From: Laetiporus sulphureus 93-53
Taxonomy: Eukaryota; Basidiomycota; Agaricomycetes; Polyporales; Laetiporaceae
Direction: 5' to 3'
Length of the DNA stretch: 64,000 bases
Assembly (NCBI RefSeq): GCF_001632365.1
Contig: NW_024468530.1
Coordinates: 310,001 to 374,000, forward strand
Positions 1 through 64,000 of the stretch are shown here, in pieces. The notes under the pieces are model-generated. The model had not been told where the DNA came from. It searched no databases and saw only the letters and a list, made by a program, of their open reading frames with translations. Position numbers and translations under genes: made by a program. The number at the start of each line of letters is the position of its first letter. Within the stretch, counting starts at the first letter, position 1.

Positions 1-2102
1 AGCAGCGTCATTTCGTCAGTATCTGCTGCCACTACCTCGCTGTCCAGTTCAATTTCTTCCGTGCATTCTAGCACTTCGTCAAATGACAACGGTACTCTAT
101 TCAGTCTTTCCACCGGCACTCAAGTGACTCCCTCAAAACCCAGCAGCTCTAGCAAGCTCAGCGTGACAACGTCCATTTCAGAGGTTGCAGATGTGCACAC
201 ATTGACACGTACTATGACTGTGACTGTGAAGCCCACTGCAACGGAGACCGTCGCTGAGCCTGACAGCAATGGAGACAAGGATTTTGTTCAGGATGCCGAC
301 GGAGACACTGACACTGGACAGGTCAGTGGCAATACATCCCATCGCCACCTATAGGCTCTGACAACCTACATGCAGCATCTTACTCGGCGCGGCTTTCCAG
401 CGATACAGATCATGAAGAAACATGATAAGGAACCTGAAGCGGTGCTCAATGGCGACGGATTCGACAATGTCACACTGGATTATACCTGTCTAACAGTGTT
501 GAACTGGCCAGTTTCTCAGTGCGTTTGGAGCATATTTACATGATCTGGGATCTTCTGTTGACTGCTAAGATCACAGGTTGGACAACACGAAGCGCGAAGA
601 TATCGCCTTCATCATGTTCCAGTTCTGGCTTCTTGGCATGTCTCTTGTTGCTTTGTTGAATGAATCCATTCCGCACATGTGAGCATCAGTCGCAGCTCTC
701 TGACGAACATACTATTGATGCAGCCGCGACCTAGTATCGCATCGCTCCTTACCCACATAGGTGCTACGGCATGGGGTGGCATTCAAATCGTAAGTTGCAT
801 CGAGATCGTACATACATCTTAATTACTCACCCGGCTTCGCAGTACGACACCGCCCAGTTCCACGACGATTTCACTACTCTTACCACGAATGGAGCATGCG
901 GTGCGAATCTGCTGCCTACTTACTGGCAAGCGCGATCAGACGCGGAGATCCCTAGCTTGGTTCTCAACGCTGCTGCCTTAGTGCTATCATCCGTTCTTTC
1001 CTGGAGGCTAATCAAAGTCAGTCACGGACGTCGCTCCTACACTGTCGCTCAATCCTCACATGCTCTTCATTTCAGGCATTTGGCTGGCAAACGTTCAAAC
1101 GCGTGGGAGCCTCGCGAACCATTAATCGCTTATACAACATTGTCCTTCTGCTTTCTATTTCCATCCAAGTAGCTTTGTTCTTCATCGCTTTGATGGCTGG
1201 TCTTTGGCTCGATCAGCTCATCAACGGATATATTGGACGCCTGACCAAGGATCCCGCGCCTTTCAAAGCTGTTGACATCATTGTCCTGATCGTGAGTATG
1301 CCAAATCTGTTGAGGTGGTTTCGTATATTTTACCTGCACTGGTGATCAGTTCTTGATCCCTTGGCTATCCATGGTACGTCTTATGCCGTATTCTGCTCCC
1401 GCGTTCTACCAATTGACTCGCACGTAGGGCTGGATCTCTGTTCGACGGGAACACAAGAAAGCCATGACGGCTTTCCTGTTCTTGGCCGTTGTATACCTTG
1501 CTGCATGGGCATCTATGTTCATCGCACCGACGTTCAGGTGGACATTCACGCAGTGGCGGTTCTTCAGTGTGATGGCCTCGGCCTCCTTGGTCATCTCTTT
1601 AGTGACGTTGATCCTCGGAGTATGTTGTCGCGTCAACTTCGGCAAAGGTTTGCCGCGTTACCGTAAGTTTATCCAACATCTCGCGTAGTCGTTCTTCTGA
1701 TGGACATCTGGCGCTGCAGTCAACGCGCAAGAACCAATCTCTGACGATGACTTCCTCCCAACGGCTGTCGAGACCAAAGGATCTGAGGACGTGGAGAAGG
1801 CCCATTTCCCATCGGACGGGCTCCCAATCCCTACATACCTAGTTTCTGCTGCTCCACCATCGCCATTGGCGTCCCCGGTGGATCCACAGTTTGCACCCAG
1901 ACGCTTGGGCCCGCGATTCTTTAATCCCTCACTCCAACCGTTCGAACCGCAGCCGGATACCCCTCCCGTTTACGGTACGCGTCTAGATGCGTCCGCCCTG
2001 TCCTCTCGCACTGCTGTCTCCGATACCCGCTCCTTCAAACGGCCCGAGTCTGTTATGAGTGATGATAGCAGCACTCAGTCGAAGCGATGGGTAATTGAAT
2101 GA
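1..2102 (+). CDS. Seven-helix membrane protein with Ser/Thr-rich outer region (5' end outside window)
   Basis: The gene enters the window already open. The first ~110 residues are very rich in Ser and Thr with short acidic stretches, like an O-glycosylated stalk. After introns (for example one starting at the GTCAGT near 325) come several hydrophobic segments: IAFIMFQFWLLGMSLVALL, LVLNAAALVLSSVLSW, a pair around NIVLLLSISIQVALFFIALMAG, AFLFLAVVYLAAWASMF and ASLVISLVTLILGV. The Pro/Ser-rich tail ends with SKRWVIE and a stop at 2100-2102. This resembles conserved basidiomycete membrane proteins of unknown function; I cannot assign a role. A receptor-like function is only a guess from topology. 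The 3' end faces the convergent MAPKKK gene 186 nt away. Exon limits between 360 and 780 are uncertain. Confidence 0.7.
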
Positions 2103-2288
2103 TGTATTGATCCTTTTTATCCAGATCACGGAGTTCACTGTGTGAATCCGTCGTATTGTTCTTCATATGTAGACTACCGTCGTGATTGGAGGATTGTGCA
2201 AGAGACAATTGGTACACGTCATAGAAAAGCTAGGCTACAATGCAAAAGGCAAAAGCAAGGCCGATAAATAACACAAGGTCGACGAACG

Positions 2289-5200
2289 CTATGAAGGTAA
2301 GTCAGGGAACATTCCTGATAAGTCCCCGTCCGATCTCGGTGTTTCAACGGGTGACATCGTCGGCGAAACGGAGGCGATGGTTTCGACTTGCTTCTCCTGA
2401 ATTATCGCTGCTTGACGAGCTACCGAAGCTGACCCGTAGGTAGACTCTAGTGGCATCTCTACAGGAGGGCTTGTCGCCAACTCAGCCTCCTCGTAGCTCT
2501 CAAGCGCGGCACGGAATTCAAGCATCCATGGATGGTCCATGAGCTCGTTGGCGGTGGGCCGTTGTATGGGATCGATCGTCAGGCACTGCCTGATGAAATC
2601 AATACCCTTCTCGCTCAGCTGACCAGGCTCTGGTAGTGGCGGATGTTGCGTCGCGACACCGATATGGAACATTATCGCCCTGTTATGCATGAGAATCACT
2701 TATATGCGCACTGAGAGCTTTGATTACTTACCACTCATTGTCGAGGTTGCTCCACGGCTTCCTGCCCGTGGCACATTCAAGTACTACACAGCCTAGCGAC
2801 CAGACATCCATTGCACCTTGTCGTCCGCGGGAGCTGTTTCTAATGACTTCTGGAGACATGTACATGGGAGTGCCCGTGAGACTGTTATGCACCCCCAATC
2901 CTCCTACAGCGCCACTTGGTACGTCGGAACGGCGAGAGCGTTGGATGGATCGCTGGTTTTTCGCAAGGATCTTAGCAGCCCCGAAGTCCACGAACTTGAT
3001 GACACCCATATGATCAAGGAGGATATCTGCGATAAGTAGCACCATGGCCGTCAGTTTAAGTATATGTGACAATAACACCCTCTTACTATCGGGTTTAATA
3101 TCCCGGTGGACGACGCCCTTTGAATGCAGGTATGCAAGACCCTCCAGCATCTGCATTGTATAGATCTGGAGGATGCCCTCATCTTCAATGCGTCCATGTT
3201 CTAACAAGGCTGCTAAACTGCCGCCCTGGCAATATTCCTCGAATATGAACACCTTATCACGATGTACTTCAATACCATAGTACTCGACGATGTTCGGGTG
3301 ATGAAGCATTTCCATGACGTTGAGCTCATCTTTGATCTGCGAGTACAAGTTCGGTAGACCTGCGACTTCTTGGAATTTGATCTCCTTCACTGCCATCAAA
3401 GATCCCGAGTCAAGATTGACAGCGAGATAAACGGATCCGAATGACCCTGCGCCAATGAATCGGCCCTGTTGCCAGCGTATTGACACGTTCGATGCAGACC
3501 CTGCGAGAAAGACCAGCGAACGGTCCACAAGTTTCTCCTCATCCAACACGCGGCCTATGGTGTGTTGCTCGATGCCCACGCGAGCTCTCCGATCTTCTAC
3601 GTCCCGCACAGCGCGAATAGTCTTCTCCCAGAACGTACGAACGACAGGGTCTGTGTATGCAATAGTAGTGTCGTCCCGATCCAGCGGGAAATCGAATAGG
3701 ACGTCTTCCTCGTGCGTATGTCTGCTGACCGATTGTTGTCGCACGAGTTCCTCCTGTCGCTCTTTCTCCCTCTTGGCCTCGAGGGTGGAGCGAGCACCAA
3801 GAATGTCGAAGTGACTGATGAGCAGCGTCATACAGCTAGCCACCTTCTGTCGAAGCATCTCAAATTGATTGTCAGGAAGCTGCAGAATGTTGTTGCGTCT
3901 CGTCCGATGGAGAGTAAACTCAAGAGCAGTAACCGCCCACCTGAACGTCCTCCGGTCATTAGGATCACAGTCATCGCATATGAAGGACACCCAAGAGATA
4001 GCCAGCTTGATCAACAGCCAGTTGAACTTGAGCAGCGTCGACCGGTCCATGTATTTCTGGACATGTTGACCGTGTTCTGAAGCGAAGCTGTACCAATTCT
4101 CCAGCAGCTCCTGATAGCCGACTGCTTCATGCAGCGCAGTACGCACATATTGAACAGAATCTACGATAGACTCAGCTAGCTTGTTCATGATGCGGTTGAT
4201 CTTGCGCAGTTCCCGGTTGACCGTTGGCAGATGGGCCTGCTGTCCAATGAGGCAGACTGGTGCAGCTAAGGGTGGCTCAATCGTCTCTCCATCCTCCTCC
4301 ACAGGCATGAAAAGTTCCGCGAACCGTGCTTTGGCTGAAGCTAGCTGATGCTGTGATCCATCTGCAACCAGACGCACCCGATTGTCTTTTAGGTCAAGAT
4401 CAAATGTGGGTATATGCAGCATGAGAACTAGACCATTCCATAGGAAATGGGTGCGCGGAGAAAGGACGAGGAGGTAAGGCACATCCTCCTCCTCATCCTG
4501 ATCCTGGTCACCGCCTTCCATTAACCAACCGCCTTCGTCAATTTCGTTGGCATGGAAAGCCTCCATGAGGATCCGTCGAATATCCTCTGGACGGTCACGG
4601 AGACTAGGATGTGCGACAATGTATGTCCCATCCTCCTCGAAAGTCTGAGTGTAAACGAGGAAGTGGTCCGACTCCACAAGCGTTGCAATAAATAGATCAA
4701 TCGGGACATCCTCGAGGTCATATTCTGCGGAGTTGCTGAAGCGCTGAGTGAGCACCCTGCGCAGACCACACTTCGTGAGATACTGGTCAACAATTGAAAA
4801 GGCGCTGCGGCTCACCGTGCTAGACGTTGCAGCTTACGATACCTCTGCTTGACTCCTTCTAAGATCTTCCCATACCAACTTATACGTTGCTCGTTCGTCA
4901 TGACCTTCTTGGTGGACGGACTCGTCTTTATGTGCGACTGGAAAGCGGAGTCGGTGTTGCCATGGTGCGACTTGCGGTCATGACTGACGGGCATACGCGA
5001 GGAATCGTCTTGGACAGGAATGCGTATCTGGGTATCAAAATAGTTCGTAACACGGACCATCAACTTGTTGGTAAGCGCACTGTGAACGATAATAAGTCGA
5101 TGCACAGCAATTGAACAGTAGGCTGACGTACCATAGCTGCTCGGCAACAAGCGATGCTCCACCGGGAATGGTCAAGCTCACGTCGCTAAATGTTGCCCAC

Positions 5201-6744
5201 TGTGCTTCGATTACTTCGGTCTCCTTGAAATAGATACCTTTTGCTCCACTTTTCAGCTTCCAGTGAATTAATTTGAAAAAGAAGGTCAAGGCCTCCAAGA
5301 TGACGGAATCATAATCGGGACTGATACACGGCGGTAACTGCCAGTTACCACCCGGATCAGGTATCAAGAACGCTTCGTATTGCCTCTTCAACGTGCATGC
5401 GAATCCTATCTTCACCTTGAGGTCCTCCGTCATTTGGTCGATGATCAAGATGTCTGGATTCTTCAGCTTCTGCGCGTAATCCAAGCGTACACGTAGAACT
5501 GCCTGAGTGAGATTTGTCAGGAACGACACCAGCGGCACGAGCTCCCGTTCAAATGAAGGAAGATTCATTTGCCTGAACATATTCGCCAGATTGACGTGGG
5601 CGTCGCGAGTAGTACCAACGAGAGCATGAATGGTAGTCATAGATCCTTTCTCGAACTGTCTCTGCACGGAGTCCTCTTTCAACAACCGGTCGACGAAAGT
5701 CGTACCATGCGCAGCGTTGTCGCTTTGGTTGCCGTTAGGAGCGAACGGTGTAGTAGGAGTGGAAGTAGGTTGGGTGACGTCCAAGCTTTCGCTACCAGTC
5801 CATCTCCGCAGAAGACCAATGAGCTGGCGAAGAGATGTAATAACTGTCGACCAGGTATTCAGCGTATCACAACGCCTCCGGAAATCCGAGTCTGCGGCAG
5901 CAGGATAGTCCAAATAGAGAGCTCGATAGCTCGGGTAGAGAGAATGAGCAATGTCGAGTTGATGTAGAACAGCATTGACTTGTCGCAACGCATGCGTAGC
6001 CGCAGGCTCAGGGGAATCATTCGGAAGGTCCTCCACCCGGAAAGTCATGATCTCCTTGATGACTGCATCGACAGTACGCAATCTTCTCTCCTCTAGTCTC
6101 CTCCGCTCCTCCTCCATTATCCTCCCATGCAGCTTCGCACGGATCCCTAGCCAGAGGTCCAAGCGTAGGTTATTCTCCTCCTCCGATGATGACTTGAGCG
6201 CGACAGCAATGCGCGTGTTCTCAGACTTGAGAACATCCCCAGCCAACACTGAGGCTAGCATGGTCTGCCACTCTAATCTTTCTTGATCCTCCAATGTCTC
6301 CGGCTCGATGGGTTCGGTGTCCAGCATAAGTGAGGACAATCGATCGACCTCTCCATTGGTCCCACCGGCGGCACCTCTAGTGTCCTCGTCGTCACTATCT
6401 CCCGCATCCACAAGCTGCCCCAGTCCTCGATGATAATAATGGACGTCTGGATCATTGCGTGGATCGTCGTCCACGCCTGGGGCTGTCCGATATCGTCGAA
6501 TGAACTGGTTGTAGATATTGGGATAGGCTCTTTGCGGGTACGCCGAGGTCGAAGCAGACACATTAGTAGATATATTCGGAGCTGGCGAAAACGGGCCCCG
6601 CTGTTTCGCTTTGGGTCGTTTCGAGTTAATAGAACCTGATGAAGATGGAGGCGTTTGCTGTGCTCTCGACCAGCTGCTCGAATCGCCTTCGTCGTCCGCG
6701 TCGTGTTCGGCGTGCGTGTAGAGGGTGGGGGTGTGTCGCTTCAT
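2289..6744 (-). CDS. SSK2: MAP kinase kinase kinase, Ssk2/Ssk22/Win1 type
   Basis: This MAPKKK should act above Pbs2/Hog1 in osmotic and general stress signalling, as in fungal Ssk2/Win1 and animal MEKK4. I read four introns: 5080-5131, 4757-4815, 3027-3086 and 2680-2731, giving about 1410 residues from the ATG at 6744. The long N-terminal regulatory part includes YRKLQRLAR joined to VLTQRFSNSAEY, a junction typical of the family. The kinase domain (about residues 1055-1335) has the glycine loop GAGSFGSV, the lysine motif MAVKEI, the catalytic loop HRDIKPDN (rebuilt across the 3027-3086 intron), VDFGAAK and the activation segment GTPMYMSPE. All catalytic residues are present. The short C-terminal tail is Ser/Pro-rich. 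The gene is divergent from DRG1 with 230 bp between the start codons. Confidence 0.9.
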
Positions 6745-6974
6745 GCGCTCGTCATGCAGTGGAGGGTGGAAAGGCGAAGAGCGTAGCTTACGCTATTGAA
6801 AGGGTCGGTACGCTCATGCGAAAGATGGGATGAACTTGATATTTCGTCAGGGCCAATCGTCGTAGCGCCCGTGCTGGCTTTCCGCTCGGCCTTTCCCACC
6901 CTTCCACGCCTTTGATTGCACACATTGTCGACGCTGTCCAACCCGTTGTTGCTAGAAATTGAAGAGCTGCCAAC

Positions 6975-9014
6975 ATGGGTATCGTAGAGAAGGTATGCGT
7001 GCCATATCTTATAGCGGTGCAATTAATCATGTCGCGGCGTTATAATTCTCAGATCAAGGAGATCGAGGGTATGTGCGTGAAACCGTACGGCGCGTCCGAT
7101 GGTCTGACATGATGCGGTTCTCGGCGATGCAGAGGAGATGGCGAGGAGTAAGTCGCGTCTCTTCCTTCGGCATCTGAACTCATAGCAATTTTTTGCGGAA
7201 CAGCGCAGAAGAATAAGGCGAGGCTTGCCGTAACCTTCCGACCGAATGCGCGATTCACCATGATATCAATGAAGTAGGCTACAGAGTACCATCTCGGTCT
7301 GTTGAAGGCAAAGCTAGCCCGATATCGAGCCCAACTGCTTGAGCCTGCGACGAAATCGGGAGGCGCAGGGACAGGTTTCGATGTGCAGAAGTCCGGCGAT
7401 GCCAGGGTGGCCTTGATTGGCTTTCCCTCCGTAGGAAAGGTACTGCTCCCTCACCGTTGATCATACACCTGGAGATGTTGATTGTGTGCAAAGTCCACCT
7501 TGCTCAACAAGTGCACCCACACCGTATCGGAGTCGGCGGCGTACGAATTTACAACGCTTACCGTAAGTGCCATTACTGCCAGCTGTCGCACGATCTGACT
7601 GCTCACACGTAGGCGATTCCTGGTGTCATCGACTATCAAGGCGCGCGTATCCAGCTGCTCGACCTGCCTGGTATTGTGGAGGGTGCTAGCCAGGGTCGTG
7701 GCCGTGGTCGGCAAGTCGTCTCGACGGCAAAGACAGCTGATCTCATCTTGATCATGCTGGATGCTACCAAGTTGGAAGAGCAAAGGCGATTGCTTGAGAT
7801 TGAGCTTGACACGGTTGGCATCCGCCTCAACAAGAAAAAGCCGGATGTCGTTTTCAAGCGGAAAACAACGGGTGGGGTAAGTGTGGCCGTGTGATCGTTG
7901 ATGTTGCGATTGATTTCCGTAATGCCGCTTTCGATAGATTACGGTGAGTGCTGCCGTCGCCGCTGAGACATACGGGAAGATCAATTTGCCGAGCTTTTTG
8001 CTAGCTCAACACTACTGTCAAGTTAAGTAAGACCGATGAAAGAACGATACGGACTATCCTCGCGAGCTGTACGTAATATTCTTCCCTACGATGGCCAGAC
8101 TTGACAACTGTGCAGACAAGCTGCATAACTGCGACGTTATGATTCGTGAAGACGTGAGCACTGAAGACGCCACTCATGAAAACGACACTGATTGTGATGC
8201 CAGATCACAACGGACGAGTTTATCGACGTGCTAATTGGTGAGAGTTACGGCGTTCATACTCGGAGAGTACTCATCTGCGTGGTGCAGGAACGCGTAAATA
8301 TATCCCTTGCTTATGTGAGTGAGCCGAAGATCGCGCCCGCTTCGGCGCTTGATGCGTCGCGTAGATGTCTATAACAAAATCGACGCCATCAGCCTTGAGC
8401 AGATGGACAAGCTGGCACATGACGACCACACTGTGGTTATCAGTTGCGAGCTCAACCTCAAGTATGTATCCAGACGCATCCGGCTAGTGGCCTGGAGACG
8501 ATTGAAATAAACTTGTAGCCTCGACTACCTCATCGAACGGATGTGGGAAGAACTCGGGCTTGTTAAGGTGTACACGAAGAAGCGTGGAGCGCATCCTGAC
8601 TTGACCGATCCGATTTGTCTGCGCAAGGGTGCCACGATCGAAGTGAGTCAAAAGCTGCCTCCGGCATTCACGGAAATGAACATCACCAGGACGTTTGCAA
8701 TGGTATTCACCGATCCCTGGCAGCAAATTTCAGATACGCACTTATCTGGTAAGTTCGAGATTGCTGTTTGTCGTACAATGTACACTCATCAAAGATATGT
8801 GCAGGGTAAGTCATCCGTTGATTGTTTCGGATCCTATCCGGACCAAGTACCTGTAACTCTTTCCACTAGGGGAAATCGTCGAAGTTTTCACCGCATGCAC
8901 AGAAGGTGGGGCTCAATCACCTCGTGCAGGACGAAGATGTCGTTTCTAGTGCGCTTCTCAATTACACAGCAACGGTGGCAATGACTGATCTCCGGACTAG
9001 TTTTTACCAAGTGA
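6975..9014 (+). CDS. RBG1: Developmentally regulated GTP-binding protein DRG1 (Rbg1)
   Basis: DRG1/Rbg1 is an Obg-family GTPase that binds a DFRP partner and associates with translating ribosomes. I read 18 exons: 6975-6992, 7053-7068, 7133-7147, 7204-7217, 7278-7439, 7494-7562, 7613-7876, 7938-7943, 8005-8068, 8116-8153, 8204-8237, 8288-8314, 8365-8461, 8519-8642, 8690-8748, 8805, 8870-8948 and 9001-9014. They sum to 1101 nt, or 366 residues, against about 367 in human DRG1. Motifs are G1 GFPSVGKS (69-76), G3 DLPG (115-118), NKID (246-249), the TQKNKAT N-terminal helix and a C-terminal TGS region ending DEDVVSIFTK. Introns are 47-64 nt. Oddities are a one-nucleotide exon, a 6-nt exon and a GC-AG intron (7218-7277), described separately. 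Identity is very sure; the one-nucleotide exon needs transcript proof. Confidence 0.93.
7218..7277 (+). other. GC-AG intron in DRG1
   Basis: After KNK the next conserved residues are ATEYHLG, which begin with GCTACAGAG at 7278. The upstream exon must end at AAG (7215-7217), so the intron starts GCGAGG and ends GTAG. The only nearby GT donor (7231) would insert Arg-Leu-Ala into the otherwise invariant KNKAT segment. GC-AG introns are a known minority class in fungi. Confidence 0.65.
8749..8869 (+). other. Candidate one-nucleotide exon between two introns of DRG1
   Basis: Exon 15 ends after two bases of a Trp codon at 8748, followed by a consensus donor GTAAGT at 8749. An acceptor GCAG ends at 8804, then a single G (8805), then a second consensus donor GTAAGT at 8806. 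The acceptor CTAG ends at 8869, followed by GGG AAA. Joining TG, G and GGG AAA gives W-G-K-S in the conserved frame. The two introns would be 56 and 64 nt, like the others in this gene, whereas one 121-nt intron shifts the frame and destroys the conserved C-terminus. A one-base assembly error is the main alternative. Confidence 0.7.
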
Positions 9015-9186
9015 ATTTGTGTCGAGCGTCCGGAAGAGCTTGGCGGCCGCGCCATCCACTGTACCCTTACACGAGCTGTACCATAGAAATCAATCATTAG
9101 CGTCAGGCGATGTACCTTTCCTTGCCTCCTTTTTGCGCTAGTATCGTTAGTGTTGTCAGCGGTCCGCGGCAATGTTGACGCCAGAA

Positions 9187-9476
9187 GATGGACACCGGAC
9201 CCCCACAGCATGCATTAGCAATATTTTTCCACTGAAGAAACCGTGAAAATATAGTAAAAGAATATAAAGCCCTGCCTTGGAAAAATGCTAAGAGATATTA
9301 TGTACTATTTTCCATATTTGAATAGTATATGCCCATATATAGCAATCTAATGATGGAGGAAGCTTCAATTTCTTCACCATTTTTCCAAATCGAAGCTTAA
9401 TATGTTTTCAGAGTTTCTCTACTGTTTTCCAATGGAAAAACGTTGCTATGCACGCTGTGGGCCCCTGGTGGCCATC
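9187..9476. repeat. Imperfect long inverted repeat (possible MITE remnant or hairpin)
   Basis: The left arm (9187-9234) and the reverse complement of the right arm (9430-9476) align over about 48 columns with about 10 differences. They share GATGG, CACC, CCCACAGC, TGCAT and TTTTTCCA blocks in the same order. Weaker matching continues inward, for example TGGAAAAATG on both sides, towards a centre near 9320. The interior is much more AT-rich than the flanks. The 9-base word GGTCCGCGG occurs in direct orientation outside both arms (9161-9169 and 9505-9513), like a target duplication, but the arms do not clearly reach it. No transposase is encoded. Confidence 0.65.
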
Positions 9477-9733
9477 ATAACCAGGACGGGATCTGCCACG
9501 TGCGGGTCCGCGGAGAAAAGAGGGCGCTCTTCGCGAAGAGGTGATGGCATGCCGTATCATCGCGCAAACTTGACCATCTTGGACGATGCGCTCACCGGGC
9601 AGTGGGCCTGGCAGCTCTTTTCTGAGCTATTCGCATGAGGACGCCGATGCCGTTCAAGCTCGCGAGACGCCATAGCGTGCGCTCAGCTGTGCCTGTGATC
9701 CGGTCTGATACCCAAGTCCTGCCGGCCTCCTCT

Positions 9734-9740
9734 CTATAAA
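9734..9740 (+). promoter_or_regulatory. TATA-like box upstream of the hydrolase gene
   Basis: CTATAAA lies 67 nt before the predicted start codon at 9807, at a suitable distance for a TATA element. Assignment is by sequence and position only. Confidence 0.5.
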
Positions 9741-9806
9741 TTCAACGACCTGTGGTGCTGCTTGATATCGGAACCGGTGAACCCCCCCTGCTTTGCATCG
9801 ACTTGT

Positions 9807-11311
9807 ATGGCCATGGTTCACACGAACGGACACCACGCTCAGTCCCCAGTCGAGTTTATTTTCTTGGGCACTGGGACGTCTTCCACAATCCCTCACGTCG
9901 ATTGTCTTACCGCGCCGCCTGATGCGATTCCTTGTCGCACATGTCTTTCGACACTTACTCCGGAGGGCCAGAAGAACAGAAGAGTCAGTGCGCTAGATCC
10001 TCGCTTATTGCACACTGTATTGAAACAATCCATAGCGCAACACATCTGCTGCTGTGAGGCTTCGCGGTCGTGACTCCCAGAGCGTGTAAGACACCCTTCT
10101 TCTGAACATCGCGACGTCTTACGAGAAGCACGACGGTCCAGAACTATCATCATCGACGTCGGGAAGAGCTTCCAGTCCGCAGCCGTGGAATGGTTCCCCA
10201 AGTTCGGCCTACGCCGTATAGATGCTGTGCTTATCACACATGCACATGCTGATGGTGTGTGCTGATTGTTCTGACATGAGCGGCCGAACATCTACTTAGA
10301 ACATTTTCACTGCTTGTGTCAGCTATGAACGGCTTAGATGATTTGCGAGGTGGGGAATGATTGAACCCCCGGAGCAGCCCCTGGAATTTGACTGATTTTC
10401 ACAGGATGGACTTTGCACGGCGCGATACAACCCCACATTGACATCTATGTCTCGATGGCAACATTCAAGGAGGTGCAGCGTGCCTTCCCGTATCTGGTAT
10501 CGAAGGAGTTCGCGTCAGGTGGAGGGGATGTGAGTGTGCGTCGCGAGTCGTCTCCGTCAAGCTAAACTGTATATGATACAGGTCCCTGAATTTAAGTGGC
10601 ACATCATCGAGGACCGTGTTCCCTTCGAGATAGGTGACACTGGCATTCGGATTCTGCCGTTTGCAGGTATGCCGTTATCCCTACGATCAGCTACCTGTCT
10701 CCCATCTGAAACACGCAGTCCACCACGGGCGGATGTTCTCATCGGCACCTCCCCTGGATATGTCAATTAGCCCGTATTCTATTTCACCAGCATCCACCAA
10801 CCCGTCCACGCCCAACGTGCCGGGCACTCCCATCCACAGTGGATGCCTTCCCACGGAGCCCACCAAACGTGTGCTTCCATACCTATGCTTCGGCTTCGTA
10901 ATCCAAGACGCGGTGACCTACGTTTCGGATGTGTCACACATCCCGGAAGATGTGTGGACGTTGCTGCAGGGGCAGCCGAAAATACCTCCGGTGTTCGTGC
11001 TCGACTGCCTGCGCATCCAGCCACACACGTCACACCTTAGCATCACGGAGTCTGTCGAGATCGCGAGACGCATGAATGCCAAGCGCACATACTTGCTTGG
11101 ATTTGGCCACGAAATGCCGTACAGCGACTGGCTGGCGATCACCGAGGCGGCGGGAGGCAAAGAGCTGGAAGGAGAGGAGCTGGCCTTGATACAAGAACAC
11201 AGGCTGGAGAGCGTGCGGGAAGGTGAACCCATATGGGTACGTCCAGCCTTTGACGGACTGCGCGTGTTCGTAAGTATAGATGGGTCGGTTCGAGACGAGG
11301 AGTGTATGTGA
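9807..11311 (+). CDS. Metallo-beta-lactamase-fold hydrolase
   Basis: This is a metal-dependent hydrolase of the MBL superfamily, related to fungal proteins annotated as putative hydrolases and to phosphodiesterase-like families. The N-terminus EFIFLGTGTSSTIPH is typical. The metal motif LITHAHADAMNGLDDLRG is rebuilt across an intron starting at the GTGTGTGC near 10254. Later candidate ligands are FVSDVSHIP (written TYVSDVSHIP) and GFGHEMPYSDW. Several short introns are needed, including one after QKNRR near 9980. The start MAMVHTNG at 9807 follows a TATA-like box; an upstream in-frame ATG at 9762 is less likely. The 3' end is uncertain because a GTAAGT at about 11271 could be a donor, which would change the last residues. 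The substrate cannot be predicted. Confidence 0.8.
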
Positions 11312-11745
11312 TCTGGTGGTGGCTGGATCGACTTCATACTCTCGTCATTTGTATGATAGAACGTTAGATTCGCGCAACGCGTGTTAATTGTTCTGGCGCA
11401 GAAGTTGCACGGCACAGTGAGGAGAAGTTGCGCGGCGACGAGAGCGAGACTTGGCTGGACAGGCCGCCGCTGCAGTGGCCACGCGAGCATATGAGGACCG
11501 CCGTGACGAGCGCTAATGGTGCCGATATGCGAGGCCGAGGCTACGGCTCGATCACGTGGTCCTCTGATCTCCACAAGCGGAAAGGCATCCGCCGCCAGGA
11601 TTCCTAAGAACTCAAAAGGGTCATCTGTCTGAGGGGGTCTATAACTCAGATCCTTGCTTCAGGCTTCACGCCCACGTCTCCCACCCACTTATCCTCTCGT
11701 TCACCGCCCACTCAGCGCACCTCATCGCCGGGATCGTCTGCTTCA
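11312..11745. other. Intergenic region before the PRELI gene
   Basis: This stretch between the hydrolase stop and the PRELI start holds no ORF that I can support. It may carry a final exon of the upstream gene if the GTAAGT near 11271 is used, and the PRELI promoter. Confidence 0.4.
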
Positions 11746-12602
11746 ATGAGGTTCTACTCGCAGTCCTTTTTGTACGAGTGAGTATTAGGTCGCAGTACCT
11801 GCCATCATCCGTACGTAATTCATTGATGATGGCGACCCCGCCCCACAGCGATCCCTGGTCAATCGTCTCCTATGCATTCTTCATGCGATACCCCAACCCC
11901 CTTGCCTCCCATGTCCTTTCCTGCGACGTCGTCTCGCGCACACTCACTCCCTCTGGAACGCTCCTGACTACGCGCCTCATCCTCAAAAGCGGTGCGCTGC
12001 CAAGATGGGCGCCAAAGGGTATCGTCTCGCGTGCGGAGTCGTGGGTCGTTGAGGAGAGCGAGGTGGACCCTGCTGGTCGAGTCGTGCGTTGCTCGACGAG
12101 GAACCTGGATCATGTCAAGGTGATGCGCGTAGAGGAGCGCGTCATCTTCCAGCAGATGGATGATGGGTACGCTATCTACACACTCTTGAAAGGGACTCAT
12201 CCCACTAAGATCTTGTTTGTCGTTCAGAAAAACATTTCAAAATACCGAAGCGAGATTTGCATCTGGCTTTGGCTGGGGTCTGACAAAGAAGATCGAGAGC
12301 CACGGACTAGCAAAATTCAAGGCAAATATTCAGAGAGTATGACCATCGCTTTCATTCTCGCTTGCACGGTGCTCATTACTTCATAGTCACGTCAAGGCTT
12401 CTCAATGATCCTCGATCTTATTCGGCAGTCACGCATGCGCCCAATGACTATGGGCGCGCCCGCTGAGGCGTACCTCCCAGCTCACTACTCCGCTCCTTCC
12501 TCGGAGACAAATAGTGTTGACGAGTCGAGCATCAACAGCGACCGCGAGCAGAAAACACGCGCATCCTGGCTGAACCTCAAGTCCTGGCTGAAGTCATCGT
12601 GA
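11746..12602 (+). CDS. PRELI/MSF1 domain protein (Ups family)
   Basis: Ups/PRELI proteins carry phosphatidic acid or phosphatidylserine across the mitochondrial intermembrane space with Mdm35/TRIAP1. I read four exons: 11746-11777, 11849-12166, 12228-12336 and 12387-12602. The protein starts MRFYSQSFLYDDPW and shows the family landmarks AFFMRYPNPLASHVLS, LTTRLILKSGALPRW, ESWVVEE, TRNLDHVKVMRVEE and FASGFGWGLTKKIE. The C-terminal ~70 residues, rich in Ser and charged residues, extend past the PRELI domain. The sequence looks closer to the Ups1/Ups2 group than to yeast Ups3, but I cannot choose between them. It converges on the SUR7/PalI-like gene 450 bp downstream. Confidence 0.88.
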
Positions 12603-13052
12603 ACCGTGAATATATCCAATTCAAAGTCGAAGCAAGTAGCAGTACATAGTGTTATTCTGTATAGCTTAATCCTTTCCCCGTGTCACAGACATTCTACCTC
12701 TTCCTCTGTGTTCTCTAGGATTTTACGTCTGCCTCGCATCACCTGTATTTGTAGTTGCATCATACTGCCAATGACACCGCTCCCATTACTCACGAACTTC
12801 TACGCGTCGGGACGGCGCATCTGCCGCTTATCCGTATGTCCGGATCAATGACGCGTACGTGCGGCGACGGCTGTCCTCGGGAAGTCGATCAATGATCGTC
12901 TACATTGTCATGGTAAGGTCTACAAGAGTACAAGGTATCGATAGCGGGCACAGATAAAAGCAATCACAGAGCGTGAGGTATATGTACGATGTTTCGTGCC
13001 GGGTGCTGCCAACACGGTGTAATTTGAGTATAGACTGGCTATATGGCGTGGG
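12603..13052. other. Intergenic region between two convergent genes
   Basis: This is the shared 3' region of the PRELI gene (+) and the SUR7/PalI-like gene (-). I see no coding exon, tRNA or repeat in it. Confidence 0.6.
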
Positions 13053-14169
13053 TCATCCGCGAAATGTGCAGCAACTATTCGACCATAATCAGTGCAAGAG
13101 CGCGACGGAGGCTCTGAGCAAGACAGACCTGATCATGTACGGCATGATGGATGCAACGAGAAGGGCAAAGGCCGCCCAAGCAAGGTATATTCCATCCCCC
13201 ATGGAGACGACGATTTCGAGAGGGGAGGTGTCTGAGGTCGTCCCGACCTGGACTTTATTGATAGACTGTGCCTTGTGTACGATGACAGTCCATATAGTAG
13301 CTCCTACGAGAAGCATAGCACTGCCGATGATGGCAAATGCAGTAGAGCATAGGAAAGTCAGCGGGTGCTTGATTATACCACTATTGTCAGAACCTTTTGT
13401 CACCGCGCGGCTATGTGTAATCTCTGTGCAGGGCTTACCTGAGCAGCGCTATGGCAGCGCAGATCGTACCGATGAGTAGCAGGTAATAGGCGCCGTTGGA
13501 AAACTGGCCGAGGTACGGTAAGTCCGTGAATGTCGTCGGCGAGATAATGTAATCTGTCAGGTCGGAGTAGTTCGCGAGCATGTCGGCTGTGATGACTTGG
13601 AACGGCTCAAATCTGTTAGCAGTCGTGTGATTCGAGCATGTGCCCGCGGTATGATTCACATAGGCACAGTAGGAGTACAGGCCAAAGTCGTAGAAGTTCC
13701 GTAAGCCAGCCTGCTTCTGCAGAGGCGCTGAGGCATTCGTCGTGTATAATCCTTCGATGGGGTCGCTGAGGGCTGTGTGCAGTGCGGCTCTGCGCAGCGT
13801 TATCAGGAGCCGATCCATGCGTGAAGACTGGTGCTTACCCGTAACCAGACATATTCACCTTCACCTGCACAGCTCACGGCGTTAATCACCTCGCACTGAA
13901 TACAAGGCAGCTTCGGGATTCACCATAGATATGTCTCGAGGGACGGGCGAGGTGTTGATTTGTCCAACCTAATCAAATGCATACTTGAGATAAGGAACAA
14001 CACGAAGGATAACGATGAGGACCGACATGCATAAATATGAGGCATAGCAGCGCCGCCAGCCTGGTGCCACAGTGTCAGGTCCAGTCAACCATACTCTACT
14101 ATATCTCAGACGAAGCACTCACGAAAGAACCGACGCCGATCCAATGCACATCTCACCGCGGAGCTGCAT
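13053..14169 (-). CDS. SUR7/PalI-like four-helix membrane protein
   Basis: This resembles basidiomycete members of the SUR7/PalI family, plasma-membrane proteins linked to eisosome-like domains or ambient pH sensing. Seven exons on the minus strand fit splice signals: 14169-14123, 14060-14027, 13968-13924, 13864-13839, 13789-13439, 13380-13129 and 13074-13053. The first helix (SVLSLAALLCLIFMHV) leads into GQINTSPVPRDISMVKVNMSG. An outer loop contains YDFGLYSYCAYV and Asn-X-Thr sites near CSNHT. Three further helices follow, and the protein ends CCTFRG. Only three of these exons are long enough to stand out alone, so automatic gene finders may truncate it. It diverges from the Atg26 gene with 280 bp between starts. 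Confidence 0.78.
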
Positions 14170-14449
14170 GGTATACCCTACACCGACCACACAGACAGGA
14201 ACGGAGAAACAAAAACGTGCACGGTGCCATCGCGCGCGGCCGCAGGAAACGAACAGTTGGGCGCCTATCTGCATGCAGCGCTACCTAGATCAGGCAATAC
14301 CACGTGGTCTCTTACCCCGGACTCGGAACCGGCGCCTTTCCCCTCCCTATACCGAGGACGTACGCTACTCGTACACTGCATGACCTCAGCTTGCCGATTC
14401 ATGTTCTCTCCTCTCCCTCACTGACACCACCATCTCACATACCCTCAAT

Positions 14450-17400
14450 ATGGCCGAGGAGAACCCTGCTGCCGACGCTGCGGCAAATGCGTCGAGCGGC
14501 CCCGCACCCGCCTCTCTAGAGAAACGCGGGGATCTCGCAAGTGATCTTAAGGACAAAGTGAGACGTGCCAAAGAACTAACGACGGACAGGCTCGGGAGGA
14601 ACAGATCAGTTGGAAACAAGGAACAACTATCTCAGAGCCAACCAGCCTTGCATGCGCAAGGTCCAAGCCGACTGCTGAGCTTGAGGACCTTGAGTAGAGG
14701 CAAGGAGAAGTCTGCTGGTCATGACGATGGTACGCGAGTATTCTTTTACGTGTAATTCTGTACTCATTTTGAACAAGCGGCGACGCCAGCTGCGGCTTCA
14801 GTCTACTCGAGCAAACCGAGCCGGTCAAAGCTAACTCTGTCTGCTGCTAGTCGGCGCAATCCCCGCGCATCTTCTTCTCGCGGAGCAGACGATGACTCCC
14901 CGTTCATTACACCCCGTTCGCCTTCTCTTGGTCCCAAGAGGCCCGAACTACAGAAATTTTGCGGCGCGGGATCAGTGAGAGCTACTTTTCTGTCTCGTGC
15001 GACCATCGCTGAGGGACTTCTAGATGCACGCAGGAACGCAGACGCTCATCCAGGCTTTGCAAGCGATGCCATGGGCGGAAGAACAAGACGAAGATGACTG
15101 TGCGACACAAGGAAATACGCCCGCGGACTCGTCGAGCGATGAGGATGACCGTGGCAGTACGTTCAGAGTCGTCTCTGGCCTCGTGTTCTTACTGAGTGCG
15201 GTATCATGTTAGGCAATCGACTTGCTTCGTCCATCCACACGATATACCGACCCCTTGCACGCTCCAGACGGAACGTATTAGCATCTCTGTATTCGCGCGC
15301 ACGGAGTCCCGGGCTGCCGAAGGTACCTGATCAGGATGAGACGCCGCGTACGGAGGAACCCTCGATGTCAGAAGAAGAACTCGAGGACGACTTTGAGCGA
15401 GGCGGGCCGCGTGACAGTCCGCGCACGTTGTCAGATGAGGAGCACGAATTGGATGGGTCTGGCAGTGAGGGACATAGGAAGGAGCCGAGCAGTCCGGGGA
15501 GCATGGCGACTGTGAAGTTGCAACGCCGTGCGAAGCTGGCGGGGAAGTTGAGGGAGGTGTTTGAGCTTAGCGGGATTCATGAAGTTATCGCAGGTGAGTG
15601 TTAGCCAGTCAGTTTGCACATATATGCCCTTGAGCTCATCATTTCAGAGATGCCGTGCTGGCTACTCAGGTCAATCTGTAAGTGCGCGTGAATGTCGTGC
15701 AAGAATCGCGCTGATGATTTCCCTAAAGTGCTCCAGGGATATATGTATCTGACAGATTCATACCTGTGCTTTTTTGCCCATATGCCCTCACGGGAGGTCA
15801 GCGATCTGCTTATGGATGCAATGCAGACTGATCTGACCTGTGCTTATCAGGATCAAGTCCTAAAGTCAGGATCCCTGATGAAGAAGGCGCAGCGCACTAA
15901 GCGCCGGATCAGACATTGGTTCATTCTCAAGAATGACGCCCTTTCATGGTATCAATCACCATCTGTACGCATTCTAATCGTGCCAATGCTTCTCTTAGCT
16001 AATAAATTACTTCAAAAGGATCCATACTTTCCGCATGGAATAGTAGACTTGCGTTATGCGATTAGCTGCGAACCACTGCATGAGAAGGACATTCGCCTCA
16101 GGACGAATCAGAAAGCCATAAGGCTGTCCGCGGATTCTACGCCTAGCCGAGACGAGTGGGTGAAGGCCATCAAGAGGGTTATGTTCAAGGCCCAGAACAT
16201 GGGGGATAGTGTGAAGGTGAGATTCCACGACGACAAGTTCACGGATTGGCACTCACTATAGTCTTTAAGATTGCAATTCCATATTCTGCTATCCTTGAGG
16301 TCGAGAAGTCGTCGGCGATGGATTTTAGCGAGACCATAGAAGTCAAAGTCGTTGATAAGAATGACCAGGGGTCTATAGATTCCTACTTCTTTGCATACTT
16401 CCGTGATCTTCCAGCCGCGCTCGCTCAGATACGCGATGCCGTGCGCGCATACCGAGCGATGCCGCAAGCTGCGACGCCTCCTGCAGTGATAGATACAACT
16501 ACAGCACGACCACCCAATTCTCCGCCTTCCGCTCTGCGTACCCAGAGTCTGCCTGTCCTTGGTCAGACGTCCAAAGCGTCTTCAGGTTCACGGTTAACAT
16601 CGCTCCTGCGACCTCTACAAGAGAATGCGCCTCTCGTCCGACCCGCCCATTCTCCTGAACGTGATGACAATGAAGACTTCACGCATGTCGCTAAGAGGGG
16701 TTCGACAAATATCATGGCCATTACCACGTCGCCGAAATCTTCGACATACTCGGATGCGGGGATGTCACATAGTCCCGAGAGCCCTCCTGCTCCTTCCTCA
16801 TCCAGCCAGCTAGTGGCATCCCACCATACCTATCCTCCGTCACCATCACCATCTCCTTCAATGTCTGAACTCACCGCGACTCCCACAAGAGACACCAGCC
16901 TGATCCCTTGGGGTGTTGGTATGCCCTCTTGGCTTAGAATGCCATCTATGCCTTCTCGAAGAACTCTCAGCAATCCGTTTGGAGGCGCCAGGAGCGGTTC
17001 CGAGCAGCCTGGTCCAGCATCGGGCAGGAGCGGCGGCGAAGGCGTGTCAGAAGTACTCTCCCCAAATACCGGCTCGGGAAGCAGGATGACCACAAGCGGA
17101 TCCAGCGATTTCGGATACTTTAGCGTTTTGGACACACCGGAAACTATACTTGAGCAGGACACGGTGGATAAGTTTCACACTGCGTTCGCCTTTGATGAGC
17201 GAGAGAAGCTCTTGGGAGGTATATACCATCGTATTGAGCGGCTTTCGGGTATCTGCTGACATCCCAAAGTCTTCTCTGGGTATATCTACAGGATGCTGCC
17301 GGTGTACGGCCGCCTGTACGTCTCGACAAACTTCTTCTGCTTCAAGTCCAGTGGCCCCCTAAGTTCGCGAACGAAGGTAGGTCGGTGGTTCGTTACGCAG

Positions 17401-19720
17401 TGGTAATATTTGCTGACATCATATAGATGATCTTGCCGATTCGAGACGTCCTCTCCACGGAGAACTCCAAAGCATTTCACTTTGCACATCAGGGCCTCGT
17501 AATCGTCATCAGAGGTTACGAGGAGCTTTTCTTCGAATTCGCAGATGAAGAACGTAGAGCTGCCTTCGTGCACATATTGGAGCGCCAAATGGAAGATGTT
17601 CGTCGTCGTGTCGAGTCTGGTGACCAACATTGCCAGAGCCTGGGGCAGCATGATGCTCTAATTCTAGAAGAAGCGGGTCCGCAAACATCACCCGACGGAG
17701 AGATGGAGCAGAAGGTCGAGCACGATGCCTCAATGTCAGGCTCACTTCCTGCTGTCATGTTTAACTCGATGTCTTCGACTTTCCTGACTTTCAAGCCGAA
17801 GGAGCCTTTGCACTTCACGTTTCTTACGGTTGGCTCTCGGGGTGACGTTCAGCCATACATTGCATTGGCGAAGGGACTCATGAAGGATGGCCACCGCGTA
17901 CGCATCGCGACTCATGGAGAGTTCAAGGAGTGGATTGAGGCTGTGCGTGTGTCATATCTGAAACCAAAAGAGGACATTGGCTAAATCTATTGACAGCATG
18001 GCATTGAGTTCGGATACGTCGGCGGCGATCCTGCGGAGCTGATGCGGATTTGTGTCGATAACGGCACTTTCACAGTTTCATTCTTGAAGGAAGGCATGCT
18101 CAAGGTTTGCCCACGTTCATATTGATGTTTGGTGAACTTTCTTGCTCAATGGTTCACAGTTCCGTGGATGGATAGATGACTTGCTCAAGACCTCTTGGGA
18201 GGCTTGTCAAGGCACGGATGTCCTGATTGAGAGTCCGAGTGCAATGGCTGGCTACCATATCGCGGAAGCACTCAAGATCCCGTACTTTAGGGCTTTCACT
18301 ATGACATGGTCCCGCACAAGGTAATATTCACCCCTTTATGGTTTGCATATCTAACATACCGGTTGCATAGAGCTTATCCTCATGCCTTTGCGGTTCCGGA
18401 ACACAAGGTACGTTACACATATGTCGCCGCTACGATCTAACCACTGATCTGCGTCATCGTAATGTGACAGATGGGAGGAAACTACAACTACATGGTGCGC
18501 CTGATCATATCGAACCCATACATAGCGCCTTGCTGATTATGGCCGAAGTCATATGTACTATTCGATCAGGTGTTCTGGCGAGCAACTGCAGGTCAGATCA
18601 ATCGCTGGAGAAAAAACACCTTAGGCCTTGGCAGCACGAGTCTAGATAGGATGGAGCCTCATAAGATACCATTCTTGTATAATTTCAGCCCTGTGGTCGT
18701 CCCTCCTCCTCTGGACTGGCCTGAGTGGATACATGTTACGGGTATGCGCCTCCCCTTTCATCTGCTCCATCGTCATGCTCAAATGTCTATAGGTTATTGG
18801 TTCCTGGATGATGCTGATGTCAGCTCAAAGAAGTGGACACCCCCAGCTAGTCTCCTTGAATTCATCGACTCTGCGCGGAAAGCGAAGAAGAAGGTCGTTT
18901 ACATTGGGTTTGGCAGCATCGTGGTGTCAGATCCGAAGGCAATCACGCATTGCGTCATCAGTGCGATTGTGCGCAGTGGCGTGTATGCTATTCTGTCGAA
19001 GGGGTGGTCAGATCGACTGATCAAGAATGTCGCCGAGGCGTCCGACCCAGAAGAGCCTCTTCCCAAGCAGATCTACCCTATAGCATCCGTGCCGCATGAC
19101 TGGTTGTTTAAGCGTGTCGACGCTGCCTGCCATCATGGCGGCGCAGGTACAACAGGTGCTTCCTTGCGAGGTGTGCTACGAACCTAGTTCATTCATCCTT
19201 TGCTTTTTTCTGATATATTCGACAGCTGGTATCCCCACAATCATAAAGCCATTCTTTGGCGACCAGTTCTTCTGGGCAGATCGCGTCGAGGCGCTGGGAA
19301 TTGGTGCTGCTGTTCGCAAGCTGACCGTGGAGCATCTCACCCAGGCGTTGATCAATGCGACTACTGATCAGAGGCAGATTGATCGTGCCCGAACGGTGGG
19401 CGAACAGATACGCGCTGTAAGTGTTGGTTCGCACATACGACAAACCGATTCGCTGATTAATTCTATAGGAGGATGGTGTTGGAACTGCCATAGAGGCAAT
19501 CTATCGAGACATGGAGTACGCTCGGTCCCTCATCAAGGGCTCTCCTGCTGATGACCCGCAAGATGTGGAGGTTGATGCCGAGCATGCTACTATCCGTGAC
19601 TACCCTCACGCAATGTCTCCTACACGTTCTGGCGGTACCCGCTCGGGAGGCAGTTCTGCCAGCTCAGCTCATGGGGCTACCAGCGACTGGAGCGTTATTT
19701 CCGAACAGGAGCGAGATTGA
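14450..19720 (+). CDS. ATG26: Sterol 3-beta-glucosyltransferase (Atg26/Ugt51)
   Basis: The enzyme moves glucose from UDP-glucose to ergosterol to make sterol glucoside, and in some fungi acts in pexophagy. The ATG at 14450 starts a disordered acidic/Ser-rich N-terminus. Then come GRAM-1 ([16 protein letters not shown] to [14 protein letters not shown], about 15540-15800), a PH domain (SGSLMKKAQ to EWVKAIKRV, about 15870-16190), a Ser/Pro-rich insert, GRAM-2 ([17 protein letters not shown] to [10 protein letters not shown], about 17165-17600) and the glycosyltransferase domain starting [20 protein letters not shown] at 17818. The nucleotide-sugar site [14 protein letters not shown] at about 19129 is intact. 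The protein ends VISEQERD. Many introns of about 50-60 nt interrupt it, so inner exon limits are approximate. Domain order matches fungal Atg26. Confidence 0.92.
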
Positions 19721-19957
19721 GTCATCGACGAGATCTTGGTGCCCTACGATTATCATCTCCACTCAGCCTAGATATACATTATGTCCTCTTATCTACAGTC
19801 CTGTTGTCATCACAGTTGTCGGAAACATCTTGCAGCATCTCCATGGACTTATCTCTTCCCCACAATCCTAGACAATCGGCATCTCTCCGCTCTGATCACC
19901 CATGCTTAGGTTCACATTGCTAGGTATTGTACATAATATGTAGCATAGACGGGTATC

Positions 19958-21433
19958 TTATGCTGTAGTTTGTTCCTGCTTGTAATGCTCGTCAAAAACA
20001 CGCTTGCTAAACTGCCCGAACGTCTCGGAAGCGGCGATCTGCTGGTTTGTGTCGGGCTGCATGAACAGCGCGAAAGTCTCGCGGGAGACGCCCTCCATTC
20101 CCTGGCCGGCACCGACACGCACGCAGTGGGGAGTCGCGCGCAAGCTGCCTGCTGTAGCGAGTTCGAGGGCTTCTCCGGTCTGGAATGCCAGGCAGTTTGC
20201 AGGAATGGAGACCTTGGTAAGCGCCCCACCGCGCGTGCGGATGTACAGTCCTGATGAAGGCGACGGCGATGCTACCGCTATAGGTTCGTTGTTGGGGCCG
20301 GGGCGGAGGAACATGGCCTAGAGGAGTTTACGCTCAACGACAGTGATGAGCATTCTCGATTTCCGTACGTACAGAGCAGAGCCCAGTCAGGAGCGAGTGA
20401 TCGAGGTGGAAGCCGCACCAACTGTCGATGGGTTCGTCTTCTGCAGGCAACGAGTTCTCCGGAGATGGAGGGAAATAGTGCAGAAGGCGGGCCTTGGTCG
20501 TCTGCGAAGTCTTGATGAGATCCGCCAAGGAAACGGAGGAATCAACTAGGTGTTGTGAAGCTGATTATTGAGTAGCAGCTCAGCGTAGGGCAAATATGTG
20601 CAGGAGAGTGCGCCTTTACCAAACGGCTGGCATGCCGCTGCGAGTTCGCAACCGACGCCGAAAATTATTCTGGTGCAGGTCGAGAGTTGGATGTTGCGAG
20701 ACATCGTGCCAGCACTGGATAACACGTACCTGCCTAAGGCCTTGAATGCCTCCTCGAAACCTTCGATTCCCTTGATATCATTGCTCGGCCCTACATCGCG
20801 CTGCGTAATGTGCTACCGTGATGGAAAACTATGAGACCACTCACATATGTTTGAGCCATAGTACTCGGGATATGCGTCGCGGAGGGTTTGAGGAACGTCA
20901 GGAGTATCGATCACTGGATTGGCATAGTATGATCCCTTCAGAGTATCTGAAGAATTTTAAGCTAAGTTAGGATCGATTTGGCAACAATGCACGTCCATGA
21001 TAACGTACCAGGCCTTCCGTTCATGATTTCCTGGTTCTGAGTTCAGTGATAGCACAATACGAGACGTCATGCAATTTACCTTGCCATGAGACCATCCGAA
21101 GCTGTATTTGCTCTTGGGATCCGCACAGCGTTCTCTCTTTTCGACATCTAGCTTTGCGAATTGATATGCAAGCTTTAGCAGCCGTTCTCTGGCTGATGCG
21201 AAGGTCTCAGGTAGATCGCGAACAACAATGATCCCTAGACAGTCGGGCTGCGATCCAAATGCTTTCTCTGTGATAACGAACTGAGCGCGATGTTCCGATG
21301 TAGGCATTGTTCACTCACCGATGGAAGGAACGAGAGAAAATGGCGTATTTACCAACTGAAGATATGATATCGAGACTGCCCCTTCGGGAGTAAAAGTAAT
21401 CGGCTGTGTGGCACCATGGGCAATTGTGGCCAT
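19958..21433 (-). CDS. 2-oxoglutarate/Fe(II)-dependent oxygenase (isopenicillin N synthase-like fold)
   Basis: This is a member of the clavaminate-synthase-like 2OG-Fe(II) oxygenases. The start MATIAHGATQPITF at 21433 suits the family better than upstream ATGs. Visible pieces are LGIIVVRDLPETFASARERLL, KSKYSFGWSHGKE, WCGFHLDHSLLTGL, which supplies the HxD iron ligands, RATPHCVRVG, which supplies the distal His, and VSRETFALFMQP, a likely 2OG-binding Arg. The stop is at 19958-19960. At least five introns are needed and the section 20550-20960 is only roughly resolved. Related fungal proteins are mostly uncharacterised; no secondary-metabolite core enzyme lies nearby, so a biosynthetic role is not indicated. 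Confidence 0.78.
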
Positions 21434-21712
21434 TCTTCTAGTACCGGAGACTCCCAGTATGCGAGTTCGTAGTATGCGAGCCGCAATGCTGAAGGTAACC
21501 ATAGATTCAACCAATCGAAGGCTCAGACCACAGACTGCTTCTGAGGCAAACCCCGATGATAGCCTCATGAGAGCCAGGATTATATATGCCCACCGCACAG
21601 ATATCGCCGCATGGCGCGTACAAATTCTAGATCCATACAAGCAGATAAGGATGCAATACAGACTAATACAGACCGGGAAGAACTACAGTGCCAGAACAAA
21701 TGTCCTCCGATA

Positions 21713-24700
21713 TCAATGCACTCCATTTACGAAAGCCGTGCCGTTCAGGGCGGGAATGATATGTGCCTCTGCCAAGGCAGACCGCAGAGCCTCGCCGGTC
21801 TCATCAATGAACTGAAGGAATCGCAGAATCTCGCGACAAAGCTGCCAATCCTTCACCTCGATGGCGCTCTTCAGCAAGCGGACCGCATCACCATTCACAC
21901 CATCACCGTCCAGCTGGTCAAGGCCATGCAAGACCAATAAGTATGAGCCTGCGGTTTTGAGGCGGTTGGATGACAAGCAGACCTGGGAGTAAATCAGCGC
22001 CAACTTCTTATCTCGTTCTCCCATATGCTTACCTCAAACAGGTTCTTGGGGTTGCCAACGATGTCAAACAGCCGGGGCCACCTGGTCATCTCGATCTTCC
22101 GAGCGCACCCGACAATTACGTCCAGCGCAACGTCAAAGTGGTCCAGAAAATCCACTGTATCTGGTAGAAGCTGAGGTTGCTCCTCTACATCGTCATCGTC
22201 ATCCGCACTGCTGTCATGCTGCGAGGTCGCGTCCTCCTCTACGACGCTGAACAGCATCATTTCGAGGGCATGGGCGAAGTAGACCAAATGCTCGTAGTGA
22301 GAAGCGAAGAGTATCGCCTCCTTCATCTGTCTGTTCTCCAGATGGAAAAGCAAAACGTGGTTAAGAAATAGATGGGACTGGCAATGATCTTAGAACAAGA
22401 TCGGATATAAACACTCATTGAGCACTCACACTAGTCACTTGTCTGAACATCGTGAAGGATAGGCTCGCCCTTGTTGCAGCTTCATACTCCACTCCGATAA
22501 TGATCCCCTTGTCCATCAAGACAGCTAAAGACATGGTCACGACGGACTTCGCATAATACCAAGCAGGTTGCTCACATAGCGGGTAAAATTCGAGCGGAAT
22601 GTTGACATTCTCCTTGACATTAGCCTGGATGACGCCCGCTTCCGCCGTTTGACTCGTACTTGACTCGATATGCAAAGCATTGAGCCACAGGCGTATGCCC
22701 TGCCCATCATAGCCCCAAAGCGAGTTTTCCAGTGTGCCAATTCCGCGCAGGTGAATCCAGCAGAATTCTATGCGGTCAGCGAGGATCTGCATATCATATC
22801 TGACCTCTTCCTCCCCGGACTACCAATGAGGAGAGAGTCAGCTTTCAGGCGGTCAAGTTGTGTTCGTTTTACGAACCCTTCTAGGTTTCAGCAGAACCAG
22901 CTTTCCTCCCACAATCATCAAGACCGTAGCAACAGCCAAGTCGTCAACAGGATCTCCCAATTCTGTAGGACGATCTCGTATCAAAATCATGGACAGTTTA
23001 ATCAGGATACGCACGTTTCTGAGCGCTTGGAATCATCCAACTCAACAATCGAACAGCTCCAGGGACAGCAATGACACCATTGAAGCTCATGCTGCCGCAC
23101 AAGTGCAGTTTAATCGTCTCTGCGGTGGGAATGATGAGATAGTGATAAAGCGTGTTATCGGCCGTATAGACGAGCAGGGAGTTGTCGACCAATGAGAGGA
23201 TGACGACAGGCGAAGTGAGCACCTCGCGATGCAAGACGTTCTGGTTGCTTAACTCCAGATCGCGGGAGTACAGTCGAATCTACAAGCGTGTTCGGTCAAT
23301 ATGACGGAATTATGGGTTCTGCGATTGTCTCCCACCTGGAATGCATTCGCAACCTCTACAGCGGCAATCAAAACGTGATGAAACCAGAGCAGTCCACCTT
23401 TCACTGTGAAAGCCTGCTCTTGCAGCTCGTCCGCGAACAGCTTCCAGCGCCCAGATGTAGTGCTGTAGTGTGCAAGCCCTCTGCGGCCAGCCACAGCAAT
23501 GAGCCTGCCATCTGTACTGAGAGCTGAGTACCGTATCGGCCAGTTCGCAGCTAGGTAGGAGTGAGGAATCTACACTGCCTGTGAGCGGACCACACGTACA
23601 ACAAAACATTATCTGGAAGTACCTTGACGTGCTGCCATACATCAGACTCGGGGTTGATCACACTCATGTCAGGCTGGTCAGCACCACGATATACCAGCAC
23701 ACGGTCATCCATTTGGAGGAATGCATATTGTGTATTATCCTGCATCCCTGTATTGAGATGAGGTCTCTCGTTGAAGTGGATATTGACTCACGGGGGAATG
23801 TTGACTGGTTGTCGCACTCTTCGCAAAGGGGATAATGAAGAGTTGACCGTCGTCCTCTATAATGATGAGATCTAGCAGCCGGATATGAAGGACAGCTGGC
23901 AGAGCACGCACTGTTTGGTGAGACGTTCGCAAGAACTACAAGCTCGAAGTTTCCAGGAACCCAAAACTACAAATTTCAAATGACATGGTGAGTTCCTGGG
24001 TGGCCGACCCAATATGGGAAGAAAGCTACCAAATCCCTGACGCCATACATGAACGCATCCTGGAATCTGGCGGAAATCAGCTTAACAGTAATCTTTGTTA
24101 TCTCACGGAATACATACTTCTCTTTATCCACCTCGTACTCAACGCCGAATCCCCAGGCAAGACACCGCCCGCCCACACTCCACAGTGCCCAGCCCTTCTC
24201 CCAACCCACAGCCAGTACGTACCCATCAGAGCTCCATTCCATCGAGTGCACTGGCCCTGTTCCCTCCCGTGCATACATGAGCGGGATCTGCAGGACTTGA
24301 GGCTTTGGGGAGGGCGCTTCCTCCGTCGGGAAGTTCGTGAATTCCACAGTACCCGTCAAAGTACCCGTCGCCACCAGAGAGAATCGGATGTTGATAGCGA
24401 CTGTCATCGCACGCCGCGGCTCATGGTATGCGTATTCGCCTGGCTTGAGGTCGTCTGGGTTTTGCCGCCGCCGCTTCTGAATCCAACGTGGCGGGTCAAT
24501 GTTATGTACGCAGGTTCCGTGCCATTGTAGGTGAGACTTGGGGTGTGAACTGCGTGTCGGCGAGTCATTCGGTCTCCGAGACTGCAGAATAGCACTTGAG
24601 CTGACATGTAGAGTTGAGCCGTAAACCGTACCTCTTACATGGTAAAAATCGTCCGGAACCGTAGTCATTGAGCGTCGATCAGCGCCGTCCTCTTCTTCCT

Positions 24701-25644
24701 GCTCTTCATACATCTCGACAAAGTATGCACGGCCGTCAGAAGTGATCCAAGTCTCAAAGCCTATGACTTTCGAATTCGAGATCTTGGTCACACACACTAT
24801 ACGTTTGAAAAACGGCATAGTCAACAGGCTTTCTTCCGCTCGCAATGCCGTAGTAGCGCACCGTCAGGGTCAACTAGCCAGGGGAATTCTTCCTCGTTCA
24901 TCATCCACGTAAAATACGCGTCGTCATCATCCTGCATCCCTGGCCATGGGATACGCTGCACTGAGGATGGGCTCGCTGTAGAGAAAACAATGTTATCATT
25001 GCGAGGTGACACGCTGTAGGTCCATAGCTATAGAATAATCCCGCAAGAGAACGTGAATGTTCCCGCACCTCAAGAGCATCCCTTCCAACCGTACAACACC
25101 CTCTAGGCGAAGCGTGACGGCTTGCAGCGGTAACGCCTCACCCGGACCAGGAAGGAAATGCCGCTGAGCACTGGACGCAAGCAGAGGTGATTGATAGAGC
25201 AGTTCATCTGGGCTGTACTGCACGGCCACAAGAACCAGGAAGGAACATGATGTCTATAGCACGATGTGGATACAACCGTCCATATGTCATTGTCGTATGC
25301 AGTTACATTCCCCTCAAGGTACACTCACCTGTATCACAATCCGCGCAGCACTCGGCGTCCAGCTCATAGAAACATTCTCGCCATGTTCAGCGATTGACGT
25401 CTGAGTACGTGACAAGTACGACAGGACGGCGGACGGCTGGAAAACAAACATGAACGTCCATACCGTTACCGCTGAGTAGTTCAGAGAGGCGTACCCGAAC
25501 GCGCCATGCGGTGATGCCGCTCTTTGTCAGAGTGCAGAACAGGCTCTTGCGCGGGCTTGGCGACAGACAGACAACAGGTTCAGTGGGCACAGGCAGGGCA
25601 GGTGCTGAAGAGATCTGTCTGGCAGCGGAGGTAGGGAAGTACAT
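21713..25644 (-). CDS. RIC1: Ric1, subunit of the Ypt6/Rab6 guanine nucleotide exchange factor
   Basis: Ric1 with Rgp1 activates Ypt6/Rab6 at the Golgi for retrograde endosome-to-Golgi traffic. The start MYFPTSAARQ at 25644 and the following VCLSPSPRKSLFCTLTKSGITAW match the family N-terminus. WD40-like segments follow, such as SMEWSSDGYVLAVGWEKGW and GRCLAWGFGVEYEVDKEKY. The C-terminal RIC1 domain includes MLFHLENRQMKEAI (read AILFASHYEHLVYFAHALEMML), LLPDTVDFLDHFDVALDVIVG and QLCREILRFLQFIDETGEAL. The stop lies at 21713-21715. It spans about 15 exons, so inner boundaries are approximate. A tRNA-Lys gene on the same strand sits about 180 nt upstream of its start codon. Confidence 0.87.
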
Positions 25645-25817
25645 GGTTCCGGTCACTTCAAGCTCATGTACGCCCGTTGAACGACACGATGAGCACTTGT
25701 GCACAATAAAGGGATGTTTTGGGGACGGCGAATGCTGTGAACATCGAAGTTGATAGGCCCGAAGAAGATAGAGCAGCAATGGCAGGTGGCACCAGGAACA
25801 GGATCCAAGAGTGAGTC

Positions 25818-25822
25818 AAAAA
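25818..25822 (-). terminator. RNA polymerase III terminator of tRNA-Lys copy 1
   Basis: Five T's on the minus strand lie just 3' of the tRNA. Confidence 0.75.
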
Positions 25823-25827
25823 CACTA

Positions 25828-25912
25828 GCCCACCGCGAGGGTCGAACTCGCAGCCTTCAGATGCCTGTTACTCATAAGAGTCTGACGCTCTATCCGATTG
25901 AGCTAGGCAGGC
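25828..25912 (-). tRNA. tRNA-Lys (CTT), copy 1, with intron
   Basis: The acceptor stem GCCTGCC pairs with GGTGGGC allowing G-U pairs. The D arm is GCTC/GAGC, the anticodon stem TCAGA/TCTGA and the T arm GCGAG/CTCGC around GTTCGACC. The loop gives anticodon CTT, with a 12-nt intron (TGAGTAACAGGC) after position 37. A T5 run (plus-strand A's at 25818-25822) is a pol III terminator. Confidence 0.93.
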
Positions 25913-27538
25913 ATGAAAGATAAATTAATTGTAAATATATATATGGCCATAGCTATATAGAATTGTCACTTTTGCATACTACTATCGGGGCATTCTTAGA
26001 AGCTGACTCTATCCTTCCTTCTAGGCTGCAGCTGGAATTAGCATTCTTCATTGTTGACGGATCACTCCTAGTTGATTGGTCTCTGATGCATAGTCGGAAT
26101 ATCTCATCTCGCTCGTCCGGGGGGGGTGATATCCGGCCGGTGAACGTAATCGACCTTATTTTCGCATACGTTCTTTATGGCAAGGATCTTACCTTTCTGG
26201 CCAAGTGCAGTGGATGTCCCTATGTCACCTAATAAGCCGTCTCGGGCTAGATGGTCACCGAATATGCAAGGTTATTCGTTGGGCATACGACAGACTTCGT
26301 TGCTTTATATCGACTAAGTGCGTTGCAGCTCCTTTCCCGTCAGTTCTTCTATGCTCGACCACCCCAGGATCGTCGTGCTGCACCCATAAATTCATCCGAG
26401 GTTCAGTGTATGCTCGGATTGCATGCTGCAGCTATTATTGCAGTTGCATTGCGATCTATTATCCCCGTGAGAACCAACACTCATTCCCCGGGAAGTCATG
26501 TCTGTCATCATCCCACGCGACGATCGTCGTGCTGCGCATTCTCCCTCATGCCCCCCATCTGAACAACACCATTCTTTCACTTTCTGCATGTCTGACATTT
26601 AAACCGCACATCGCCTGGTTCGGCCGGCGGAATGCTCAGCACAAACAGCTGCGACAACCCTAGCCTCCTCGACTCCAAAGCCTACTTCTGACGTCATGCT
26701 ACCGCCAACGTCCTTGTGCGTGCCGCATTACTTCTCGCTCCCTCGCGACTTATACATCGCATCACCTGCTACCTGCAAGTGAGGCAGCAGCATCGTGCAG
26801 CTCTCGCCCAGAGCCCGGCTCGGCCTCTGTGTGCGTGCGTGTTCGCGACCCATCTTAGGTGGCGCGCACAGAGACTATACCCTCCATGTTCCGTGGAGCA
26901 AGATTCTCAGACCCCAGATCTGAGAATGCAGCTATTCCTGGCCTCTGGATCCGTTTCAGTGACGTCGATGCTGAGAAGTCCGCAACGCCATTCGTCGTGC
27001 ACGCGAACGTTCACTATAGGGTTCATTCGCAAGGTTTCTCCGAGATGAATAAGTTGTGCGCATGTCCGATCCCGAAGCAGGTGCTTCAAGCTTTACAGCT
27101 GCGGAATCGCGGAAGGAACTCAGAGCTGCTTCCCGAATGTCTGCCGTTCATCGCGCGATCGGGGTAATTCTAAAGTACGCATGCATTATGTATGTGGTGC
27201 AGTAGTATGTGAACACGGACTCGAGACCCAGAGCTCGTCATCGACTTTGCACATAACAAGCCAAAGAAAAAAGTTAGAAATATAAGATAGCGCTTCTCCT
27301 GTCGGCTATCAAGTCAAGGTTAGGCTATGGGAGTGTAGGAGGTTGCAATTACATTAAGGTGACTGGCGGATCAGTCGAGGTATCAAAGTCCGCACCATTG
27401 GAAGATTGCACGCATATCTAAAACTAGACGTGGGACAAAAGATTGCGTAGCAAAAGGGCTAGTGCTTTTACCTAGCCTCGTTGAATTCTCATGAACGTTC
27501 GTGACTGCGACGAAAGGGACGTGGCGTCGGAAGGCAGT
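25913..27538. other. Gene-poor region between tRNA-Lys 1 and the first chitin deacetylase
   Basis: Here lie about 1.6 kb with only scattered short ORFs on both strands and no recognisable domain. The most protein-like is a 102-codon ORF at 26859-27167 (+) containing AAIPGLWIRFSDVDAEKSA, but it matches no family I know. No tRNA, TIR or LTR ends were seen. Confidence 0.5.
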
Positions 27539-29180
27539 TCAGAGAAGGAGGGCGGTCATGCCAGCCACAAGGCTGAGGACAGTCGTCAAGACCGCCGCGT
27601 TCACCATTGTGGAGCCCTGAGCATCGCTGGTGGAGACACCTGACGATGTGCTACCCTCACTGCCGGCCGCGCTGCTGCTGCCCGAAGCACCAGTGGCTTC
27701 CGCGCTAGCAGAGGCCGCAGCTGCAGTCGCCGAAGCGTTTGTCGGATAGATCGATTTCGCAGCGTCTGATCCGGAACAATCATGTTAGTCAATGTCATCT
27801 ACGAAAGACGATGGGCGAACTTACCAAGCGGAAGAGTGTTCGTGGAGTTATCGTTGGTTTCGATATAAGCGTTAGACAGCGGCATGTCCTGGCACTCGAT
27901 GACTGGCGTGATGTTAAATGAAGGCGTGTGCGCGAGGGCCTGCGGGAGGATATAGCCGACTGCGATGTCCACGGTTTGCTGGAACAGATCATGTTCGAGC
28001 ACAATGAAACCCGTGTCAATCTGGGACGAGTTGTTCATGATTGCCTCCCAATTATTCAAGACCTCGACAGCTGTGGTCGACCCGCTGGGAAGCGTGTAGT
28101 CTATGAATTCGGACGTTGAGCGCTACGCGATCAGGCACAACGTGACAGGATGGAAACCTACCTCCAGTGTCGAAAGTCTGGGTCTTGCTAATGCGAGTCC
28201 ATATCACAGGGTACAAATTCATCGCCAAGCCGATGGCACGAACACGATCATCAATGTCGCCGTAGGGAGGGCGCCAGTAGATGGGCGTCACACCGAGCGC
28301 GTCCTTGATGATTTTCTTCGTCCATCCCAATTCAGCGATCACCTCTTCGTTCGTTTTCGTCGTCATGTAAGGATGACTCCATGTGTGCACCGCAATCTGG
28401 TTGCCCATCATATACTCATCCTGGAGCATAGCAGGGCGCGAGATCGCACGCGATCCCACGACAAAGAACGTTCCGCGCAAGTCCTTCTGGTCAAAGTAAG
28501 AGAGCAAGTCGGGAGTGTACGGCGACGGGCCGTCGTCGTACGTCAACCCCCACGCCTCCTTCGTGGGGCAAGTCGTGACGTCGACGTCGCGAGTGCATCC
28601 GCCGCAAGTCCACCAGCACCGACTTGAGTTGGCGGCGGCGGCGGTGTTGTTTCCACAACCTCCCAGGTTGGTCACGGGAATGTCCGGGATCTCGATGCCG
28701 GTCGCATAGACCTCTTCAATCCACGCCTTCACCTCGTCCGAGTCCGTCGGCGGCGTCTTGTCAAGAGCCGGATAGTTTGAGGGCTTAAGCGATGCCGCTG
28801 TCAAGATGTAAGTGATCGTGCTCCACGTCCCGTTGCATCTATATATGCGTACCGTTTGGCAGGGCTGGAGCGGAGGGGACCCACGTCTGGGTCGCATCGG
28901 CAGGATAAGTCGTGGAGATCGCATGCGTGGTCTGTGTACTAGCGTTCGACACGATGGACACGAGAGGCACCGCGGTAGGGTTGGTGGAAAGCAGCGAGAA
29001 CGTGAGCGACTCAGTTGACGAAGACGCGGGAACTGTCAAAGCACCACTAGCACTCGAAGATGCAGAGCCAGCAACTAAGGTCACGGTGCTGGCACGGGCA
29101 CGATGCTGGACAGCGTTTTCGGGATGGTGCGCAGACACGAACAATGGGAGCGCGAGGGCGCCCACGAGCGCGAACTTCAT
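27539..29180 (-). CDS. Chitin deacetylase 1, carbohydrate esterase family 4, GPI-anchored
   Basis: This secreted enzyme removes acetyl groups from chitin in the cell wall to make chitosan. MKFALVGALALPLFVSA is a signal peptide; in-frame ATGs at 29186 and 29198 are alternatives. A Ser/Thr-rich linker leads to the NodB domain: LTYDDGPSPYT (catalytic base motif TYDDGP), IAVHTWSHPYMT (metal motif HTWSHP), YWRPPYGDIDDRVRAI, and LEHDL near the end. A Cys-rich segment CWWTCGGC precedes the domain. Three introns are clear near 28806-28855, 28100-28163 and 27781-27822. The tail is Ser/Ala/Gly-rich and ends in a hydrophobic VLSLVAGMTALLL, a GPI attachment signal. It is tandem to a close paralog upstream. 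Confidence 0.92.
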
Positions 29181-29199
29181 CCTCATCGCGATAGTCATG

Positions 29200-30340
29200 T
29201 GACAGGTGGCTAAACGAGTGGGAAGGTTTGGGTGCCGCGAGGAACGGCGAAACGGGAACGGAGGCGACGATGAGCAGGAGCTGCGTTGAAAGAGAGGATG
29301 AGAAATAGCAATACGTAGGATCAAAAACAGGTCGAGGGCAGGCGGAGCTGCAAATAATAAGATTCTTGGCAATGGCTTGGCAGGCAATCTCTCGCTCACG
29401 CCACCTTGCCGACGACGGCCAAACGGTGACTGGCAACGAGCATGCGGGAGACTAGATCATCCTCGCGCACTTATCGCGGTCCACCACCAGACGCGCCGCT
29501 CGTGCCCCGCCAAGCCTCCGATCCCGGGACAGCACGCTCGCCTGTCGACAGCCAGCCACCATGCTCGTTCGAGACGCATCCGACCAAGCACACCTCAACG
29601 TAGGGACTTGTAACTCACCTGCAGCCATGCTTGCGACGTCCGCCATCCGTCCTGACACCCACGAGCGGGGGCACGTCCAAAACAGGAAGGTGTCCAGGAA
29701 GGTCCCGAGGACGGCGAGCGTGCGCCGGTCGGCCGACTCGGTATCTAAGCATCGTGGCAACCCGATCGTCATCAACCTGTCATCGAGGATTTACCCCTGG
29801 CTTCTCCGCAACCCGGCCAGGCTTCACGTGAACCTTTCACAGCTGCGACTCCATGCAAGCGTCGAAGGCCCATTCGACACTGCAGGCGGCATACGAAAAC
29901 AGTCAATGGTCAGCACCGACGGTGGCGTTAGCAGCTGTCAAACACGGAACGAAGACGTGAAAGGTGCGCACCATGTCAATCTGCTCCTGTCTGACACTCG
30001 CCCCCCACCAACAGTTGAACGGCGTTACAATTATCTCCAGTACAAATCGTGAAAGCTGGGGTAATTAGACAGGTACATTAGGTGCAGTCCGACGACGAGC
30101 CCTACACTATGAGGAGCGGACCACACGTAAGTACTATGCGCTGGAATATCAGAGAAAAGGACGAATCGGCCATTACATGGTATATATGCGTCCAAAGATG
30201 CAGTGTAAACATCAACATGCACATAGCGATAACTCACTCGGGCCTGCTTGTGAATGACAGAAATGGTCGGTACAAATGCGATGACAAGGACGTATCTGGA
30301 TGCAATGGTTACGTCAAGCGAAAGAAGAGCCTTATGAGGC
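29200..30340. other. Intergenic region between the tandem chitin deacetylases
   Basis: This carries the promoter of chitin deacetylase 1 and the 3' flank of chitin deacetylase 2. ORFs seen here on the plus strand (for example 29561-30052) lack any recognisable domain and I do not call them genes. Confidence 0.5.
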
Positions 30341-31967
30341 TCAGAGGAAGAGCGTGCAAGCACCAGCGAGCACTCCAATTGCCGCGGTGAGGAGCGCTGG
30401 GCTGACAGACATAATGCTCATGGCATCGCTGCTCTGAGCGTCGCTGCCGCCGCTGCCGCTGCCGCTACTGGCACTACCGCTGGCGCTACCAGTGCCGCTC
30501 GTGGTTTGTGTTGCTTTTGAGGCGGACGACGACACAGACACAGTGTGGTTCGCGAGGTACGCCACTATTTGGTCAAATCAATCAGCGCTACATCACTGCT
30601 ACCACAGGGAGCGACGCACCGAGAGGTAGGGGATTCGAGGTGTTGTCATTTGTCTCTACGTAGGAGTTCGCGAGCGGCATGTCCAGACACTCAATGATGG
30701 GCGTCATGTTGTATTTGGGCTCATGGGCCAGAGCCTGTGGGAGGATGTAACCAGTCGCCATGTCCACAGTCTGCTCAAACAGATCATGCTCAAGCACAAT
30801 GAAGCCAGTGTCGATATTGGTTGAGTTGCCCATGATTTCCTGCCACTTGTCCAGGACGGAATACACGTTCGCAGTGCCACCGACGATGCTCCAGTCTACA
30901 TGGCAGAGATGGTCAGCTCTACGCTTTTTGCCGATCGTTGCAGTGCTTACCGGTAGTATCAAAGGTCATCGTCGCCGAGATACGCGTCCAGATGATGGGC
31001 GTCAAGTTCATCGCCGTCGAAATAGCACGGACACGGTCGTCAATGTCGCCGTACGGCGGGCGCCAGTAAATCGGCGTCACCCCGAGCGCGTCATGAATTA
31101 TTTTCTTTGTCCATCCGAGCTCGGCGATCACTTCCTCGTTTGTCCTAGTCGTCATGTACGGATGGCTCCACGTGTGAACCGCGATCTGGTTGCCCATCAT
31201 ATACTCGTCCTGCAGCATCGCCGGCCGCGAGATCGCGCGCGAGCCCACGACGAAGAACGTCGAGCGGATGTCCTGTTGGTCGAAGTATTGCAGCAGGTTT
31301 GGCGTGTACGGCGACGGCCCATCGTCGTATGACACGCCCCAGTGATTCTGGGTTGGGCAATACTGAATGTCGGTCTCACGCACGCAGCCGCCGCATGTCC
31401 ACCAGCAGGTTTCCGATGCGTTCGCGACCGCCGCGGTGTTGTTCGAGCAGCCTCCCGGGTTCGTTACGGGAATGTCGGGAATTTCAACGCCCGAGTTCAT
31501 GACCTGCTTGACCCACTCCTGCACCATTGTCGAATCCGTAGGCGGGGTTTTGTCCAAGGTGGGATAGTTCGTGGGGATTAGCGCGATCGCTATCACCGCT
31601 AAAGTCAGCTCGGGCGGCTCCGTGATAAGTTAGCGCACTGACCATCTGGCAAGGCCGGAGCGTTCGGGATCTGCGTCGGCTTCGAGCCCGTCGCGTAAGT
31701 CGTCGAAATGGCAATCGTAGACTGGGTCTGTGCAGTGCCCGTTGCAATTTCGGAGAGCGGGAGCGCGGTCGGATTCGTGGAGGCCAAGCTGAAAGTAATT
31801 GAATCCGGGAGCGTACCCGTCGAGGTGGCGCCGGCTTCAGCAGCAGAGACCGCGGCTGAGTTGTCCGCATCAGCGGACGTCGTGGTGGTTGCATCCCTGC
31901 GGAATTTGGCGCGGTGGGCAGAGGCGAGTGCCGGGAGGGCAAGGGCGGCGAAGGCAGCGTACTTCAT
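30341..31967 (-). CDS. Chitin deacetylase 2, carbohydrate esterase family 4, GPI-anchored
   Basis: This is a paralog of the downstream gene with the same order: signal peptide MKYAAFAALALPALASA, Ser/Thr linker, CWWTCGGC, VSYDDGPSPYTPNLL, FFVVGSRAISRPAMLQDEYM, IAVHTWSHPYMTTRTNEE, YWRPPYGDIDDRVRAI and VLEHDLFEQTVDM. Introns fall at equivalent places (near 31609-31644, 30898-30951 and 30573-30620). The tail is Gly/Ser-rich and ends in the hydrophobic GPI signal LLTAAIGVLAGACTLFL. The catalytic core is nearly identical to the neighbour while linker and tail have diverged, which points to tandem duplication. A TATA-like box precedes it. Confidence 0.93.
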
Positions 31968-32005
31968 GACTGCGGACGAGGGACAGGAACGAAAAGGAGC
32001 GCAAG

Positions 32006-32014
32006 GGTTTATAG
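32006..32014 (-). promoter_or_regulatory. TATA-like box of chitin deacetylase 2
   Basis: CTATAAACC on the minus strand lies about 40 nt upstream of the start codon at 31967. Confidence 0.5.
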
Positions 32015-32419
32015 GCCACCCAGTACGGCAGTGAGGGATGAAAGCAACACGCGAAAGAAGAGAGCAGAAGGAGCGACATGCGTTTTATATGCGCAGCGAA
32101 CATCAATGCTTCTTTGGACATAAACAACTTTTCGGAGCACCATCAACTTCGGCTCCGGACTGAGACGCCCGGCACCTATCCTATTAATAGACTGCCGACC
32201 AATCACGCACGGCGCACGGCCTATATAGCCCGTGTCACGGCTGGTCACGTACCTATTTTCGGCGCCAGCTATACTTATCGGTTAACGTGAGGCACAATAT
32301 GATACAATGCCGGACCAACGCTGTCGGCAGCAGCTTGCCTCGCAACGTCCAGGCTTTTGGGTAACATCAATCCGCGGTGATTGAGGGTCAGTCTACTACG
32401 TTCCCAGTCTCCTCCAGGC
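32015..32419. other. Promoter region of chitin deacetylase 2 and 3' flank of the NAP gene
   Basis: No coding exon is visible in this stretch. It is expected to hold control sites for chitin deacetylase 2. Confidence 0.5.
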
Positions 32420-33485
32420 TCACGCCCTCTTCGCCTTCTTCGGGCGCGGCTTCTCCAGGTCAATCTCCTCCTCGTCATCGTCCTCGTCCTCGCTGTCCTC
32501 TTCCTCCTCCGAGTCCATGTCGTCGCCCCCGGCCTGGCCAAGGAAATAGTCGATTGCCTCTGGGAAGATGTCGTTTGCGACGAGCACCCCGATCTAGGAA
32601 TGAAGCACCATGTCACCAATGTCAACCCTCCACTGTAGGATGCACTTACGTCGTATGGATCACCTTCATGCTCAAAAAAGTTGAAGAAACTGCCACCCTC
32701 TGACGGCATGTCGTCACCATCGTCGTCCATCACCTGGGGGTGGAGCTTGGTGAGATTCTTCGAGTCATCCTTCCAGTCAATCTTCTGGGCCTGTTTGTCA
32801 TAAGATATGCAATTAGCCTGGTGGCATTGGAACCGTCGCGAATTGCTCTTACCTGAGGCTCCACATCACGTTCCCACGAGAACTCAAGCATAGATTGTGT
32901 AATGCCATCCGCGTCAGGCTGATTGTCCTCCGCTGCGGGATGCGGCATGTATCGGTACTCCTTCTTCAGCACCCTGTTCGAGAAATATGGATTTTCCTTG
33001 AAATGCTGCACGTGTTGACAGTCAACGACGATGCGTCTGCACAACATGTGGCGTGCCCCACTCACAAATTCTAGCGTGAAACACCGCGACTCCCCCGAAT
33101 CCCGCGCGACCCAGACGTCCTCCAGATAGCTGAGCGCGACCTGGTCCGAGTTGTGCTGTGCTTGCATCGCGAACATGTTGTGGTTCATGAGCGCGACGGC
33201 CCAGAACTTCGGGATCCCCTTTAGGATGCTCTGCCGGTCTTCATACACGGACAAGAGAAACTCCTGCGCACGGCGCTCTACATGCCGGATAACACGGCCC
33301 TGTTAGCTCGCTCTATCAAGGATGGAGGAGGGTGGGAGCGCACCTAGAATAAGCTCGCGACGCGCAAGTTCCCTTTGGATCCCCTGCAGCTTCGCCGCGT
33401 ACTCGTCGGTCAGCTCGACGTCGCTGAGGGGATTTTTCTCCGTCGAATCCCCAGGGGATGCACGTTTGATGGCCTTGCTGCTCAT
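32420..33485 (-). CDS. Nucleosome assembly protein (NAP/SET family) histone chaperone
   Basis: NAP/SET proteins bind histones and help assemble or remodel chromatin. The start MSSKAIKRASPGDSTEK is at 33485. A predicted long helix (DEYAAKLQGIQRELARRE) is followed by the NAP core IPKFWAVALMNHN, HFKENPYFSNRVLKKEYRY, DWKDDSKNLT and SFFNFFEHEGDPYDIG. The C-terminus is a long run of Asp and Glu followed by PRPKKAKRA, a likely nuclear localisation signal. Several short introns are needed, for example around 33255-33340 and 32775-32850. The short length and single NAP core fit the SET/TAF-I type better than Nap1 itself. The stop is at 32420-32422. Confidence 0.88.
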
Positions 33486-34338
33486 CGTGAGGCTCTAGGA
33501 AAGGGTGGACGGGCAGAGAGGCGGTGAGACTTGGTCGTACAGCAGATGGCTTCCGAACAAATTTGGCTCAGCCACAGCGTCAAAGGGATATTTCAGACTC
33601 CGCGATACTCCGCTGCGGCCACTAATCGGCGCCACATATGTCGAAAGCACTTCCGCTTTCATCAGTTTGGTTCACGTCCGTCATGTCTTTTTACAACACA
33701 TCAGTGCACGGCCTGCACAAGAAAGAACCTTAAGTAGAGGGATCCATAAGATGTGTTTTGTAGCGTCAACTGCACGACCACTGTTTTGAACCACTCGGAC
33801 TAGCCACTTATTGCAACAACAGTAATATGCAAACGGTATGTTGACCAATCGCTTGCCGTGGTTTGACAAAGTTTCGCTGCATGTTGTCTCCCACAGGCAC
33901 CATGCTAGACACTGTATCATGTTCCGGGTACCTCATACAATGTGGAACGCGGGACGCCTGGTCGCCGCCTCATGGACGACAACTCAATCCCGAGTCCGAC
34001 TTGCTATTATGTGTCTCGATCCACATGGTCGTGTCATCTTTCACTGCACTGACTTCTCTTCTGAGAAGCGGGGTCATATCATCGATTCACTTACGATATC
34101 TGAGTGCGTGTTCAAGTGTTTCATCCTGGCACCAGTCGACTTCAAACAGCGCGTAGATCCTGTCGTTGTATGGCAGTCGACGCTCCACCGACTGTAGCAT
34201 TTCCAACTGCGCTCCCCGTGGCGAAATTCTCTCACAGCTCCTGACTCGTTGCATGAGCGGAGTGTTCAGTTGGAGGCGCATAAAAAGCTCTGACCCTACG
34301 CGAAGTAGCCCTGTGCGACAGCTCACAGCTCTTTCGCG
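33486..34338. other. Region upstream of the DUF6533 gene with a possible small minus-strand gene
   Basis: No known family is recognisable. On the minus strand a reading frame from about 34285 (MRLQLNTPLMQRVRS) runs to a good donor GTAAGTG near 34085. After an acceptor near 34042 it continues in frame as LKDDTTMWIETHNSK to a stop near 33973. This would make a protein of about 100 residues of unknown function, divergent from the DUF6533 gene. I regard it as unproven. Confidence 0.3.
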
Positions 34339-36313
34339 ATGTCATCCTCATCTTACGTTGCATTACTCACCGTTGAGAATATCAGCATTCTTCAAGAAGC
34401 GTGAGCTCGCCTCTGGGTTGCATGTGTTCTGTGACTCACAGGCTATTGTCGCATAGCGCTGGCTGTAACTATCGCTGCGTTGCAGTCGCTGGTAAGATCA
34501 GCTTTGGCCGTGAGCGAATGAATCACTCATATCGAGAACTTTGAAGCTCTCATATTCTATGAACACATCATCCTTCTGTCAGACGAGATATCAATGCTTA
34601 GGCTGTCCAGGTTGACGTTTGCCACATTGCTTTATCTTCTGAATCGGTTCATGCTTGTGCTCTTGGGCGTAACCTACGTCCTGTCTATATTCTGGTGGGA
34701 TACTCCCTTAGTGCGTTCACATCCCAGCTATGAGATGCACAACGCTGACTTGTTTTCTAGAGGTATGTCTTGATGTCATCACCGGAAGCAGCAGTCTTGA
34801 GAAGAAATAGCTGCGAATCTGTTGGGCTTCTGCAGGTGGCTGTTATTCTGATGCTGTTTACCACGACTACAGGTTGGTCACTAAGACAATGATTACAGCG
34901 AGCCCAACGTCTACTTTCCAGCGTTTTCTGCCCTTCGTACACTCGCCATTGGGGACTTCGTATACGATGCACCCGTCGACGATGGCGACGACGTCGTGGA
35001 CCGCCCTACAGACTTCACCAGCAGGCCATTCACACCTGTAGGTGATACAATCGACGAGGAGATCAGAGAGGTTCCACTTGAGGTCGTAGAGGGCCCAAAA
35101 ACATGCCTCATCTCGTAATGGTGCAGCAACAAGTATATAATAAACCCAATTGCATATGATCACGGTTGTGAGCAGTTTCATTGTGCCGGACCCGCATTGA
35201 AGGGCGCCAAGTCAAAAACTGTGTCGTATTCCAGGTACTCGCAGATGGATCGTCGCGTGAAACCGAACCCAGAATTCCTGGTTACAGCAGGTACTGGCCC
35301 GCTGCACTCACATTCCTATTGGGAATCGCGCTGTGGTCGTTAATGTGGTGAGCCACTTAATGTCTGTCTAGTGGCTCTTTGCGTTGATGAAATGTGCCAG
35401 TATAACTACGCCAAGACATCATATGCATACGTTGAATTCGTTGCGAACTATCCCATTTGCAGTTATAACACGTACATTTCCTTGGCGTCACAGCAAAAGT
35501 AAGTATGCCATGATCTGAATGAAAAATCATTTGGGTTTACATCGCGGTTGCAGATGTATTCATGAGTCAATATCTCTTCGAACAGCATCTCGGTGTGGAT
35601 ACATTGAATAGTAGCTATTATCGCGCGTGTTGGGGCAGTCTCGTCCGACTCAATTTTATTGGTGGTGACCTGGATCAAGACGTTCAAGCTCGCCAAAGAA
35701 AGCTCCAAGCTGAAGATGCCAGCGTCAGTGGGAGTACTTCTGTTCCGAGACGGTGAGCATTGGGCTTTGCAGTACCAACTACCATCTCACAGTAGCCCTT
35801 CTGGCCTTAGGCTCTTTGTACTTTGCGTATGTTTGCATTGCACTGCTACGTCCAAACCCCGGCTCATCCACTTCGATGTGCAGCACGCTACTGCTGCTGA
35901 ACGGCTTAGAGATCATACTGTCGTTCGTCTATCAGCATTCCGGTGTCTGTTTGGTTTCTGTTCTCGAATCAACAAAAGCCTCAATCTAGATTCGTACAGA
36001 TACCCCAGGATGTCACCAACTATATCTCAATCTTTATAACGTCGTGAGTACTTATCTATCATGTATGCTGTTCGCATGTAACTTTTTCTTCCCTAGTCTA
36101 TCTTCCATCCTCGTGGGCCGTCTCATCCTGAATCTTCGCCGTAGTCTGCACAATCGTGGTGATTCACCTGACATCGATAGCGTCCACTTGGCATCTCGTA
36201 TGATTGGGAATATTGGCGCAGATCTTATCCGGAGAGATGTCTCCGGTTGGATGTACATGCTGCGTTTCAATTTCAAGCCTCATCATCCCGTCATTTTTTT
36301 TCTTTCCCAATGA
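34339..36313 (+). CDS. DUF6533-type seven-helix membrane protein, possibly disrupted
   Basis: This resembles the large Agaricomycete family with a DUF6533 N-terminal domain, of unknown function. The first exon starts MSSSSYVALLTVENISILQEA; the next exons give NYRCVAVAALIFYEHIILL, SDEISMLRLSRLTFA and LLYLLNRFMLVLLGVTYVL. Later exons give AFSALRTLAI, RYWPAALTFLLGIALWSLM, VVTWIKTFKLAKESSK, YFATLLLLNGLEIILS, FVQIPQDVTNYISIF and LSSILVGRLILNLRRSLH, ending VIFFLSQ. The family order is kept. Between AFSALRTLAI (ends 34950) and RYWPAA (starts 35289) lie 338 nt with no good splice pair that joins the frames, so the gene may carry an insertion or use an unusual exon. A pseudogene is possible. Confidence 0.6.
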
Positions 36314-36880
36314 TTGCGGTCGTCAGTGTATGCTTATGCCGAGCCGATAGTATGTGCTGGTAGATCTGGCCACGAGAAACACCGCACTTGAGCATGAGGC
36401 GCCCTGGCATGCCTGCACAATTGAAGCCCTGGATGCTCAGCGTATTGTCTGGTGTGACGGCCCCTTTGGGATGCCATCTTATATGCGACAAGATGGCTCT
36501 CAGCACCGCATACAATTATTTCTGGATTGCCGTGGCATTTAGAGGCTAACGCTCGACGTCAGGGCTGAAACAGTGATCATGCCAGCTCTTACACTCGAGC
36601 TTAAACGTTCCTCTCACTTGTGGACAATCGTGGGTCCACATCACTATCACCGCTTCCAAACTTCTCTATGAGCCCACCTTCTCAAAGAAGACACCGTTCC
36701 GAACCACCCACACCAAGAGAAACCCAAGGCCATAGATTCATGATCGCCGGCCAAGACCCACTTGGCGCGAGGACAGTCAGAGACTGCGGATCAAAAGAAC
36801 AGAGTGCACGATGGGATATAAATAACCAAGTTACCGAGTCCTGACTCCTAACATGGCCAGCGGAGACATCACGCCGAGAA
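36314..36880. other. Intergenic region between convergent DUF6533 and SAC1 genes
   Basis: Only short ORFs without recognisable domains are present. No tRNA or repeat was seen. Confidence 0.55.
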
Positions 36881-39608
36881 TCAATCAACCCTCTCCTTCG
36901 CCCCCATCTCTATCTCTTCTATCTTGCTCTTCGCTCTTTGGTGCCCCTCCACCAGCTTCCGCGCGCCTGCGTCTGCGGAAGCCTTAAGCTGGTCCAGCAC
37001 AGGAACGTTGAACCCCTTGCCCCTGTTGGCCGATCGGTACCCGGGGCCAGAGTAGTACACGATGTGCGTGAGCGGGATGAGGCGTGGCCAGTTGACATAC
37101 TCCACGCCGTGCGCGAAGATGAAGACCAATGAGAATGACATGAGGGAAAACCAGAGAAAGAAGTAATAGGTGAGGGAGTAGTCTATTCGGGCATCAATGA
37201 ATTATGCATAGATGATCGAGATTGACACTCACCAGATGTTCGTGGGAGGGTCAGCCCGGCAAAGATCATGAACAGAGAGAAATAAAAGATGTAGGGCATC
37301 TGCGCCATACATGAGCGAGAGACAAGGTGTCAATAGCTAAGTATACACTTACTGCGCGTACAATGAGACGTCTGTGGTCGCGTACCAATGACGAGGGCAC
37401 CCAACCTCTCCGAGGCACGAATGCTCCAGTCATTAAATCGAATGCATCCTATCTCGATCCATCAGCCTGATAGTACCAGCAGTTCAGCAAGATCCACCGA
37501 CCTGACGTGCGCCATCGAAAAAGTTGTTCTTCAAATACCGCATGACAGAGTTGTACCCATCCTCCAGCATCCCCTTGCGTGTGCGCTCGCCCGTGCGTGT
37601 GAAGTCAGTCTTCAGCGCTCCGGTCCCGCTATAGGCGATGGAGATCAAGTTTGCGTGATCCGCCCACACTGTGCAGTCTCCATCAGCCCGTGCCTAGAGA
37701 CGAGCAGCATACGACGCACTCTCTCGGAAGTCTTTGATCACTTCCGGGTAGTTATCGATGACATCGTTCTCACGCAGGATCCCCAGCGCGCACAGCTGCC
37801 TGTTCAGTATCCACTTCGCAATCGCGGACTGTGCGACGTTCGTGCGGTCGAGATTGTCCATACAGTTAGTCCGGATAGCCCCCTTCTGCACCATCACAGG
37901 TTCAGGCTTTGATGCTTCGAGATGGAAGTAGCTGCAGGGTGAAAGGGTAAGTATGTCTCCTGAGGCGGAGCGTGGGAGCATACCCATAGCGTATGAGATC
38001 ATCTTCTATTCTGGATAAGAGCACCTCAATACGATCCCAGTGCATATGCTTGCACTCGTTGTGGAAGTCGAAATACTCGTATCGGGAATCGGGGACACCT
38101 GCCTAAGTGAACGTCAAGCAGTGAATGCCAGTAATAGTCAACAACGAACCTCAGAGATAGAACGCTCGTACGCCTCCTTGACCGGCCCTTCGTGCCCTTC
38201 GTGGTCAACGAGGTTCACCAGGGTCTGCTCGCCATAGATCGACATGTTCGCCAGCAAGTGCTTCCGGGTAGCGTTGACCTAATTCCTCATCATCAGTCCA
38301 TGAGCATATGCATACCGCAAGGAACACGGACCGTCTCCTGCAGGTCCATGATCTGAAGGTCCGGCTTATACCGCAGCGTATTCACCTCAGCCCAAAACAC
38401 CGGAACGCTGCCGCGAGTCTGAACAAAGCTCAACTGGACGCTCGTATCATCCGGCCCAACCAAGAGAATCTGTTCCGTCTCGTTGAAGTTCGCAGCGCGC
38501 CCGTCCCGGTCGATACCTCGACGGAAGTACCGCGTTCCAGCGCGATACCTCGAGCGGCGGCTGATGAGGCAAATGCGCAGTGGGTGGCCATTGATGTTCT
38601 CGCCTCGAACGTCAAATGCTGGCGATGATACGGTCGGATGAGCCACATCTACCTCAAGTATAGGATATACGTACATCCGTACAACAGCGGCAGAATGTAA
38701 GCACTGAGCTATACACGATATCAGCATACAGTGTGGAGCAACAATAGGATGAGGACTTCGAACATTTTGGTCAGGATTGCTCCTTGTGACCTCGATGAAC
38801 CGTGTCTGCAGGAACCTGTTCCGCAGCATGAGCATGCGCAGTTACAACCACCCATACGGTGTGCTCACTTGTTCCAGAAGAACCTATCGTCCGCCTAATA
38901 CAATCTTCAGATGATCCACAAAGTACACCGAGGGCGCCGACTCACCACTTCCCACAGCGGCCTGTTAGCATCCTCTCGCAGCGTCGCCCACTGCGCCTGC
39001 AAGCGCCGCGTGAGGTCCCACGCATAGCTAAAGAAAAATGCCCCGCCCGCGAGATGAGAGCGCACGAGCGCGAGGAGGTGCGATTCGACAGGATGCGACG
39101 GCGCTGTGGCAGAGACATCCGGGTTCAGCGGGAGGATATCGTATTCGGTCGCGCGGTATACGTTATGGCCCATCAGCCGGCCGCGCAGCTCGCGCCCGGT
39201 GATGACAATGATATAGTCCGCTGGAGCCAGGGAATGAGAGACGAGTAAGCTGGATGAGGAAAGGTAAGGCGCACTGAGCGCGAGCGAGATGAGCCCGTAG
39301 ATGCCGTATATTGTCTTGCTATAGCGTTCAGCGGTGACGGGCAGTGGCGCGTTCGGTGCTGGGTAACACATGTTATCTATCGGCTGAGCCCCGAGAGAAG
39401 ACGGTGCAGACTCACCATTGAGGACGATGTCGCCCGAGTTTCGGTAGATGGTTAGAGAACGCGCGCCGACCGGTTCCGCAGGGACGAAGGTGTACGTCTC
39501 GTTCCCATTCGTGTATCTGCGTGTACGCTCAGCAGTCAGTCACATCTGACGAGCTACAAGTGTGCGTGCATACAGGGTTAATCGTTGATGCAGCGTCTTT
39601 GGGAACAT
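36881..39608 (-). CDS. SAC1: Phosphoinositide phosphatase Sac1
   Basis: Sac1 is an ER/Golgi membrane phosphatase that removes the 4-phosphate of phosphatidylinositol 4-phosphate. Exon 1 ([12 protein letters not shown], start 39608) joins across an intron to [15 protein letters not shown]. Landmarks follow: [49 protein letters not shown] and FHLE. The catalytic loop [12 protein letters not shown] (CX5RT) lies near 37850. The C-terminus has [36 protein letters not shown] and two hydrophobic helices (around [16 protein letters not shown] and [19 protein letters not shown]). The tail ends [14 protein letters not shown]. About ten introns of 50-60 nt interrupt it. It is divergent from LEA1 with 172 bp between starts. 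Confidence 0.92.
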
Positions 39609-39780
39609 GGTGGCGAGGAGAAGAGCAAGAATGTGCGCGGCATACAGCAGGCACACGCATCAAGCGCCTCGCTCAAACACTCGCTTGCCTTAGGCGCCCA
39701 TGTCTGCGTCCACCTTGCCAGTGCTTTCCAGCAGCCCATTCTCAAGCTAAATTGTTAGGATCCCTCGTGCATACGCCGCG

Positions 39781-40717
39781 ATGGTGAAACTCACGCCGGA
39801 ACTCATCCAGTCCGTGCCCTCCTCGCTGAACCCGCTCAAAGAGCGGCAGCTGGATCTCAGAGGTGGGTGGCGACCGTTCGTCTCTTGTGCGCATATCACG
39901 AACGACGGGTCGGTCGTGTTGCAGGCTACAAAATCCCTGCGATCGAAAACTTGGGTATCACCAGGGTGGGTTTTTACGTCCCTGTCTTGACTGTGGAGGT
40001 CTCCACGCTCACAAAAGACGCGGTTTGTGTTCGCAGGATCAACACGATGCGATCGACTTTACAGACAACTCCATCCTCGTCCTGGGCAACATTCCGCTCC
40101 TGCGGCGACTGCGCACGCTACTGCTCGCGAACAACCGCATCGCGTCCGTCTCGCCCGCGCTCCACCTCTCCGTGCCGAACCTCACCACGCTTGTGCTGAC
40201 GAACAACAACATCACTGAGCTGGGCGACCTCGAGCCGCTCAAGGACCTCAAAAACCTTCTCTACCTCTCCCTCCTCGGCAACCCCGTCCGCGAAAAGAAA
40301 TACTACCGCGAGTGGCTCGCATGGCGAATACCCGAGCTGAGGGTGCTCGACTTTCAGCGGATTCGGGACAAGGTGCGTGATGACTTCGAGAAAAAAGAAC
40401 AGGACTCATGTCTGTGCCTCGTGTGGTAGGAGCGACAAACAGCAAAAACGCTCTTCCTCACTGCCGATAAGTTGCCCACGCAGCTCGCAACAACGCTGTC
40501 AACAACCGTGTCGACGCATACTTCCAAGGCGCCAGTAGCAACCGACGAGCCTAAACCGGCCATCGTGCACGGCAAGGCAGGACGACTCATGTCAAAGGAG
40601 GAGGCGGAGAAGGTGAAAGAGGCAATCGCACGCGCGACGTCCATAGAGGAGATCCGGCGGCTAGAACGTAGTCTGCGCGAGGGCTTTATGCCAGAGATGC
40701 AGAGCGTCGGCGCGTGA
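39781..40717 (+). CDS. LEA1: U2 snRNP component A' (Lea1/SNRPA1)
   Basis: U2A' is a leucine-rich-repeat protein that with U2B'' binds stem-loop IV of U2 snRNA. The start is MVKLTPELIQSVPSSLNPL at 39781. Exons join to give RQLDLRGYKIPAIENLGITR, then DQHDAIDFTDNSI, LRTLLLANNRIASV, LTTLVLTNNNITELGDL and NLLYLSLLGNPVREKKYYR, the classic LRR series and cap. A further intron follows RIRDK, and the C-terminal part runs ERQTAKTLFLTADK to MPEMQSVGA. Length (about 250 residues) fits the family. It is divergent from SAC1 and convergent with the TMEM205-like gene. Confidence 0.93.
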
Positions 40718-40955
40718 ACTTTGTACGAGGCCGGTGTGAATCTTGCTGTAATCTTACTATACGTTGTCATGGTATATACCTTACGCATTTTCACGGACTA
40801 TTCCTGTCCTATGTGTGAGGCACTATTGACACAACACGGGCGTTTACAAAAACACACAGCGAGGCTAATGAACAACAACATGAAAGCAAGCAGGACAGAT
40901 AAACATTCTTGGCGTAAGCAAAAAGACAGTGATGGCGAGAGCGTTGCGGTGGCTT

Positions 40956-41803
40956 CTACAATCCACTGCCGAAATTGCCCAACCAGAGGCCATGGAACAG
41001 GAGGGCCATCAGAGCAAAGAGATTGGCAAAAGAGCTCACGCCATGCAACATACTGAACGTGCTGTTCAGTGACTTCATTGCATCGGAAATCTACACCGCG
41101 GATCAGTCATGCAGGCCGCGCAATTAGGTCAGGACACGCACGCCGGGCTCGTTATAAGCCTTGCCTTCTTCCTTTTCCTGCTTGTGGCGTTGAAACATGG
41201 TCCTGCAGGAGGCCGAGGTCAGATTACGTTTGTTGTGGATGTGCTCACAGCCGGAACTGACTTGCTAGTGAGAGGTCCGACCACAAAGTGGTTAATCAAG
41301 TGCATTATCGTGACGGTGCCGAGCGCATAAGCCTGCGCCACATCAGCCAGAGCCGGATTCGTGATTTCAGTGAGGACGGTGGGATGAGCGCGCGACCAGA
41401 GCGCCAAAAGGCCCGAGGACATGGCGATGCTGATCATGAAGTAAATGGGGAACGTGCGATGCTGGAGGGTGCCAAACTGGTGCCTTGCTAGAGATGAGCA
41501 TTGAGCATTACGTCTATGCGTGCGAGGGCGAGAGACGCACGGAGGGTCCTGAGTGCAATAGTACCTGCGGCACGAGGGGGTCAGGAACGCTGTTCGCGTG
41601 CGGACGAGACCGAAGACGCACCGCCGATGAAGGTCACCCAAATCGCTGCGATCGGGAGCAGTCTGAGTAGGACGCACGAGGTGAAAGGCACACTAGAGGT
41701 ACGCACACATTCCCAAGAGCCAGCCATAGGTGATGAGATAGAGACTGCGGAGGTTGAAGAGGGCGCGAATGGAGGCAAGGGAGAGGACCTGGACGGACGA
41801 CAT
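40956..41803 (-). CDS. TMEM205-like (DUF4149) membrane protein
   Basis: The protein starts MSSVQVLSLASIRALFNLRS at 41803 and has four likely membrane helices: LYLITYGWLLGMC, around WVTFIGG, FPIYFMISIAMSSGLLALW and ALGTVTIMHLINHFVVGP. A conserved C-terminal part reads SMLHGVSSFANLFALMALL, then FHGLWLGNFGSGL before the stop at 40956. FGTLQHRTFPIYF is typical of the family. DUF4149 proteins have poorly known functions; human TMEM205 is linked to cisplatin resistance. At least three introns are present. The gene is divergent from the OPT transporter (366 bp). Confidence 0.83.
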
Positions 41804-42079
41804 GGCGAAGGCAGAGAGACTGGCGCTTGATAGCCAAGACGAATTGACTGCCGCACCCGGTCGCCATCCGACGGTTCCTGCCGCCCACACGCGAGACAAC
41901 GCGCTGCTCAGCGCTCGCTTTGCGCAGAATACGATAGCATATGTTGCACAAAAGCTGCGGAAGAACTGGGACGGCGAGCGCGAGACTCGGGGGAGGAGAA
42001 ATGGGCGGCTGTGTGCTATGGGTCAGGAACGGCGGGAGGGTGATGTGCCTGGCCAGTTGGCGGGTTCTTTCTCACTCTA

Positions 42080-42166
42080 TGCCATACTCCATATCCCGCC
42101 TCTCTCCCTCCCCCTCTCCCAACTCTCCCTCCTCCCGCCTCCCTCCCCGCCCTCTGCCCGTCGCAC
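42080..42166 (+). promoter_or_regulatory. CT-rich tract before the OPT gene
   Basis: A long run of almost only C and T lies directly upstream of the start codon at 42170. Such tracts are common in promoters and 5' leaders of well-expressed fungal genes. No single factor site is claimed. Confidence 0.5.
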
Positions 42167-42169
42167 CCG

Positions 42170-45100
42170 ATGGCGAGGCGTCCCCCGAGCTCTGCTGACC
42201 GTCCCTACACATCCGAAAGGCCCTTCTCTGCCCGGCCCACCACCGCCGGCGCGTACTACGACCGCGATCCGCAGTACACCTTCTCCCAGGAGTACACCAT
42301 CGACGAGGACGACTCCGACGAGTCCGACGCTGAGGACGTCTTTGCCTTCGGCCCTCCCTCTACACCCCAGCAGCAGCAGCAGGACGCCCCGTCCCAGCCC
42401 GACCATGCTCAATTTCAGACGATACCCATCGCCATGTCTTCCCCCGGCTTCGGCGCGTCTCCGATAGCATTTCCGCCCGTGCAATTCCCTCCTCCGACCT
42501 TTGACCAGTCCATGCGGGACCGCGTCGGCCCCGTCCCAGGGCCATCGACCTTGCACCCACGACACCCGTACCACCTTACCCCCGTCGAGACACCACCTTC
42601 CACCGATTCGCAATCGCACGATGGCGACCCGTACCGCATGCGACGCCTCAATCAGGCTCCTAGTTCGCCTCTTACTGCCCCGGGAACAGCAATCACCAGG
42701 CTCTCTGGCGTTAGCTCGGCTCTCAGCAATCCTGGCGCACATATATCCCTTCCAGATGCAAAGGAAAAGTTTCGCGAACTGTCCTCGATTGAGCCGAAGT
42801 TGAAGGACATCCCCTGCACCCCAAGATCATTGAGCTTCACGAGCATGCAGGACTTTGAAAGTCAGGAAGAGTCTGTGAAGTACGTGACGCAGTCATGAGA
42901 TTTACTCTGATACTCACTCATTCGATACGATGTTCGTGCACAGAATGGACTACAATTTTGATGACCTAGCCGAAGAGGAAGATAGCCCGTATCCAGAGGT
43001 GCGGGCGTCGGTATCAAATATTGACGATCCAGATATGCCCGTCTTGACATTACGACTATGGGTGCTTGGTCTGCTGCTGACTGCCGTCGCTGCGTGCGTA
43101 CATGTCTACCTATGTGCGATTCTTCCCTCACATTCCTCCCAGAGCGGCGAACATGTTCTTCTACATGCGACAACCAGCGCCAAGCATAAGCACGACACTC
43201 GTCGTTATCGTGGCGCACCCCATCGGCAAGTTCCTCGCGTTTTGGCTGCCCATCACGACCTATCGTCTCCCGCGCTGGCTAGGCGGGCATGAGTTTTCGC
43301 TCAATCCCGGCCCTTGGAACATTAAAGAACACGCGCTGGTTTTCATGATGGCGAATGTCGCGAGTGGTCCGCCATATGCCATCCAGGCTACGATCTCCAT
43401 CGACGTTAGCTACGGCGAAAACCTGGGATATTGGTTCAATGTGGTGCTGATCTTGGCGACGCAATTGACGGGCTTTGGACTGGCGGGGCTGTGCAGGAGG
43501 ATATTGGTGTGGCCGGCGAGCATGGTGTGGCCACAGAACCTAATCGTGTGCACGCTGCTGAACACGCTGCACGCGGAGGAGGACGAGCCGCGCGGCGGTA
43601 TCTCGCGCTTCAGGTATCTGGTGTATGTGGGTGTGGCGGCGTTTGTGTTCTACTTCCTGCCAGGTGCGTGCGTCTGCGACCTGGTTCACCACGCTGTTTT
43701 GACCGCGAGGGCTCTTTGAAGGGTACCTGTTCACCGCTCTGTCGGTGTTCTCCTGGGTTTGCTGGATCGTGCCGAACAATGTGCCGGTCAACCAGCTGTT
43801 CGGCATCGAGTCCGGGCTGGGGATGGGCTTGCTGACGTTCGATTGGACGCAGATCAGCTGGATCTCGAGCCCGCTGATGGTGCCATGGTGGGCGCAGGTG
43901 CAAGTATTCGCTGGCTTCGTGTTTTTCTATTGGATTTTGACGCCGGCGCTGTACTACCCTAACGTATGTGTCTCCTCTCCTCCACCTGCTTCCCTGTTAC
44001 TGATGCACCTTCCGCCGTCATGCAGGTATGGAGTCTCGCATACTTTCCGATGCTTTCGACGGAGCTATACGACCGCTTCGGAGACGTGTACAACGTCTCG
44101 AAGATACTTGACAGTTCGGGAGATTTCTCCCAATCGTTGTACGAGGCGTACTCGCCGCTGTACCTTCCCGCGGCGTACACGATGACGTACCTAATGGCGT
44201 TCGCGCTCGCGCCATGCGTGATCGTGCACACGGCGCTGTTCCACGGGAAGACAATATGGCAAGGCATCAAGCGCGTGAGCACGGAAAAGGATGATATTCA
44301 TGCGAAGCTCATGAAGGCGTACCCCGAGGTACCCGACTGGTGGTATGCGGTCGTGTTTGTGACGTTCTTTGCGCTGGCGATCGTTGCGGCGGAGGTGAGT
44401 GGATCGTTGGATGCGTTTGCTGTGTGATGTTGAAAGAGAGTAGGTTTGGCATACCGGCGCACCCGTGTGGTTCTTGATTCTCGCTGCGATTATCCCTGTC
44501 GTCTATATCATACCATCTGGATACGTCTACTCGATATCCGGCCAAGTGGTATGTCCTATATTTCTTTCTCCTCTAATGACATCACACTCATCGTTTCACA
44601 GATTTCGATAAACATTCTGGCGCAAATTATACCCGGAGTAGTACTTACAGGCCAGCCCATCCCTAACATGGTGAGTATTTTTGACGCTGGAGGGTATGGT
44701 CGCATTCTCACGGCCTCTTCATCGCAGTTCTTCAAGTCATACGCGCTGCAGACGCTCACTGAGGGCTCGAGATTCGTGTCAGACCTGAAGCTTGGGCACT
44801 ACATCAAGGTCCCACCACGGGCTACATTCGTTGGTGCGCGCAACTTGTTGTCTTCGTGGAGCGTCGTCAGTTGATTCTTCAACAGCGCAATTGGTATCGA
44901 CGTTGCTGGTCGCTTTCATCCAGTGCGGTATGCAGCAGTGGATGTTCGAGAGCGTGCCGCAAATCTGCACGCCGCACCAGAAATACTCGCTGACGTGTCC
45001 GCATAACGAGGTGTTCTACGAGGCGTCCGTGCTCTGGTGAGCTCCTACCGTGTGTCCTCGTCCGTTTCACGGATCGTGACCGATGTTCGGATCCATGACA

Positions 45101-45732
45101 CAGGGGAGTAATCGGGCCCAGGCGTCAGTTTGGCTCGGGGTCGATGTACAACCCGGAGCTGTGGGCACTGCTCATCGGCGCAGTCCTGCCTATCCCGTTC
45201 TGGCTCTGGACGCGGCGGAATCCAGAGTCGTGGATGCGCTACATCAACACGCCGTTGCTCTTGAACGGCATCGCGGATATCCCGCCCGCGACGGGTATCA
45301 ACTACTCGTCGTGGTTCCTGGTTGGATTCATCTTCCAGTATGTGCTGCGGAGGCGTAACTTTGCGTGGTGGAGCAAATTTAACTACGTGACGAGTGCGGC
45401 TTTGGATAGCGGTGAGTGGAGGAGGTTTCTTGCTAGGGAACGAGCAACTGATTGAGTGGCTGGCAGGGACGGTGGTCTCGCTGCTTGTGATTTTCTTTGC
45501 GTTGGAGGTATGTCTTGCGATGTTATATGAGATCAACGGGGTACTCATGATTGGCGATGTAGTTTCCAAAAGGCGGCGTCAGCATAAGCTGGTGGGGGAA
45601 CGATGTATGGAAGAATAGTACGTAGCTCTCGCTGTATGTTGTCTGCATGCGAAGGCTCATGTGTCTCTTTTCTCCTTAGCTGCGGATTACAGAGGTACTC
45701 CATTGAGATCAACACCTTCCGGCGGCATCTAA
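42170..45732 (+). CDS. OPT family oligopeptide transporter
   Basis: OPT transporters import small peptides, glutathione or metal chelates with protons. The start MARRPPSSADRPYTSERP at 42170 opens a disordered, Ser/Pro/Gln-rich tail of about 260 residues. The membrane part begins DDPDMPVLTLRLWVLGLLL and has the family motif NPGPWNIKEHALVFMMANVA at 43303, then WPQNLIVCTLLNTLH, IPNNVPVNQLFGIESGLGMG (read IVPNNVPVN), YYPNVWSLAYFPMLST, then WHTGAPVWFLILA, IIPGVVLTGQPIPNM, FFKSYALQTLTEGSRFVSD, LGHYIKVPPRATF, GMQQWMFESVPQIC and GINYSSWFLVGFIFQY. The last exon, after the GTACGT near 45616, ends TPSGGI with a stop at 45730-45732. All expected segments are present, so it looks functional. Substrate unknown. 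Confidence 0.92.
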
Positions 45733-48707
45733 GCATAATTTCATATTCTATCTAAATGCATTTTTTTCGGCATTCACAACATTTCATGGCTCCCTCGTAG
45801 GAGATACCTTTACAATTTGCCTTCATTGCTTTCTATGCTGCACATAACGTCGTTCGCTTCATGTATCATTGTCTTCTGTCCTTAAAGAACCCCCACCACC
45901 CAATGCTACCCATTCGCATCCCACCGGTTCGTCATGCACATCGATATAAAAACTGCTCATGTACAAGCTCAGATCAACGTGTTCTGCATGTAGGTTTCAC
46001 GCGCCGGCGTCGATCACTCGCCGCCGGTTGCTTCCCGTCTAGATTAGCGTAGCAGCTGTTTTCTCAGGTACATATTACGGTATATCCATCTTGCAATGGG
46101 AAAGAGAAGTTGTAATTGTGACTCGTGCAATCTGAGATTGATGTGTCGTGCCAATCGATGCAACGAATGCAAGCTGCTCCGAAAGCCCAACGTTCTACCG
46201 CAAGATTCCCAGAAAGAGGCGGCCGGAACAGTAACCGGACTCGAACACGCTGTAGCCTCTTCGAGTGCGATCACTGTTCAGGTCGTGAATCAAGAATCTT
46301 CTCGATAGAGAACGACAAAGTCCATCGAGATGCATATATGAGCGTATGCACGGACGATCTTTCCCATCGAATGGCGAGCCGTAGCAAGAACTTCTTATAA
46401 TACGATATGACACAGAGGTTTTGGAATGGGGTAGGAGTGAGGAGGGAAAGAGATGTGGAATGCGGAGATGTCTTCCGCTGATTGTGGCTGGCGACGACGA
46501 CGGTATTCCACAGGATGCAGGGACTAAGGCCTTATCATGGCCTCCATCACTGACAGCTCTGGAGCATCTGTGAGAACATAGCAGGATGACTTGTCCAAGG
46601 TGCTGGTACCGGATCATGATGTCCAAGGCGATGTAGATGCCGGTGCGCTCGGCCCAGTCAAAACGACTGATTATAAGGTTGTAGTGAGCTTCGAACTCGG
46701 CCGCCAATCGAAGCCGGCCCTCTCCGTGATGGTGAGCATGGATGAGGGAGAGGTAGCGTGGATATGCCTGTGGAAACTCGGCAGCAGATAGGAATGGCTC
46801 TCGAGAGGCATCAAGGATTGGAAGCGAAATGGTGATGGCCCCGTTCTCGACCTTGAGGGTCTCTTTCTGACGAATGAGCCAGTCGATGCATGCTCCAACG
46901 CGCATAGTTGGTTAAGGCGGTGAGTGGAATATACACTTTCAAGCTGGATCGGATGATCTTGATCACGGCTGGAGGATCCATGAGACGGTCAGGGTCAAGT
47001 TCCGTCGCCGCATCAGGGAAATCGCGCGGTGACAGTTTGCGAGGGCCAGAGGGCACAGCCGGGGTAGTGCGGGAAGGCAGAGGGCTACACATGGCCCAAC
47101 GTCGTCAGCAATGAGTAAGGCAGGAGAGAAGAAAATGCAAGTGGAAAAGAAGGCCCGGAGGGGCAAGTAAGGTTGAGGTGGAGGGCACAATAGAGTGTGC
47201 GATCATGAGGCGGCGGACCGCGCTAGGAAAAAAAAAAACAGGAGGCGCAAGAGTGCGAATAGTTGCGGAAACGCAGGCGCGAAGAAAGCGAGAGGCGCGG
47301 TGGCAAGAAAGAAGCAAGAGGCGCGAGGGCACGGAAGAAATGGGGCACAGAGGCGCGAGGGAGGCAGAGGCGCAGAGGCGCGAGAAACGGAGACGCGGTG
47401 AGAAGGAGGCGCGAAGGCGCATAGAGGCCGTAACGCGAAGTGACACGTACCAGGAGGAGGAGCCAGCGAAGAGGGCCCGACCTCTTTGTCTGTATGCGGC
47501 CTTCCCTCTACTCGTCCCACGCAACGCTCGCATTTACCGTCCTCTTTCTTCCGCAGCGTCGGCTCTTCTCCTTTTCATGGCGCCTTCTCTGCATTTCTCT
47601 TTTTATGTTTTCGTCGCTCATTGCTCCAACTACCTCTTGCACAGCATTGAGCTTGACCTCCAACGGGCATGTTATCGGGTGTGAGATGACAGTTGGGATG
47701 TGCCGAATGATGGGTTGTGCAGTATCAGGCAGCTCGTGGATGGGGACCGAATTGAACAGCTGAAGCTGGACGATAGTCGGGCTGAGCTGGCTCCCTAGAC
47801 CCTGCAACCGCAGAGCTTGAGCGAGAGAATGTCAGTTGGCATGTATTACCAGCAGCCAGAGCTCCATGTCAAAAAGAATGACGAAGGGGTTCACCGCGAG
47901 ATAAACCCCGACTTCTTGTATCGGATTTCCACATACGACCCACCGCGACACTAGCTGGGTAATAAAATGTGTGAGCGTAGGATTGACTTGAGCGTGCTCG
48001 CCAGATACAGAGAACCCATAAATGAAGAAAACAAGACATCCAGCGCATCGAGAGACTTCAGAGTCGTCGCGCAACGTGGGCAACATGGGTGTATGTTGGC
48101 GGTGCAGACGAAGAATATAACAATTGGGAGGGACTCATATACGAACGTACTCCTATGTTCGAATTGGCATCGTTTGACCGCTGAGCTTCAGGCTGCGATC
48201 GTTCAATCTCACCTTCCATTCTCGAGCTAGATCCTTCCTAATCAGTCACTGCACCCTTGCTGCGTCCACCTTGGCCGCTATGGCCTCACCAGAATTCCTG
48301 ATTTGCGATTGAGAAATTTGCGCCTCGCAACGAGCATATGGCTTCGAAATGCTCATATCGAGGTTACACGGGCAAAAATCATCCTTTGATGAGCGCAACA
48401 TGGTGAAATCAGTTTGTGGTATGCATCATGATAGATGCGTGATTCCTAGTCTCGAAACCACGTACGAAGCGGAGCATTTACCGTACAACTTCTCTTCACT
48501 GCGAGCAAACACCGCACGAAATCCGTCGCCGATGCGAACCGCCCATCTATAACTTGCGAGAATGATCAGATCACATGCATTGACAAGAATAGTACACAGA
48601 CTGAGAACGGACGGGAACAATGATACAGCAGGTGACAGGGGCATTTTGCGAGTCAAATCTGAGTGCATGGGATATCGAATCATTTGAGGTCAAATGTCGA
48701 GGTCACA
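45733..48707. other. 3-kb region without an assignable gene
   Basis: I recognise no protein family here. The best coding candidates are on the minus strand: a possible two-exon frame from 47092 (MCSPLPSRTTPAVPSGP) continuing as ACIDWLIRQKETLKVENG to about 46600, with a CT-rich stretch upstream in its sense direction; and frames at 48426-48683 and 47832-48086 with hydrophobic segments. None has splice sites that I could join into a convincing protein. A purine-rich repeat tract at 47226-47465 lies within. Confidence 0.45.
47226..47465. repeat. Purine-rich degenerate GAGGCGC repeat tract
   Basis: The plus strand is strongly purine-rich, opens with a run of about eleven A's, and repeats GAGGCGC at least seven times within about 170 nt, often as AGAGGCGCGAG. 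Spacing is irregular, so it is a degenerate rather than a strict tandem array. It lies upstream of the possible minus-strand gene starting at 47092. Confidence 0.65.
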
Positions 48708-50162
48708 TCAACGGAAGCCGCCCCAATCGGAGGGCCTCATTCCCATCATGCCTATACCACCGAGGCCCATACCCATACCCATACCCATTCCTCGCCTCCG
48801 CGGGCCTGCAGGAGCACGCTCTTCCCTTGTAGCGGTCAACACATTGTGCTTGTCTATCAGCTGCGGGATGATGGTTGAGGTCAGCAACGCCATATGAGCA
48901 GCTGTGAGTATGACACACGTCGTTGAGCAGGCTAGTTGACTTTGTGAGCGCAGCTAGGTAAGCAGTCAGCTGAACGTCCTCATATTCCTAAAATGCAGAG
49001 CATGCAGAATAAGCAAGAGGACAAGCAGAAGGTACACATAACATACTGTATCGAATTCCTCCCGAAAACCTTTGTGTTCACTTGCAGGAAGCGAAGCGAC
49101 CAAGGCCGAAAGAGAGCGTAGGGTTGCATGGTCTTTGGTGGCTTGGCCTAAATATGAGCAGAAGTGATGAATTACATTGATGGTCAATACGAATTAGGAT
49201 AGAACTCACCCGCAAGCACGTCACTGACATACTTCACAAGCAACACTATTCTATCGTGTAGCATCTTGACTGCAGCACGCTGCGAATTCAGGTGCGACTC
49301 GACTGCGAAAGGTCATGAGGAAGACTTCAGACTGTGCTAAGCATACACTTACGGCTGTTGTCTCCTTCTCCACCCTTCGCAGTCCAATCAACCGCAATAC
49401 GCTCCGCCTCGCCCGTTTCAACAGTAAACGGTGCCTCGATGAATACTGAGCGCGACTTGTTGTCGCGGATCTCAAACGTGGGTTCATATGCTTTGATAGG
49501 GAGCGCTTGTCCTGTTATATCTGAAGCCGCAAAGACCGTGGATGGCTGCAGCAGCACCAGCAGTGGCGTGGAGCTGTACGGCACGAACTGTGGCGGATCA
49601 GAAAGAAGCGATCCCGTACCGTTGAGCAACCCACCTGTTCGTGCAGGGCGATGTGCTGGATGTTGGGCCGAGGCGCTACAGTATACCATCCGATGAACTC
49701 GAGCGATGGAAAGACCAGTTTGTCTAGCGCATGTTCCGTTCACGCTCATACAGGACAAGATCGACGAGTGCTTACATTGTTCTTTTCGATCAATCAGAAA
49801 CGCCTGGTCTACAGTAAGACCATCCTCCCCAACTGCGAGCTCAAAGGTGTTCACTATCTCGACTTCACGCCCGTTTTGAGTTCCCAGGAGTGCGCCAAGA
49901 ACTAGCAGCACCATTCTAAGTCAGTTGCGCAGATACACGATGGCCGCACTCAACCAACCGAAAGGCGAATTCGACTTAGTCTGTAGTTTCAGGCGGGTCA
50001 GATGCTCTGAGATGTTGAGGATGGGTAACGGATGACTGCCCGGCGGATCAGCATCTCCGTCGTCCCTCGCACTGTAAGATTGACATACAGGGATAAAGAG
50101 AGAGTAGAAGTTGTGGTGGAAGGCAACACGACAGGGAGTTCGTCAACGTCCATAGAAGTCAT
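48708..50162 (-). CDS. CSN6: COP9 signalosome subunit 6 (MPN domain)
   Basis: CSN6 is the inactive MPN partner of CSN5 in the COP9 signalosome, which removes Nedd8 from cullins. The start MTSMDVDELPVVLPSTTTS is at 50162. Then come HPLPILNISEHLTRL, LGALLGTQNGREVEIVNTFE and FIGWYTVAPRPNIQH-like, with ALHEQFVPYSSTPLLVLL. The JAMM metal motif is absent, as expected for CSN6. The C-terminal helices include VKMLHDRIVLLVKYVSDV and KDHATLRSLSALVASLPA. The last exon ends in a Gly-Met-rich tail (GMGMGMGMGLGGIGMMGM). A tRNA-Thr gene lies between this gene and divergent MCM5. Some inner exon edges are approximate. Confidence 0.9.
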
Positions 50163-50311
50163 GATGTGCAGAATTCGCCAGCTGAGGTACGAGAAATGGG
50201 GATGAACGAATTCGAGCTGAGCCACACGCGTACTCTCAGACAAACGGACATAGCGCGCGTGGGCAAGATTGCTGTGAGGCTATCCATAGACACCTTGTTG
50301 AATGCAAATGC

Positions 50312-50322
50312 AAAAAAGAAAA
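50312..50322 (-). terminator. RNA polymerase III terminator of tRNA-Thr
   Basis: T4 and T6 runs on the minus strand (A's at 50319-50322 and 50312-50317) lie 8-18 nt past the tRNA 3' end. Confidence 0.75.
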
Positions 50323-50329
50323 CAACTCA

Positions 50330-50409
50330 TTCCCATTAGCCGACTCGAACGACTGACCTCGTCATGGCGTTATACTAGTGACGCGCTCTACCAACTGAGC
50401 TAAACGGGA
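50330..50409 (-). tRNA. tRNA-Thr (AGT) with intron
   Basis: The acceptor stem TCCCGTT pairs with AATGGGA, the D arm is GCTC/GAGC, the anticodon stem CGTCA/TGACG and the T arm AGTCG/CGGCT around TTCGAGT. The loop reads C-T-AGT-A with a 7-nt intron (TAACGCC) before the last loop base, giving anticodon AGT. T runs follow on the minus strand. The gene occupies the space between the CSN6 and MCM5 start codons. Confidence 0.92.
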
Positions 50410-50550
50410 ATCAATACAACTATCAGTTTGATATTCATGTTGCATTTCATTGCTGGAAACACGAATTAACCTGCCCTGAACTTCTTTATGAAACGCGTAC
50501 GGCGCGTCGCGTCTTTACTCACTTCTCGATCTCCCAACCAGCAGTTCAGT

Positions 50551-53450
<2,900 letters not shown>

Positions 53451-53631
53451 TATGCTGGTGGTGTGTTTTCCCGGACTGTGGTCGTATGCATTTGTATACT
53501 CTTTGGCTGTATTTATATAATATAGCGTCTTACTCTCTTCGCATCGCAACTATGTCCGATGTGACTGCACAGCATAGTCGTTATTCAGCCATCTCGAAAG
53601 GAAAACCATTGAGTACATTGAGCGAGCGATC

Positions 53632-53637
53632 AAAAAA
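53632..53637 (-). terminator. RNA polymerase III terminator of tRNA-Lys copy 2
   Basis: Six T's on the minus strand lie 5 nt past the tRNA. Confidence 0.75.
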
Positions 53638-53642
53638 CAATA

Positions 53643-53727
53643 GCCCACCGCGAGGGTCGAACTCGCAGCCTTCAGATGCCTGGCACTCATAAGAGTCTGA
53701 CGCTCTATCCGATTGAGCTAGGCAGGC
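53643..53727 (-). tRNA. tRNA-Lys (CTT), copy 2, with intron
   Basis: The mature sequence matches copy 1 base for base; the 12-nt intron (TGAGTGCCAGGC) differs at three sites. The anticodon is CTT and the B box is GTTCGACC. A T6 run follows on the minus strand. It lies about 190 nt beyond the MCM5 stop codon. Confidence 0.93.
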
Positions 53728-56700
53728 AATAACGATATGCTATTGTGAATATATAGAGAGAATAGCAGGCGCCGGAGCAACGGGAACCTTGCCCTGGCTG
53801 GTGACTATGGCATCCAAATGTCACGGTGCGACTCGTCGTGCGCACGCTACCGCCTTGCTTCGAGCACCTTCGAGTCCCTTTCTTGAGCAATTCACGACAT
53901 CACAGCGGATCTCAGCCCCCCCGTGGTGCAGTGATCGAGCGTGTTTCATAGAGGTTGAGATTGGCTGACATCCAGAATGTGCAACGCACTTCACGAGTAA
54001 GCTCCTGAGGAAGTGACTATAGTTTAAGACATGACCGTGGTAGAGAAGGCTTCCACATGAGCGTCGATCCGGAGCAAGCAGTCAATATGAACCGTATTTA
54101 TGACTGCATGCAGACTCGACATAATAGTGCAAGCGTCCTCTGGCGGATCTGGAGCACCATGCGGTGGCTTGCAGGAGAGCGGAAGGTGGGGATGCGTACC
54201 GCATAGGGTGGGATGGTATGCCTCGCCGTCCGCGAGTGAGCGGCGTGGCAGATGTCCGTAAACAGCAGTGGGCGCGTCGCGAACTTGCGGGCGGCCTTGA
54301 GCGAGAATCTAGCACATTATTGGCGGATGGAATACGTACCGCTGGGGAGTAGCTGCCTTGCGCTCGGCACCTTCGGGTGATAAGGCCGGCCGAAACGCCA
54401 ACCTTGGTCCTTCAGCAATGAACGTCCCTGCACGTCCGGACGTTATGTTTGAAAAGAGCGTTCCAGGAAAGCACAACCTCCCGCGACATTCACAAGAAAC
54501 CATCCGACTGAACGGCGTATACATTCGCCCGTTCGAACCAGCCACGCGGCATCACAAACCGTCGTGAGACCACAGAGCGGTGCAGCTCGCTTCTCCAAGT
54601 ATGTGACAAATTCCGCTCGACACTTCAACGGTCCTAGTACAATCACAGAAGCGGACCTTGTGATGAGGCGCAGATCCACGGAGAGTGAATGCGCGCGGCG
54701 TTCTATCCGCGGGTTTGCGGTAATATGCGGCCGCCTGGCTGATTCGCAGCCTCCAGGTTTTCGCGTGGCAGCGCCGCCGCCGTGGCGCACGTCCCTTCGG
54801 CGCACACGCACGCGAATGGAAGTTGCAATGCGGTCCCAGCGGACTTGTTAACAACTCACCAGTCGCCACCGAGCTGGCTTTCTAAGAATCAAGGTCAAGA
54901 TCTAGGATTGACATGATCCATCATTCTGTCAGAAGGGCTTTCGCCGAGATGATGGAGGTCGCTACTCACGGAGGGGCCTAAACCGGAGGCTGTGCAGCGC
55001 CCGTCAGCTGTCCATGTCAGCCTTCGAGGTCGGACTGATAGCAAGATAGAGATCGCGCCGCGTAACGAGGTTTGTGCGATGAAGCCGGAGAGAAGGAGCG
55101 GCTCCCGCTGTCGTGATTAATGCCATCAGCAACACTGATGAGCGACACGTCAGCATTTCAGCAAGATAGCAGCTGAAAGGCCCAGCAGGCAAGAAGAAAA
55201 GAAATCAATAACCCAGCGTTCGGAGCGGCTTATATGCTGTCCATCTTGCTGCTGCGCTGCACAGTGTATCGTGCATCGACGTGAGACGAACTCTCTCGCT
55301 TGCGGACTGCGTAGCGGTCAACATTAGCCGCGAAGAAACTCATGCACTGTAGCTGGACATGGACGGTGGATGCATGCTGATGTTCCGCAGTCTGCTGCGG
55401 ATCGCAGGCTCGGTGCATCATTCTGCTATACAGGTTGAGGACGCCCGAAGAAGATGTGGGCTTATGTGTACGCACAGCCCCGCTGCGGAGCGGTTTACTC
55501 TGACCGCTGGCGTTCGCTATTCCCGTTTTCGTGTGGGCGCAGCTCGACGATGTCTGTTCGGCTTCATCCAGTGGCGTTCTGTCTTCCATGCCGCTGCGGA
55601 GACGTCGACTAATTGGCCTTTCGAGGATTTCTCACTCAAGCTGTGGTGTTCGAGAACGCCGGTCTCTGCAAATCCGCAGTCGTTGGATGATGCTTCTCCC
55701 CTTCGGCCCAGCGTCAAGCGACTGCGCTGCTGGATCGCGTTTCTATTTGGAAGGGAATTTGACGGTGAGGAATAGGCGATTTGCTCAATCTGCAACAAGA
55801 TGGAGATGAATGCGATGTGATCGATCGTTGAATTCGAGAGGGCCGCAGCAGGAGCCTCGGGGTCGTTTTCGCCAATGTCCACCGTCGCCACTGCCGTATA
55901 CCCGGTAGCGCTCAGCGGCCACGATATCGCCATACGAAAGATATCGCGTGCTAGACTCCAGGAAACCGCGCTCCCGTGAATGAATGGAAGTTCAAGAATA
56001 ATTCAGCCTGGACGACGGTTCCGAAGTGGTTATTCGTTCCGGCGGCAAGGCATTCAGGCCTCGTTGAGATGGAAACGCCATTGGCAGCGCGAACACAGAT
56101 TTGGGGTTGCGAGGTTGTGATGGGTGCAATTGCGATCATAGTAGAAGAACACAATTGAGTGGTTGAATTTCTTTCCGAATTGAATTCCGGAGCCCGAATG
56201 GGGCGGTGAGTGACGGAGATTTCAGCAGTATTGGAGTTGGAAGCTCAAGTTGACTGTAAATGACAGTTGGCGGGGGCATCCGTGATTAAGCTGACGTGGC
56301 TTGATCCGCATGTAAAGCGGGGACTCGAGTCAGAAGAAGTGTGGCCAGGCCGCGAGGCTGCCGCGCAACCGTAGAATCTAGATGAGAGGCGTTCGTAATG
56401 CATGCAGCAAATGTTGAAGAACTGGTCCTGCATCCGGGCTGTTCTGAGAGGCAGCGTTGTGAAGTGAGCGACACTACTCTATACAACTGCCAATTCCACA
56501 ACATAATGTGAGATCAGTGATTGTGGAGCGGAAACGTGACGCCTCAGGGTGTGCGTCGGCAGCGGGCGGCCGTATGTTTTGACAAACGTGCTTACACGGC
56601 GCGCGCCGGCGGTGAGTCAAGCTGGCTCGCGTGGGAACGCCCCGTCGTTGATGACAGGGGTGGGAAAAAAGCGCGAGACGCAGCACCTTTTGACTGGCAC

Positions 56701-56784
56701 TCCTCCGCCCTCATCACCACATTTCCAGCTGCCCTCCTCTGTCCTCCACTCCACTACATAACCGCCTCCGCAGCCGACTGCACC
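53728..56784. other. 3-kb gene-poor region upstream of the C2H2 factor
   Basis: Scattered ORFs on both strands show no family features. A minus-strand pair at 55517-55933 (MAISWPLSATGYTAVATVD) and 55951-56154 is the most protein-like but I cannot join or identify it. The region may serve as an extended promoter or 5' leader of the zinc-finger gene, or encode noncoding RNA. Confidence 0.45.
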
Positions 56785-58056
56785 ATGTCCGTAGACTCAC
56801 ACTTTGCCTCGCCCGTATTCTACGCTCCCACCCTCTCCCGCGCGACCTTTCCCGCACACCCCAAGCACGACGACTCCCCCGGCGCCGGCCCCTTCCTGGA
56901 CGAGGCCGACTACGCGAAGCAGTCCTTTGACTTTTTCCACTTCGGCAGCACAGCCACCTCAGGCGTCCTCGCGCCTCACCCGGACCAGTTCGAGTCAGAG
57001 CTAGACTCGTCCCTCGCCGCCTTCGACGCCGAGCTCTCGCTCCTCCCCGTAGAGACAGAGACCCAGGACATTTTTTCCTTCCTCCGCTCCGACACACCCA
57101 CCTGCGGCCCGCCCTCCACCTTCACCGTCTCTTCCGAGTCGGTGTCGGGGTATGACTCTAGCTACGCCGACTCCGTCTCCGGCCGCGACAGCTACTACGC
57201 TTTCCACCCCGCCTACGCCCGCTCTCCCGCATCCAGCTACACCGCAAGCAACTACTCTTTCCGTACGCACGAGCTTGAGATGGACTTTAAACGCATGGCC
57301 TTGCCCGCGCCGCAGGACGAGCACAAGGTCTTTGCTGCGCTCCCCGCATCTCCATCTATGCGCAACTCTCCCGCGACGATTCCCACGATCGCGCGCTACT
57401 CCCCGACGACGGCGGGTTATTCCCCGCGTGGGAGCTTCTCCGATTATGAGCCCGCGCAGCCGCATCACGTACGCATTGGCAGCTCTGCGGCCTCGGACTA
57501 CTACCCGCAGGCGTCTATCCCGGGCGTTAACAAGCAGTACAATTACGGCGTCGGCGCAGTTGTATCGCCCTCCACTGTGTCTCCGTCGCTACCCGCTGTG
57601 CCTCCAATCCCGGTCATTGCCACCACTCCAATGCCCAAGAAGATGGAGGAGATGCAGCAAGACCCGAAGAAGAAGTATCAATGCCCTTCGTGCCCGAGAG
57701 GTTAGTCTCTTTGTTCTTATTTTATCATTATTCCCAAGCTGCAGTTCCTGACTATTATTCTCACCATAGCCTTCGCTCGCGCCTATAACCTTAAGACGCA
57801 TATCCAGACCCACGATCCGAACCGCTCTAAGCCGTATTCCTGCCACCACAAGTCGTGCGGTAGGTCGTTCAGTCGCAAGCATGATCTGACACGCCACTTG
57901 GTGTCGATCCACCGCGCCGAGTCGGTTTCGTCCGGCTCGTCGACGTCCAAGTCGATTGGTGTGAACAAGGATACCCGTGGCTGGTGCGACAACTGTGGCA
58001 AGGGATGGGTCGGCAAGGGAAAGGAGAAGGGCTGCGAGTGTGACAGCGCCAAGTAA
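56785..58056 (+). CDS. C2H2 zinc-finger transcription factor
   Basis: The start MSVDSHFASPVFYAPTL at 56785 opens about 300 residues of disordered, Ser/Pro/Tyr-rich sequence with an acidic patch (ESELDSSLAAFDAELSL) that could activate transcription. One intron begins at the GTTAGT near 57701 and ends CATAG near 57770. Two C2H2 fingers follow: YQCPSCPRAFARAYNLKTH..QTH (C-x2-C-x12-H-x3-H) and YSCHHKSCGRSFSRKHDLTRH..SIH (C-x4-C). The C-terminus has a small Cys group (WCDNCGKGW and CEC). The pattern recalls Azf/Crz-like stress factors of fungi, but paired C2H2 fingers are too common to name the ortholog. No DNA target is claimed. Confidence 0.87.
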
Positions 58057-58802
58057 ACGAAGGCATGCTGCAGTGTTGGATTGCCTCTATGGTTGCGTAC
58101 GTCGTCTCTTGTTCACGCTTTGCTACACGTCGAAGCTCATTATTGTTGCTCTAGCTATGTGCAACGCCCAGGTCCGTCTGAGTGGTGTGGAGCAGAGTGC
58201 CGGTTACAAGGGTATACATATGCAACCGGGATGCCCCTAGACTGCGAAGACGATTATGGCGGACGCGGTGGTCGTGCGTGTGTTCCTTTGCGGACCTGTT
58301 CCCTATGCGCGACTCTTCCTGCGTTCCCCCTTTACTGGAATGTTCACGCCTGCATATGCTGTGCCTTTGCTATGTCGGACTGTGTGATGTAGTGTGTGCG
58401 ACACCTCTTCCACTGTGTTACTATTCTGAACTGCGTGTGATATGATGCATGGATTCTATCCTTTGGCTGTTCGGCCGAGTTCTGTGTGTATTTAACTGTT
58501 GCTTGAAATAAGAATGCGCGTTGGACGAATTGATGATCGTCATACATAGTGGGTCTATGTGGCCCATGGCTGACCTCGGGTGGCCGCCCGTGACCTATGC
58601 GCCGCTCCCGAGTGGTCGCCGACTTCCCGTTATGGCAGCTGTCCTGCGTCACTCTGACGTCCCAGCCATGGGCCCTCCTCCCGGACCAGCAAATACGCAG
58701 AATATATAATGGCCACCTCGCCTCTGGCCTGCTCCCCGCACGCCGTTTCTCCCGCCCTCCGCGAACAGCACATCCACATACCAACACTAAGTCGAAGGCA
58801 GC
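58057..58802. other. Intergenic region before the catalase gene
   Basis: This contains the 3' flank of the zinc-finger gene and the catalase promoter; no coding exon was identified. Confidence 0.55.
58703..58708 (+). promoter_or_regulatory. TATA-like box of the catalase gene
   Basis: TATATA lies 95 nt upstream of the catalase start codon. Confidence 0.45.
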
Positions 58803-61487
58803 ATGGCCAGCGCGATCTCCGGCGCCGTGAAACACGCGTTTGGGGCTGCGACACAGAATGCAAAGATTGCGGACCTTCAGAGCGATATCATCGACCCCGC
58901 GTCCATGCCCAACAAGGGCCTCACCACAGACTATGGAATCTACGTGTCGGACACGGATAACTGGTGGGTCTTGTGCCGAATTAATAGTATGTGCAGTGGC
59001 TGATGGTGCTTTCAGGCTGAAGGTTCAGGATGGCATCAACACTGGCCCAAATCTTCTTGAAGACCAAGTGGGTATATGCGTGTGTATTATATCGTGGCGG
59101 GATGCTCACCATACCACCAGATCGCGCGCGAGAAGATCCACAGATTCGACCATGAGCGTATCCCGGAGGTGCGCCAGTCACTCACGTTATACTCTCTGAC
59201 ACCGCATATTGATAATTTACTATTCAGCGTATAGTCCACGCCCGTGGTTCAGGCGCGCACGGCTACTTTAAGGTGTTCGACGACCGCGCGAAGAAGTATA
59301 CACACGCACCCGTCCTCACCGACTCTTCGCGCACCACGCCCGTCTTCGCGCGCTTCAGCACCGTGCAGGGCTCGCGCGGCAGCGCAGTATGTTCCTCCCC
59401 TCTCCCCTCATACGACCACTCACCTGTAGCAATTGCAACGTAGGACACTGTTCGCGACGTCCGCGGATTTGCGGTCAAGCTCTACACCGAGGAGGGCAAC
59501 TGGGACATTGTCGGGAACAACATGCCAATCTTCTTCATCCAGGATGCGATTAAGTTCCCCGACTTTGTGCATGCCGTCAAGCCCGAGCCGCACAACGAGG
59601 TGCCCCAAGGCCAGAGCGCGCACAACAACTTCTGGGACTTTTGTGGGCTCCAGCCTGAGTGTGCGTCGGCATGCCTTTCTGTATCCTTCTCCCTGCTGAC
59701 CTCAGCGTATCCAGCGGCGCACATGGTGATGTGGGCCATGTCCGACCGTGCCATCCCCCGCTCGTTCCGTATGATGCAGGGCTTTGGTGTCAACACTTAC
59801 AAGTTGCTGAATGCCCAGGGCGAACGCTTTTTCGTCAAGTTCCACTGGCTCCCGGAGCTTGGTGTCCATAGTTTTGTCTGGGACGAGGCGCTCAAGATTA
59901 ACGGCCAGGACCCTGGTGAGGAGGCTCATCACTGATCTGTACATTCCACCCATATCGACTTGAGACGTGCAGATTTCCACCGTAAGGATCTCCAAGAAGC
60001 CATTGAGAACGGCGCATTTCCCAAGTGGACATTCGCGATCCAGACGATCCCCGAGTCGAAAGAGCACGACTTTGAATTCGACATCCTCGACGCGACAAAG
60101 GTGTGGCCCGAGGAGCTCGTGCCGCTCGAGGTGATCGGCGAAATGACGCTCAACAAGACGGTCGACGAGTTCTTCACCGAGACGGAACAGGTCGCATTCT
60201 GTACATCGCACGTCGTGCCGGGCATCGGTTTCAGCGACGACCCGCTCCTGCAGGGCCGCAATTTTTCGTACTTTGATACGCAGATTACACGCCTGGGCGT
60301 GAACTGGGAGGAGCTTCCGATCAACCGCCCGGTGTGCCCTGTGCTCAACCATAACCGCGATGGCGCGATGAGAAGGAGAATAACTAAAGGCGAGGTAAAC
60401 TACTGGCCGAACAGGAAGGAAGTTGGAGCCCCCGTACCGATCAGCGAGGGAGGTTATGCCGAGTGTGTATTTTTTTCTCGTGATTAAAGAACAGCGCGGC
60501 TAACGCACACCCTCAGCTTTGCACAGAAGATTGTAGGTATCAAGCAGCGCGTGCGCAGCAAGAAATTCCAGGAACACTTCAACCAGGCACAACTCTTCTA
60601 CAACTCGCTCACACCATACGAGAAGGCACACCTCGTGAGCGCGTTCTCGTTCGAGCTCTCACACTGCGACGACCCGGTCGTGTTCGAAACGTACACGAAG
60701 CTGCTGAACAACGTCGACTTTGAGCTCGCGAAGCAGGTCGCGATCAACGTCGGCGGCATCGTGCCCGAGAAGCCGCTGCGCGAGAACCATGGGAAGAGCA
60801 CGCCGACGCTCTCGCAGGTGTATTACGCGCCCAAGGAGCCGACAATCGTCTCGCGACGCATTGCGATTCTCGTCGCGGACGGGTTCAATCTCGCGGAGGT
60901 CGAGGCGCTGCGCGCCGCATTCAAGCTCGGCCAGGCGACGACGTGGATCATTGGCCCGCGCCGCGGATTGGTGTACCCCGCGGGTCAGGTCGTCGGCAAG
61001 GGCGCAGGCGTTTGGGCGGACCATCACTATGAGGGCCAGCGCAGCACGCTGTTTGACGCGGTCATTGTACCGAGCGGCGCTGAGCATGCACAAAAGCTCG
61101 CGCAGAATGGACGGGCGATTCACTGGGTTCGGGAGGCATTCGGGCACTGCAAGCCCATCGGTGCCACTGGCGAAGGTTCGTATGATCGCATATCTGACTG
61201 CGTAGGGGGCATGGATGCTGACGAGCGATGCAGGTGTCGCGTTCATCCGTGAGGCGGTGCAGCTCCCGGGAGTGCAGTTCACGAACAATTTGAACAGCGG
61301 CTCAGTAGTAAGCTCGTACGGCGTCGTCACCACGGGCAAGTATGATGCAGGGTCGGCCGCAACGGACACGCTCAAGATCGCGCAGGGCGAGGAGAAGGGC
61401 TTCGTGTCCAACTTTGCGTATGAGATCAGCAAACACAGGTGCTACGAGCGCGAGATAAACGGGCTTACGTCGAGGGTGGCATACTGA
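58803..61487 (+). CDS. Large-subunit catalase with C-terminal DJ-1/GATase-like domain
   Basis: This heme enzyme breaks hydrogen peroxide into water and oxygen. The start [19 protein letters not shown] is at 58803. The core includes [16 protein letters not shown] with the distal His, [38 protein letters not shown] with the active Asn, [21 protein letters not shown] and [13 protein letters not shown], which holds the heme-ligand Tyr. From about 60850 ([20 protein letters not shown]) a flavodoxin-like DJ-1/PfpI domain follows, as in ~80 kDa fungal and bacterial catalases. There is no clear signal peptide, so an intracellular enzyme is likely. Ten or so introns interrupt it; the last begins after GATGE near 61174. 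The stop ends at 61487. Confidence 0.94.
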
Positions 61488-61632
61488 GCGGATGTGAATG
61501 TGTACGCGAAGGTTTAAGGAGCGAGAAAAAAGAATCTGTACGATACAGTGCTCGACTTATATGTACTAACGAATGTATCATCTCTGTAGTATGCTGTCCA
61601 TATATATATTGATTCAGTGAATGTAAAGGACC

Positions 61633-61637
61633 AAAAA
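61633..61637 (-). terminator. RNA polymerase III terminator of tRNA-Lys copy 3
   Basis: Five T's on the minus strand lie 11 nt past the tRNA. Confidence 0.7.
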
Positions 61638-61648
61638 TTGTACCAGTA

Positions 61649-61733
61649 GCCCACCGCGAGGGTCGAACTCGCAGCCTTCAGATGGACTCTTATAGTAAGA
61701 GTCTGACGCTCTATCCGATTGAGCTAGGCGGGC
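61649..61733 (-). tRNA. tRNA-Lys (CTT), copy 3, with diverged intron
   Basis: The mature part matches copies 1 and 2 except GCCCGCC for GCCTGCC in the acceptor stem. The 12-nt intron (CTATAAGAGTCC) is different and forms an 8-base inverted repeat with the anticodon region (GACTCTTA and TAAGAGTC). A T5 run follows. It lies 105 nt upstream of the MED6 start codon. Confidence 0.92.
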
Positions 61734-61838
61734 GCCTTGTCATGTGACATGACATTTTATACTCAACCATTAAATGCTTAATTACGCTATGATTGGGGCC
61801 TCAGTCGGATCCTCGACCTACGTGCAATACACCACGCA

Positions 61839-63014
61839 ATGGATTTGAATGATTTGCACCCTCCGGACGACTACAGCCACCGATTCTTCATTTGGCACGA
61901 ATGGATACAGGTGTCGCGTTCCCGTCGTGCCCATCGTGCAACACACTAAGGCGTCCGATTCAACAATGACTGACTAGGCTAACGGACCGCTCACGAACGA
62001 GAATGTGTTCGACTATTTCGCGACGTCGATGTTCTATGACAAGCAAAGCAACAACCAAGTGCTGCGCATGCAGACGATGCACGTTGGAATGCCGCTTGAG
62101 AACGAGGCGGAGGAGCTCAGGTGCGTGACTGCGGTTGGTATTGCGATTCGATAGGCTGATTGGGTTTGGCATACGCAGGCGGTTTACTGGTGTCGAGTTT
62201 GCTGTTGTACATGCACAGCCGCCTGGGCTGTTTATTATCCACAAGCGAGAGCGACTGTCGCCCGATGAAGGTAGGCCACACATCCCCTTGGGTGCACCCC
62301 ACTGCTGTGGCTTTGATATCTGAACCATCCACCAGTCCGGCCATTGGCAGCGTACTTCATTATCAATAACCGCATATATCAGTCTCCCGATGTCTATACC
62401 CTTGTTTCGAACCGATTGGTGAGACTCTCTGCGAGTTAGCTATACAGGCGCAGCTCAGCAATGAACATTTACAGCTCACGTCCCTCCATGCCTTACAAAC
62501 GTCCATGGACACCCTCCGCGCGCATCGACCTAGCTATACACCACGCACGGGCTTCGTTTGGCCCATCGTGGAGTTCACTTCGACAACGGCGGGCAGCAAG
62601 CGCAGCGCGGACGAAGAGGGTGCGGCCGACAGCGACCTGACTGGTCCTTCAAAACGGCGCAAGAGGCCGCATGAGCGGCAGCAGAACAACTTGCTCCTGT
62701 TCAACGCCATGCGCACGACGGCCGTGCACGCGAATGCGTCATTCACGCTGCCTGAGGCGGCGTCTGAGAGCACGACGGTCCCCGAAACACCTGGTGCGGG
62801 GTCAGGAACGCGCTCGTCTGGGACGCCCGCGCCGGCATCGACGAGAGGGCCGACGCCGAAAAGAGGTGAGACACCGCAGGCGCAGCCCGCGAAAGGTCCT
62901 CCTGGTGGAGGGAAGAAGAAAAAGAGAAGTGGGTGGGCTTTGCTCGTGCTCACTTATAGAGAGCTCATCAAATTATGTGATTCAGGGACCGGTACGATGT
63001 CCACAGTCAGTTAG
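61839..63014 (+). CDS. MED6: Mediator subunit 6
   Basis: Med6 is a head-module subunit of Mediator needed for RNA polymerase II transcription. Exon 1 MDLNDLHPPDDYSHRFFIWH at 61839 joins to ANGPLTNENVFDYFATSMFY. Then come LRMQTMHVGMPLENEAEEL, the core RRFTGVEFAVVHAQPPGLFI and IHKRERLSP, and SPDVYTLVSNRL. The C-terminal half is disordered and basic (SKRRKRPHERQQN, then GGGKKKKR). A short in-frame intron (62929-62985) precedes the last codons; the stop is the same if it is retained. The protein has about 300 residues. Exon edges between 62270 and 62470 are approximate. Confidence 0.9.
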
Positions 63015-63266
63015 ATCTGATCCCGACTATGGAGAGTGTTCAGATCTAGTTCCGCTTGCGTTCCGTTGCCTTGCAGAGTCTGTCGAGTGGCTTAGGACGT
63101 ACTGCAATTGCAGAAGGCTGCATAGCGTGCCGCAGCTTATGCTACTTGTTGCGAGACTAATGCTCTTTGATTCGGACGGTTGACACGATGCGCAATGTGA
63201 AGTTACAACTAACATCTAACATTGTAGACTGTACATGTAATAATACACTGAGTGTCCCCGGGTTTA

Positions 63267-64000
63267 TTATCTAGAGCCGACGCCGGCGAGCTTCTCCGTC
63301 AACCATCCTAGTGTCGGTATCGCAGAGTTTCTCGAACCGACCACGCCGCCACCAAGCGAGAGCGGGTTGGCAGAAGCATATGAATCCTTGCGTGCTTTGG
63401 CTGCTTCTTGCACTGTGAGACAACAAACAGTCAAGTTGTCCATTCTCAAGATGAGGGTGCACGCTTACCGCGCCGGTCGATCTCCTCCACGTTCGTCTCG
63501 AGGACCAACCCTCCTTGGATCACCTCAGAAAGAATTTGGTGCACCTGATCCTCTATCAGCAATAACATAGTTTGCGTGAGATATGACTTGCCTCGTCGAA
63601 GTGGAAAACCAGGTCCAACTCGCACACATTCTCGAATGAGCGATCCAAAGACTCCACAAACACCTGCAGGGTATCCGCGCTGAATTACGGTAGCACATTG
63701 GTTTGCAGAGGAACATGCGACCCACCTGGATCAAGTCAAGGATACCCAGCTCACTCTCCGCACTGTCAACGAGGAACACGAAATACAGCGTCGCGTAGTT
63801 CCTGTAGACGACCCGCAGCTTCTCGCCCGTCTCATCCTGCGGCGTCAAGAAGCTCTCGAGCTCTGGTGCATCGAGGAAGTTGCACAATCCCGGCGCCCGC
63901 GCGGAGACCAGGGCGAATATCTTCTGGATCAGTGCCTGCACGGAGCGGTGGAGGGGCGAGTAGAACTTGGTGAGGCGCGCTACGCCTGAGGTGTTGACTG
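63267..64000 (-). CDS. APS3: AP-3 adaptor complex sigma subunit (N-terminus outside window)
   Basis: AP-3 carries cargo from Golgi or endosomes to the vacuole. The frame enters at the right edge as VNTSGVARLTKFYSPLHRS, so only about the first ten residues are missing. Next come VCNFL-like LCNFLDAPELESF, the sigma signature VVYRNYATLYFVFLVDSAES, ELGILDLIQVFVESLDRSFE and NVCELDLVFHFDEVHQILSE, then GGLVLETNVEEIDR. These last motifs separate AP-3 sigma from AP-1 and AP-2 sigma. Introns near 63680-63730, 63540-63595 and 63420-63470 are needed. The C-terminal extension (SLGGGVVGSRNSAIPTLGW) is longer than in animals. The gene converges on MED6. Confidence 0.92.

What the first reader, a model, noticed from the sequence alone, without database searches (positions are those of the whole stretch)
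8749..8869. A one-nucleotide exon in the DRG1/Rbg1 gene
Seen in sequence: donor GTAAGT at 8749 after two bases of a Trp codon, acceptor GCAG ending at 8804, a lone G at 8805, donor GTAAGT at 8806, and acceptor CTAG ending at 8869 followed by GGG AAA. Only with the lone G does the frame run from ...RYALIW into [17 protein letters not shown] and on to the family C-terminus, and the full model then has 366 residues against about 367 in human DRG1. Both introns (56 and 64 nt) have the size of the others in the gene; a single 121-nt intron would be twice the size and shifts the frame. The other acceptors nearby were tested by eye: each either gives the wrong phase or hits a stop. Single-nucleotide exons have been described in plants; I know of no fungal example but could not search. 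The double site may also work as recursive splicing.
Basis: partly seen in the sequence, partly recalled or inferred. Interest (0 to 1): 0.88.

Follow-up and report, generated by a model that had tools for sequence, protein, structure and literature searches.

The report
One-nucleotide exon in mushroom GTPase gene
In a polypore-like fungus a gene for a conserved ribosome-linked GTPase is interrupted by two introns that leave a single DNA letter between them as an exon, and protein models of other mushroom-forming fungi suggest that many share it and are often mis-annotated because of it.

Summary
Intron A 8749-8804, a lone G at 8805 and intron B 8806-8869 lie where stated. Of 5 GT/GC-AG splicing solutions that reach the C-terminus in frame, only the lone-G one rebuilds the family sequence. 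Both introns are within the size range of the gene's other 15 and have strong sites. An exact lone-G rescue with a GTAAGT donor arose in 8 of 100,000 shuffles. The gene is DRG2/Rbg2, not DRG1/Rbg1.
The new result is comparative. Of 95 genome-derived homologues among the 120 best listed, 48 fail exactly at this Trp-Gly junction, the worst of 16 junctions; 23 of 24 read-assembly proteins are correct there. The errors can be decoded: 14 of 14 single inserted residues fit T-codons, 16 models drop Val-Trp, and Armillaria mellea carries the predicted frameshift. They imply one base missing between a TG donor and a GGN acceptor in six orders of Agaricomycetes, so a sequencing error in this window is very unlikely.
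The kind is known: APC11 and VPS55 in land plants, CYP621A in Fusarium. This seems to be the first basidiomycete case and is apparently old. No RNA and no relative's DNA could be read.

The parts
6975..9014 (+). DRG2/RBG2 gene, coding span from ATG to stop, 18 exons and 17 introns
   Evidence: spliced model; Pfam MMR_HSR1, MMR_HSR1_Xtn, TGS; best solved match Rbg2
8690..8748 (+). exon 15 (59 nt), ends in TG, the first two bases of the conserved Trp codon (phase 2)
   Evidence: Trp-Gly in 23 of 24 read-assembly homologues and in Rbg2
8749..8804 (+). intron A, 56 nt, GTAAGT..GTGCAG, branch-point-like CTCAT 16 nt from its 3' end
   Evidence: acceptor score 6.2, the highest of 17
8805..8805 (+). 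one-nucleotide exon, G, third base of the Trp codon
   Evidence: comparative decoding
8806..8869 (+). intron B, 64 nt, GTAAGT..CACTAG, phase 0; no YTNAY branch site found (nearest by eye TGTAAC)
   Evidence: donor score 9.6, the highest of 17
8870..8948 (+). exon 17 (79 nt), starts GGG AAA TCG = GKS of the TGS domain
8949..9000 (+). last intron, 52 nt (GTGCGC..CTAG)
9001..9014 (+). exon 18 (14 nt), IFTK stop
7938..7943 (+). exon 8, a second microexon of 6 nt (ATTACG, Ile-Thr)
   Evidence: i7/i8 are also annotation trouble spots

Best explanation
The DRG2/Rbg2 gene contains a real spliceosomal one-nucleotide exon. Two ordinary U2-type introns of 56 and 64 nt flank one G that completes the conserved Trp codon of the TGS domain. 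The spliceosome recognises each intron by itself (intron definition, recalled as usual for introns of about 50 nt) and removes them one after the other. The acceptor AG of intron A is also positions -3 and -2 of the donor of intron B, so the two sites can hardly be engaged at the same moment. Either order gives the same mRNA: A first leaves CTGG|GTAAGT, B first leaves GCAG|GGGG. Shown: the sequence, the frame need, the only splice solution that fits the family, and the one-base shortfall in models of other species. Inferred: that the mRNA carries the G, the stepwise removal, and that the exon was present in an early Agaricomycete ancestor.
For: Sequence and enumeration; site scores, and intron sizes within the 47-64 nt of the gene's other 15; low chance rate with a strong donor. 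First search, 95 genome-derived models among the 120 best listed: 47 exact and 48 not at Trp-Gly; by a laxer six-residue test intact in 51 of 95, next worst junction 69 of 95; 23 of 24 read-assembly proteins exact. Decoding over three searches, 113 models, 65 not exact: 14 of 14 single-residue inserts W-X-G have X in L/S/Y/C/W, as expected if TG|GTNNGT is read four bases on to the GT at +5; 16 drop Val-Trp, as if GT of the Val codon served as donor; 6 read V-C, which needs TG joined to some other acceptor; P0117 Armillaria mellea reads the +1 frame of TG joined to GGN AAR.. (30 of 30 family residues compatible; at most 15 in 2000 shuffled tails). Five species are listed twice with one right and one wrong model: P0003/P0066, P0011/P0091, P0025/P0092, P0016/P0121, P0088/P0081. 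The DRG1-like gene of the same genome reads VWGSSAK in one open frame. RNA-supported fungal precedent with the same AGGGT.
Against: No RNA read or cDNA of this species was available. No relative's DNA was reachable, so relatives' introns are inferred from protein errors, not seen. 10 genome-derived models read W-V.., which a plain phase-0 intron would also give; 8 of 65 wrong models stay unexplained; 48 of 113 models are exact and say nothing about introns. Some models with AG plus G before GGN (such as P0112, P0054) also fit a single phase-2 intron. Other junctions with short exons also break models (69 of 95 intact at i2, 70 at i8). Intron B lacks a YTNAY branch site, as do two of the gene's other introns. 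With any GT as donor, in-frame microexons are common by chance (9577 of 20,000).
Confidence: 0.92

Rival explanations
1. A base is missing from the assembly near 8870 (a G in the G run), and a single 121-nt intron 8749-8869 keeps the frame in reality.
For: A short G run is a place where indels occur; one extra G would make TG|G GGG AAA.
Against: The same shortfall is implied in other species (W-X-G 14, Val-Trp drop 16, frameshift 1 of 65 wrong models). The stretch would be about twice the largest other intron of the gene (121 against 64 nt), and AG-G-GTAAGT in its middle would be coincidence (8 of 100,000 shuffles).
Confidence: 0.03
2. One 120-nt non-canonical intron is removed, either from TGG|TAAGT or to CTA|GGGG, so that no extra exon is needed.
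For: Gives the right frame on paper.
Against: Needs a TA- start or a -TA end while perfect GTAAGT and AG sites overlap; two introns with consensus sites explain the same mRNA.
Confidence: 0.02
3. Stwintron or strict recursive splicing: the second donor is assembled only when the first intron leaves, and no exon exists between them.
For: Consecutive splicing is likely, and AG next to GT resembles a ratchet site; stwintrons are known from fungi (listing).
Against: Intron B's donor GTAAGT is complete and uninterrupted at 8806-8811; removing A does not create it, and one base is needed in the mRNA.
Confidence: 0.02
4. Regulated event on top of the lone exon: it is often skipped or one intron retained, so that a truncated or frameshifted GTPase tunes expression.
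For: Each mis-splice spoils the protein: A retained gives W-stop, B retained gives [21 protein letters not shown], skipping gives a frameshift. P0084, a JGI contig protein, reads VWVSCLKQHAC-stop, as if one intron were kept. In plants the 1-nt exon of VPS55 has isoforms with and without it (passages of PMC8831610).
Against: No isoform data here; the other 23 of 24 read-assembly proteins are correctly joined.
Confidence: 0.1

Closest known systems
Single-nucleotide exon of CYP621A in Fusarium (Nelson and Syed 2026, PMC12940212; parts 1 and 2 of 3 read)
   Same: Nuclear gene of a fungus, lone G in AGGGT, short introns (139 nt in all in F. graminearum, 121 here), frame and a conserved motif depend on it, automatic models wrong
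   Different: Ascomycete P450, there supported by 18 SRA reads and by DNA of the orthologues; here a basidiomycete core GTPase, no RNA, and an apparent spread over six orders
1-nt microexons of APC11 and VPS55 in land plants (PMC8831610, passages only; Guo and Liu 2015, PMC4674806, part 1 of 3 read)
   [quoted passage not shown] donor of the VPS55 exon GTRAGT
   Different: Plants; supported by RNA-seq, RT-PCR and, for APC11, mutant GFP constructs; the Arabidopsis APC11 exon is an A 333 nt into a 422-nt stretch
Spliceosomal twin introns, stwintrons (search listing; passages of PMC5639578)
   Same: Two short fungal introns in direct neighbourhood removed one after the other
   Different: In a stwintron one intron interrupts a splice element of the other; here both introns are complete and one base is kept
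Single-nucleotide exons in mitochondrial genes (passages of PMC12308204; placozoan cox1 PMC5436844, title and abstract start in listing only)
   Same: One base between two introns
   Different: Mitochondrial; in the Ophiostoma case group II introns in an rRNA gene

Membership tests
Spliceosomal single-nucleotide exon (APC11, VPS55, CYP621A) | One base flanked by AG and GT, between two introns each with donor and acceptor | tested here: met
Spliceosomal single-nucleotide exon (APC11, VPS55, CYP621A) | Frame to the conserved C-terminus needs exactly that base; no other GT/GC-AG splicing rebuilds the family sequence | tested here: met
   1 of 5 in-frame solutions matches
Spliceosomal single-nucleotide exon (APC11, VPS55, CYP621A) | Uninterrupted relative or cDNA shows the residues joined | tested here: met
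   23 of 24 read-assembly homologues read Trp-Gly (taken as cDNA-like because the frame is open, source not stated by the tool); DRG1-like paralogue reads VWGSSAK in one frame; Rbg2 has VWGSSAK
Spliceosomal single-nucleotide exon (APC11, VPS55, CYP621A) | Same arrangement in orthologues at DNA level | tested here: inconclusive
Spliceosomal single-nucleotide exon (APC11, VPS55, CYP621A) | mRNA of the species contains the base | not testable with these tools
   no transcript data of this genome
Stwintron | Internal intron splits donor, branch site or acceptor of an external intron | tested here: not met
   GTAAGT of B is intact at 8806-8811
Recursive splicing at a zero-length exon | AG|GT with no base kept | tested here: not met
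   AG-G-GT, and dropping the base shifts the frame
DRG2/Rbg2 GTPase | Obg-type G domain, DRG extension, TGS domain; closer to Rbg2 than to Rbg1 | tested here: met
   some source names read DRG2 or Ribosome-interacting GTPase 2
   400 against 471 bits; a separate DRG1-like gene exists on C1

The most novel reading that the evidence does not exclude
The one-nucleotide exon is an ancient and nearly class-wide feature of Agaricomycetes (Polyporales, Russulales, Agaricales, Boletales, Hymenochaetales, Gomphales), the fungal counterpart of the deeply conserved APC11 and VPS55 one-base exons of land plants. It has been kept since early in the class by a Trp codon that tolerates no other solution, and it spoils about half of the public DRG2 models examined.
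Probability: 0.75. Interest if true: 0.66.

Novelty: new member of a known kind. Interest (0 to 1): 0.55.

Why it matters
[quoted passage not shown] My searches found three nuclear genes with a one-base exon in print: APC11 and VPS55 in plants and CYP621A in Fusarium. A further one in a core GTPase of mushrooms, apparently spread over six orders, would give a natural series of species in which to test order of intron removal and skipping, and would show that long-lived one-base exons arose outside plants too. There is also a practical side: gene finders evidently fail here, so 48 of 95 models of the first search lack the conserved join, and such error patterns can be used to hunt for further one-base exons.

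Tried and rejected
Tried without result: fungal DNA of relatives in viral contigs (no relative) and genome contigs (6 archaeal loci only). Rejected: DRG1/Rbg1 identity; stwintron and strict recursive reading; single GC-AG intron; local sequencing error. Intron A and intron B share only GTAAGT and three other 5-mers, so there is no sign of origin by tandem duplication.

Counts. The 65 non-exact models among 113 genome-derived ones of all three searches fall as: W-X-G 14, Val-Trp drop 16, V-C 6, frameshift 1, end at W 2, W followed by a T-codon 3 (P0054, P0112, P0144), reading through CAG into GGN 5, W-V.. 10, unexplained 8; for the first search alone 10, 11, 3, 1, 2, 2, 4, 10, 5 of 48. The classes were assigned by eye; only counted them and found no other non-exact model. 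Two earlier tallies were off by one: one search printed 46 exact and 49 not of 95 because its pattern missed an exact join (P0048 by its letters), and one search printed 49 exact and 64 not of 113 because it took W-W-G (P0072) as exact; one search gives 47/48 and 48/65. Two searches used wrong models as queries and are biased towards such models; rates are given only for the first search, which itself lists the best 120 of 7937 matches. P0034 (eukprot record) and 7 lgn or jgi proteins of searches (P0126, P0127, P0128, P0130, P0140, P0141, P0145) were left out of these counts. The 24 proteins of alignment A1 were picked by me from correctly joined models, so the invariance of Trp-Gly there is no independent test. 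When I checked the report I read passages of PMC8831610 and found that deep conservation of one-base exons is already known in plants; I lowered the interest scores for that (0.62 to 0.55, and 0.75 to 0.66) and dropped the claim of the oldest known case.

Full report
What is in the sequence. The letters and coordinates of the finding are right. The coding model runs from ATG 6975 to the stop at 9014 in 18 exons and 17 introns. Exon 15 ends in TG at 8748, intron A is 8749-8804 (56 nt), the exon is the G at 8805, intron B is 8806-8869 (64 nt), and exon 17 starts GGG AAA TCG. The coding sequence is 1113 nt and gives 370 residues, or 366 if intron 4 starts at AAG|GC (7218) instead of GCC|GTAACC (7230). 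The family sequence NKATEYH favours the 366 form (A22, T23, E24 and Y25 invariant in the 24 models I aligned).

Which gene. The protein has the G domain, the DRG extension and a TGS domain. Against solved chains it matches yeast Rbg2 best (7nrc_So, 471 bits) and Rbg1 less well (4a9a and 7rr5, 400 bits). Several database names are Developmentally-regulated GTP-binding protein 2 or Ribosome-interacting GTPase 2. A second, DRG1-like gene lies on contig C1 of the same assembly; part of it reads FDVARTGIASVGFVGFPSVGK, close to Rbg1. The gene of the finding is therefore DRG2/Rbg2. The assembly has 38.6 Mb in 124 contigs. The best named relatives (Polyporus arcularius, Abortiporus, then Heterobasidion) point to Polyporales or close by; the species is not established.

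Is the lone exon needed. I listed GT/GC-AG choices in the stretch. Single introns keep the frame only from a GC donor GCACTT that removes ALIW or ALIWGKSSK. Of three two-intron solutions, one inserts VSHPLI after the Trp, one replaces the Trp by CHPLI, and one, the lone G, gives [30 protein letters not shown] exactly. Skipping the G shifts the frame, keeping intron A gives Trp-stop, and keeping intron B ends 16 residues after the Trp. The DRG1-like paralogue reads AIVWGSSAK within one open frame, so the Trp-Gly pair needs no residue in between.

Site quality and chance. The other 15 introns of the gene are 47-64 nt; a single intron here would be 121 nt. By weight matrices from those introns, donor B scores highest of all 17 (9.6) and acceptor A highest of all acceptors (6.2); donor A scores 8.0 and acceptor B 4.0. 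Intron A has CTCAT 16 nt before its end; intron B has no YTNAY match, nor have two other introns. In dinucleotide shuffles of the stretch an exact lone-G rescue with GTAAGT appeared in 8 of 100,000, and any in-frame microexon up to 28 nt with GTAAGT in 244 of 100,000. With any GT as donor the figures are 539 and 9577 of 20,000. So it is the strong donor that makes chance unlikely.

Relatives: where gene finders stumble. The first protein search listed the best 120 of 7937 homologues. Leaving out one record (P0034), 95 come from annotated genomes and 24 only from sources labelled lgn or jgi, with longest contigs of 1.2-4.5 kb in 22 and 14.9 kb in 2 (I take lgn to be assemblies of public reads, which the tool does not state; the 24 bear no species names). 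At Trp-Gly 47 of 95 genome models are exact and 48 are not; 23 of the 24 are exact. By a laxer test over six residues the Trp-Gly junction is intact in 51 of 95, the worst of 16 junctions; next are i2 with 69 and i8 (after the 6-nt exon) with 70; i5 and i9 are intact in 95 of 95. Five species appear twice with one right and one wrong model (P0003/P0066, P0011/P0091, P0025/P0092, P0016/P0121, P0088/P0081); Mycena chlorophos appears twice with right ones.

Relatives: decoding the errors (reasoning mine). Suppose the genomes read TG[GT..AG]G[GT..AG]GGN and the gene finder cannot place a 1-nt exon. It may then run four bases on, to the GT at +5 of TG|GTNNGT, which inserts one residue coded by TNN. 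There are 14 models with one inserted residue, and all 14 residues can be coded by T-codons (Y 4, C 5, S 3, L 1, W 1). F, L, S, Y, C and W together make up 23 per cent of this protein, so this would be about 1e-9 by chance if the models were independent, which they are not. Ramaria rubella (P0144) reads W-C-V, which fits that GT. Or it may start the intron at GT of the preceding Val codon: 16 models lack Val-Trp. Or it may join TG to another acceptor: 6 models read V-C, impossible if TGG stood whole in the exon. Armillaria mellea (P0117) reads WVSRANLIPMRRK..: all 30 residues of a family C-terminus are compatible with the neighbouring frame of that tail, the one expected if TG is joined directly to GGN AAR TCN; the other frames and offsets give 5 to 7 and shuffled tails at most 15 (2000 shuffles). 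Two models end at W, as TG|GTAA read through would. A plain phase-0 intron (TGG|GT..AG|GGN) cannot give W-T-codon, V-C or the Armillaria frameshift; a plain phase-2 intron (TG|GT..AG|G GGN) cannot give the joins at GGN. What remains is a shortfall of one base.

How far it reaches. Single-insert or frameshift models come from Trametopsis (Polyporales), Lactarius and Lactifluus (Russulales), Mycena, Fistulina and Armillaria (Agaricales), Coniophora and Leucogyrophana (Boletales), Coniferiporia (Hymenochaetales) and Gautieria (Gomphales). I checked the order of one species each for Polyporales, Russulales, Boletales, Hymenochaetales and Gomphales and of two for Agaricales; the other placements are recalled. 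One origin early in Agaricomycetes is the simplest reading, but it is an inference, since no relative's DNA could be read.

Results that do not help. Ten genome models and P0084 read W-V.., which either a kept intron B or a plain phase-0 intron would give; the Lactarius ones (P0023, P0053) favour a kept intron B only because two other Lactarius models (P0045, P0132) show the TG donor. Models with AG plus G before GGN (P0112, P0054 and some others) fit both the two-intron and a single phase-2 layout. Eight wrong models stay unexplained. The 48 exact models of 113 say nothing about intron layout.

How it works. With introns near 50 nt, pairing of splice sites across the intron is the accepted mode in fungi (recalled). 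The AG of intron A is part of the exonic side of donor B, so both introns can hardly be held at once; they would leave in turn. Either order yields the same message. No special machinery is required, which agrees with the Arabidopsis exon being spliced correctly in rice protoplasts.

Known cases. Searches for single-nucleotide exon and other spellings, microexon or micro-exon with basidiomycete or Agaricomycetes terms and two combined searches led to three nuclear genes: Arabidopsis APC11 (PMC4674806), APC11 and VPS55 across land plants (PMC8831610, passages) and Fusarium CYP621A (PMC12940212), besides mitochondrial ones. The Fusarium paper calls itself the second example and the first in a fungus; it does not count VPS55 in the parts I read. 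Its exon is also G in AGGGT and is supported by RNA reads. The plant paper reports that one-base exons are missing from reference annotations and well conserved, as seems to be so here. I found no basidiomycete nuclear case; the one search that named this protein family returned nothing. Papers outside the held library were not searched.

Verdict. The gene name and the remark that no fungal example is known need correction. Kind: known; member: new; the likely age and spread within mushrooms are what raise the interest.

Noticed in passing
7938-7943: Exon 8 is a 6-nt microexon (ATTACG) between two introns of 61 nt each; its two junctions are also annotation trouble spots (73 and 70 of 95 models intact).
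   Followed up: partly
7218-7277: Intron 4 either starts at a poor GC donor (AAG|GCGAGG), which gives the exact family sequence, or at GCC|GTAACC, which inserts four residues.
   Followed up: partly
9205-9460: A MITE-like palindromic element of about 255 nt with ends like CACAGCATGCAT / ATGCACGCTGTG, about 190 nt after the stop codon; 18 further copies in the assembly at 85-98 per cent identity over 220 nt or more, two partial ones, and 15 opposite-strand matches of 66-74 per cent from its own inverted symmetry.
   Followed up: partly
9001-9014: The last coding exon is only 14 nt (IFTK stop); 77 of 95 genome models are intact there.
   Followed up: no
G000:C1:903797-905133 (L004-L006): DRG1-like paralogue with open frames of up to 258 residues; its Trp-Gly pair lies inside one open frame.
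   Followed up: partly
P0084 (JGI contig of 1378 nt): An otherwise joined homologue ends VWVSCLKQHAC-stop, perhaps an mRNA with one intron removed and the next one kept.
   Followed up: no
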